Assembly: GCA_030682405.1 (NCBI GenBank)
Contig: JAUXOF010000035.1
Coordinates: 1-40,565 of the forward strand
Length of the DNA stretch: 40,565 bases
DNA from: Thermodesulfovibrionales bacterium
GTDB lineage: Bacteria > Nitrospirota > Thermodesulfovibrionia > Thermodesulfovibrionales > JdFR-86
Direction of reading: 5' to 3'
Each line of letters begins with the position of its first letter. Position 1 is the first letter of the stretch. Positions 1 to 40,565 of the stretch are shown piece by piece. Below the pieces are notes generated by a model. That model saw only the letters and a program-made list of their open reading frames with translations, did not search any database and had not been told where the DNA came from. The translations under genes were made by a program, and so were the position numbers.

Positions 1-30
1 CTGGATTCCCGCCTTCGCGGGAATGACGAA
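1..30. repeat. REP-like palindromic element at the window edge
   Basis: An interrupted palindrome: ATTCCCGC, a short CTTC-type loop, then GCGGGAAT, followed by GACG. This is the core of the widespread dispersed bacterial repeat that reads as 'HSREGGNP' when translated. It lies in frame with the methyltransferase to its right, so that protein's visible tail ends in repeat-derived residues. Only one copy is visible, so the family assignment rests on recognising the motif. Confidence 0.6.
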
Positions 31-1564
31 CAAAAGAAACCTCGGCTTCCTTCCTCACCCCCTCCGGTGAGTCGGCAAGGTGGTAGTAGGGATACCGGGC
101 GGACATGAGGCGGGTCCTGGCGAGGGCGAGTGAGACGCGGGAGGTGTCGCAGGTTATCCACCTCCGCCCCCATTGTTCGGCTACGTATGCAGTCGTCCCG
201 CTTCCGCAGGTCGGGTCAAGCACGATGTCCCCGGGGTCTGTGGTCATAAGGAGACAACGTTCGATGACTTTGGGATTGGTCTCAACAATATAATTTCTTT
301 GCATAAAGGTAGCTGTATCTAACCAAGCATTATACAGGGGCATTACTGGGAATTCGTCGAAATACCGAACATAACGAATAGTATTTCCACTTTCAAATAT
401 ACGCCCTTGTTCTGCAAGGCTTTCCAACCCCGCCATTGATGTTGCCCATTGACGATTTGGCGGCGGAGTATAGGTTTTCCCATTGAAGTAAAACGGTTGC
501 GAACGAGTTTCACTGGGATGTTGGGAATGTAATGGTTGCAATTGGAAAAGACGAAGATTATTTCTTTTTATCAAGTCGGGATTACCTAATTCTGCATCAC
601 TTAATCGTTTTCTAACGCCATTCTTTTCCTCGACAAATGGAAACATTTCAAAAACATTCCTGTCAATATTACGCTCAATTAATAATTGGCGGTATTTCAT
701 TGATGAAATATTATTTGAATACCAAAGCAAATAATCCAGTACCACAGGAAGTTTTTCTCCTGTAGTAGCACCTGTTTTTATGAATGCTATAATCGCTCCA
801 AAATTCTCACTCCCAAACACCTCATCCATAAGGCATCTTACGAGATGGACATTCTCGTCCCCTATTTGTACAAAGCAAGAACCGGTCTCTGTCAAAAGCT
901 CCCTTGCCACAACAAGCCTGTCCCTCAGATAAGCAAGGTATGAATGTATCCCCAACTGCCATGTATCCCTAAACGCCTTAATTTGCTCCGGCTGTCTTAC
1001 CGCATCCTCTGCCTTCCCGTCTTTCACATCCCGCTTTCTTGTCGAGACCTGCCAATTCGACCCGAACTTTATGCCGTAAGGCGGGTCTATATATATCATC
1101 TGCACCTTGCCCTTAAGTCCTTCCTTCTCGGCAAGGGAGGTCATGACCTGAAGAGAGTCGCCGAGTATCATCCGGTTAGACCAGTTCTGCTCGTGCCGGT
1201 AGAACTCTATGAGGTCTTCAAATGAGATGTTATTGAAATCCGCAAACAGGGCCATGCTTTCTTCCGGCTTTTCCTTTGCGGCATATGCCCTCACATCCTC
1301 CACAATGGCCTGCGGGTGTATCTTCTCCTGAATGTAAATCGGCACGGCAGGAACTTCCAAGTCCTTACTGTCCTGCTCGTCCTTGCCCTTCCATACAAGC
1401 TGGGGGTCAAGCGACGGGTCGCGCGGATAAAGAACCTTCTTAGGGGACTTCTCGTCCTCCTTTACAAAGTCCCTCAACTCCTCCGTAGGGATGTTCTTTC
1501 GCTTGTCCTTATGCTTTACGCTCTCAACTCTTGAGGAGCTTCCGTTTTTCTTCTTTCCAGCCAT
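1..1564 (-). CDS. Type III-like site-specific DNA methyltransferase (Mod), partial at the C-terminus
   Basis: Adenine/cytosine-N methyltransferase of the beta class, modification partner of the restriction helicase upstream. The start is the ATG at 1564, preceded by a strong GGAGGTGG ribosome site. About 520 codons are open to the window edge. The catalytic motif IV DPPY is near residues 160-163 (YIDPPYGIKFGSNWQ). The SAM-binding motif (DPTCGSGTT) comes late, near residue 450, which is the beta-class order typical of type III Mod proteins; the target-recognition region lies between. After the SAM motif the sequence (LADSPEG.RKEAE) looks like other Mod proteins, then turns into residues encoded by a REP-like palindrome. 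The C-terminus is therefore either truncated by the repeat or continues past the edge. Last gene of the res-fic-mod unit. Confidence 0.9.
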   Translation of the reverse strand, partial: MAGKKKNGSSSRVESVKHKDKRKNIPTEELRDFVKEDEKSPKKVLYPRDPSLDPQLVWKGKDEQDSKDLEVPAVPIYIQEKIHPQAIVEDVRAYAAKEKPEESMALFADFNNISFEDLIEFYRHEQNWSNRMILGDSLQVMTSLAEKEGLKGKVQMIYIDPPYGIKFGSNWQVSTRKRDVKDGKAEDAVRQPEQIKAFRDTWQLGIHSYLAYLRDRLVVARELLTETGSCFVQIGDENVHLVRCLMDEVFGSENFGAIIAFIKTGATTGEKLPVVLDYLLWYSNNISSMKYRQLLIERNIDRNVFEMFPFVEEKNGVRKRLSDAELGNPDLIKRNNLRLFQLQPLHSQHPSETRSQPFYFNGKTYTPPPNRQWATSMAGLESLAEQGRIFESGNTIRYVRYFDEFPVMPLYNAWLDTATFMQRNYIVETNPKVIERCLLMTTDPGDIVLDPTCGSGTTAYVAEQWGRRWITCDTSRVSLALARTRLMSARYPYYHLADSPEGVRKEAEVSFVRHSREGGNP

Positions 1565-1586
1565 GCTTAGACCACCTCCTTCAGCT

Positions 1587-1614
1587 TTAACAAAACCGCC
1601 GTGTGTAGTATAAT
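1587..1614 (+). promoter_or_regulatory. Promoter with start codon at the expected +1 (leaderless)
   Basis: TTAACA (1587-1592), a 16-base spacer and a perfect TATAAT (1609-1614). The ATG of the small antitoxin-like gene is at 1620, where transcription should begin, and no ribosome-binding sequence fits before it. A leaderless mRNA is inferred. Confidence 0.55.
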
Positions 1615-1619
1615 ATTAC

Positions 1620-1814
1620 ATGCACCGCAAATCCTTACTTGAGACTAACCCGTACCTAAGGGATACAGAGGAGTCCCGCCGTCTTATCTTCATCTCTGTA
1701 GCCTCCTCATCGGCCATCGAAGGCGTCCGTATCAAGCCCGGCGATACCTCATGGACGGTGCTCACCGCGCCGCGGAAGCCTTCCTCTCGCCGCGCTGCTT
1801 TAAAGTCCTCCTAA
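1620..1814 (+). CDS. Small Fic-inhibitor (class I antitoxin-like) protein, convergent to fic
   Basis: 64 residues. The N-terminal part (RKSLLETNPYLRD) and the segment ASSSAIEGV look conserved. S30-x3-E34-G35 fits the (S/T)xxx E(G/N) inhibitory-helix motif, which in class I Fic systems (VbhA type) sits in a separate small protein and blocks the Fic active site with its Glu. The Fic protein next door shows no clear copy of this motif, which agrees with a separate inhibitor. Oddly, the gene is on the opposite strand and its 3' end overlaps fic by 53 bases, so it has its own promoter and is not co-transcribed with the toxin. The last ~25 residues lie over fic and may not be functional. Assignment rests on motif and context only. 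Confidence 0.55.
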   Translation: MHRKSLLETNPYLRDTEESRRLIFISVASSSAIEGVRIKPGDTSWTVLTAPRKPSSRRAALKSS

Positions 1815-2436
1815 GCACATCTTTAAAGATGGCAGTCATCGGAAGGTAGTTTCTGTCCATCCCTTCCTGAACTGCTTTAAAATATTCCGTTCGCTTTTTC
1901 CCTCTGATGCCCCAGAAATCAAGCGGTGGAAGGTTCGATTGAAAGGCCATTAAATCGGCAAGAAGACGTGCAACCCTGCCGTTGCCTTCCCTAAAGGGAT
2001 GGATGAGCACAAGCTCCACATGAACTGTGGCGATAGCTCTTGCCACTTCCTCAATGGTTTTGAAATCACATGGGGTGAATTCCTTGAGGGCTCCACGCTC
2101 AAAGTCCTTCATTAGACGCGGAATCTGTGCGGCACCGGCAAATGGGAAATCCCCCTTGCTGACATTGACATGGCGGTAATTGCCGGCCCAATCGTAAATG
2201 TCGCCAAGCCACACCTTATGGACACGGCATATATCTTTGGCGGTGAACTTGTGCTTAGCGGAATACATTCCGGCAAGTTTCCTTAGGGCTGCTTCTTTTG
2301 CCTCACCCTCTATCTTGTCCATCTCTCGCCTGCTCTTGATGCCGAGCTTGTTCTTGAGGACACACCTACGGGAGCCCGGTTCGTGCTGGGCCTCGATGAG
2401 TCCGGATGTGTCGTATTTAGGCGACTGTCTTGTCAT
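1762..2436 (-). CDS. Fic/DOC family protein (AMP-transferase type)
   Basis: 224 residues. The Fic signature HPFREGNGR is intact at residues 146-154; in this family the His deprotonates the target hydroxyl and the loop binds ATP phosphates for AMPylation. The N-terminus (KYDTSGLIEAQHEPGS, then a GIKSRREMD segment) is typical of cell-filamentation-type Fic proteins. The start overlaps the end of res by 20 bases, so translation is probably coupled, and the gene sits between res and mod in one operon. No clear N- or C-terminal inhibitory (S/T)xxxE(G/N) motif was seen, which points to class I with a separate antitoxin, here the convergent ORF at 1620-1814. Target unknown. Confidence 0.88.
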   Translation of the reverse strand: MTRQSPKYDTSGLIEAQHEPGSRRCVLKNKLGIKSRREMDKIEGEAKEAALRKLAGMYSAKHKFTAKDICRVHKVWLGDIYDWAGNYRHVNVSKGDFPFAGAAQIPRLMKDFERGALKEFTPCDFKTIEEVARAIATVHVELVLIHPFREGNGRVARLLADLMAFQSNLPPLDFWGIRGKKRTEYFKAVQEGMDRNYLPMTAIFKDVLRRTLKQRGERKASAAR

Positions 2437-5419
2437 CGGTCTCGAACAATTCGCCTTGTGTCAGCGCTTTCCGTATGGTATTTTTTGCATCCCACGGGTC
2501 GGTTATCTCTATAAAGCCCCACCTGCCGAACCCGCTGTGGTTATTCACCGCCGGTATCCAGAAGTTGCGGGCGGTGGCAACCTTAACCGCCTTGTCCTTC
2601 TTCTTCTCGCCCGTAACTTCAAGGATAAGGTTCACTGCCTCTCCGTCGGGGTTTTTAATGCAGACGATGAAGTCCGGGAAGTAGTTTTTCTCGTCGCCAT
2701 TGAGGAGATAAGGTATCGTAAAGTTCAAGCCTTGGTTCTTGACATATGAGACAACCTCGTCCATTTCTTCAAGGGCTTGAGACATCTTTTGCTCCCACGA
2801 GTCCGTGTCAGCCACCACATGAGAAATGTGGCACTTCTCCGGGCTTGCGGGATAGACGGGACGTATGGTATCGAAATCAACATATTTGGTGGAACCCACA
2901 GTGTCGTATGGGCGGAGGATTGGGAAGAGCCGTTTGGCTCCTCTCTCGCCGTCCGCGTGGACAATAGAAAGGTAAATCTTTTCGGCAGCCGCATGAGCAA
3001 ACTCGATTAGAAGCAGAAGCTGTGGGAAAGTGTTATCCGCGCAATAAAGGCATTTCCTCATCCACTCCTGCGATATACGAAGAATCTGGGGGAACAGCCA
3101 CGGTTTGGAATTGCCGTCGTCTCCTTGAAAATATTTCTCAAGCACGAGCTTGGAAAGAAGAAACGCAACCTCCTGCTCACGGTGAGCCTTGAGGTCGTCA
3201 AGGGTATGGATGCTCTTCTCCCCGATTATAGGGGCGTTTTCGGTCTTTGTGGGAATGTCCTGTGTGCTAAGGGACATTTTGGAATCATCCGTAAATGTTG
3301 CCTTAAGCGTTTCTGCCGGAAGTTCATAGCGGTAGCCGGTTATTCGCGGGAAGTTGATTTCAAGGGCAATCCGTTCAGGCAGGGAGCGAACACGGGTAGG
3401 CATCGGCCCCGGCTTAGGGTCTGTGGTTGAGCCGGAACAAGGAATAAACGAGAAGGGGACGCCGTAAACCTCGGCGTATTCGGGGTCAAATCTTCCTCCT
3501 TCATTAACCGAATAGCTCCTCCGGCGGAGTCCTCGACCCACCACCTGCTCACAGAGAAGTTGAGTGCCAAAGGCGCGAACGCCAAGGATATGAGTAACAG
3601 TATTTGCGTCCCATCCCTCGGTGAGCATAGAGACCGAGACAACGCATTTGACATGCTCGCCGAGTTTGCCTTGCTTGCCGACTGTGTTCATTACCTCGCG
3701 GAGCAGGTCTTCATCCGTGAGCTTATCGGTGTCTCTGCCGGGGAATCTCTTTCTATAGTCGGCTTTAAACTCCTCGATTTCATATTTGGCTATGTCTTTA
3801 AAATCCTTGCTCATCGCCTCGCCCGACTCCAACTGCTCCGAGTCAATTAAAATGGAATTCGGGCGGGCAGTCCATTGACCATCTTTGACGTTGCTGAATA
3901 TCTTGAACTTGCCGCCCACTATTGCGGTTGAACCGTCCTTCAGGGGCTTTTCCCACCCCGATACATGGTCATAGACAAGCTTAGAGACGTTTGTGTTATT
4001 ACAAACGACTATAAACACGGGCGGGGTTTGTCCCCGCGCCTGTGCTTCCGTATTTTCTTCCCATCGCCTGTAATACTTCTCGTAATTGCCGTAAAGGCTT
4101 TGTAACGCCCCTTCAAGCACGGCAGGCAACTTCGGTTCGCCGGATACCTCTTTTGTTTTTCTGCCCTTCTTTGGGAGGTCTTCCCGGATTCTGAGCCATA
4201 GGTCGCGGTATGTGGGCATTTCGCCTGTCATCGAATCGTCTGCCACTGGGACGCGGGGAACTTTAACGATGCCTGATTCGATGGCGTCAATAAGGGAAAA
4301 GTCGGACACGACCCAAGGGAAAAGCGTGCCTTCGGAATAGCCGGAACCGCGAAGGAAAAACGGTGTGGCAGAGAGGTCATATACGGCCCTTGCGCCTATC
4401 TTTGCCTTGACTGCCTCAAGCCCTGAAATCCAGACGCGGGCTTCCTCTTCCCGCTTCTCGGCTTCCTTTCTTTCGTCACCGGTTAGCTTTTCCTCTTCGT
4501 CACCCTGCCGTCTCCTGTAGCAATGGTGAGCCTCATCGTTTATAACAATGATATTCTTCTTGTTCCCAAGTTCCCGGCACACACGGCGCACCATCCGGTC
4601 GGGAGTTTCGGTGAAAGCGCCGCCGTTGCCCTGCTTCAAAATGCTCTTTGTAAGTTTCCCTGCCTGAACCGTCTCGCGGAGCTTGAAGGCATGGAAATTT
4701 GTGATAAGGATTTTCGCCTTTCCAAGCTCCGACATCATATCGGAAGAAAGAATGTCCCTCTGCCAGTAATAGTTCTGCGGGTCATTGGGGAGGAGCACTC
4801 TGAGTCTATCCCTGATGGTAATGCCCGGCGTAACAATAAGGAATGTATCAGAGAACCGGGCATCCTGTGAATTAGCCATTTTGTTCAGGGCCTGCCATGC
4901 GATAAGCATAGCCATGACCACGGTTTTTCCGCTTCCCGTTGCCATCTTTAGAGCAATGCGGAATAACTCGGGGTTTGCGTCCTGATTAAACTCCCTGAGC
5001 TTGTTTTCTATCCACGTATCCCCTTGTTTCTTGGCTACCTCGGTAATGTATATAACGGTTTCAAGCGCTTCTATTTGGCAAAAAAAAAGCTTCTTCTCGC
5101 GTTTTGGATTAGTCCAGTACTCTATGAGACGCGCCGTTGTCTTAGTGATTCCGCCATATCCCCCTTTGCGCCATTTCTCAACAGCCCGCCTGACATCGTT
5201 GATAAAACGGTTCTCCTCTATTCGGTCTTCTATCCATTCGGTTGCGATGACAAGCTGCTTTCCCTTCTTCTTCGACTTGGCTATGGGGACGAAATAGGAA
5301 CTCAGGCGGCGCTCTTCGACTACCTCGTTGGTAATCCCTTCGTTGGAGAATTTGAAATGACGTTTGGGCTCGTCGAAGGGCGAGTTGAGGATAGGATTTT
5401 CAATAATAATGTCTTTCAA
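2417..5419 (-). CDS. Restriction endonuclease, DEAD/DEAH helicase type (Res, BPTD_3080-like)
   Basis: 1000 residues. The N-terminus (ENPILNSPFDEPKRHF) is characteristic of BPTD_3080-type restriction enzymes. SF2 helicase motifs are in order: Walker A ATGSGKT at 160-166, DEAH at about 295-298, SAT at 350-352, and a motif VI-like VVGRGLRRR around 630. The C-terminal segment has YFPDFIV followed by LILEVTGEKK, which fits a PD-(D/E)xK nuclease fold, though the residue two after the Glu is Thr and the catalytic Lys may be one of the following lysines. The start is a TTG that overlaps the stop of an upstream 21-residue leader ORF. Predicted to translocate on and cut unmodified or foreign DNA together with the downstream methyltransferase. 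Confidence 0.9.
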   Translation of the reverse strand: MKDIIIENPILNSPFDEPKRHFKFSNEGITNEVVEERRLSSYFVPIAKSKKKGKQLVIATEWIEDRIEENRFINDVRRAVEKWRKGGYGGITKTTARLIEYWTNPKREKKLFFCQIEALETVIYITEVAKKQGDTWIENKLREFNQDANPELFRIALKMATGSGKTVVMAMLIAWQALNKMANSQDARFSDTFLIVTPGITIRDRLRVLLPNDPQNYYWQRDILSSDMMSELGKAKILITNFHAFKLRETVQAGKLTKSILKQGNGGAFTETPDRMVRRVCRELGNKKNIIVINDEAHHCYRRRQGDEEEKLTGDERKEAEKREEEARVWISGLEAVKAKIGARAVYDLSATPFFLRGSGYSEGTLFPWVVSDFSLIDAIESGIVKVPRVPVADDSMTGEMPTYRDLWLRIREDLPKKGRKTKEVSGEPKLPAVLEGALQSLYGNYEKYYRRWEENTEAQARGQTPPVFIVVCNNTNVSKLVYDHVSGWEKPLKDGSTAIVGGKFKIFSNVKDGQWTARPNSILIDSEQLESGEAMSKDFKDIAKYEIEEFKADYRKRFPGRDTDKLTDEDLLREVMNTVGKQGKLGEHVKCVVSVSMLTEGWDANTVTHILGVRAFGTQLLCEQVVGRGLRRRSYSVNEGGRFDPEYAEVYGVPFSFIPCSGSTTDPKPGPMPTRVRSLPERIALEINFPRITGYRYELPAETLKATFTDDSKMSLSTQDIPTKTENAPIIGEKSIHTLDDLKAHREQEVAFLLSKLVLEKYFQGDDGNSKPWLFPQILRISQEWMRKCLYCADNTFPQLLLLIEFAHAAAEKIYLSIVHADGERGAKRLFPILRPYDTVGSTKYVDFDTIRPVYPASPEKCHISHVVADTDSWEQKMSQALEEMDEVVSYVKNQGLNFTIPYLLNGDEKNYFPDFIVCIKNPDGEAVNLILEVTGEKKKDKAVKVATARNFWIPAVNNHSGFGRWGFIEITDPWDAKNTIRKALTQGELFETDDKTVA

Positions 5420-5481
5420 GGTCTCTCTGATTTGTTCGAGATTTTACAGCGGTGCTTAATTTCCTTTTTCGTCCCAGGCAT
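5416..5481 (-). CDS. 21-residue leader peptide coupled to res
   Basis: An ATG preceded by a very strong site (GGAGGTGG, complement of 5483-5490) opens a basic 21-codon ORF. It ends in TGA, and the TTG start of res overlaps that stop (TTGA). The res TTG has no ribosome site of its own, so res is probably translated by termination-reinitiation. An alternative is that the strong site marks the true res start and a frameshift now separates the two frames; the res N-terminus already looks complete, which favours coupling. Confidence 0.5.
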   Translation of the reverse strand: MPGTKKEIKHRCKISNKSERP

Positions 5482-5623
5482 ACCACCTCCCTGAAAATAA
5501 TTGTAATATTAATACCTTTCCTGCGTAAAAGGCAATCTTAATCAGCCCCGTGACAAGTTATGATATTTAGATTGACGGGAAAGGGGACTGCTACAATTCT
5601 GCTACATTCGGTATCTCACATGT

Positions 5624-5652
5624 TTGACCGGATGCCGAAAAAGCCTTATAAT
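5624..5652 (+). promoter_or_regulatory. Promoter of tRNA-Leu
   Basis: TTGACC (5624-5629), a 17-base spacer and a perfect TATAAT (5647-5652), ending 8 bases before the mature tRNA 5' end. Essentially a consensus sigma-70 promoter. Confidence 0.85.
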
Positions 5653-5660
5653 TCAATCAA

Positions 5661-5746
5661 GCGAGAGTGGCGGAACTTGGCAGACGCGCTGGACTTAGGA
5701 TCCAGTGGGGAAACCTGTGGGGGTTCAAATCCCCCCTCTCGCACCA
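5661..5746 (+). tRNA. tRNA-Leu(TAG)
   Basis: Acceptor strands GCGAGAG (5661-5667) and CTCTCGC (5736-5742) pair fully, with discriminator A and an encoded CCA (5744-5746). The anticodon stem CTGGA/TCCAG encloses the loop CTTAGGA, giving anticodon TAG (5696-5698). A long variable arm, as expected for a class II tRNA, and a T arm with GGTTCAAAT are present. Confidence 0.96.
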
Positions 5747-5775
5747 CCGCCTGATAATGGGGATGGATTCGGCCT

Positions 5776-5803
5776 TTGAGGGCCGCAGATATTTTGATAT
5801 AAT
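5776..5803 (+). promoter_or_regulatory. Promoter of clpS with start codon at +1
   Basis: TTGAGG (5776-5781), a 16-base spacer and TATAAT (5798-5803). The clpS ATG begins at 5810, seven bases after the -10 box, and there is no purine-rich ribosome site, so the transcript is probably leaderless. Confidence 0.6.
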
Positions 5804-5809
5804 CTTCCC

Positions 5810-6082
5810 ATGGGCGTAAAGGCATTTCCGGCGGAAGGCTCATCTACGTTTGTCATAGAGCCGTGGAACGTCATCCTGCTTAACGACGAGCAGCATACGT
5901 TTGACGAGGTGGTCCGGCAGGTCATGAAGGCCACAGGATACCCACACACGAAGGCTGAGGATATAACGTGGGAGGCCCACACAAGCGGAGAGGCCCTCTG
6001 CTACGCTGGCTCCCGCAAGAGGTGCGAGATTGTGGCCATGGTGCTTGAAGAGATAGCCCTCGGCGTGAGGCTTGAGAAATAG
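5810..6082 (+). CDS. clpS: ATP-dependent Clp protease adaptor ClpS
   Basis: 90 residues. ClpS binds the N-domain of ClpA-type unfoldases and delivers N-degron substrates. The family core is clear: PWNVILLNDEQHTFDEVV, a central helix VMKATGY, and the C-terminal ALCYAGSRKRCEIVAMVLEE-type segment. The acidic NDE substrate pocket start is present. The usual flexible N-terminal extension is short. A single gene between tRNA-Leu and a convergent gene; translated from an apparently leaderless start. Confidence 0.92.
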   Translation: MGVKAFPAEGSSTFVIEPWNVILLNDEQHTFDEVVRQVMKATGYPHTKAEDITWEAHTSGEALCYAGSRKRCEIVAMVLEEIALGVRLEK

Positions 6083-6105
6083 CCGCTAACCAGCAGGGTT
6101 TAACA

Positions 6106-7062
6106 TCAATCGGACGGCATGTAGAGGCTTTCGATTACCGCCGCCGCAAGCAGGGGGAACATTATCTCGTGATGTCCCGTAAGGGCGTATGATGAGCCCC
6201 TCAGTGCGGTGGGCCTTTTAAGCACGTTTTCCCTCGGCCTATAGTGCTGGATGAAGTCCATGTTCACTGTAGTGATGTTTTCGGTCTTGCCGCCGAGATT
6301 CCGTGCCATCGTAAGGGCTTTAAGAAAGACCTCAGGCATGACAACGGCAGAGCCTAAATTTATATAGACCCCGCCCTCAAGGTCGCCGAGCACCGAGGCA
6401 AGGAGAAGAAAATCCCTCATGCTCCCCTTGCCTATAGCGGAGCCGTCGGCCTCCGGGTGCATGTGCACGATGTCTGCTCCCAGCGCAACATGCACGGTCA
6501 TGGGGATTGCCTTGAGATAGCCCGCCCTGAAGATGCTCAACTCCCTGTGCTTAAACTTCCCCTTGTCTATGAATGCGCCCATCGAGGCGCCTATGCCCAA
6601 GCCTTTCTTGACCCCGCTGTTTACCGCCTTGTTTATGTACTTACCGGTCTCCTCGACCATGCCGAACATCCCTGTGCAAAGCCCCTCGCACACATCCTCG
6701 GAGGTGCGGCCCGCATAGGAAAGCTCGAAGTCGTGCACTATGCACGCCCCGTTTGTGGAGACCGCTGTGATTATGCCCTTTTCCACGAGGTCTATGATTA
6801 TCGGAGAAAGCCCGACCTTTATCGGATGGGCGCCCATTCCCAGAACAACCGGCCTTCCGTTTTTCCTCGCCCTGACAATCGCCCCTGTAACGGCCTTGAA
6901 ATCCTTTGAGCCGAGTATGTCCGGCAAAGAGGAAAGGAAACGCCTGAACGTGTCGCCTTTTTTATAAGGGGACGACAGGTAAGAGACCTCGACCTTAGAG
7001 GGCCTGTCCTTAAGCGAATACCTCTTTAACTTTTTGGGGTTGACGGGCCTATATTCTTTCAT
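6106..7062 (-). CDS. Conserved protein, possible deoxyhypusine-synthase-like Rossmann fold
   Basis: 318 residues, no signal peptide or membrane span. Glycine-rich motifs recur: VVLGMGAHPIKVG near 92, STNGACIVHDFELSYAGRT near 125, GIGASMGAFI, ALGADIVHMHPEADGSAIG, and INLGSAVVMPEVF. The layout (NGA segment followed by a DGS-type segment) is reminiscent of the deoxyhypusine/homospermidine synthase superfamily, but I could not identify the catalytic Lys region with certainty. The gene is clearly real by length and composition. It stands alone, convergent to clpS and divergent from the exported Spy-like gene. Function not assigned. Confidence 0.8.
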   Translation of the reverse strand: MKEYRPVNPKKLKRYSLKDRPSKVEVSYLSSPYKKGDTFRRFLSSLPDILGSKDFKAVTGAIVRARKNGRPVVLGMGAHPIKVGLSPIIIDLVEKGIITAVSTNGACIVHDFELSYAGRTSEDVCEGLCTGMFGMVEETGKYINKAVNSGVKKGLGIGASMGAFIDKGKFKHRELSIFRAGYLKAIPMTVHVALGADIVHMHPEADGSAIGKGSMRDFLLLASVLGDLEGGVYINLGSAVVMPEVFLKALTMARNLGGKTENITTVNMDFIQHYRPRENVLKRPTALRGSSYALTGHHEIMFPLLAAAVIESLYMPSD

Positions 7063-7090
7063 GGGAATAATTTTAACATAAAATCAGGGA

Positions 7091-7119
7091 TTGCGGAGCG
7101 CCGCTTTACAGCGTATAAT
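7091..7119 (+). promoter_or_regulatory. Promoter of the redox-defence cluster
   Basis: TTGCGG (7091-7096), a 17-base spacer and a perfect TATAAT (7114-7119). An AGGAGG ribosome site (7135-7140) and the ATG at 7148 follow at normal distances. Confidence 0.65.
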
Positions 7120-7147
7120 TTATAAAAATCATATTAGGAGGACTAAG

Positions 7148-7753
7148 ATGAAGGCATTTGCAGGCAGTGCGGTTTTGGTTTTGGCGTTTGTGTTTCCGGG
7201 GCTGTACTCCGCCCATGCGGAAGATATGCCCATGGCTGCGGGCATGAAGCCGATGGGGATGAAGGGCCAGATGGCCAAGATGATGTCCGATGACAGCCAC
7301 CCGCTGTGGGGGCATCTCCAGAGCCTCGGACTTGACGAAAAGCAGAAAGACGCGGTAAGGGATATAAAAAGCGGGTTTCTGAAGGGACTTATAAAAAATA
7401 GGGCGGAAAAGCAGATAGCAGAGGTTGACCTCAGCGACATCCTTGCAAAAGACCCCGTGGACATTAAGGCGGCAGAGGGGGTGCTCAAAAAGTCAGAGGC
7501 CGCAAGCACAGAGATAAGGCTTTCGGCAATAAAGGCAATGGAGGCTGTAAAGTCAAAGCTCACCCCTGAGCAGAGGACAAAACTGAGCGCGCTCATTGAG
7601 AAGGAGGACATGGCCCATGGGATGATGCAGTGTATGGGCTGCGGCATGATGCAGGATATGGGCTGCGGCATGATGCAGAAAAAGGAAGCCCCGGCCAAAG
7701 ACAAGGGCAAAGATAAGGGCAAAGATAAAGACGACTCAGGGCATGCCCACTAA
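7148..7753 (+). CDS. Exported Met/Cys-rich protein, Spy/CpxP-like
   Basis: 201 residues from the ATG at 7148, chosen because AGGAGG lies seven bases upstream and the next residues form a clean Sec signal peptide (MKAFAG..VLVLAFVFPGLYSAHA, cut before ED). The mature part has a Met/Gly/Lys segment, a helical region with an LTPEQRTKLSAL motif typical of Spy/CpxP LTxxQ proteins, then a tandem repeat of the unit MGCGMMQ and a Lys/Asp-rich tail ending in GHAH. Periplasmic; the Met/Cys/His clusters suggest binding of a soft metal such as copper. First gene before the flavodiiron protein. Metal binding is inference. Confidence 0.8.
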   Translation: MKAFAGSAVLVLAFVFPGLYSAHAEDMPMAAGMKPMGMKGQMAKMMSDDSHPLWGHLQSLGLDEKQKDAVRDIKSGFLKGLIKNRAEKQIAEVDLSDILAKDPVDIKAAEGVLKKSEAASTEIRLSAIKAMEAVKSKLTPEQRTKLSALIEKEDMAHGMMQCMGCGMMQDMGCGMMQKKEAPAKDKGKDKGKDKDDSGHAH

Positions 7754-7772
7754 AAAGGGGTTGAGAAGGCAT

Positions 7773-7851
7773 CCCCTCTACGAGCCTTCGGCTGAGTTGA
7801 GGCCTGGCCGAGGCCGTATGCCGGGGAATCCTCTCTACGAGCCTTCGGCTG
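7773..7851. repeat. Two copies of a CTCTACGAGCCTTCGGCT repeat
   Basis: The 18-base core occurs at about 7776-7793 and 7833-7850, and an inverted third copy lies at about 31232-31251 next to other hairpins. It fills the gap between the exported protein and the flavodiiron protein. The frame reading through it (PLYEPSA twice) is a by-product rather than an N-terminal extension. Confidence 0.6.
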
Positions 7852-7871
7852 TGCCGGGAAACGGAGGGGGA

Positions 7872-9086
7872 ATGAAGGCGGTAGAAGTTAAAAACGGGAT
7901 ATACTGGGTCGGCGCGGTTGACTGGGCTGTAAGGGATTTCCACGGCTATGTAACCCCGCGGGGCACATCCTACAACAACTACCTCATAATGGACGAGGAG
8001 CCGGCGCTCCTTGACACGGTCAAATACGATTTTGCGGACATCACCGTACGAAACATAAGGAGCGTCGTTGACCCCGCAAGGATACGGCATGTGGTAATAA
8101 ACCATATTGAAAACGACCACGCCACGAGCATAGACAGGATAATGGAGATGTCTCCCGATGCCGTCATATACATCACGGAGAAGGGCAGGAAGGGTCTCGG
8201 AAGGTTCTTTGACCTGTCCCGGTGGAACATAAGGGTCGTAAAGACCGGCGACACCCTGAACATAGGCAGAAGGACATTGCTTTTCATAGAGACCCCTATG
8301 CTTCACTGGCCGGATTCTATGATGACCTACATAAAGGAGGATAAGGTTTTAATCAGCCAGGACGGGTTCGGCCAGCATATAGCCTCGTCCGCAAGGTTTG
8401 ACGACGAATTTATAGGCTGCGAGTCCGCCTCAGCGCTCGATGATGCAGTTGTGGACTACTACGCAAACATCCTGATGCCCTTTGGGCAGATTATAAAGGC
8501 AAAGATTGCTGAAATCGAGAAGTTGGGGCTTGAGATAGACATCATCGCCCCTGACCACGGCGTAATCTGGAGGTCAGACCCCGGCAGGATTCTCCGGATG
8601 TATCTTGACATGGCAGAAGGCAAGGCTGACCTCAGCGTGTCCATAATCTACGACACGATGTGGGAGAGCACAAAGCAAATGTCTCTGCCGATAGCCGAGG
8701 GGATAAAGGACGAGGGGGTCGGGTGCAAGGTCATAAAACTGAGGGCCACTCCGATGAGCGCCGCCATTAAGGAGTTCTGGAAGTCAAGGGGATGCCTTAT
8801 AGGCACGCCCACGCTGAACAACCTCATGTACCCCTCAGTGGCCGAGTTCCTTGCGCACCTGAGGGGGCTCAGGCCCAAAGGCCGCATAATGGGCGCATTC
8901 GGAAGCTACGGCTGGGGCGGAGGCGCGGTGAAGGAGGCGTATGAGGAGTTCAAAAAAATGCGGCTTGAGGTCTTTGAACCGGGGCTTGAAGTCCTCTATA
9001 AGCCCTCGTCCGAGGACGAGACAAAGTGCTATGACTTCGGGAGGGAGTTTGCAAAGAGGGTGAAAGAGTGCCACGCGAAATTTTAA
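7872..9086 (+). CDS. Flavodiiron protein (A-type flavoprotein, FprA-like)
   Basis: 404 residues. Reduces O2 and/or NO using a non-heme diiron site and FMN. The N-terminal beta-lactamase-like domain has all expected iron ligands: H78-x-E80-x-D82-H83 (NHIENDHATS), H145, D164 and H229 (APDHG). A flavodoxin domain starts near residue 258 (SIIYDTMWESTKQM phosphate-binding loop). There is no C-terminal rubredoxin, so electrons must come from a separate donor such as the rubrerythrin-type protein or another rubredoxin. The ATG at 7872 was chosen because GGAGGGGG lies just upstream and family members start at this point. The longer frame from 7743 crosses a DNA repeat. Confidence 0.94.
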   Translation: MKAVEVKNGIYWVGAVDWAVRDFHGYVTPRGTSYNNYLIMDEEPALLDTVKYDFADITVRNIRSVVDPARIRHVVINHIENDHATSIDRIMEMSPDAVIYITEKGRKGLGRFFDLSRWNIRVVKTGDTLNIGRRTLLFIETPMLHWPDSMMTYIKEDKVLISQDGFGQHIASSARFDDEFIGCESASALDDAVVDYYANILMPFGQIIKAKIAEIEKLGLEIDIIAPDHGVIWRSDPGRILRMYLDMAEGKADLSVSIIYDTMWESTKQMSLPIAEGIKDEGVGCKVIKLRATPMSAAIKEFWKSRGCLIGTPTLNNLMYPSVAEFLAHLRGLRPKGRIMGAFGSYGWGGGAVKEAYEEFKKMRLEVFEPGLEVLYKPSSEDETKCYDFGREFAKRVKECHAKF

Positions 9087-9110
9087 TCAGGCGTTAAAGG
9101 AGAAACGATA

Positions 9111-9605
9111 ATGTCCAAGACCGAAAAGAACCTTATGGATGCTTTTGAAGGGGAATCTCAGGCCAATAGGAAATACCTTGCCTTTGCGAAAAAGGCTGAG
9201 CAGGAGGGATACCATCAGGTCGCCAAACTCTTCAGGGCCGCTGCCGAGTCCGAGACAATCCACGCCCACAACCACCTGAGGGAACTGAAGGGGGTCAAGG
9301 GCACGAGGGAAAACCTCGAGGCGGCAATCATCGGCGAGTCCTACGAATTCCAGCAGATGTACCCGCAGATGATAAAGGATGCGGAGGCAGAGGGAGAGAA
9401 GGCAGCGCTCAGGAGCTTCAACTTTGCAAACGAAGTGGAAAAGGTGCATGCGGAGCTTTATAAAAAAGCGCTTGGGAATCTCGGCAAAAACCCGGAGGCA
9501 GACTACCACGTATGCCAGATATGCGGCTATACTGTGGAGGGCGAGCCTCCGGATGAGTGTCCCGTCTGCAAGGCAAAAAAACAGGCGTTCAAGAAAGTAG
9601 ACTAA
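9111..9605 (+). CDS. rbr: Rubrerythrin
   Basis: 164 residues. Peroxidase of anaerobes that reduces H2O2. The ferritin-like four-helix domain carries the paired ExxH-type motifs (AFEGESQANRKY; ESETIHAHNH; EVEKVHAEL). The C-terminal rubredoxin-like domain has C135-x2-C138 and C150-x2-C153. Starts 24 bases after the flavodiiron gene with an AAAGGAG site. Full length for the family. Forms an oxygen/peroxide defence pair with the upstream gene. Confidence 0.96.
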   Translation: MSKTEKNLMDAFEGESQANRKYLAFAKKAEQEGYHQVAKLFRAAAESETIHAHNHLRELKGVKGTRENLEAAIIGESYEFQQMYPQMIKDAEAEGEKAALRSFNFANEVEKVHAELYKKALGNLGKNPEADYHVCQICGYTVEGEPPDECPVCKAKKQAFKKVD

Positions 9606-9609
9606 GAAA

Positions 9610-10530
9610 ATTCAAAAGCCGGCCTATATTGCATCAGCCGCACTGCTCATTGCAGTGCTTTTGCACCCGGCTGTGCTTTCTGCAACCCCTGAGTATTCGG
9701 CAAGCACCGGTCAGGGGTGCAAGGCATGTCATACGGACCCGATGGCGGGGCGGCTTTCCGTAGGGGGACTGGAATTCGCTGCCTCCGGTTATGTCTGGCC
9801 TCCTGAGGGGGGTTACAGGGTCATCGGCCCGATGAGGAAAACCGTGAGACTTGCCGTCGGGCTTTTCCATATTGTTGCGGCATTCCTCTGGTTTGGGACT
9901 ATCCTGTATGTGCATATCCTCCTGAGGCCTGCTTACGCTGAAAAGGGATTGCCAAAAGGCGAGATGGGCATAGGCATTGTGTCAATGGGCATTGTCGGCG
10001 TAACCGGGATATTATTGACCGCCTCAAGGATAAAGGGCATGGATGTGCTGTTTAGCAGCCCTTGGGGGATTGTCCTTTCACTAAAGATGGTTTTTTACCT
10101 GATTATGGTTTCCTCGGCTGTTTTTATTGTCGTTTTCGTGGGGCCGAGGCTGAAGAAACCCGGCAGGACGGAGGCGATTCCGCAAAGCTGCGTATTTGAC
10201 CCTTTAACCCTGTCCGCCTTTGACGGCATGGACGGCAGGCAGGGGTTCATTGCGTATAAAAGGAATGTATATGAAGTGACAGGGTTGAAACTGTGGAAAA
10301 GCGGCCGGCACGTGAAACACGCGGCTGGCACGGACCTTACCGAGGTCTTATCCAATGCCCCGCATGGAGAAGAAAAGCTTAATGGCCTGAGGGTAATCGG
10401 TTCTTATGATATTTCAGGCAAACCCGAAAAGACCGTATATCAAAAGATGTTCTATTTCATAGCGTACATGAACCTCGGCATTGTATTTCTTGTGCTTATT
10501 ACAATAGCGTACTGGCGGTGGGGAATCTGA
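9610..10530 (+). CDS. Membrane heme protein: mono-heme c, CopD-like membrane part, cytochrome b5-like domain
   Basis: 306 residues if started at the ATT at 9610. Order: signal peptide (QKPAYIASAALLIAVLLHPA...), a CxxCH heme c site (C37, C40, H41), three membrane spans (about 70-95, 110-130, 142-168), a cytochrome b5-like domain (FDGMDGRQGFIAYKRNVYEV, then GRHVKHAAGTDLTEVL and APHGEE), and a C-terminal span. Heme c should face the periplasm and the b5-like domain the cytoplasm. No ATG or plausible GTG precedes the signal peptide: an in-frame TAG lies at 9598, and the first GTG (9655) would remove half the signal. An ATT start coupled to the rubrerythrin stop is the best reading; a lost start codon or frameshift is the alternative. 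Confidence 0.78.
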   Translation: MQKPAYIASAALLIAVLLHPAVLSATPEYSASTGQGCKACHTDPMAGRLSVGGLEFAASGYVWPPEGGYRVIGPMRKTVRLAVGLFHIVAAFLWFGTILYVHILLRPAYAEKGLPKGEMGIGIVSMGIVGVTGILLTASRIKGMDVLFSSPWGIVLSLKMVFYLIMVSSAVFIVVFVGPRLKKPGRTEAIPQSCVFDPLTLSAFDGMDGRQGFIAYKRNVYEVTGLKLWKSGRHVKHAAGTDLTEVLSNAPHGEEKLNGLRVIGSYDISGKPEKTVYQKMFYFIAYMNLGIVFLVLITIAYWRWGI

Positions 10531-10605
10531 GGTTTTGCCCTCATAGCAAAAATACCGCTTGTTTATTTGACGGCAGCTGTGTTACTATTATTTTCAGGAG
10601 CTTAA

Positions 10606-10662
10606 ATGGAGTATTTTGTTGTAGTTAACCGCAAAGTATTCGGCTTTGCGGTTTTTTTATGA
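10606..10662 (+). CDS. 18-residue leader ORF overlapping a terminator
   Basis: ATG with an AGGAG site (10596-10600) opens an 18-codon hydrophobic ORF ending in TGA at 10660. The second half of the ORF is the stem, loop and U-tract of a rho-independent terminator upstream of the cold-shock gene. Ribosomes on the ORF would cover the stem, so it could act as a translation-sensitive attenuator. Not tested; could be chance. Confidence 0.35.
   Translation: MEYFVVVNRKVFGFAVFL
10627..10658 (+). terminator. Rho-independent terminator / attenuator before csp
   Basis: Perfect 10-bp stem AACCGCAAAG (10627-10636) with CTTTGCGGTT (10644-10653), 7-base loop, followed by a run of seven T. It may end the upstream redox cluster or act as an attenuator in the csp leader. 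Confidence 0.8.
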
Positions 10663-10708
10663 CTGTGCCTCCTTTAACTTCAAATATCAGATAAGGAGGT
10701 AAACTATT

Positions 10709-10909
10709 ATGGCAAATGGAACAGTAAAGTGGTTCAACGAGTCAAAGGGGTTCGGTTTCATCACAAAGGATGACGGCGGCGACATCTTTGCGCATTACTC
10801 GGCCATTGCGGGAAACGGGTTTAAGACCCTGACCGATGGCGATGTTGTAAGCTTTGATGTCATTGAAAGCGACAAGGGCCCGAAGGCGGCCAATATCGTA
10901 AAGCTGTAA
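10709..10909 (+). CDS. Cold-shock domain protein (CspA family)
   Basis: 66 residues. Single-stranded nucleic-acid-binding beta barrel that melts RNA structure. RNP1 is KGFGFI; RNP2 reads DIFAHYSAI instead of the usual VFVHFSAI, a mild variant that keeps the aromatic and His positions. AAGGAGG lies upstream. Bounded by strong terminators on both sides, so the gene is monocistronic. The long leader with the mini-ORF and hairpin suggests post-transcriptional control. Confidence 0.95.
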
Positions 10910-10915
10910 ACACGG

Positions 10916-10948
10916 AAAGCCGGCCCCGTTTAACGGGGCCGGCTTTTT
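10916..10948 (+). terminator. Rho-independent terminator of csp
   Basis: Thirteen-pair stem AAAGCCGGCCCCG / CGGGGCCGGCTTT around a short loop, ending in a T run. Begins seven bases after the csp stop codon. Confidence 0.92.
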
Positions 10949-10999
10949 AAGCAAGCCGCGGGCCTGAAAACCCGGTAACACGGAGGCTTGTGGATGCCC

Positions 11000-11022
11000 G
11001 CCGCAACGGATTATGTTGCGGC
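11000..11022. other. Isolated hairpin upstream of a small ORF
   Basis: Perfect 8-bp inverted repeat GCCGCAAC / GTTGCGGC around a 7-base loop, with no T run on either strand. It lies in the leader of the small gene at 11051. Could be an RNA structure or protein site; no function assigned. Confidence 0.4.
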
Positions 11023-11050
11023 AACATTAAATTAATTCAGGGATAAAACT

Positions 11051-11269
11051 ATGGCAAGACGTTCAGGCATGTATAAGAGCGATAAGCGGCAAAAAGAGTT
11101 GAAGCGGAAAAAGAAGCAGGAGGAGAAATCGCTTAAACGGCAAGGCAAGGCAGGCGCTCCTTCCGACGACCCTGAAACAACCGGCCCGACAGGCGTTCAG
11201 CCTGGGCCTTCCGAAGAGGCCCCGGAATCTGCCCACCCGCCCGGGGATGCGGAAACAGGAGACAATTGA
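11051..11269 (+). CDS. Small charged protein of unknown function
   Basis: 72 residues in two halves: a very basic Lys/Arg/Glu helix (MARRSGMYKSDKRQKELKRK...) and a Pro/Glu/Asp/Gly-rich, probably disordered tail. The basic N-terminus resembles small conserved proteins annotated as hypothetical in related anaerobes, which supports it being real. Located 72 bases before the RNA helicase. An RNA- or ribosome-associated role is only a guess from charge and context. Confidence 0.6.
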   Translation: MARRSGMYKSDKRQKELKRKKKQEEKSLKRQGKAGAPSDDPETTGPTGVQPGPSEEAPESAHPPGDAETGDN

Positions 11270-11341
11270 AGCATTCCGTTCATCTCAAACAGTTCCATCC
11301 GGGCGCAACTTTTAAATTAAAAGCCAATATGCAAAAGGAGA

Positions 11342-12928
11342 ATGATGTACGAAAAATTTTATGATTTCGGGCTTTCAGACGAGGTATTAAGCTCCATCTC
11401 AAGCATGGGGTTTGAAGAGCCCACACAAATACAGAAGATAGCCATACCGCCCGTGATGAAGGGAAAAGACATTATCGGCGTGGCGCAGACAGGGACGGGC
11501 AAGACCGCAGCATTCGGCATCCCCATTATCGAAAAGGGCGTCAGGGGCAAAAGCAAGAGGCCGTGCGCCCTTGTGCTTGTGCCTACGCGCGAGCTTGCCA
11601 TACAGGTGGCGCAGGAGATGAACAAGATAGGCGGGAACAAGGGGGTCGTCTCGGTTCCGATATACGGCGGACAGTCCATAGAGAGGCAGATAAAAAGCCT
11701 GAAAAAGGGGATAGACGTTGTTGTCGGCACGCCGGGAAGGGTTATTGACCATATCAGGAGAAAGACCCTTGTCCTTTCGGACGTCTCCACCGTTGTTCTG
11801 GATGAGGCCGACGAGATGCTGAACATGGGCTTTATAGAGGACATGCAGACCATACTTAAAGAGACCCCTGAGGGGAGGCAAACCCTGCTGTTTTCGGCAA
11901 CCATGCCGGAGCAGATAGTGCGCATATCCCAGAAGTACATGGTTTCGCCGATAAGGGTTCAGGTGGACGCCAAGGAACTGGTAGTGGCCAAGTTAAAGCA
12001 GGTGTTCTATGAGGTAAGGGAAACCGACAAGGTAAAGGCCCTCACAAGGATACTGGATGTTCAGGACCCCGCCCTCACTCTCATTTTCTGCCACACCAAG
12101 AGGGACGTGGACGAGCTGTCGGGAAAGCTCCAGCAGATGGGTTATGCGGCCGGGGCCATCCACGGCGATTTCACCCAGTCCTTCAGGGACGAGGTGATGA
12201 GGAAATTCAAGGGCGGCGAGATAGACATCCTCGTGGCCACCGATGTGGCGGCGAGGGGTCTTGACATAAACGACGTCACGCACGTCATCAACTACAGCAT
12301 TCCCCAGAACCCGGATGCCTATATCCACAGGGTAGGCAGGACAGGGAGGGCCGGAAAGTCAGGAATCGCCATCACCTTCGTTACCCCCCGCGAGTACAGC
12401 CATCTCAGGCTCATCGAGAGGACGGCCAGAACGAAGATAGAGAAAGGCTTGCTTCCTTCAAGCGCCAAGGTGAGGGAGGCCAGAGAAAAGGAACTGGCCG
12501 AGGATATAGAGGCGGTTATCGGGGAAGGCAAACACAAGGTGTTCCATTCCCTCGTCAGGGGGCTTTTGAAGAAGCACGCGCCAGAAGAAGTGGCCGCCGC
12601 CGCCCTAAGCATGGTTGCGGGCGACCTTGAGGTCGAGCACATTGAGGAGTTAAGCGGCCCCCGTCATTCAGCAGGGGTGGAAATGAGGAGGCTGTTTCTT
12701 ACCATCGGCAGGAAAGACAAAATCAAGGTCGGGGATATGGTCAGGGCCATTTCAGAGAAGTCAAAAATACCCGGAGCAAACATCGGCAAGATTGCCATTT
12801 TTGACGATTACAGCTTTGTTGAGATACCGGAGGCCCTTGCCGAGCAGATAATCGGCTCGATAAATAATATAATAATAGGCGGGAAAAAGGTAAAGGTGCA
12901 AAATGCCCAAGCGAGGAAGCGTTCCTGA
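11342..12928 (+). CDS. deaD: DEAD-box ATP-dependent RNA helicase (DeaD/CsdA-like)
   Basis: 528 residues. Unwinds RNA during ribosome assembly, mRNA turnover or cold adaptation. Motifs in order: Q motif (GFEEPTQIQ), Walker A AQTGTGKT (48-55), PTRELA, TPGR, DEAD (about 158), SAT, ARGLDI, and HRVGRTGRAG. The C-terminal DbpA-type RNA-binding fold is visible (LFLTIGRKDKIKVGDMVRAI ... FVEIPE), as in DeaD/CsdA. The start is ATGATG at 11342 behind AAAAGGAG; the second ATG could be used. The nearby cold-shock gene fits a shared role. Confidence 0.93.
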   Translation: MMYEKFYDFGLSDEVLSSISSMGFEEPTQIQKIAIPPVMKGKDIIGVAQTGTGKTAAFGIPIIEKGVRGKSKRPCALVLVPTRELAIQVAQEMNKIGGNKGVVSVPIYGGQSIERQIKSLKKGIDVVVGTPGRVIDHIRRKTLVLSDVSTVVLDEADEMLNMGFIEDMQTILKETPEGRQTLLFSATMPEQIVRISQKYMVSPIRVQVDAKELVVAKLKQVFYEVRETDKVKALTRILDVQDPALTLIFCHTKRDVDELSGKLQQMGYAAGAIHGDFTQSFRDEVMRKFKGGEIDILVATDVAARGLDINDVTHVINYSIPQNPDAYIHRVGRTGRAGKSGIAITFVTPREYSHLRLIERTARTKIEKGLLPSSAKVREAREKELAEDIEAVIGEGKHKVFHSLVRGLLKKHAPEEVAAAALSMVAGDLEVEHIEELSGPRHSAGVEMRRLFLTIGRKDKIKVGDMVRAISEKSKIPGANIGKIAIFDDYSFVEIPEALAEQIIGSINNIIIGGKKVKVQNAQARKRS

Positions 12929-12989
12929 AATCTAAGATGCGGAAGATTTATGCAGAAAACCCTTCATGCATCTCCGGCGGAATGCCCTG

Positions 12990-14075
12990 ATGAAAACGAT
13001 TTTGGATAAGCTGGTCATCAAGGACAAGGAAATACCCATACCCATCATACAGGGGGGGATGGGTGTCGGCGTGTCCCTGCACCCCCTTGCATCCGCCGTG
13101 GCAAAGGCGGGAGGCGTGGGCATTGTTTCCAGCGCCGCCCTCGACAGGCTGGTCTCCAAAAGGAACGGCAAAAAGGTCGGCACATACGATGCCGTTTATG
13201 AAGAGATATCGCTTGCCAAGGCCGCCGGCGGATTCTCCGGCATCAACATCATGGTCGCGCTGATGAAGACCTATGCGGATTCCGTCAGGGCGGCTATTGA
13301 TTCAGGCGCTGATTTCATAATCTCCGGGGCCGGACTGCCGCTCAGTCTCCCTGCCATCCAGCCCCCTAAGGACACGGCGCTGATACCTATCGTGTCTTCG
13401 GCGAGGGCGCTCAGGCTGATATGCAAAAAGTGGGAAAGGCTGGGTTACAGGCCCGATGCGGTGGTGCTGGAAGGCCCGCTTGCAGGGGGGCACCTCGGGT
13501 TTAAGATTGAAGAGATAGGGCTTGAGTCTAACAAGTTAGAGAACCTCTTCCCGCCGGTCAAAGACGCTGCAAAAGAGTACGGGGACTTCCCTGTTATAGT
13601 GGCGGGCGGGATTTATACGCACGACGATATCGTCAGATTTCTCAAGATGGGCGCAGATGGTGTGCAGATGGGGACAAGGTTTCTGGCAACGGAAGAAAGC
13701 AGTGCGACATTGGACTACAAGAGTTCCGTCGTTAATGCAAATGACAGCGATATTGTCATTGCCGAAGACCCGGCCTCGCCTTGCGGCTTGCCCTTCAGGA
13801 TATTAAAACAGTCTCCGATGTTCGTATCGGCGGGCGGCAGGACCGCCAAATGCGATAAGGGGTACGTGCTGTCCAAGGATGCCGAGGGAAATTTCACCTC
13901 CTGCCCTGCAAAAGACAGCAACGAACATTACTTCTGCATCTGTAACGGCCTCCTGAGTTCCTGCGGATACAATCCGGATAAGGAAAACCCCCTCTATACC
14001 GTCGGGGTCAATGCAAACAGGATAAATGAAATAGTGAGCGTAGAGACCCTCATGCGGGAGCTTGCCGGCTTTTGA
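12990..14075 (+). CDS. Nitronate monooxygenase / 2-nitropropane dioxygenase-like FMN protein
   Basis: 361 residues from the ATG at 12990. A TIM-barrel flavoprotein that in characterised relatives oxidises nitronates; FabK-type enoyl-ACP reductases share the fold. Visible: N-terminal PIIQGGMGVGVS, the ISGAGLP segment, EGPLAGGHLGF, VIVAGGIYTHDD, and GADGVQMGTRF, the usual FMN/phosphate-binding signatures. The GGHLG motif includes the His used as catalytic base in NMO enzymes. The C-terminal 65 residues carry six cysteines and an additional Cys lies at the CGLPF segment, more than in characterised NMOs. An upstream in-frame ATG (12966) has no ribosome site. Physiological substrate unknown. Confidence 0.85.
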   Translation: MKTILDKLVIKDKEIPIPIIQGGMGVGVSLHPLASAVAKAGGVGIVSSAALDRLVSKRNGKKVGTYDAVYEEISLAKAAGGFSGINIMVALMKTYADSVRAAIDSGADFIISGAGLPLSLPAIQPPKDTALIPIVSSARALRLICKKWERLGYRPDAVVLEGPLAGGHLGFKIEEIGLESNKLENLFPPVKDAAKEYGDFPVIVAGGIYTHDDIVRFLKMGADGVQMGTRFLATEESSATLDYKSSVVNANDSDIVIAEDPASPCGLPFRILKQSPMFVSAGGRTAKCDKGYVLSKDAEGNFTSCPAKDSNEHYFCICNGLLSSCGYNPDKENPLYTVGVNANRINEIVSVETLMRELAGF

Positions 14076-14130
14076 CTTAAACCCTGTCTTTTCATAAACT
14101 CAGTTTTAGTCCGATGAAAATCTTTTAAAA

Positions 14131-15096
14131 TCAGCCTGTGTCTCTTTTTTGTAGTTGAAGAACTAAATACTTCCTCAGCATGGTTTGAATTTCGATGGTC
14201 GGTAAACTATTCGTGTCAATCTTGCCCGTATGAAAACATTTATTACGGATTGTATAAAGTTTCTTAAAGCTCTTGATATCGGCACATTCATTCGGGCCAT
14301 TCAATCTGCGGCATATCACCGTGAATCTGTCCGTCAATTTTTTCGTTTGCTCTAAGTTAGGCTCCAGTTTTATTAGCTCAAAAGCTGTATGGACAAAAAG
14401 TTCTAAGGCAGTCCATGCCGATAGATAAGATAGCAAAGCATCATTCTCGCCATCTATGGATTTAGCGAGTAGTCTGCATACAGTGCTGAATGTTCCATTA
14501 TTCGACAAGACTGATGAATGATTCTTCAGCGTATCGACTTCAGTATCAAGCATTTTTCTTGAGGAAAACATCTTCCCACTAAAAGATAAAATCAAATTAT
14601 GAATAGGCTTCCCAGCATCATTATAGTAAACAACTGCCCCTCCAACTTTGTTGACTTTGTAGAAAGTATCAATGGTTATGCAAAGCGATGAGAGAACGCT
14701 ATTGATTTGATTCTGGTATTGCTCTTTACTGAATTTGCCCGTGTCATTGTCTAAACAAACAATATAATCTCCTTTGTCTACCTCATCCTTCAGAATAAAT
14801 GAACTATCGTCTCCACGAGCTTCAAAAATTAAAAAAGAGGAGTCTGCAAATTTCTCCTTCCGTTGCTTTTGTGTTTCTTCAATATGCGATTTAAATGTAC
14901 CAGAGAGTCCACTTAGAAATTTTTCCGCTATTACGGACCTTGTATCAATATCAGAACAGTAATCATCGAGATTATTAGACAAGAATGCTTTAAAATGCGT
15001 TGAATCTGTTGAATCTTCGAGCAAGACAGTCTTATTCTTATCATCTGAAATGATTAAACCTAAAACTTGATAAATCAAAGTATATTTATAATTCAT
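14131..15096 (-). CDS. HEPN-motif protein of unknown function
   Basis: 321 residues, visibly more AT-rich than the chromosomal genes around it. The C-terminal region has a helical segment (LLSYLSAWTALELFVHTAF) and then the signature LYTIRNKCFHTGKI, in which R-N-x3-H (Rx4H) matches the catalytic motif of HEPN ribonuclease domains found in toxins and abortive-infection proteins. The N-terminal two-thirds are not recognised. Its ATG overlaps the stop of the upstream recombinase-tail ORF (ATGA), and it is the last gene of the chain behind tRNA-Thr. A defence or toxin role is inferred from motif and company. Confidence 0.75.
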   Translation of the reverse strand: MNYKYTLIYQVLGLIISDDKNKTVLLEDSTDSTHFKAFLSNNLDDYCSDIDTRSVIAEKFLSGLSGTFKSHIEETQKQRKEKFADSSFLIFEARGDDSSFILKDEVDKGDYIVCLDNDTGKFSKEQYQNQINSVLSSLCITIDTFYKVNKVGGAVVYYNDAGKPIHNLILSFSGKMFSSRKMLDTEVDTLKNHSSVLSNNGTFSTVCRLLAKSIDGENDALLSYLSAWTALELFVHTAFELIKLEPNLEQTKKLTDRFTVICRRLNGPNECADIKSFKKLYTIRNKCFHTGKIDTNSLPTIEIQTMLRKYLVLQLQKRDTG

Positions 15097-15215
15097 TTTT
15101 CACCCTTGTAACCCCTTCTAATAAGAGCCTGCAACGGCCCCCTCGTTTCCTCTACCGAAAAATGCGTATATCTCTTAGTCGTCCGAGGGTCAGAATGACC
15201 GGCGACATGGCTCAT
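15093..15215 (-). pseudogene. Tyrosine recombinase C-terminal tail, copy A (40-residue ORF)
   Basis: An ATG overlapping the hicB stop (TGATG) opens a 40-codon ORF whose first half reads SHVAGHSDPRTTKRYTHF. This is the end of a phage/Xer-type integrase: the GHS box and the RYTH segment with the nucleophilic Tyr. The rest of the integrase is absent. Its stop overlaps the ATG of the HEPN gene. About 65 of its bases match copy B at 15681-15797 with few changes. Either a remnant of a lost integrase gene or a retained small protein; the perfect overlaps on both sides argue that translation through it matters. Confidence 0.75.
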
Positions 15216-15460
15216 CAGGCTACTGCCAGCTCCTGCTGGTTCTGTATAACAATCTTGGGATTTGGGTTCTTAGGGGGGACAGGAAGCCCTCTTTCTTTTA
15301 AGAGATTAACATGCTCAATCATGCCCCACTTGGCCTTGTAGATACAGTCTTCAATAGAATGACCGATGCCCGAGAACCCCTCCAAATCAGGCGAATAAAA
15401 ACCGAAATAATCAGGCTCTCCGGTTGCCTCGATTATCAATGAGTATTCAAGCTCAATCAT
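15215..15460 (-). CDS. hicB: HicB-type antitoxin
   Basis: 81 residues from the ATG at 15460, preceded by AAGGGGTG; an upstream GTG at 15469 is too close to that site. The fold is the partly degraded RNase H-like domain of HicB: YSLIIEATGEPDYFGFYSPDLEGFSG, then the helix SIEDCIYKAKWGMIEH. No C-terminal DNA-binding (ribbon-helix-helix or HTH) domain follows, so autoregulation by this protein is doubtful. Follows hicA by 19 bases; its stop overlaps the start of recombinase-tail copy A. Confidence 0.85.
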   Translation of the reverse strand: MIELEYSLIIEATGEPDYFGFYSPDLEGFSGIGHSIEDCIYKAKWGMIEHVNLLKERGLPVPPKNPNPKIVIQNQQELAVA

Positions 15461-15479
15461 CTTAATCACCCCTTCTCTT

Positions 15480-15668
15480 TTATTTCTTTATCCCTGCTGA
15501 TTTTAGTATAGCATGGCAAGTTCCGGTAGGGACTTCTTTTGAACCGTGATAATCCACACGGATTAACCTGTCCCATCCGGCCTTTCCATAGTATCTTATA
15601 GAGCCTTTTTCTTTCACAATACTAAATCCGTTTTCCTCCAAGAGCCTGACAAGCTCACTAAATTTCAC
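15480..15668 (-). CDS. hicA: HicA-type mRNA interferase toxin
   Basis: 62 residues, GTG start. Double-stranded RNA-binding-like fold of HicA: KFSELVRLLEENGFSIV, KGSIRYYGK, VDYHGSKEVPTGTCHAILK, AGI. The His in the YHG segment is the expected catalytic residue, and the GT..AILK..GI ending is typical. Toxin-first order (hicA then hicB) is the standard one. It begins 12 bases after the stop of recombinase-tail copy B. Confidence 0.87.
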   Translation of the reverse strand: MKFSELVRLLEENGFSIVKEKGSIRYYGKAGWDRLIRVDYHGSKEVPTGTCHAILKSAGIKK

Positions 15669-15680
15669 TTAATAATCCCT

Positions 15681-15797
15681 TTATACAAGGCCCTTTAATG
15701 GTCTCTTAGTTTCCTCTACCGAAAAATGGGTATATCTCTTTGTTGTCCGAGGGTTAGAATGACCGGCGACATGGGTAAGATTAAATCCTGCCTTCAT
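15681..15797 (-). pseudogene. Tyrosine recombinase C-terminal tail, copy B (38-residue ORF)
   Basis: The ATG at 15797 overlaps the relE stop (ATGA) and opens a 38-codon ORF: AGFNLTHVAGHSNPRTT, then KRYTHFSVEET, ending at TAA (15681-15683). It is the same integrase end as copy A, with Asn for Asp after the GHS box and a longer match to integrases on its N-terminal side. HicA starts 12 bases downstream. The shared DNA with copy A begins just before the His codon of HVAGHS. Confidence 0.75.
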
Positions 15798-16042
15798 TTG
15801 TAAGCCTGTCCTCTCGGCGAGATCGTATGGACAACAACGTCTTTCCCCTCCACGCTGTAAATGGCCCGAAGGCTTCCAATGCGAAGGCTGTATAATCCCT
15901 TAAGTTCGCCTGAGAGAGGCTTGCCTGAATGTGGGTCTGTGTACAGTCTGTCGAGAGATTTAATAGCGCGTATGCGCAAAGTCGTCGGCATTCTGTCCAA
16001 GTATTTGGATGCCTCCTTCTCTAAAAGGACATTATACGCCAT
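15794..16042 (-). CDS. relE: RelE/ParE-family toxin
   Basis: 82 residues. YNVLLEKEASKYLDRMP at the start, GELKGLYSLRIGSLRAIYSVEG in the centre and VVVHTISPRGQAYK at the end match RelE-type ribosome-dependent mRNA endonucleases, with the basic Arg residues in the central strand. Its start overlaps the antitoxin by 11 bases and its stop overlaps recombinase-tail copy B. Confidence 0.88.
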   Translation of the reverse strand: MAYNVLLEKEASKYLDRMPTTLRIRAIKSLDRLYTDPHSGKPLSGELKGLYSLRIGSLRAIYSVEGKDVVVHTISPRGQAYK

Positions 16043-16259
16043 GCCGTTTCTTCACTTCCTTAAGAGAAACGAAACGTCCGCTTGCGCCTTCCCTGTACGC
16101 CTTCTGAGAGGACCGGATTTTTTTTACAAGTTCTCTGTCAGAGGCGATTTCGAGAGACTCCCTCAGGGCCTCTGGGTCTATTACAGAGGAAACGGTTTTC
16201 CGGATGAGAGATTTCAGTTCGTCGGTGGTGAGGTCTTTAACTTTCTTTACGGCCAGCAT
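16032..16259 (-). CDS. relB: RelB-like antitoxin
   Basis: 75 residues behind a perfect AAGGAGGTG site. The helical, charged sequence (KVKDLTTDELKSLIRKTVSS, DPEALRESLEIASDRELVKKI) with a basic C-terminus (SLKEVKKRHGV) fits the small antitoxin partner of RelE. The family cannot be fixed from sequence alone. First gene of the chain, 32 bases behind tRNA-Thr with no obvious separate promoter. Confidence 0.78.
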   Translation of the reverse strand: MLAVKKVKDLTTDELKSLIRKTVSSVIDPEALRESLEIASDRELVKKIRSSQKAYREGASGRFVSLKEVKKRHGV

Positions 16260-16291
16260 ATTAACACCTCCTTGCTAATTAAATGATAAAG

Positions 16292-16363
16292 AGCCGGGGA
16301 GGAGGGTTGAACTCCCGACCTGCTGATTACGAATCAGCTGCTCTGCCACTGAGCTACCCCGGC
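16292..16363 (-). tRNA. tRNA-Thr(CGT)
   Basis: Read on the minus strand: acceptor GCCGGGG / CCCCGGC, D arm GCTCAGTGGCAGAGC, anticodon stem GCTGA/TCAGC with loop TTCGTAA and anticodon CGT (complement of 16329-16331), T arm GGGAG-TTCAACC-CTCCT. Discriminator T; CCA is not encoded, unlike tRNA-Leu in this window. Confidence 0.94.
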
Positions 16364-16408
16364 ATTCTATTGATTTTTCAGGAAAATCAAGTCTCTTAGA
16401 ACAGCCCC

Positions 16409-16438
16409 ATTTTATCAAACTTCGTCAGACTTCGTCAA
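16409..16438 (-). promoter_or_regulatory. Candidate promoter of tRNA-Thr
   Basis: On the minus strand TTGACG (complement of 16433-16438), 18-base spacer, TAAAAT (complement of 16409-16414). Would start a transcript about 40 bases before the tRNA. The area also holds short direct repeats (ttgcagtcaa twice, acttcgtca twice). Confidence 0.45.
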
Positions 16439-16522
16439 ACTTAACCAATTTTGCAGTCAATTTGCAGTCAATCAGGAGCGCCTCTTAGAGCGCTCTTGGC
16501 GCAGTCTTTTTTAGGCGGCGGG

Positions 16523-17014
16523 TTAAAGCCGCGGGAGGGTTTTTAGATAGGCCTGTGCCTCTTTTTCTATATCGGCAAGCCATATTCTGGTGGCAAGCCA
16601 CTCGTTTGTATCCCTCAGTTTCTGGCAGAGGTTCACTGCCATTGAGCGGAAGACCTTGGCCGCTATTTCACCGTCCCGGTTTATGAGGTCGTCAAAGGCG
16701 GCAGAGGGAATCTTTATGATTATGCTGTCCTCATCCGCCTCCCCGGATGCCGAGGGAAGTCCCTTGTCTATAAAGGAGAGTTCTCCTATGGGGTTGCCCT
16801 CGCCTATCACCACAAGGAGTTTTCCGCCCTGAGTGATTTTTACGCAGCCCTTCTTTATGATGAAAAGGGAATCGCATGGGACGTTTTCCCTTATTATTAC
16901 CTCCCCTTTTTTATAGGTTACCTCCCTTGCGAGGAAATGTATCTTGCGGAGTTCGCCGTCGTTGAGCGCGCCGAACAGGTCAAGCGCCCTTAATATCTCG
17001 ATAGATGTCTTCAT
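16523..17014 (-). CDS. Cyclic-nucleotide-binding domain protein without HTH
   Basis: 163 residues from the ATG at 17014, behind a GGGAGGG site. The beta-barrel cNMP-binding fold is clear: LFGALNDGELRKI, YKKGEVIIRENVPCDSLFII, KKGCVKITQGG, GEGNPIGELSFID (the phosphate-binding cassette position) and SAAFDDLI. The C-terminal helix follows but there is no DNA-binding domain, so it is not a complete Crp/Fnr regulator. It may sense a ligand and act through a partner. Divergent from the TPR gene. Confidence 0.82.
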   Translation of the reverse strand: MKTSIEILRALDLFGALNDGELRKIHFLAREVTYKKGEVIIRENVPCDSLFIIKKGCVKITQGGKLLVVIGEGNPIGELSFIDKGLPSASGEADEDSIIIKIPSAAFDDLINRDGEIAAKVFRSMAVNLCQKLRDTNEWLATRIWLADIEKEAQAYLKTLPRL

Positions 17015-17197
17015 CTGTTTTTTCCCTCCCCCTGCCTTTTTTGGAGGCAGATAGATTTTATAAATTCCATGCGGAAATTTCAATAAGAAATTGATGTCAT
17101 GCCGATTCGACCCATGCCAATTCGAGAAATTGACAAAACAGGGCAGCCGGACATATCATATTTATTGGAAACTTAAAATTTATCGGACAGGGGTAAA

Positions 17198-17938
17198 ATG
17201 AAACTTGACTTGGAAACAGTGGAGAAAACCCTTGAGGCTGTAAAACGCGAGACTGACCCCGTGAAGTGGTCAAGCCTGATGAACATCAAGGGCATGCTCC
17301 TCAGAAATAAAGGGGATTTCAAGGGAGCGGAGTCGGCCTTTATCTCGGCGCTTTACGTGGATGACGCTGTGCTTAAGTGCAAGATTCTCATAAATTACGC
17401 CACGACCGAATTTTTAAAGAAGGATATGGTCAGGGCCATTCAGGTGATAGACAGGTTCTTTGAACTTGCAAAGGCCAATAAAAAGCTGCAACTCAATCTC
17501 TTTTTGGGTTATGCCCACCTTCTGAAGGGAGAGATAACATACCATAGGGGGGATGAAAAGGCCGCCCTTTCGGAGTTCAAGAAGGCGGAGTTTTTTTTCG
17601 AGGGAACCACTGATGCGCGCGGGGTGGGGCTTAGCTGCCTTGAGATTGCGCGTATCCACATCAAGGGCAGGAACCTTACAACCGCATGGAATTTTTTGAG
17701 GAGGGCGGAGGTCTTCCTGAGCAGACTCGGCAACGAAGAGAAACTCGGCATAGCCGTGTGCAAGGGGATAGCGCTTTATTATTCCGACAAGGCCGACGAG
17801 GCTATGGCATTGATGGATGCGGCTTACAGGGAAGCCGGTATAGACAGGGGCGCTTACCGCTACGTGATGGATGAAGTGTTGGACGTATATCTGGATACGG
17901 GATGGAGGATGCTCAATTCCCAGCAATCCCTAATGTAA
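17198..17938 (+). CDS. TPR-repeat protein of unknown function
   Basis: 246 residues, soluble. At least four tetratricopeptide-like helix pairs: KWSSLMNIKGMLLRNKGDFK at 22-42, KCKILINYATTEFLKKDM at about 60, LGYAHLLKGEITYHRGDEKA near 103, and IAVCKGIALYYSDKADEAM near 190. No signal peptide. Protein-protein interaction scaffold by family. Divergent from the cNMP-binding gene, so the two may share control; partner unknown. Confidence 0.8.
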   Translation: MKLDLETVEKTLEAVKRETDPVKWSSLMNIKGMLLRNKGDFKGAESAFISALYVDDAVLKCKILINYATTEFLKKDMVRAIQVIDRFFELAKANKKLQLNLFLGYAHLLKGEITYHRGDEKAALSEFKKAEFFFEGTTDARGVGLSCLEIARIHIKGRNLTTAWNFLRRAEVFLSRLGNEEKLGIAVCKGIALYYSDKADEAMALMDAAYREAGIDRGAYRYVMDEVLDVYLDTGWRMLNSQQSLM

Positions 17939-18006
17939 GGGGCTGCGGCCTCTTTGAAAAAGAGTCCGTATGCCGTGCCCTTCCCGATGGGGCCAAGCCC
18001 TTTACT

Positions 18007-18042
18007 CCGGGTTCGTAACCCCTCGCCGGGTTCGTAACCCCT
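18007..18042. repeat. Tandem palindrome between convergent genes, possible bidirectional terminator
   Basis: CCGGGTTCGTAACCCCT occurs twice (18007-18023 and 18026-18042, period 19). Each copy is itself a GGGTT/AACCC hairpin. They end at the metF stop codon and lie between the converging TPR and metF genes. No long T run, so the terminator role is tentative. Confidence 0.5.
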
Positions 18043-18922
18043 AAAGCAGTCCTGCCCTCTGCATTATCTCAGGCACCTTGTCTTCCATGCCTATGGCCAT
18101 GATGTGCACGCCGTCCGAGATGCATTCTTCCCTTAGCTGCCTTATGTGCCTTGCGGTGATGTCCATGCCGGTGTCAAGGGCCTTTTCCTTGCCAGCGGCC
18201 TTAATCTCGGCTATGAGTTCATCGGGCACCCTGATGCCGGGCACGTTTTTGTTGAGGAAATTCGCCATGCCCACGGATTTCAGCACCACAAACCCCGCAA
18301 GCACCTTTACAGGGAAATTCCTTGCGTGTTTCATGAATTCCTTGAACTTCCCGATGTCGTATATCGCCTGCGTCTGAAAGAACTTTGCCCCTGCCTTGAC
18401 CTTTTTATCGAATTTCATGAGCTGGGGCTCAAGCGGGTTTGCCTCAGGGGTGACGACAGCGCCCTGAAAGAAATCCGTTGCGCCTTTCATCTCGTTGCCG
18501 GACATGTCCCTGCCGCCATTGAGGCCGTCCACTGCCTTAAGGAGTTGGACGGACTCGATATCGTAGACAGGCTTTGCGCCTTTGTGGTCGCCTGCCGAGA
18601 CATGGTCGCCGGTCATGCAGAGGACGTTTTTAATGCCGAGCACGCTTGCCCCGAGCAGGTCGGACTGAAGCCCGATTCTGTTACGGTCGCGGCATGTCAT
18701 CTGAAGTATCGGCTCAAGTCCGTGCTCAAGGCAGAGCTTTGAGACGGCAATGGAGCAGATGCGCATCACAGCGGACTGGTTGTCCGTGACGTTTGCGGCG
18801 TCTATCTTGCCTTTTAGAAGCTCCATGTGGTGCAGCATTTCCTTTATGTCCGTGCCCTTGGGCGGGCCGATTTCAGCGGTTACAGCGAATTTTTTAGAGT
18901 TCAGTATGTCTTTAAAGCTCAC
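18041..18922 (-). CDS. metF: 5,10-methylenetetrahydrofolate reductase MetF
   Basis: 293 residues, GTG start overlapping the metV stop (GTGA). FAD-containing TIM barrel that interconverts methylene- and methyl-tetrahydrofolate. Motifs: VTAEIGPPKGTD at the start (catalytic Glu region), NVTDNQSAVMR, LQMTCRDRNRIGLQSDLLG, NVLCMTGDH (folate-binding Asp), and FFQTQAIYD. With metV it forms the MetVF-type reductase of acetogens and sulfate reducers, in the methyl branch of the acetyl-CoA pathway. Confidence 0.95.
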   Translation of the reverse strand: MSFKDILNSKKFAVTAEIGPPKGTDIKEMLHHMELLKGKIDAANVTDNQSAVMRICSIAVSKLCLEHGLEPILQMTCRDRNRIGLQSDLLGASVLGIKNVLCMTGDHVSAGDHKGAKPVYDIESVQLLKAVDGLNGGRDMSGNEMKGATDFFQGAVVTPEANPLEPQLMKFDKKVKAGAKFFQTQAIYDIGKFKEFMKHARNFPVKVLAGFVVLKSVGMANFLNKNVPGIRVPDELIAEIKAAGKEKALDTGMDITARHIRQLREECISDGVHIMAIGMEDKVPEIMQRAGLL

Positions 18923-19584
18923 TTTTTCTTCTCCTCCCTTGCCACTATTGTTCTGGGCTTCTGGGACGGGGCCCAGTCCTTCGCCTCAATCGTCGTCTCG
19001 CAGAGTTCCTTGAGCCTGTCGAGCTTTTTCATCCTCTCGTATATCCTGACCCATGCGCATTTTATGTCAGGGCTTATCTCGCATTGGCCGTCCTTGCATC
19101 CGCCGCATGGGCCGTTCAGGAGGCCCTTTGGGCACGCAGTGATAGGGCATATGCCGCCTGTCTTATCGAGGATGCACTTGCCGCAGAGCGAGCAGCGCTC
19201 ATCGAACATCTGAAGCCGGGTCATGTTTCCCAGAAACAGGCTGTCGTTTGCCGGGAACACGGGCTTGTCATCGTAAAGCTCAACCGCGCTCTGTGTGCCT
19301 GCTCCGCAGGAAAGGACGACTATGCAGTCGGCCTTGGAGATGGCGTCCTTATGCGGCTTAAGCTCTACCTTTGTGCCCAAGACCTGACAGCCGGTCTTGG
19401 CCACGAAGGTGCCGGTAACCTCCTTGCCCTCGGCCTCAAGGGCCTTTTTCATCTCTGCAAGCTCCGGCTCTCCGCCGGTGCCGCATAGCGTCGCGCACTC
19501 GGAGCACCCCAGAAGGAAGAAGCTCTTATACCCCCTGAGGTTCTCCATGAGTTCGCCGAAATCCTTCTTCTTGGTGATTATCAT
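18919..19584 (-). CDS. metV: MetV, zinc/iron-sulfur partner of MetF
   Basis: 221 residues. The N-terminal half is an alpha/beta domain (SFFLLGCSECATLCGTGG; DCIVVLSCGAG). The C-terminal half has a cluster of cysteines: RCSLCGKCIL, GICPITACPKGLLNGPCG, GCKDGQCE. This is the methylene-THF reductase C-terminal domain family that accompanies MetF in Wood-Ljungdahl organisms and is thought to pass electrons to its flavin. Overlap with metF shows tight coupling. Confidence 0.92.
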   Translation of the reverse strand: MIITKKKDFGELMENLRGYKSFFLLGCSECATLCGTGGEPELAEMKKALEAEGKEVTGTFVAKTGCQVLGTKVELKPHKDAISKADCIVVLSCGAGTQSAVELYDDKPVFPANDSLFLGNMTRLQMFDERCSLCGKCILDKTGGICPITACPKGLLNGPCGGCKDGQCEISPDIKCAWVRIYERMKKLDRLKELCETTIEAKDWAPSQKPRTIVAREEKKK

Positions 19585-19623
19585 TATGCGCCTCCGCTTA
19601 GTTTATATTAATCGCCTGCCGCC

Positions 19624-20532
19624 CTATTTTATCCCTGCCGCAAGCTTTGCCGATTTGACGGTGTTTTTCATAAGCATTGTGATGGTCATCGGCCCGACGC
19701 CCCCCGGCACCGGGGTTATCGCGCCTGCTATCTCCTTTGCCGCATCAAAGTCCACGTCGCCTTTGAGGATGGGCACCATCTTGCCGGTTTTCTCGCTCAT
19801 CTTCTCGCCCACGCGGTTTACGCCCACGTCTATGACGCATGAGCCGGGCCGTATCCACTCGGGCTTTACAAGGCCAGGCACGCCGGCGGCAACGATGAGG
19901 ATGTCAGCCCTCCTACAGTGGGATGCGAGGTCCTTGGTGCCTGTGTGGACGATTGTAACCGTGGAGTTTGCGCCCCTGCCTTTTTGCAGCATTATGTTTG
20001 CGATGGGCTTTCCCACGATATTAGAGCGTCCGACCACGACCACCTCGGCCCCTGAGGTTTCGATGCCGGAACGAACGATAAGCTCCTGAATGCCTGCCGG
20101 GGTGCACGGCAGGAACTTGGCCTCGCCGCCTCCTATCATCAGGCGTCCGACATTGACCGGATGAAAGCAATCAACATCCTTGTCCGGGTCTACGGCGTTA
20201 AGCACCTTTTTTTCGTTGATATGCTTTGGAAGCGGGAGTTGGACGAGGATGCCGTGGATTGTCGGGTCATTATTGTATTTTTCCACGAGCCTCAGGAGTT
20301 CCTCCTCGGAGATATTTTCAGGCTGGTTGTCTTGAATCGAATGGAACCCGAGTTCCTTTGCGGTTTTCTGCTTGCCTGTCACGTAGCTGATAGAGGCCGG
20401 GTTCTCGCCTATCAGAATGGTCACCAGCCCCGGCACAACTCCGTGTTTTTCTTTTATCTCGGCAACTTCCTTTTTAAGCTCCTCCCGTATCTGGGCTGCT
20501 ATTTCCGTGCCGCTTATTATCTTTGCCGCCAT
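19624..20532 (-). CDS. folD: Bifunctional methylene-THF dehydrogenase / methenyl-THF cyclohydrolase FolD
   Basis: 302 residues, AGGAGG site. Interconverts methylene-, methenyl- and formyl-THF. Motifs: SYVTGKQKTAKELG with the catalytic Lys (YxxxK), HGILVQLPLPKHI, DKDVDCFHPVNVGRL, CTPAGIQEL, VVVGRSNIVGKP (dinucleotide binding) and PVPGGVGPMTITML. Full length. Sits between metV and folE in the one-carbon operon. Confidence 0.97.
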   Translation of the reverse strand: MAAKIISGTEIAAQIREELKKEVAEIKEKHGVVPGLVTILIGENPASISYVTGKQKTAKELGFHSIQDNQPENISEEELLRLVEKYNNDPTIHGILVQLPLPKHINEKKVLNAVDPDKDVDCFHPVNVGRLMIGGGEAKFLPCTPAGIQELIVRSGIETSGAEVVVVGRSNIVGKPIANIMLQKGRGANSTVTIVHTGTKDLASHCRRADILIVAAGVPGLVKPEWIRPGSCVIDVGVNRVGEKMSEKTGKMVPILKGDVDFDAAKEIAGAITPVPGGVGPMTITMLMKNTVKSAKLAAGIK

Positions 20533-20543
20533 TGCCGCCTCCT

Positions 20544-21104
20544 TTAGTCCCTTTTCCTTATGAGTTCAAGCATTTCCTCTCTGGTAGATGCCTTTGTGCG
20601 GAATATTCCCCTTACCGCCGAAGTCACGGTTCTTGAGCCGGGTTTTTTAATCCCCCTCATGCTCATGCAGAGGTGCTCTGCGTCTACTACGACCATCGTG
20701 CCTCTCGGCTTAAGCCTCTGCATTATCATATCGGCAAGCTGTGCCGTGAGCCTTTCCTGCACCTGCGGCCTCTTTGCGAAGTACTCAAGCACCTTAACAA
20801 GCTCGCTCAGGCCTACTATGTCTCCGGCCGGGATATATGCGATGTGCGCCTTGCCTATGAACGGCAGGAGATGGTGCTCGCAGACAGAATAAAAGGGTAT
20901 GTCCTTTACGAGTATCATCTCGTCGTGGGATTCGCCCTTTATGGGCCTGAGCACTTCCTCGGCAGGGGTTTTGAGGCCGGAAAATATCTCCTCATACATT
21001 TTGGTTACGCGCTCGGGAGTGTCTTTAAGTCCCGGTCTTTCCAAGTCTTCCCCTATGCCCTCAAGTATGAGCCTCACTCCCTTTTTTATCTTTTCCCTGT
21101 CCAT
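20544..21104 (-). CDS. folE: GTP cyclohydrolase I
   Basis: 186 residues. First step of pterin/tetrahydrofolate synthesis, GTP to dihydroneopterin triphosphate. Zinc and active-site signatures: [20 protein letters not shown] (Cys and His ligands), [23 protein letters not shown], and [20 protein letters not shown] (second Cys and His). Overlaps the 5-formyl-THF cyclo-ligase gene by 19 bases, so the two are coupled. Confidence 0.97.
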
Positions 21105-21664
21105 ATGACCCTCGTATCCGTGATTATGGCGTCCACCCTTGTGTCATGAGACTCTATGGGGATTTCCCCTGTTATCTGCTCCTCGTAGGCCAGGGCTATG
21201 AGCAATGTCTCTTTTTTCATGCCCGAAAGCATCTTATCGTAATATCCCTTGCCGTAGCCGAGCCTGCCGCCATGCTCGTCAAAAGCGGCCCCCGGCATAA
21301 CCACCAAATCGGCATCGTCCGCAGCCCTTAGTTTGTCAGGGGAGGATGCAGGCTCAGGTATGCCCATGTATCCTGCTTGAAGCTCCTCAAGGCCGGTTAT
21401 TTCATATATTTTTAAGGATGAGCTTTCCATGTCAACCTTTGGAAGCATCACTTTCTTGCCCGTTGAAAGCGAATCGGCTATCATCCCGGATGTCTCGACC
21501 TCGGTTTTGAACGATGCGTAAAACAATATTTTCTTTGCCTCCTTAAATTCCCTAAGGGAGAACAGCCTTTCTTTTATGGCCGAACCCTTGGCTCTTCTTA
21601 CCTGAGGGGGAATCGCATCCCTATTTTTCAATATCTCGCTGCGTATATGGTCTTTAGAGGTCAC
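21086..21664 (-). CDS. fau: 5-formyltetrahydrofolate cyclo-ligase
   Basis: 192 residues. Converts 5-formyl-THF to methenyl-THF with ATP, recycling a dead-end folate. Motifs: [47 protein letters not shown] followed by KGYYDKML, the family signature. Seven bases after cooC, coupled to folE by overlap. Confidence 0.95.
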
Positions 21665-21670
21665 GGATTC

Positions 21671-22462
21671 CTACCGGGGCAGCGCCCCCTCGATTATTTT
21701 CCTTATTTCCTGTATCTCTCCGATAAGCTTAGGGTCAAAAGTGGCCTTGCCCTTTATGTCGGCCTCTATGACGGCAGGGTTATAGCTTATTGAGCCTGCA
21801 AATGTCATGTCTCCGATGCCTGCCTTTATGAACCCGATATCCTCAGCCGACCGTATCTTGTTGGCCACGACAAAGACCTTTCTGACCCCGAGTTCCTGTG
21901 CCATCGTCTTAACAGCCTTTGCTGTCTGTATGCTCCTTGAGCCTGGCTCCACCACTACTATAAAGGCATCCACTGCCTCCGCAGTCCCCCTTGTCAGGTG
22001 CTCGATGCCTGCCTCCATGTCCACAACTACGACCTCGTCCCTTTCGACCACAAGGTGCTTAAGTAGCCTCCTAAGAAGGATGTTCTCCGGGCAGTAGCAG
22101 CCGGAAGCGGCTTCTTTTGACCTCCCGGTGATGAGCAGGGTTATGTTGCCGAGCCTGTAGCCGAACCCTTCGGGGATGTCGTCCACCTTCGGGTTGAGCC
22201 TGAAAATCCCGCCCGATGTCCCCGGCCTTGCCCCTGTCCTTTGCTCTATGAGGTCAGTCATTTCCGCAATGGGCCTGATTGCCGCTATGTCCTTTGTGCC
22301 TAACCCGAATGCAGAGGCAAGGTTGGCGTCAGGGTCTGCGTCTACGGCAAGCACCTTTTTCCCCTCTTCTGCGAATATATGGCTTAATGCGGCGGAAAGG
22401 GTTGTTTTACCAACTCCGCCCTTGCCTGTAACAGCTATTTTCACAGTCGGAAATTTTAACAT
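21671..22462 (-). CDS. cooC: CO dehydrogenase maturation ATPase CooC
   Basis: 263 residues. MinD/ParA-type ATPase that inserts nickel into CO dehydrogenase. Deviant Walker A GKGGVGKT at 13-20, DADPDANLASAFG, the CxC motif (GCYCPENILLRRLL) that binds metal at the dimer interface, VVVDMEAGIEHLTRGT (switch II), and VANKIRS. No CODH gene is in the window, but the folate genes downstream and metVF fit the same pathway. Confidence 0.95.
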   Translation of the reverse strand: MLKFPTVKIAVTGKGGVGKTTLSAALSHIFAEEGKKVLAVDADPDANLASAFGLGTKDIAAIRPIAEMTDLIEQRTGARPGTSGGIFRLNPKVDDIPEGFGYRLGNITLLITGRSKEAASGCYCPENILLRRLLKHLVVERDEVVVVDMEAGIEHLTRGTAEAVDAFIVVVEPGSRSIQTAKAVKTMAQELGVRKVFVVANKIRSAEDIGFIKAGIGDMTFAGSISYNPAVIEADIKGKATFDPKLIGEIQEIRKIIEGALPR

Positions 22463-22524
22463 TTCAGGCAGAACACTGTCAAAAGGCCCCCTGTGTCAAG
22501 TCAAGCCTGTTTAAAGCGCGGGGA

Positions 22525-24138
22525 CTACTGATACCACACGGCCCTGTCTTGGGGCACATGCCAGTGTATGAAGTCATACCATATTCCCAATGGCGCCTTC
22601 TCTACGCCCTTGAACCTCTTATGCAGCACAGGGAGGGCGTCCGGGACAAAAAGAAATGTATAGGGCTGTTCATCGGCAAGTATTTCGTGGATTCTGCCGT
22701 AGATATTCTTCCTCTTTTTTATGTCAAACGTCTGCCTGCCTTCAATGAGGAGGCTGTCAATCTCCGGGTTTTTATACGAGATGAAATTGAATTCCCCTTC
22801 CGCTGTCTTTGAGGAATGCCATATGTCATAGAGGTCAGGGTCGCGGGAGAGCGCCCATCCCATGATTATGGCCTCAAACCGCTTTTTGTCAACGAATTCA
22901 TGGAGGAGGGCCTGCCACTCAAGCACCTTGATATTCATCTCTATTCCCACTTTTTTGAGGTCTTCCTTGATTATCTGGGCGGCCTTGAGCCTCACGTCAT
23001 TGCCCTGATTAGTAAGCACGGTGAAGCTGAACGGCTTGCCGTCTTTTCTGATCAGCCCGTCTTTGCCCCTCACCCATCCGGCCTCTTTAAGAAGGCTGAG
23101 GGCGAGTTCGGGATTATACTCAGGGTCTTTTACATCCCTGTTATATGCCCATGACTCAGGCGGGAAAGGCCCTGTGCATATTGTGCCGTATCCGAGTAAA
23201 ACCCCTTTGATGATATCCGCTTTATTTATCGCATGGGTCAACGCCCTTCTGACCCTTTTGTCCGAGAACCTGGGGTCAAGCAGGTTATATCCAATGTATG
23301 TAAAGCCGAACGAAGGGTAGCGGAATTGCTGGAAGTATTTCTTGAAAAGCTCGGTCCCGGCCTGTAGCTTGTACTGCGGCGGGGTAAGCCCCATGAAGTC
23401 TATACCCCCGAACTTAAGCTCTAAAAACATTGTGGCCGTGTCGGGTATGACGCGGGCTATATATCTGTCTATCTTCGGCCTTCCCTCAAAATAACCGTCA
23501 AACGCCTCAAGCACTATCTTCTGTCCCGTAACCCACTCCTTGAACTTATAGGGGCCGGTGCCGACGGGGCGCCTGCTGTACTCTTCGCCGGTCAGGTCCT
23601 TGCCCTCAAGCGCGTGTTTTGGGATAATCCCCATGCCCCAGGACTCAAGCGCCGGCGCATACGGCTCTTTGTATGTGACTTTCACTGTGTATTTATCAAG
23701 CGCCGAAACGTCCCTGACAGGGCCGTAGATGCTGCTATAGGGGGTGGGCACTTTCGGATTGATGAGGGTTTCATAGGTAAACACGACGTCATCCGCACTA
23801 AATTCTTTCCCGTCGTGCCACCTGACCCCTTTTTTTAAGCGGAATATTATCTCAAGCCCGCCGCGCTTAATCTCCCATGAGGAGGCGAGGTCGCCTGTGA
23901 TTTTTATGTCCTTGTCGTACTTTGTCAGGCCGTTAAAGAGCAGGCCGCTTATGTCTCCGGATGCGGTGTCCGATGCAAGCGGAGGCAGGAGGTTTTTGGC
24001 GTCCGCAAGAAATCCGATGGTGATGGCGTTTGGGGCCTTTATCTCAGGCTCGCGCGTGCAGGCATGGGCCGGAAGCGACAGCAACAATAAAAGCCATATG
24101 CCCGGGCGGCATGTGCGGGATGAAAAGGTCCCGGGCAC
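22525..24138 (-). CDS. Family 5 extracellular solute-binding lipoprotein (peptide/nickel type)
   Basis: 537 residues, GTG start 3 bases after secG. N-terminus: basic residues, a hydrophobic core WLLLLLSLPAHAC and a lipobox-like Cys, so probably a lipoprotein. Body is the SBP_bac_5 fold: LLFNGLTKYDKDIKI, LASSWEI, RLKKGVRWHDGKEFSADDVV, GTGPYKFKEW, RRALTHAINKADIIKG. These bind oligopeptides or nickel for ABC import. No permease or ATPase genes are adjacent. Placement next to cooC makes nickel an attractive but unproven ligand. Confidence 0.88.
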   Translation of the reverse strand: MPGTFSSRTCRPGIWLLLLLSLPAHACTREPEIKAPNAITIGFLADAKNLLPPLASDTASGDISGLLFNGLTKYDKDIKITGDLASSWEIKRGGLEIIFRLKKGVRWHDGKEFSADDVVFTYETLINPKVPTPYSSIYGPVRDVSALDKYTVKVTYKEPYAPALESWGMGIIPKHALEGKDLTGEEYSRRPVGTGPYKFKEWVTGQKIVLEAFDGYFEGRPKIDRYIARVIPDTATMFLELKFGGIDFMGLTPPQYKLQAGTELFKKYFQQFRYPSFGFTYIGYNLLDPRFSDKRVRRALTHAINKADIIKGVLLGYGTICTGPFPPESWAYNRDVKDPEYNPELALSLLKEAGWVRGKDGLIRKDGKPFSFTVLTNQGNDVRLKAAQIIKEDLKKVGIEMNIKVLEWQALLHEFVDKKRFEAIIMGWALSRDPDLYDIWHSSKTAEGEFNFISYKNPEIDSLLIEGRQTFDIKKRKNIYGRIHEILADEQPYTFLFVPDALPVLHKRFKGVEKAPLGIWYDFIHWHVPQDRAVWYQ

Positions 24139-24141
24139 CGC

Positions 24142-24483
24142 CTATTTTGCTTCAGGCTTTACAGGCATCGGGGCCGGCAGTTCCTGAGGCTGCGACGGGG
24201 CCTGCTGCCGTTGGGGCTGCTCTTTCTGGGCAATAGGCTTCTTAACGACAGTGTCCGTCTTGACTGACGCAACGGCAAGGAGCAGGGATGTGAGCATGAA
24301 AACCACTGCCACACCCGTTGTCAGTTTGTTTAAGAAGGTGGCCGCGCCCCTTCCTCCAAAGAGGGTCTGGCTTGAGCCTCCGAATGCTGCGCCCAACTCC
24401 GCGCCCTTGCCCCCCTGTATGAGCACGATGAATATAAGGAAAAAGCAGACCAGAAGATGCACAATCAAAAGCAAAGTCGTCAT
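24142..24483 (-). CDS. secG: Protein translocase subunit SecG
   Basis: 113 residues. Two membrane spans (LLLIVHLLVCFFLIFIVLIQ and GVAVVFMLTSLLLAVAS) joined by the conserved loop GGKGAELGAAFGGSSQTLFG and RGAATFLNKLT. Auxiliary subunit of SecYEG. The C-terminal tail is Gln/Pro/Lys-rich and longer than in most SecG. The common tpiA-secG order is kept. Confidence 0.96.
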   Translation of the reverse strand: MTTLLLIVHLLVCFFLIFIVLIQGGKGAELGAAFGGSSQTLFGGRGAATFLNKLTTGVAVVFMLTSLLLAVASVKTDTVVKKPIAQKEQPQRQQAPSQPQELPAPMPVKPEAK

Positions 24484-24489
24484 TTATGT

Positions 24490-25242
24490 TTATCCCCCTG
24501 TTTTTTTGTATTTTACTATTCTAACAAAACTCACGGCTTTTAGGCTCGCCCCTCCCACAAGGGCGCCGTCCATGTCCGGCTGCGCCATGAGTATATCAAC
24601 GTTCTCAGGCGTGACGCTTCCGCCGTAAAGTATCCTCGTCTCATCGGCCTGCCTGCCGTAAAGTGTCCTTAAATCTTCCCTGATGCGGCTGTGGGCCTCT
24701 TCCGCCTGCTCTGGAGCGGCTGTAACGCCGGTTCCTATCGCCCACACCGGCTCATACGCTATGACAATCCCGGACAGGTCTATTTCCTTAAGCCCTTCTT
24801 TTAGTTGAGCGCCGGTTACCTCGAATGTCCTGCCCGCATTCCTTTCATCGAGCGTCTCTCCGATGCAGAGTATCACCTTAAGCCCGGCCTTGAGCGCGGC
24901 CTTTGTCTTTTTGTTGACGGTCCCGTCGGTCTCGCCGAAGTGCTGTCTCCTTTCGGAATGGCCGATTATCACGAATTCGCAGCCCGCATCCTTGAGCATT
25001 GAAGCGGAGATTTGGCCGGTGTATGCGCCTTTTTCCTCGTAAAAGACATCCTGCGCCGAAAGGAGCACGTTTGAGCCCTTCAGCATTCCGGCCATGCTTA
25101 AAAGGGCGGTGAACGGCGGGGCTATCAGGATGTCCCTGCCGGTTATGTCTTTGACCTCTGGCAGGAACTCTCCGGCAAAGGACAGCGCCTCAGGCACGGT
25201 CTTATTCATCTTCCAGTTGGCAACAATCAATGGTATCCGCAT
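24490..25242 (-). CDS. tpiA: Triosephosphate isomerase
   Basis: 250 residues from the ATG at 25242. Interconverts DHAP and G3P. Catalytic residues are visible: Lys in VANWKMNKT, His in IIGHSERR, Glu in AYEPVWAIGTG, plus the phosphate-gripping loops (ILYGGSV and GALVGGASL). A TTG nine codons upstream extends the frame but the family begins at RIPLIVANWKMN. First gene of the minus-strand tpiA-secG run. Confidence 0.97.
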   Translation of the reverse strand: MRIPLIVANWKMNKTVPEALSFAGEFLPEVKDITGRDILIAPPFTALLSMAGMLKGSNVLLSAQDVFYEEKGAYTGQISASMLKDAGCEFVIIGHSERRQHFGETDGTVNKKTKAALKAGLKVILCIGETLDERNAGRTFEVTGAQLKEGLKEIDLSGIVIAYEPVWAIGTGVTAAPEQAEEAHSRIREDLRTLYGRQADETRILYGGSVTPENVDILMAQPDMDGALVGGASLKAVSFVRIVKYKKTGG

Positions 25243-25393
25243 CCTTAATTTAAAGATTATCAGGCCCAAAAAGTCAAGGGCAGGGGAGGGGGGGTTCTTT
25301 TAAGTATGCCGACTATTTTCTTTGCCTTGCCGGTAATCATAAAAACGCCGGGTTTTTATCCTCTTTTGGCGGGGAATATGTTAGATTAGTTTG

Positions 25394-26275
25394 ATGGACT
25401 TGAAGGCGTATCTTAATGCAAAGAGGACGCTCGTGGATTCCTTTCTCCGCTCTTATTTCAGGCGGAGGTTTTCCCCTCCTCTACTAAGGGAGGCGATGCT
25501 CTATTCCCTCATGGCAGGCGGAAAGAGGCTGAGGCCCATACTCTGCCTTGCCTCTTATGAGGCATGCGGAAAGGACTCAAAAGATATAATAAAGTACGCC
25601 TCCGCGCTTGAACTCATACACACCTATTCCCTCATTCACGACGACCTGCCCTCCATGGACAACGACGACTTAAGGAGGGGCAAGCCCACAAGCCACAAGG
25701 TCTACGGAGAGGCCATTGCCATACTTGCAGGCGACGGCCTGCTCACCGAGGCCTTCAGGCTTCTTTCCGAGGAATCGCCTAAGATAAAAACTCAAGCTCT
25801 TTTAAAAGGCATAAACGAGGTTGCCTCAGGCGCGGGTATAAAGGGCATGGTTGCCGGGCAGGCGCAGGACATCATATCCGAGGATGCAACCCCTGACGGA
25901 AAGACACTTTCCTTCATACACAGGCATAAGACCGGCGCGCTCATAACCTCCTCCGTAAGACTCGGCGCGATACTTGCGGCCGCTTCAAAGTCAAGGCTCG
26001 ATGCACTTACGCATTATGCCAAAAACCTTGGCCTTGCCTTCCAGATAGTGGATGATATACTTGATATTAAAGGAAGCACCGAGGATTTGGGCAAACCGGC
26101 AGGCTCGGACCTGAGGAAAAAGAAGATGACATACCCGGCTTTATACGGCATCGAGGAGTCCCGGAAGAAGGCGGAGAGGCTGATAGAAGGCGCGCTCGGT
26201 TCCCTCAGGGGTTTTCCCAAAAGCGCGGATCCCCTGCGCGAAATAGCAAGATATGTCCTTATAAGGAATAATTAA
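25394..26275 (+). CDS. ispA: Polyprenyl diphosphate synthase (farnesyl/geranyl type)
   Basis: 293 residues. Condenses DMAPP/GPP with IPP. Conserved regions: GGKRLRPILCLASYEACG, the first Asp-rich motif DDLPSMDNDDLRRGKPTSH, GMVAGQAQDI, HRHKTGALI, and the second motif FQIVDDILDIKG. The short DDxxxxD spacing is the bacterial FPP-synthase type. No good ribosome site before the ATG. Followed after 14 bases by dxs, a standard isoprenoid pair. Confidence 0.94.
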   Translation: MDLKAYLNAKRTLVDSFLRSYFRRRFSPPLLREAMLYSLMAGGKRLRPILCLASYEACGKDSKDIIKYASALELIHTYSLIHDDLPSMDNDDLRRGKPTSHKVYGEAIAILAGDGLLTEAFRLLSEESPKIKTQALLKGINEVASGAGIKGMVAGQAQDIISEDATPDGKTLSFIHRHKTGALITSSVRLGAILAAASKSRLDALTHYAKNLGLAFQIVDDILDIKGSTEDLGKPAGSDLRKKKMTYPALYGIEESRKKAERLIEGALGSLRGFPKSADPLREIARYVLIRNN

Positions 26276-26289
26276 CCGGAGGGGAAGAA

Positions 26290-28191
26290 TTGTTGGAAGG
26301 CATAGAATTTCCCGAAGACCTGAGAAAACTCCCGCAAGAGGAGCTTGACGGACTTGCCTCTGAACTCAGGAGGGCGATAATAAACGGGGTGTCCACCTCA
26401 GGCGGGCATCTGGCCTCAAACTTAGGCGTAGTTGAGCTTTCCATCGCCCTGCACTACGTATTCGACACTCCCTCGGACAGGATAATATGGGATGTCGGGC
26501 ATCAGTCATACGGCCACAAGCTCCTTACCGGAAGGAAAGGAAGGTTCCATACCCTGAGGAAGTACAAGGGCATATCGGGCTTCCCGAAGGTCAGCGAAAG
26601 CGCCTATGACGCCTTTGGCACGGGCCACAGCTCTACTTCCATCTCCGCTGCCACAGGGCTTATAGAGGCGCGGGACGCAAAAGGGGAGAAATACAAGGTC
26701 ATAGCCGTGATAGGGGACGGCGCGATGACTGCGGGGCTTGCCTTTGAGGGGCTTAACCACGCAGGGCAGCTTGGGAAAGACCTCATAGTCGTGCTCAACG
26801 ACAACGAGATGTCCATATCCAAGAACGTGGGCGCGCTTTCCGCTTATCTAAACAGGATACTCACAGGAGACTTCTACAGGAAGTTCAAAAAAGAGACGAG
26901 GAATTTCATAGAGGGCATACCCAAGCTCGGCGGGCCTTTTGCGAAGCTCGCACAGAAGCTTGAGGAGCACTTAAAGGGGCTCCTCCTGCCCGGAGTGCTC
27001 TTTGAGGAGATGGGCTTCAATTACATAGGCCCAATAGACGGCCACAACATAGGGCTTTTGATAGAGACCTTCGGAAGGATAAAAAACTCCGAGTCCCCTA
27101 TGTTAATCCATGTCATAACGAAAAAGGGCAGGGGCTATGAGTTTTCAGAGAAAGACCCCTCGGTGTTCCACGGCATCGGGCCGTTTGAGCTTGAGACAGG
27201 GGAGCCGCTTACAGGCGGGGTCTCGTACAGCGATGTGTTCGGCCGGAGACTTCTTGAGCTTGCAGGGCAGGACCCCTCGGTGGTTGCCATATCAGCGGCA
27301 ATGAAGGACGCCACGGGCCTCGGCCCGTTTGCCGAGAAATTCCCGGAAAGGTTTTACGATGTGGGCATTGCAGAGCCCCATGCCGTGACCTTTGCCGCGG
27401 GACTTGCGATGGGCGGGATGAGGCCGGTTGTCGCCATATACTCTACGTTCCTTCAGAGGGCCTACGATGAGATAGTGCATGACGTATGCCTGCAGAACCT
27501 GCCCGTTGTGTTTGCCGTAGACAGGGCCGGGATAGTCGGCGAGGACGGCCCGACGCACCACGGCGTATTCGACATCTCATACCTCAGGCACATACCGAAC
27601 CTCGTTTTCATGTCACCCAAGGATGCGGCGGAACTCAAGGCCATGCTTTTCATGTGCCTTAGCCACGACGGGCCGTCAGCGATAAGATACCCGCGCGGCA
27701 AGGCGGCGGAGGCCGCCCCTTGTTCTTCTTTCGGCATAGGAGAGGCAGAGGCGCTCAAAGACGGACATGACATTGCGATTATGGCAATCGGGAACTGCGT
27801 GGAGCCCGCGCTTTTGGCTTCTGAAAGGCTCAAAGATGCAGGGATAGATGCGATGGTCCTCAACATGAGGTTCATAAAGCCCCTCGATAAAAAGCTCCTG
27901 CTTTATGCGGCCAAAAAGACCAGGAGGATAATCACTGTTGAGGACAATGTCCTCATGGGAGGGTTCGGAAGCGCAGTAATGGAGTGCCTAAACGGGATGG
28001 CTAATGCACCGGCGGGAAACGGCTCCGAGGCAGGAGACCTCCACGGCATAAGGGTCATGACCCTCGGCCTGCCGGATGCGTTCATAGAGCACGGCTCACA
28101 GAAGGAACTCAGGGGCCAATACGGCATAGACGAAGACGGGATTTATTCAGCCGCAGTCTCTTTAATGAGGGAGGCGTCAAGCCCTGTTTAA
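26290..28191 (+). CDS. dxs: 1-deoxy-D-xylulose-5-phosphate synthase
   Basis: 633 residues, TTG start behind GGAGGGG. TPP-dependent first step of the MEP isoprenoid pathway. Motifs: GGHLASNLGVVELSIALHYV, DVGHQSYGHKLLTGR, GTGHSSTSISAATG, GDGAMTAGLAFEGLNHAG (TPP/Mg site), FEEMGFNYIGPIDGHN, and in the pyrimidine domain YDVGIAEPHAVTFAAG and RAGIVGEDGPTHHG. Full length, in operon with ispA. Confidence 0.97.
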   Translation: MLEGIEFPEDLRKLPQEELDGLASELRRAIINGVSTSGGHLASNLGVVELSIALHYVFDTPSDRIIWDVGHQSYGHKLLTGRKGRFHTLRKYKGISGFPKVSESAYDAFGTGHSSTSISAATGLIEARDAKGEKYKVIAVIGDGAMTAGLAFEGLNHAGQLGKDLIVVLNDNEMSISKNVGALSAYLNRILTGDFYRKFKKETRNFIEGIPKLGGPFAKLAQKLEEHLKGLLLPGVLFEEMGFNYIGPIDGHNIGLLIETFGRIKNSESPMLIHVITKKGRGYEFSEKDPSVFHGIGPFELETGEPLTGGVSYSDVFGRRLLELAGQDPSVVAISAAMKDATGLGPFAEKFPERFYDVGIAEPHAVTFAAGLAMGGMRPVVAIYSTFLQRAYDEIVHDVCLQNLPVVFAVDRAGIVGEDGPTHHGVFDISYLRHIPNLVFMSPKDAAELKAMLFMCLSHDGPSAIRYPRGKAAEAAPCSSFGIGEAEALKDGHDIAIMAIGNCVEPALLASERLKDAGIDAMVLNMRFIKPLDKKLLLYAAKKTRRIITVEDNVLMGGFGSAVMECLNGMANAPAGNGSEAGDLHGIRVMTLGLPDAFIEHGSQKELRGQYGIDEDGIYSAAVSLMREASSPV

Positions 28192-28376
28192 AAAGATTTG
28201 TCTCCGGCAGCCTTAACAAGCCCCCTGCTCAATTCCTCCCCCCTAAAATAGAGATAGGACTTGCCGAAATAGGAAAACCCCTTCTGGTTTAATGATTTAT
28301 GGATGATATAAAATATCACCCAGTAGGTGAACAAAAAACCAAGAAGGGGGTAGTCGAATGATAAAACAGATGCAGC
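28188..28376 (-). pseudogene. Protein-like C-terminal remnant converging on dxs
   Basis: A minus-strand frame without an ATG is open for about 62 codons and ends in a TAA overlapping the dxs stop. Its content looks protein-like: a hydrophobic stretch (FLFTYWVIFYIIHKSL) then GKSYLYFRGEELSRGLVKAA. The upstream part lies in the IS-like remnant, so this may be the tail of a gene cut by it. Could be chance; not recognised. Confidence 0.25.
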
Positions 28377-28500
28377 TTAATTTCAAGCTTGGATTAACGA
28401 ACAGCTTGGATTAACGAAAGATGAGATAACGCCGAGGGAGGGGCTTGAGGGAGATACCGAAATAGTAGACTGCTTTAGGGCAGAAAGACATTGACAGGAA
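28272..28500 (+). mobile_element. Degenerate insertion-sequence fragment (transposase start)
   Basis: An inverted repeat (CCCCTTCTGGTTT near 28278, AACCAAGAAGGGG near 28337) precedes an ORF start at 28359 reading IKQMQLNFKLGLT. A 17-base tandem duplication (agcttggattaacgaac) then shifts the frame; in the other frame it continues KDEITPREGLEGDTE to a stop. This resembles the beginning of IS1380/IS4-type transposases. The rest is missing. The remaining bases to 28596 hold no gene I can support. Confidence 0.45.
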
Positions 28501-28596
28501 GGAGGTGGCTGCTTAGAATAATGCAACCGGAGTCCTTTCTACTAAACGGGGGAAGGGACAACATCTTCACATGGCGTAGAGAGGTAAAATAGAAAC

Positions 28597-30057
28597 ATGT
28601 TATCCAACATAGACACGATGAGAATTGAAGCCTCTTCAAGACTTCATCCAACGAGAAAATCGGCATTGGGGCAATTCATGACTCCGAATTCAATTGCCGA
28701 GTTTATGGTTTCACTTTTCGATAAGCTCTATAACAATATTAGGTTATTGGATGCAGGAGCAGGGATAGGTTCACTTGCCCTTGCTTTTCTTGATAAGTCG
28801 TTTCCTAATGCATCCTCAATTCATATAGATGCGTGGGAAGTTGAGCAAATACTCTTGCCGTATTTGAAATCGAATTTGATTCATTATCAAAAAGAAGCCA
28901 TGCATAAAGGTTCACTTGTGCAGTTCAACATTCATGACGATGACTTTATTGAGAGTGCAGTCTTGAGCTTAGTAGCAAAAAGGAACAGTCATTACACTCA
29001 TTGCATTATTAATCCCCCATACAAAAAGATAAGCTCTGATTCAAAACATCGGTTTCTTTTGCGAAAAATAGGCATAGAAACTGTCAATCTCTATACGGCA
29101 TTCCTTGCTCTCTGTATACTTCTACTTCAAAGCAAAGGACAAATGGTTGCTATAGTACCACGCAGTTTTTGCAATGGAACGTACTATAAGCCGTTTAGAA
29201 GGTTTCTTCTTGAAACCTGCTGTATTTCTCATATTCATGTATTTGGATCAAGAAAAAAAGCGTTCAAAGACGAAGGAGTATTGCAGGAGAACATTATCAT
29301 TAAACTCATTAAGAATCATCCTCAATCAAAGATTAGAATATCCACGTCTCACGATGATAGCTTATCAGACTATAATGTTCGTGAGATTGAGGCTAACGAA
29401 GTAATAATGCAAAAAGAGTTTGATTTTTTTATCCACATACCAACAGAACCAAAGCCTGTCACAAATTCACCGCTTTTTGAGAATATTCTAAGTCAGATTT
29501 CACTTGGCGTGTCTACTGGACCAGTAGTTGATTTCAGGGTTAAAAAATACTGTTCTAATAAGCCCAATGGGAAATCCGTACCTTTGCTATATCCACAGCA
29601 TTTCTCCAATGGTGAGCTTACTCATCCTAAAGAAATAAAGAAGCCAAGTTGGATTACTGTAAACGCAGAAACAATTAAATGGTTGATGCCGAAAGGCTTC
29701 TATACTCTTGTGAAGCGTTTTTCTGCGAAGGAAGAAAAAAGGAGAATTGTTGCCTATGTTGTAAATCCGCATGAATTAGCAGGGGACTATTTTGGATTTG
29801 AAAATCATTTCAACGTATTTCATGTCAATAAGCATGAAATAGATGAGAACATGGCATATGGGCTTGCTTTATTTCTCAACTCATCCTTGGTCGATAACTA
29901 TTTTAGAACATTTTCAGGGCATACTCAGGTTAATGCAAATGATTTGCGTTTAATCAAATATCCAAGTAAACGATTATTGATGGAACTTGGCAGGAAGTAC
30001 AAACACAAAAAACTTACACAAAGCCAAATAGACCAAGCAATCTCTCAGCATGAGTAA
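28597..30057 (+). CDS. Adenine-specific DNA methyltransferase, BsuBI/PstI type
   Basis: 486 residues, near the ~500 of M.BsuBI/M.PstI. SAM motif I LLDAGAGIGSLALAFLD near residue 50 and catalytic motif IV NPPYKK near 140, the gamma-class N6-adenine order. The N-terminal SALGQFMTPNSIAEFM segment is typical of this family. The C-terminal half is the target-recognition part. Strikingly AT-rich, with a different codon style from dxs and surE on either side, so it is probably acquired. Overlaps the endonuclease start by 8 bases. Confidence 0.9.
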   Translation: MLSNIDTMRIEASSRLHPTRKSALGQFMTPNSIAEFMVSLFDKLYNNIRLLDAGAGIGSLALAFLDKSFPNASSIHIDAWEVEQILLPYLKSNLIHYQKEAMHKGSLVQFNIHDDDFIESAVLSLVAKRNSHYTHCIINPPYKKISSDSKHRFLLRKIGIETVNLYTAFLALCILLLQSKGQMVAIVPRSFCNGTYYKPFRRFLLETCCISHIHVFGSRKKAFKDEGVLQENIIIKLIKNHPQSKIRISTSHDDSLSDYNVREIEANEVIMQKEFDFFIHIPTEPKPVTNSPLFENILSQISLGVSTGPVVDFRVKKYCSNKPNGKSVPLLYPQHFSNGELTHPKEIKKPSWITVNAETIKWLMPKGFYTLVKRFSAKEEKRRIVAYVVNPHELAGDYFGFENHFNVFHVNKHEIDENMAYGLALFLNSSLVDNYFRTFSGHTQVNANDLRLIKYPSKRLLMELGRKYKHKKLTQSQIDQAISQHE

Positions 30058-30994
30058 AGAGAAGCGCATAGAAGAATCGCTAAACGTTCTAAATGACCTT
30101 GGAATGCCAAGAGCGCAGTTGAATGAGCGGAGTGCGCTTTGCCTCTTAGCATTATTGAACTTGCGACCTGACAAAGATTGGGCTTCGTCGGAAAATCCTC
30201 TTATCGGAATTACTCCGATTATGGATTGGAGCAGAGAGTTCTATGGAAAGCAATACGCACCGAATACAAGAGAAACCTTTCGCAGACAAACGATGCACCA
30301 ATTTATTCAAGCGGGTATTGCATTGTATAACCCAGATAAACCCGACAGACCAGTGAATAGCCCTCACGCTGTGTATCAGATAGAGCCGCAGCTATTAACC
30401 GTACTGAGACTATTTGGAACTCAAAGCTACAAAACGCATCTTGCCTCTTTTCTAAAAAAGCGACTTTCCTTGGCTGAGCAATATGCTAAGAAGAGAGAGA
30501 TGCTACAAATCCCTGTCAAAATAAACGGCAAATCGGAGATTCGGTTAAGTGCTGGGCATCATAGTCGGCTTATTGCAGCTATTATTGAAGAATTTGCCTC
30601 TCGGTTTGTTCCTGGCGGAATTCTGGTTTATGTAGGGGACACAGAGGATAAATTCGGATATTTTGATGATGCGCTGTTATCACGCCTTGGGGTACAAACG
30701 GACAACCACGGTAAAATGCCTGACATAGTGATTTATTTCCCTGACAAGAACTGGCTTCTTCTTGTAGAGGCTGTTACAAGCCATGGACCTATGGATGGGA
30801 AGCGACACCATGAACTGTCAAAGTTGTTTGAAAAATGTACTGCGGGTTTAGTCTTCGTATCTGCTTTTCCTGACAGAAAAACAATGAATAAATATCTTGA
30901 GGTCATAGCATGGGAGACGGAAGTATGGATAGCCGATAATCCAACACATCTAATTCATTTTAACGGGATACGATTCTTAGGTCCATACAAATGA
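30050..30994 (+). CDS. BsuBI/PstI-family type II restriction endonuclease
   Basis: 314 residues, the same length class as R.BsuBI (~316). The N-terminal winged-helix-like part begins LNVLNDLGMPRAQLNERSAL, followed by the family C-terminal domain: VYVGDTEDKFGYFD, HGKMPDIVIYF, WLLLVEAVTSHGPMDGKRHHEL, with Asp/Glu residues placed as in a PD-(D/E)xK nuclease. Enzymes of this family cut CTGCAG; whether this one does is inference. ATG overlaps the methyltransferase stop, so modification is translated first. Confidence 0.93.
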   Translation: MSKEKRIEESLNVLNDLGMPRAQLNERSALCLLALLNLRPDKDWASSENPLIGITPIMDWSREFYGKQYAPNTRETFRRQTMHQFIQAGIALYNPDKPDRPVNSPHAVYQIEPQLLTVLRLFGTQSYKTHLASFLKKRLSLAEQYAKKREMLQIPVKINGKSEIRLSAGHHSRLIAAIIEEFASRFVPGGILVYVGDTEDKFGYFDDALLSRLGVQTDNHGKMPDIVIYFPDKNWLLLVEAVTSHGPMDGKRHHELSKLFEKCTAGLVFVSAFPDRKTMNKYLEVIAWETEVWIADNPTHLIHFNGIRFLGPYK

Positions 30995-31164
30995 TGTCAT
31001 TTAGTGGGTGTTTGTTTTCTCCGTATAAAATCCATCCTCCACCCCATTGTTTCCCTCCCCTCCCTGTCCTCGTTTGACCGAACCAGTTCGGGTTGACCAG
31101 TTCCTTAAGGCCATAATATATTAAGCGCAGGAGAAACAAGATAAACCACAGAGGGCAAGGAGGA

Positions 31165-31262
31165 ACTACCTCCCCTATGCCCCTCCTTAGCAAGGAGGGG
31201 ATTTAATCCTCCCCTTAACAAGGGGAGGTTGGCCGAAGGCTCGTAGAGAGGGGTAAGGTAGT
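31165..31262. repeat. Hairpin-rich repeat unit, MITE-like
   Basis: ACTACCT at the left end and AGGTAGT at the right end are inverted. Inside lie two perfect 9-bp hairpins, CCCCTCCTT-AGC-AAGGAGGGG (31180-31200) and CCTCCCCTT-AAC-AAGGGGAGG (31208-31228), then GCCGAAGGCTCGTAGAGAG, the inverse of the repeat at 7773-7851. Non-autonomous mobile or REP-type element is inferred. Confidence 0.6.
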
Positions 31263-31527
31263 ATTTTTTGAGTTGAAAGGAGGTTTAAAAAGGTGTTGGT
31301 TTGTAAACCAAATGTAAACTTATTAAACTTTGGATTGAATAAAATCAAGGGGTTAGGCTCGGGCACCCCCCCTACCCCCTGATTAAACAAACTTTGGAGA
31401 AGATGAAGCGCGTAGCAGAGGAAATCCTTGAGAGAGAATACGGGATACGGCGCGGGTAATTCAGCGTGGGAGATTATAGAGGAGATTCCTATCGCCGGAT
31501 TTGGGCAGTGAGTCCGCTCTCGTATTC

Positions 31528-31536
31528 TGGTAAAAT
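31528..31536 (+). promoter_or_regulatory. Extended -10 element before surE
   Basis: TGG followed by TAAAAT forms an extended -10 box; no good -35 box lies upstream. The surE ATG is 8 bases downstream and no ribosome site precedes it, so transcription may start at or next to the ATG. Confidence 0.4.
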
Positions 31537-31543
31537 AAGAGCT

Positions 31544-32308
31544 ATGCCTGTCATACTTGTCACAAACGACGACGGGGTGCACTCCCCGGGCCTGATAGCG
31601 CTCCTTAAGGCGATGAAAGAGGTAGGGGACGCATATGTAGTGGCGCCTGACAGGGAAAGGTCTGCCGCAAGCCATTCCCTCACCCTGCACAGGCCGCTTA
31701 AGCCCGAGGAACTGAGAGAACGGGTATGGGCCGTCAACGGCACCCCGACGGACTGTGTTGCCATCGGCGTTGAAAAGATACTCAGGGAAAAGCCCGACAT
31801 CATAGTCTCAGGGGTCAACAAGGGGGCAAATCTTGGGGATGACATCACCTACTCAGGCACAGTTGCAGCCGCCATGGAGGGGACCATCCTCGGCATACCG
31901 TCAATTGCAGTCTCCACTGTCTTAGACGGCAGGCTGCCCATACACTTTGAGACTGCCGCGCGATTTGCCGCGGAAGCAGCACGGTACATCCTTGATAAGG
32001 CCCTTCCGTACGATACGCTCCTGAACATCAATGTCCCAAACCGCGCCGGAAAGGACATCATGGGCATGAAATTCACACGGCAGGGCAAGCGGGTCTATAG
32101 CGGCTCCATACAGGAGACGTTTTCACCCGCCGGAGAAAAACACTACTGGATAGGCGGGGGAAGGCCGTTCTGGGAGCACGGCGAGGATACGGACATGACT
32201 GCGGTCATAGAGGGCTATATCTCCGTAACCCCGGTTCACTTGGATCTTACGAATTACGAGGCAATAGAGTATCTTAAGCGGCATTGGAAAAACCAGCCGG
32301 AATTTTAA
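31544..32308 (+). CDS. surE: 5'/3'-nucleotidase SurE
   Basis: 254 residues. Metal-dependent nucleoside monophosphate phosphatase. Family signature: ILVTNDDGVHSPG (metal-binding Asp-Asp), APDRERSAASHSLTLHRPL, VNGTPTDCVAIGV, SGVNKGANLGDDITYSGTVA. Start set at the ATG before PVILVTNDDG; the frame extends upstream but family members begin here. Followed directly by pcm, a conserved stress pair. Confidence 0.96.
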   Translation: MPVILVTNDDGVHSPGLIALLKAMKEVGDAYVVAPDRERSAASHSLTLHRPLKPEELRERVWAVNGTPTDCVAIGVEKILREKPDIIVSGVNKGANLGDDITYSGTVAAAMEGTILGIPSIAVSTVLDGRLPIHFETAARFAAEAARYILDKALPYDTLLNINVPNRAGKDIMGMKFTRQGKRVYSGSIQETFSPAGEKHYWIGGGRPFWEHGEDTDMTAVIEGYISVTPVHLDLTNYEAIEYLKRHWKNQPEF

Positions 32309-32309
32309 G

Positions 32310-32960
32310 GTGGAAGACTCCGAACTCAGAGACATGATGGTGCGGACACAGCTTATCCCAAGGGGCATAAGGGACAAGCGCGTTCTTTTTGCGATGGGAA
32401 AAGTCCCGAGGCATCTTTTCGTGGACGAGCCGATACGCCACAGGGCATACGACGACTGCGCCCTTTCCATTGGCGACGGCCAGACAATCTCACAGCCTTA
32501 CATGGTCGCGGTGATGACTGAACTGCTTGAGCTCAAAGGGGACGAGAGGGCGCTTGAAATCGGCACCGGCTCGGGATATCAGACAGCCGTGCTTGCAGGG
32601 CTTGCCAAAGAGGTCTACACCGTAGAAAGACACGGCTCCCTTTCGATGCAGGCCATGAAAACTCTGGATAGAGCAGGATATGGCAACATACACTTCAGGG
32701 TCGGTGACGGCACATTGGGCTGGCCTGAGGAGTCGCCCTTTCAGGCAATCATCATCACTGCCGGAGCGCCTGAAATCCCCAAGCCCCTCATAGAGCAGCT
32801 CGATGAAGGCGGGATAATCGTCATACCCGTGGGCGACCGCTTCGGCCAGAGGCTTCTTAAAGCCAAAAAACTAAACGGCGAACTTCAGGGGGAATATCAC
32901 ACCCCGTGCACCTTTGTGCCCCTTTTGGGAAAATACGGATGGACGGATGAAAGCCCCTGA
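32310..32960 (+). CDS. pcm: Protein-L-isoaspartate O-methyltransferase
   Basis: 216 residues, GTG start one base after the surE stop. Methylates isoaspartyl residues for repair of aged proteins. Motifs: KVPRHLFVDE, YDDCALSIGDGQTISQPYMV (substrate loop), LEIGTGSGYQTAVLAGLA (SAM motif I), VGDGTLGWPEE, IIITAGAPEIPKPLIEQL, GGIIVIPVG. Full length. Confidence 0.97.
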   Translation: MEDSELRDMMVRTQLIPRGIRDKRVLFAMGKVPRHLFVDEPIRHRAYDDCALSIGDGQTISQPYMVAVMTELLELKGDERALEIGTGSGYQTAVLAGLAKEVYTVERHGSLSMQAMKTLDRAGYGNIHFRVGDGTLGWPEESPFQAIIITAGAPEIPKPLIEQLDEGGIIVIPVGDRFGQRLLKAKKLNGELQGEYHTPCTFVPLLGKYGWTDESP

Positions 32961-33013
32961 ATAAACCTCTTTTATCACCTTATCCGTTTGACGGGCTGTG
33001 AGAGAAAAATTGC

Positions 33014-33793
33014 TTACGGATGTGTCATCTGGACTCTTTGTATGGCGGATGCGCGGCCTGTTCCTTCGTCTATTTCTACAATTACGCCTGAGAAAATTGC
33101 CGGGCCTTTTGCGACCTCAAACCTCATGGGCATCTGAAAAAGAAACCTTTCTATTACCTGCTCCTTCTCTACCCCGATTATGGAGTCTGAGGGGCCGGTC
33201 ATGCCGGCATCCGTGATGTATGCCGTGCCGTTTGGGAGTATCTTTTCGTCCGCAGTCTGGACATGGGTATGCGTCCCTATTACCGCGCTTACCTTGCCGT
33301 CGGCAAAATATCCGTAGGCCATTTTCTCGGACGTGGCCTCTGCATGGAAATCCACTATGATTATATTCGTCATCTCACGAAGTCTCTTTATTTCCTCCTC
33401 TGAGGTTCTGAAGGGGCAGTCCATATTGGACATAAAAACCCTTCCTGAGACATTCATAACAGCCACCTTCGCCTTGCCGGAGTTGAGGACAACGCTCCCG
33501 TAGCCGGGTATGCCGGGGGGATAATTTAAAGGCCGGAGCACCCTGTTTTCTTTGGCTATATAGTGGAGCGCCTCTTTTTTGTCCCAGATGTGGTTTCCGC
33601 TTGTTATGACATGTATGCCGAGGCCGAAGAGTTCGGAGCCGACGCTTTCGGTTATGCCGAAGCCTCCGGCTGCGTTCTCCCCGTTTGCGATGACGAAATC
33701 TATTTTATGCCTTTCGGAGAGGCTACACAGAAGCGCCTTTACTGCAACCCTGCCGGCCCTGCCCACTATGTCGCCTATGAATAAGACCTTCAC
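33014..33793 (-). CDS. ymdB: YmdB-type metallophosphoesterase
   Basis: 259 residues. Dinuclear-metal phosphodiesterase acting on 2',3'-cyclic nucleotides in characterised members. Signature: LFIGDIVGRAGR, IANGENAAGGFG, VITSGNHIWDKKE, IIVDFHAEATSEK, AVIGTHTHVQTAD, ITDAGMTGP. Four bases downstream of rny, the usual rny-ymdB operon. Confidence 0.95.
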   Translation of the reverse strand: MKVLFIGDIVGRAGRVAVKALLCSLSERHKIDFVIANGENAAGGFGITESVGSELFGLGIHVITSGNHIWDKKEALHYIAKENRVLRPLNYPPGIPGYGSVVLNSGKAKVAVMNVSGRVFMSNMDCPFRTSEEEIKRLREMTNIIIVDFHAEATSEKMAYGYFADGKVSAVIGTHTHVQTADEKILPNGTAYITDAGMTGPSDSIIGVEKEQVIERFLFQMPMRFEVAKGPAIFSGVIVEIDEGTGRASAIQRVQMTHP

Positions 33794-33796
33794 GGC

Positions 33797-35359
33797 TTAC
33801 TTTGCATATTCGACGTATCTGGATTCCCGTATGACCGTAACCCTTATCTGGCCCGGATACGTCATCTCGGCCTCTATCTTCTTTGACAGCTCCTTGGATA
33901 TGTTCCACGCCATCTCGTCGCTTACCTCCTCGGGCTTCACTATAATCCTGACCTCTCTTCCGGCCTGAATCGCATAGCATTTCTCAACGCCCTTGTACGA
34001 CATGGCAAGCTGTTCGAGTTTCTCAAGCCGCTTGATATAGTTTTCGATGTTCTCGCTCCTCACCCCCGGCCTTGCAGCCGAGAGGGCATCCGCCGCAGCC
34101 ACAAGCGCGGCCTCAACAGTGGCAGGCTCTCCTTCGCCGTGATGAACGAGTATGGCGTTCATCACCTTGTCGTTTTCGCCGTGCTTTTTGGCAAGCTTTG
34201 CGCCTATATCCTGATGTGAGCCTTCAACCTCATGGTCCACCGCCTTGCCTATGTCGTGCAGGAGCCCGGCCCTTTTTGCAAGCTTGACGTCCACCCCCAG
34301 TTCCCCTGCCATCATCCCGGCAAGGTATGCCACCTCCCTTGAATGCTGAAGCACGTTCTGGCCGTACGACGTCCTGTATTTCAGCCTCCCTACGAGCTTT
34401 ACAAGCTCCGGATGGATTCCCGAAAGCCCTACGTCAAAGACCGCCTTTTCCCCTTCCTCGATTATGGTCGCATCTACATCTCTTCTGACCTTCTCCACTA
34501 TTTCCTCTATCCTGGCCGGGTGAATCCTGCCGTCCGTTATCAGCCTTTCGAGGGAAAGCCTTGCGACCTCCCTCCTTACAGGGTCAAAACCCGAAAGCGT
34601 GACAAGCTCCGGCGTGTCATCGACAATGAGGTCAACCCCTGTTGCGGCCTCAAGCGCCCTGATGTTCCTGCCTTCCCTTCCGATAATCCTACCCTTCATC
34701 TCGTCATTGGGGATGCTTACGGCCGTCACCGTGGCATCGCTGGCGTAGTCGCTGGCATAGCGCTGTATGGCAAGGCTTAAGACCTCGGTGGCCTTCTTGT
34801 ATGCCGCCTCCTTCGCCTCATCCTCTATCCTCTTTGCCAGCTTGATGGACTCAAATCGGGACTCCTCCTCAACCCTTCTCTGGAGTTCGGCCTTTGCCTC
34901 CTCCGAGCTGACCCCGGAAAGCCTTTCAAGCGTCAAGGTCTGCTCCTTGACAAGCTGCTTGGCCTCTGCGTCCCTTTCGCTTAAAGAGCGCTCTTTTGAA
35001 CTAAATTCCTTTTCTTTCCTTGAAAATTCCTGTTCCTTTCTTTCCATCTGGTCGGACTTCTTTTCGATGGCCTCCTCTTTCTGCCTCAGGCGCTTCTCAA
35101 GGTGGTTGAGTTCATGACGCTTTTCCTTTAACTCCTTCTCCGCCTCAGCCTTTGCCTGAAAAACCGTGTCCTTGGCCTCGACAGCCGCCTCTTTTTTGAC
35201 GATGGCAGCCGCTTTCTGCGCCTCTTCCATGGCGGCCTTAAACTCTTTTTCAACCGCTTCCCTTTTGGACTTCAAAGAGGCCCTGTATGCCAGACCGAGG
35301 ACTACCCCTAATGCAACGCCGATACCTATTGACAGCAGTACATAAACCGCATCGGGCAT
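33797..35359 (-). CDS. rny: Ribonuclease Y
   Basis: 520 residues. Membrane-anchored endoribonuclease that starts mRNA decay. N-terminal anchor ([20 protein letters not shown]), long Lys/Glu coiled coil (30-190), KH domain ([20 protein letters not shown]), then HD domain with [17 protein letters not shown] at 35359 behind GGGAGG. Its leader carries two strong hairpins and lies just downstream of a 6S RNA. Confidence 0.97.
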
Positions 35360-35451
35360 TGGAATACCTCCCTTACGAAATAAATTAGGCAGGGGACAGA
35401 TTTGCTTGTTACAGGTTAGGTTGAGGGCGGTATCTTCTGTTGAGGGATATC

Positions 35452-35518
35452 GCGGGTGCAGGCCTTAAGCACCCGCTTATCGGGTCATTAACCTGTTCTC
35501 TTTTATGGTAATTGACCC
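35452..35518 (-). other. Two stable hairpins in the rny leader
   Basis: First: GCGGGTGC / GCACCCGC (35452-35459, 35469-35476), loop 9. Second: GGGTCATTAACC (35482-35493) with GGTAATTGACCC (35507-35518), 10 of 12 pairs, loop 13. They lie between the 6S RNA and the rny ribosome site and have no T run. May be a structured leader, for example a site for RNase Y autoregulation, or part of a second small RNA. Confidence 0.5.
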
Positions 35519-35612
35519 GTATATCTTTCATAAAAAGAGTCACCCGCCGCTCTAACGGCATTACAGCGCTCTTGCTCAACAGAAATGGAATTGCCTCCAA
35601 AACCCGGTAAAT

Positions 35613-35809
35613 TAAAAGCCCGCCCTGCCGTGCGAGTGAATAATCAGATCCGCCTGTCCGACAGGTGGGTGCCCTGAAGGGGACTTCAGGCTTTCCTCTT
35701 TTTGAGAGGACATGCTCACCGTCCCGCTTACGCAAGCTCCCTAAAGATCTAATTTGCTGGATCAACATTTTCACCCATCACAAACAGGGCAGGCAATCTG
35801 TCCTGCCTT
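35613..35809 (-). ncRNA. ssrS: 6S RNA
   Basis: About 197 nt on the minus strand. The apical part matches 6S RNA: GGTGAGCATG (complement of 35711-35720), a CCTCT/AGAGG hairpin, then AAGCCTGAAG, closely like E. coli GGUGAGCAUG-hairpin-AAGCCUUAAA, enclosed by GGGAC/GTCCC. Outward: a bubble with a hairpin on its 3' side (CCTGTCGGACAGG), a 9-bp stem AATTAGATC/GATCTGATT, and a closing stem GCCTGCCCTG (35785-35794) with CAGGGCGGGC (35618-35627) before TTTT. 6S mimics an open promoter and holds sigma-70 polymerase. It lies upstream of rny, a known context in related phyla. Ends are estimated. Confidence 0.75.
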
Positions 35810-35815
35810 ATTCTA

Positions 35816-35844
35816 TTTATACCAGAAAAGGCCTTTTAAAGCAA
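35816..35844 (-). promoter_or_regulatory. Promoter of the 6S RNA
   Basis: On the minus strand TTGCTT (complement of 35839-35844), 17-base spacer, TATAAA (complement of 35816-35821). Predicted start near 35809, at the 5' end of the folded RNA. Confidence 0.65.
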
Positions 35845-35887
35845 TGAAAAAATCCATCTCCTACTTCTTGTCTTAAAACGGATTGTT

Positions 35888-36451
35888 ATGTTATCTTTAG
35901 GGATGCTGAAATCCGACAGGTGGATAAAAGACAAGGCACAGGCCGGCATGATAACTCCCTTTGAGGATTCCCGCCTCATAAAAGGCGTCATCTCATTCGG
36001 CGTAAGCTCTTACGGCTATGACATGCGGATTTCAGATGAGTTTAAGATATTCTCAGCGCCGGCTTCTTCGGTCGTTGACCCGAAAGGCATGGGGCCGGAG
36101 AATTTTATCGATTTTAAAGGGGATATCTGCATAATCCCGCCGAACTCCTTCGCTCTGGGTCGGTCGGTAGAGTATCTTAAGATTCCGAGGGATGTGCTTG
36201 CCCTGTGCTTCGGGAAATCCACCTATGCACGGTGCGGCATAGTTGTAAATGTCACCCCCCTTGAGCCGGAATGGGAAGGACATGTCACAATATCGGTTTC
36301 AAATACGTCCCCCCTGCCCGCAAAGATATACTCAGGAGAAGGCATTGCCCAAGTTGTATTCCTCGGGGCCGGAGCGCTCTGCGAGACCTCATATGCGGAT
36401 AAATCCGGCAAATATCAGGCGCAGGCTGGAATAACCCTTTCAAAGACATGA
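35888..36451 (+). CDS. dcd: dCTP deaminase
   Basis: 187 residues. Deaminates dCTP to dUTP for dTMP synthesis. Motifs: [67 protein letters not shown]-type core (split: GKSTYARCG, then [12 protein letters not shown]) with the catalytic Glu, and [12 protein letters not shown]. Either the ATG at 35888 or that at 35903 could be used; most relatives start at the second, and neither has a good ribosome site. Overlaps pyrF. Confidence 0.95.
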
Positions 36452-37173
36452 TGCCCAAGAAACATAAGATAATACTGGCCCTTGATGTCAGCGACGCTGA
36501 TTATGCTATTGAACTTGTAGATAAATTCGATGGTTATATAGATATTTTTAAGGTAGGACTTGAACTTTTCAGCTCTGCCGGCCCCTCTGTTGTGGAAAAA
36601 ATTCAGAAAAAAGGCAAAAAAGTCTTCCTTGACCTAAAATTCCACGACATACCCAATACGGTCTCAAGGGCAGCCCTTGCGGCAACTGCAATGGGTGTTT
36701 ACATGTTCAATGTGCATGCCTCCTCAGGCTTTGAGACCATGAAAAGATGCAGGGACTCTGTAGCGGAACTCTGCCTCAAAAAAAATATCCCCATGCCAAA
36801 GATGCTTGGAGTTACCGTGCTGACAAGTCTCTCGCAGGAAACGATTAAGGCTGAATTGGGCATCCAGCACAGCCTTAGAACCCATGTCAGGCGACTTGCC
36901 GACCTCGCACACAAAGCAGGACTTGACGGCGTCATAGCCTCAGGCCACGAGGTCTCCATGATAAGAAACCACATAGGGAAGGGCTTCATCATAGCAACCC
37001 CGGGGATACGGCCTTCGTGGAGCCCCCCGGATGACCAGAAAAGGACAATGACACCGAGGGACGCAGTCAGAGAGGGGGCTGATTACCTTGTAATGGGAAG
37101 GTCCATCCTCAACCAGCCGGACCCCCTTAAAGCGCTGGATTTGATAAATCTGGAAATATTAACCGCAGCCTGA
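36448..37173 (+). CDS. pyrF: Orotidine 5'-phosphate decarboxylase
   Basis: 241 residues. Last step of UMP synthesis. Core motif [17 protein letters not shown] holds the Asp-Lys-Asp catalytic array; also IILALDVSD at the start, [19 protein letters not shown] and [18 protein letters not shown] start overlapping the dcd stop by 4 bases, so the two pyrimidine genes are coupled. Confidence 0.96.
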
Positions 37174-37180
37174 GGTCAGG

Positions 37181-38698
37181 ATGACCGGTATCACCCCGCA
37201 GATGCCTATAAGCAAACAAAAGTTTCTGGACTCTGTCAGGGGGGAAGGCCTTGTGCCCGTGCTTTACGCCGAGATGCCTTACAGCAGGCCCGGCCTGCTG
37301 TATCCTGAATTCTCAGGCCCCGGAAGCTTTCTTTTTGAGAGCGTAAAAGGGCCTGCCAAAATAGCCTCATACTCCTTCATAGGCTTTGACCCTTATATCA
37401 TCTTTACTGCCAAAGACGGCTTTGTTGAACTTAAATCCGGCGGCAAAAGGTCTCTGTCGGCAAGAAATCCGCTCAGAAGACTCAAAGGGCTGCTCGACGC
37501 CTATAAACAAAAGCCATCCCCCGAGCTTCCTCCATTTCAGGGAGGCGCGGCAGGCCTGCTATGTTATGACTTCGTGCGCTATTTCGAGGACATCCCTGCC
37601 GCATCCGCCGACACCCTTAAAATCCCGGATGCGCATTTTTTCCTCATTGACAGGCTGATAGCCTTTGACCACATAAGGGAAAAATCATGGGCCGTCGTAT
37701 GCCCGGGGCTCAGGGACATGGGACTCGGCTATGAAGACCCCTCAAATATAGACTGGAATGAAAAATACCGCGAGGCCGAAGACGTCCTCAACGAGATACT
37801 CCGGAGGGCGGCAGTCCCCGGCAATGCCCTGCCCACGTGGAACACGGAGTCACGGGGCGGCATAGAAGTCATTCATGAGATGTCCGGGGAAAGATACAAG
37901 GATATGGTAAAGAGGGCAAAGGAGTACATCGCCGCAGGAGACATATTTCAGGCAAATCTCTCCCTCAGGGTTTCGGCCTATATCGGAGACACCAAGCCGT
38001 GGAGCCTTTACAGCACCCTCAGCGCCATAAACCCCTCGCCCTTTGCCTGTTTCATGGACTTCGGAGACTACAGCATAGTAAGTTCCTCGCCCGAAAGGCT
38101 GCTCATGGTAAGGGATAAAACCGTGGAGACCCGGCCGATAGCGGGGACCCGGCCCAGAGGCAGGGATGAGACAGAGGACGAAGCCATGCGCTCGGAGCTC
38201 CTCCTAAACGAAAAAGAGAGGGCTGAACACATAATGCTCATAGACCTTGAACGAAACGACATCGGAAGGGTCTCGGATTACGGCAGCGTCGTCGTGGATG
38301 AGCTTATGATTACCGAGGACTACTCCCACGTCATCCATATAGTGTCCAACATCAGGGGCAGGCTCGCCCCGGGCAATGGCCCGTTTGATTGCATCAGGGC
38401 CGTCTTCCCCGGCGGCACGATTACCGGCGTGCCGAAGGTAAGGTGCATGGAGATAATAGACGAACTTGAGCCTGTAAGGAGGGGGCCTTATACAGGCTCT
38501 GCAGGGTATATAGGGTTTTCCGGCAGCGCGGACTTCAATATCATAATAAGGACATTCATCATCAAGGACCGCACCGCCTATGTTCAGGCGGGGGCCGGAA
38601 TAGTGGCGGACTCAGACCCTGAAAGGGAGTACTCAGAGGCCATCAAAAAAGCCGAGGCCCTTATAAATACGCTGAAAAAGCATAAAATCAACGGATAA
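37181..38698 (+). CDS. trpE: Chorismate-using synthase component I (TrpE/PabB family)
   Basis: 505 residues. Converts chorismate with ammonia from a glutaminase partner. N-terminal domain ([32 protein letters not shown]) and C-terminal chorismate-binding domain: [86 protein letters not shown]. The PIAGT motif has Ala where PabB has the catalytic Lys (PIKGT), favouring anthranilate synthase; no trpG/pabA or other trp genes are adjacent, so a PabB role remains possible. Seven bases after pyrF. Confidence 0.88.
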
Positions 38699-38722
38699 AA
38701 ACTGCTATAATTAGAAAACGCG

Positions 38723-39658
38723 ATGAAACCAATACTGAAACATATGGCAGTCGGCATTGTCCTTGCGATATCCCTTGTAAGCGCCGGCACGTCCGGAGCC
38801 GAGACCATAGGCGTGATTTTCTCTGCCGACATGCCTTACTATCAGGACATACACAGCGCTTTAGTTTCCAGACTTAAGGCGGAAGGTTACGGAGAAAGGC
38901 TGAAATTCCTTATCCAGAAACCCTACCCCGACACTGTTTCATGGAGCAATGCCGCAAGGAAGCTCATTGCCGCGGATGTCGATATCATCGTTACATACGG
39001 CTTTTCCGCCTCCCTTGCAGCGCTCAGGGAAAGGCCGAATATTCCCATAGTTTACGCAGGCGCGTTTGAGCCTCTAACAGACGGCAGGGCAAAAAATATC
39101 ACTGGCATGTATGCAAAGATTCCGGTCTCAAGCGTTCTCCGGTACCTGAGGGAGGCCGCCACGGTGGTAAACACCCTTGGGGTATTCTACTCGAGCATGG
39201 AGGAAGACTCAGTGCGGCAGCTGGACGAACTTCAGGCGCTTTCCTCGAAATATGGTTTTGAGGTGCAGAAATTCGACGTAAGGAGGTCCGCGGACATATC
39301 ATCGCTGCTTGCAGGCAGTAAGAACAAATCCGATGCGTTTTTCCTTACCTCATCCGTTCTTGTCAACAACGCGCTGTCCACGATTTTAAACACGGCAAGA
39401 AATGAAAAAATACCGACCGGCTCACTGCTTCCGCGCGGGGAAATAGCCGCCCTCATCACGCTTACGGCCAACCCCAATGAGCAGGGGCACGGAGCTGCCG
39501 GGAAACTGATAGAGATTCTCAACGGCAAATCAGCGGCGAATATCCCGTCATCCCACTCAAAAGACATCGAGCTGATTTTCAATATGAAAGAGGCCCGGGA
39601 AATGGGGATACGGATTCCGATAGACCTTGTGACCGAGGCGACAAAAATACTCTATTGA
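38723..39658 (+). CDS. ABC transporter substrate-binding protein (TrpX/ABC_sub_bind family)
   Basis: 311 residues with a Sec signal peptide (KPILKHMAVGIVLAISLVSAGTSGAE region). The body matches PF04392-type binding proteins: IGVIFSADMPYYQDI, VDIIVTYGFSASLAAL, PIVYAGAFEPL, NITGMYAKIPVSSVLRYL, TLGVFYSSMEEDS, and the end MGIRIPIDLVTEATKIL. These bind small metabolites in the periplasm. TATAAT (38706-38711) lies just upstream, with no clear ribosome site. No permease nearby; probably feeds a sensor. Confidence 0.87.
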   Translation: MKPILKHMAVGIVLAISLVSAGTSGAETIGVIFSADMPYYQDIHSALVSRLKAEGYGERLKFLIQKPYPDTVSWSNAARKLIAADVDIIVTYGFSASLAALRERPNIPIVYAGAFEPLTDGRAKNITGMYAKIPVSSVLRYLREAATVVNTLGVFYSSMEEDSVRQLDELQALSSKYGFEVQKFDVRRSADISSLLAGSKNKSDAFFLTSSVLVNNALSTILNTARNEKIPTGSLLPRGEIAALITLTANPNEQGHGAAGKLIEILNGKSAANIPSSHSKDIELIFNMKEAREMGIRIPIDLVTEATKILY

Positions 39659-39659
39659 T

Positions 39660-40556
39660 ATGAATATGGCGATAATGAAAAATACCGTTGCTTTAATCCT
39701 TGCGCTTGTCCTCATATCCCTGTCCGCGCCGAAATACCTCGCGGCAAACGACAAACTCCTCATAGGACTCATCCCCGAGGAAAACATATTCAAGCAGGTT
39801 GAAAAACACAGGCCGCTTGAGAAATACCTTTCCGAAAAACTCAACATGAAGGTGAAGTTCATAATACTGAGCAAATACGGGGACATCATTGACAGGTTTA
39901 CTTCAAGGGAGCTTGACGGGGCCTTTTTCGGCATTTTCACGGCAGCGCTCGCCCACGAAAAACTCGGGGTCGTACCTCTGGCAAGGCCTGTAGGGCTTGA
40001 CGGGAGCACAACCGCCGAGGGATATATCATCGTCAGGAACGATAGCGGCATAAAGACGGTCAACGACCTCCGCGGCAAAAGGGCGGTCTTCGTCGACAAG
40101 GCAACCGCAACAGGCTATATATTCACCGTCGCATACCTGAGGGAACGCGGCATAAAAAACATATCCGGATATTTCAGGGAATACTACTTCGCAGGCAGTC
40201 AGGATTCCGTGGTGTATGCCGTGCTTGACGGGAGGGCCGACGTGGGCACGGTAAAAAGCAGGATATTCAAAAAACTTCTGGACAAAGACCCGACGATAAA
40301 AGATGAACTGCGCATCCTCGCAAAATCCATGTCCCTTCCGGATACGACCCTCTGCCTGAAAAAGGATATAGACCCGGACACACGGCAAAAGATAAAGGAG
40401 GCGCTCCTCAACATGCACACCGACCCCAGGGGAAAGGATGTGTTGAGGGAACTTGAGGCGGCAAGGTTTAAAGAGGCAGGCATGGAGGATTTCAAGCCGG
40501 TCGTAAAACTTCTTGATAACGCCGGAGTAAACTTAAAAACTTACAACTACCGATGA
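39660..40556 (+). CDS. PhnD-like periplasmic binding protein
   Basis: 298 residues with a signal peptide (MKNTVALILALVLISLSAPK..LAA). Phosphate/phosphite/phosphonate-binding (PF12974) fold: LLIGLIPEENIFKQVEKHRP, LEKYLSEKLNMKVKF, ELDGAFFGIFTAALAH, GYIIVRNDSGIKTVNDLRGK, GSQDSVVYAVLDGRADVGTV. Ligand cannot be read from sequence. Starts right after the previous binding protein and its TGA overlaps the next ATG. Confidence 0.88.
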   Translation: MNMAIMKNTVALILALVLISLSAPKYLAANDKLLIGLIPEENIFKQVEKHRPLEKYLSEKLNMKVKFIILSKYGDIIDRFTSRELDGAFFGIFTAALAHEKLGVVPLARPVGLDGSTTAEGYIIVRNDSGIKTVNDLRGKRAVFVDKATATGYIFTVAYLRERGIKNISGYFREYYFAGSQDSVVYAVLDGRADVGTVKSRIFKKLLDKDPTIKDELRILAKSMSLPDTTLCLKKDIDPDTRQKIKEALLNMHTDPRGKDVLRELEAARFKEAGMEDFKPVVKLLDNAGVNLKTYNYR

Positions 40557-40565
40557 GAAACAGAA
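40553..40565 (+). CDS. Start of a further gene, cut by the window edge
   Basis: ATG overlapping the preceding stop (ATGA), followed by Arg-Asn-Arg codons to the edge. Too short to identify. In such two-binding-protein operons a membrane sensor kinase or diguanylate cyclase often follows; this is a guess. Confidence 0.4.

Follow-up and report, generated by a model that had tools for sequence, protein, structure and literature searches.

The window, i.e., the whole stretch of 40,565 nt that was analysed, carries three matches at the curated cut-offs of Rfam: two tRNAs and one 6S RNA. 6S RNA is a bacterial small RNA that restrains RNA polymerase. Its gene in the window (ssrS, canonical copy) is located on the minus strand (35613-35798). 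Downstream of it lies rny on the same strand (33797-35359; RNase Y, with RNase_Y_N, KH_1 and HD domains), itself followed by a YmdB-like gene. Upstream lies the divergent dcd gene (35888-36451, plus strand; dCTP deaminase-like, Pfam DCD). A 121-aa open reading frame on the minus strand (35409-35774) overlaps the 6S gene and has no Pfam match.

The window also contains a restriction-modification pair (28597-30994), made of an Eco57I-type methylase and a BsuBI/PstI-type endonuclease. A large protein encoded on the minus strand (2417-5419) combines a ResIII domain with a weak match to an endonuclease domain, which does not reach the cut-off of the latter; it is perhaps part of a second restriction system.

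Identity and structure of the canonical 6S gene

The Rfam 6S model (RF00013) matches the minus strand from 35798 to 35613 over its full length (model positions 1-187 of 187), with 83.9 bits against a cut-off of 46.4 and an E-value of 2.8e-15. Membership of the 6S family, proposed in the initial annotation together with a covariance-model search as the check, is established by this score. It is the single RF00013 match at E ≤0.001 in the host genome (2,025,020 bases, 87 contigs). The predicted fold beats 200 of 200 dinucleotide shuffles (z = −4.95).

The structural elements described in the initial annotation are all found at their places on the minus strand: (i) the apical GGTGAGCATG-hairpin-AAGCC (35689-35720), read directly and aligned to the Rfam consensus, with GGTGAGCATG at 35720-35711 and AAGCC at 35693-35689; (ii) the closing stem, 35797-35780 paired with 35631-35615 in the Rfam alignment; (iii) the hairpin CCTGTCGGACAGG (35653-35665), located on the 3' side of the bubble, read directly and present in the predicted fold. 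The copy of the window shares with 6S RNA/SsrS (RF00013) the full length, the closing and apical stems, the central bubble and the conserved motif at the apex, and it differs in nothing essential.

The comparison set consists of the host genome and 60 relatives, i.e., 61 genomes from 13 families of the order. RF00013 matches at E ≤0.001 are present in all 61, and matches over the cut-off in 60. The number of canonical loci is 59: in two genomes of one genus (G011 and G033) the only match belongs to another class, and G010 is represented by its L042 match. The latter (L042, 3210-3469) is a canonical 6S of 260 nt, the apical arm of which is about 70 nt above the usual length. The canonical alignment (A6) contains 54 of the 59 sequences; L042, L056, L070, L077 and L078 were left out. 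In its consensus fold, 15 of 30 pairs have kept changes on both sides, and closing stem, central bubble and apical stem are supported by covariation. GGG of GGGAGC and CCCAC of ACCCAC are invariant among the 54 sequences.

The same-strand gene downstream, and the closing stems that are common in leaders, would also suit two other readings: a 5' untranslated region with a structure of its own, or a hairpin that is similar to 6S but unrelated to it. Either is very improbable given that the full-length Rfam match far exceeds the cut-off, that the GGG and CCCAC blocks are invariant and that 6S identity is kept where the next gene is rarA instead of rny. A decayed, unexpressed 6S gene has a next to negligible probability, since the closing and apical stems, the bubble and the promoter sequence are all intact and the genome, estimated to be 99.77% complete, has no other RF00013 match. 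On the basis of the sequence, the window is considered to encode an ordinary canonical 6S RNA, i.e., a further well-supported 6S gene, from a Nitrospirota genome that probably belongs to Thermodesulfovibrionales.

Promoter sequence, probable 3' end and gene order

The 6S promoter is supported by cross-locus comparison. Its −35 element is TTGCTT (35839-35844, minus) and its extended −10 element is TGGTATAAA (35816-35824, minus), with a spacer of 17 nt; transcription would start near 35809. At 50 of the 59 canonical loci, the 90 nt upstream contain TGnTATA. The full pattern [TTG(A/C), 15-20 nt, TGnTATA] is kept at 47 of 59 loci vs. 69 of 11,800 random windows (0.6%). It is missing at 12 loci, including all five of family f10 and both of f8. 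A promoter scan of the window alone is not above chance (one found vs. 0.9 expected from shuffles), and its one match is an overlapping alternative, TTAAAA/TAGAAT. The earlier proposal of an own promoter is thus supported because the promoter sequence is conserved across relatives, a conservation that is established, and not by the scan of the single stretch.

The closing stem is followed by a terminator-like T-rich tail, CTTTTAATTT (35609-35618, minus), that the terminator scan also lists. Of the 59 loci, 35 have five or more T among the 10 nt past the closing stem, vs. 11.8% of random 10-mers. Such a tail is as expected for an intrinsic terminator; in the copy of the window it is interrupted.

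The gene order was compared at the 59 canonical loci. A same-strand rny lies downstream of 6S at 58 of them, and at the remaining one (in G036) the contig ends. The divergent dcd is found at 5 of 6 loci of f1 (the f labels denote families) and at 6 of 6 loci of f4. The distance between 6S and rny ranges from 104 to 1816 nt (253 nt in the window), and 16 of the 59 loci have a rarA match in between: 3 of 6 in f3, 2 of 2 in f6, 4 of 4 in f7, 2 of 2 in f8, 4 of 5 in f13 and the single locus of f11. Each of three intervening RarA proteins that were scanned has an MgsA_C domain. It must be noted that the gap at the f11 locus (L022, in G015) is of 509 nt, with room for part of a gene only; its rarA match is perhaps the remnant of a lost rarA. 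In the window, the gap contains two strong inverted repeats (35452-35519), CGGGTCAATTACC/GGTTAATGACCCG and GCGGGTGC/GCACCCGC, without a T-run.

Downstream of 6S, genomes of this order have either rny itself or rarA followed by rny; E. coli has zapA and fau. In lactic acid bacteria, the 6S gene also has rarA as a conserved neighbour, which lies upstream of it (PMC8414754), whereas in this order it lies, where present, downstream, between 6S and rny.

The initial annotation had also proposed that read-through into rny links 6S to mRNA decay. In its full form, 6S would head a joint 6S-rny transcript as its leader, and polymerase sequestration would be coupled by read-through to the supply of RNase Y. 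Such a transcript would agree with the same-strand rny at 58 of 59 loci, 253 nt away in the window, with the interrupted T-rich tail of this copy and with the result of the promoter scan, which shows no separate promoter in the gap. It is nevertheless improbable: the gap is variable (104 to 1816 nt), a rarA match intervenes at 16 of 59 loci and 35 of 59 have the T-rich tail after the stem, vs. 11.8% of random 10-mers. The link to mRNA decay is unsupported because of these last two observations, and read-through from 6S into rny is possible but not favoured. As the order of 6S and rny is conserved while the gap is variable and has a rarA match at 16 loci, the order alone is no argument for a 6S-rny circuit. 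The position of rny downstream of 6S is most simply an inherited gene order.

Alternative pairings and proposed mode of action

Two segments on the 5' side, GTTGATCC and AATTAGATC (35746-35766, minus), are each able to pair with the same 3' segment (35642-35651). The two helices are mutually exclusive, and the predicted fold uses the second one, AATTAGATC. Among the 54 canonical sequences, pairing is kept in 91.2% of cells for GTTGATCC and in 86.6% for AATTAGATC, and the conservation of both alternatives is thereby established. The covariation scores are above those of 493 of 500 shuffles for the first helix and of 500 of 500 for the second. When the partner is slid by 1-3 columns, both paired cells and covariation score drop for both helices. 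The number of double changes does not drop in every case: at slide +3, the second helix has 23 double-change cells vs. 18 in the true register. The number of pairs changed on both sides is reached by 44 of 500 shuffles for the first helix and by 77 of 500 for the second, these pair-count structures (like that of the 16S-upstream alignment, see below) being derived from, or chosen on, the same alignments.

PMC8876501 reports refolding induced by product RNA (pRNA) in B. subtilis 6S-1 and in E. coli 6S. The pair of alternative helices resembles this. As with the central bubble collapse helix of B. subtilis 6S-1, an alternative pairing would close the bubble after product RNA synthesis. The difference is that the 5' bubble strand could here pair with the 3' strand of the bubble-adjacent stem. 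By analogy, the two helices may represent the bound and the released states of 6S.

The window almost certainly encodes a canonical 6S RNA with its own housekeeping-type promoter and a bubble hairpin that would occupy the polymerase until release by a product RNA. Polymerase binding, product RNA, release and transcript ends are those that the known family would predict. 6S would be transcribed leftward from its promoter, its transcript ending at or near the T-rich stretch past the closing stem. It would fold into a long hairpin, the central bubble of which imitates an open promoter and would occupy the polymerase carrying the housekeeping sigma factor. The polymerase would then copy a short product RNA off the 5' side of the bubble, leading to release, and the 3' arm would pair instead with the 5' bubble strand.

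6S-like RNAs upstream of 16S rRNA and elsewhere

A second kind of 6S-like RNA, first met as weaker second RF00013 matches, lies directly upstream of 16S rRNA in relatives. There are 27 such copies, in 27 of the 61 genomes, e.g., L083 (G016, a complete genome), L163 (G003), L079 (G011) and L080 (G033). The carriers belong to at least 8 of the 13 families (f1, f2, f4, f5, f7, f8, f10 and f12). Among the six genomes of the host's own family, the element is clear in G003 and degenerate in G001. In 25 of the 26 copies examined (G051 aside), a 16S start is found −5 to 162 nt past the element; in G041 and G051 the contig ends before any 16S start. A boxA-like sequence is present between the element and 16S in 25 of 26 copies, and upstream of the element in 16 of 26.

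Most copies keep the closing stem, the bubble, a GGGAGCC/GGCACCC pairing and, at the apex, AAGCC together with a GGTGNGCA-like motif. In the 16S-upstream alignment (A5; 22 of 27 copies, those of G001, G008, G031, G049 and G051 being left out), 18 of 33 pairs are changed on both sides, with support for closing stem, bubble and apical stem. The covariation value is 0.375 vs. 0.233 for shuffled alignments, and 0 of 500 shuffles reach it. Twelve of the 27 loci served to build a covariance model, R1, so that their own high scores with it are expected. With RF00013, four copies are over the cut-off (G011, G023, G033 and G060; 47.5-51.2 bits) and nine below it; the other 14 were found by R1 only.

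A tree of 102 6S-like RNAs (quick maximum likelihood without bootstrap and with a long-branch warning) separates the 59 canonical sequences from the 43 others with 99% support. In this tree, 22 of the 26 16S-upstream copies are grouped together (96%); the remaining four, which all come from f4, are apart. The tree has no outgroup, long branches and no bootstrap, thus the direction of duplication is not read from it. The structure and position of this 16S-upstream paralogue of canonical 6S are well supported.

The distribution of the element among 16S starts rests on R1 matches, so that degenerate copies may be missed. A pattern search with one mismatch allowed located 63 16S starts in 44 of the 61 genomes, and 24 of the 63 are preceded by the element. 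Among the 19 genomes with two 16S starts, the element is found at exactly one of them in 14, at both in none and at neither in 5. Among the 25 genomes with one start, 10 have the element and 15, including the host genome, are without it. With 14 marks distributed randomly over 38 starts, the probability that no genome is marked twice would be about 0.02, a value obtained by hand arithmetic that is descriptive, the genomes being related.

In the host genome, the R1 search finds the canonical copy and no 16S-upstream copy, a second, unassembled operon being possible. The one 16S start found there has a short plain leader without the element; this 16S is a fragment at a contig end that the Rfam 16S search missed. 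In G011 and G033, a search with the Rfam 6S model at E up to 1 finds no 6S other than the 16S-upstream copy, and the 10-11 kb around rny contain none at this threshold. The 16S-upstream copy may thus be the only 6S of this genus; the genomes are estimated to be complete, with assembly gaps possible.

A strict sigma-70-like pattern is present upstream of only 7 of the 26 16S-upstream copies, which points to transcription from the rRNA promoter; the copy would thus be transcribed together with the rRNA. It is also possible that it is made as a separate transcript.

Just before the 16S-upstream copy, a hairpin, often followed by a T-run, is seen at L201, L199, L198, L163 and L111, as a possible terminator. 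Compared with 100 plain shuffles, it stands out at 13 of the 26 loci (z below −2), and no conclusion is built on it.

The search was extended to 295 genomes of the phylum. Of 11 further strong-match loci inspected, nine have a downstream 16S start; three of these (in G190, G214 and G282) are outside the order and in the same taxonomic class. G079 and G101, which are outside this taxonomic class, have strong R1 matches with no 16S start nearby and look free-standing, thus this class of RNA is not restricted to rRNA operons. Among named genomes, a pattern scan gave 24 stretches; in 15 of them, a 16S start follows the element at 76-193 nt, the distance being taken from the pattern end. L175 has a model match and no 16S start. 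Eight pattern matches without R1 match (Nostoc, Deltaproteobacteria, Boudabousia, Geobacteraceae, Ruegeria, Acinetobacter, Brevundimonas and Myxococcales) were dropped as chance. The pattern recovers 13 of the 27 known loci, so the scan probably misses about half.

A third class consists of free-standing 6S-like RNAs with a promoter-like region upstream (L032, L039, L041, L045, L046 and L154). In 9 of 13 copies, examined by eye, a 3' domain is closed by a GGAGCC/GGCTCC-like stem. With a model R2, 12 genomes are above 73 bits, 8 of which are the set used to build it. Two more pairs of 6S-like RNAs have 99-100% support in the tree: L152 and L153 (G044 and G053), and L156 and L162 (G021 and G041).

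More than one 6S-like RNA per genome is also seen in Firmicutes, with B. subtilis 6S-2 and other second copies (PMC8414754). In contrast with these, the second copies of this order are directly upstream of 16S or free-standing, often with an extra 3' domain. Among the literature matches listed (titles and abstract openings, with few subscription journals), no description of a 6S RNA in an rRNA leader was found.

The structure of the 16S-upstream copies, their position and their presence at one of two 16S starts are observed features; transcription with the rRNA, release and feedback belong to a proposed mechanism. A paralogous full-length 6S would lie in the leader of one of two rRNA operons and be freed during processing of the pre-rRNA. 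Each round of transcription of the marked operon would also make a polymerase-sequestering RNA, and ribosome synthesis would thereby limit its own polymerase supply. This proposal, made from sequence comparison, stands at about an even chance.

In E. coli, the 6S gene is separate from the rRNA genes. For specialists, the surprising part is probably the 6S-like RNA before 16S, beyond the ordinary canonical 6S of the window. Should it belong to the rRNA transcript, the long-standing question of the balance of polymerase sequestration vs. ribosome synthesis would be testable at one locus.
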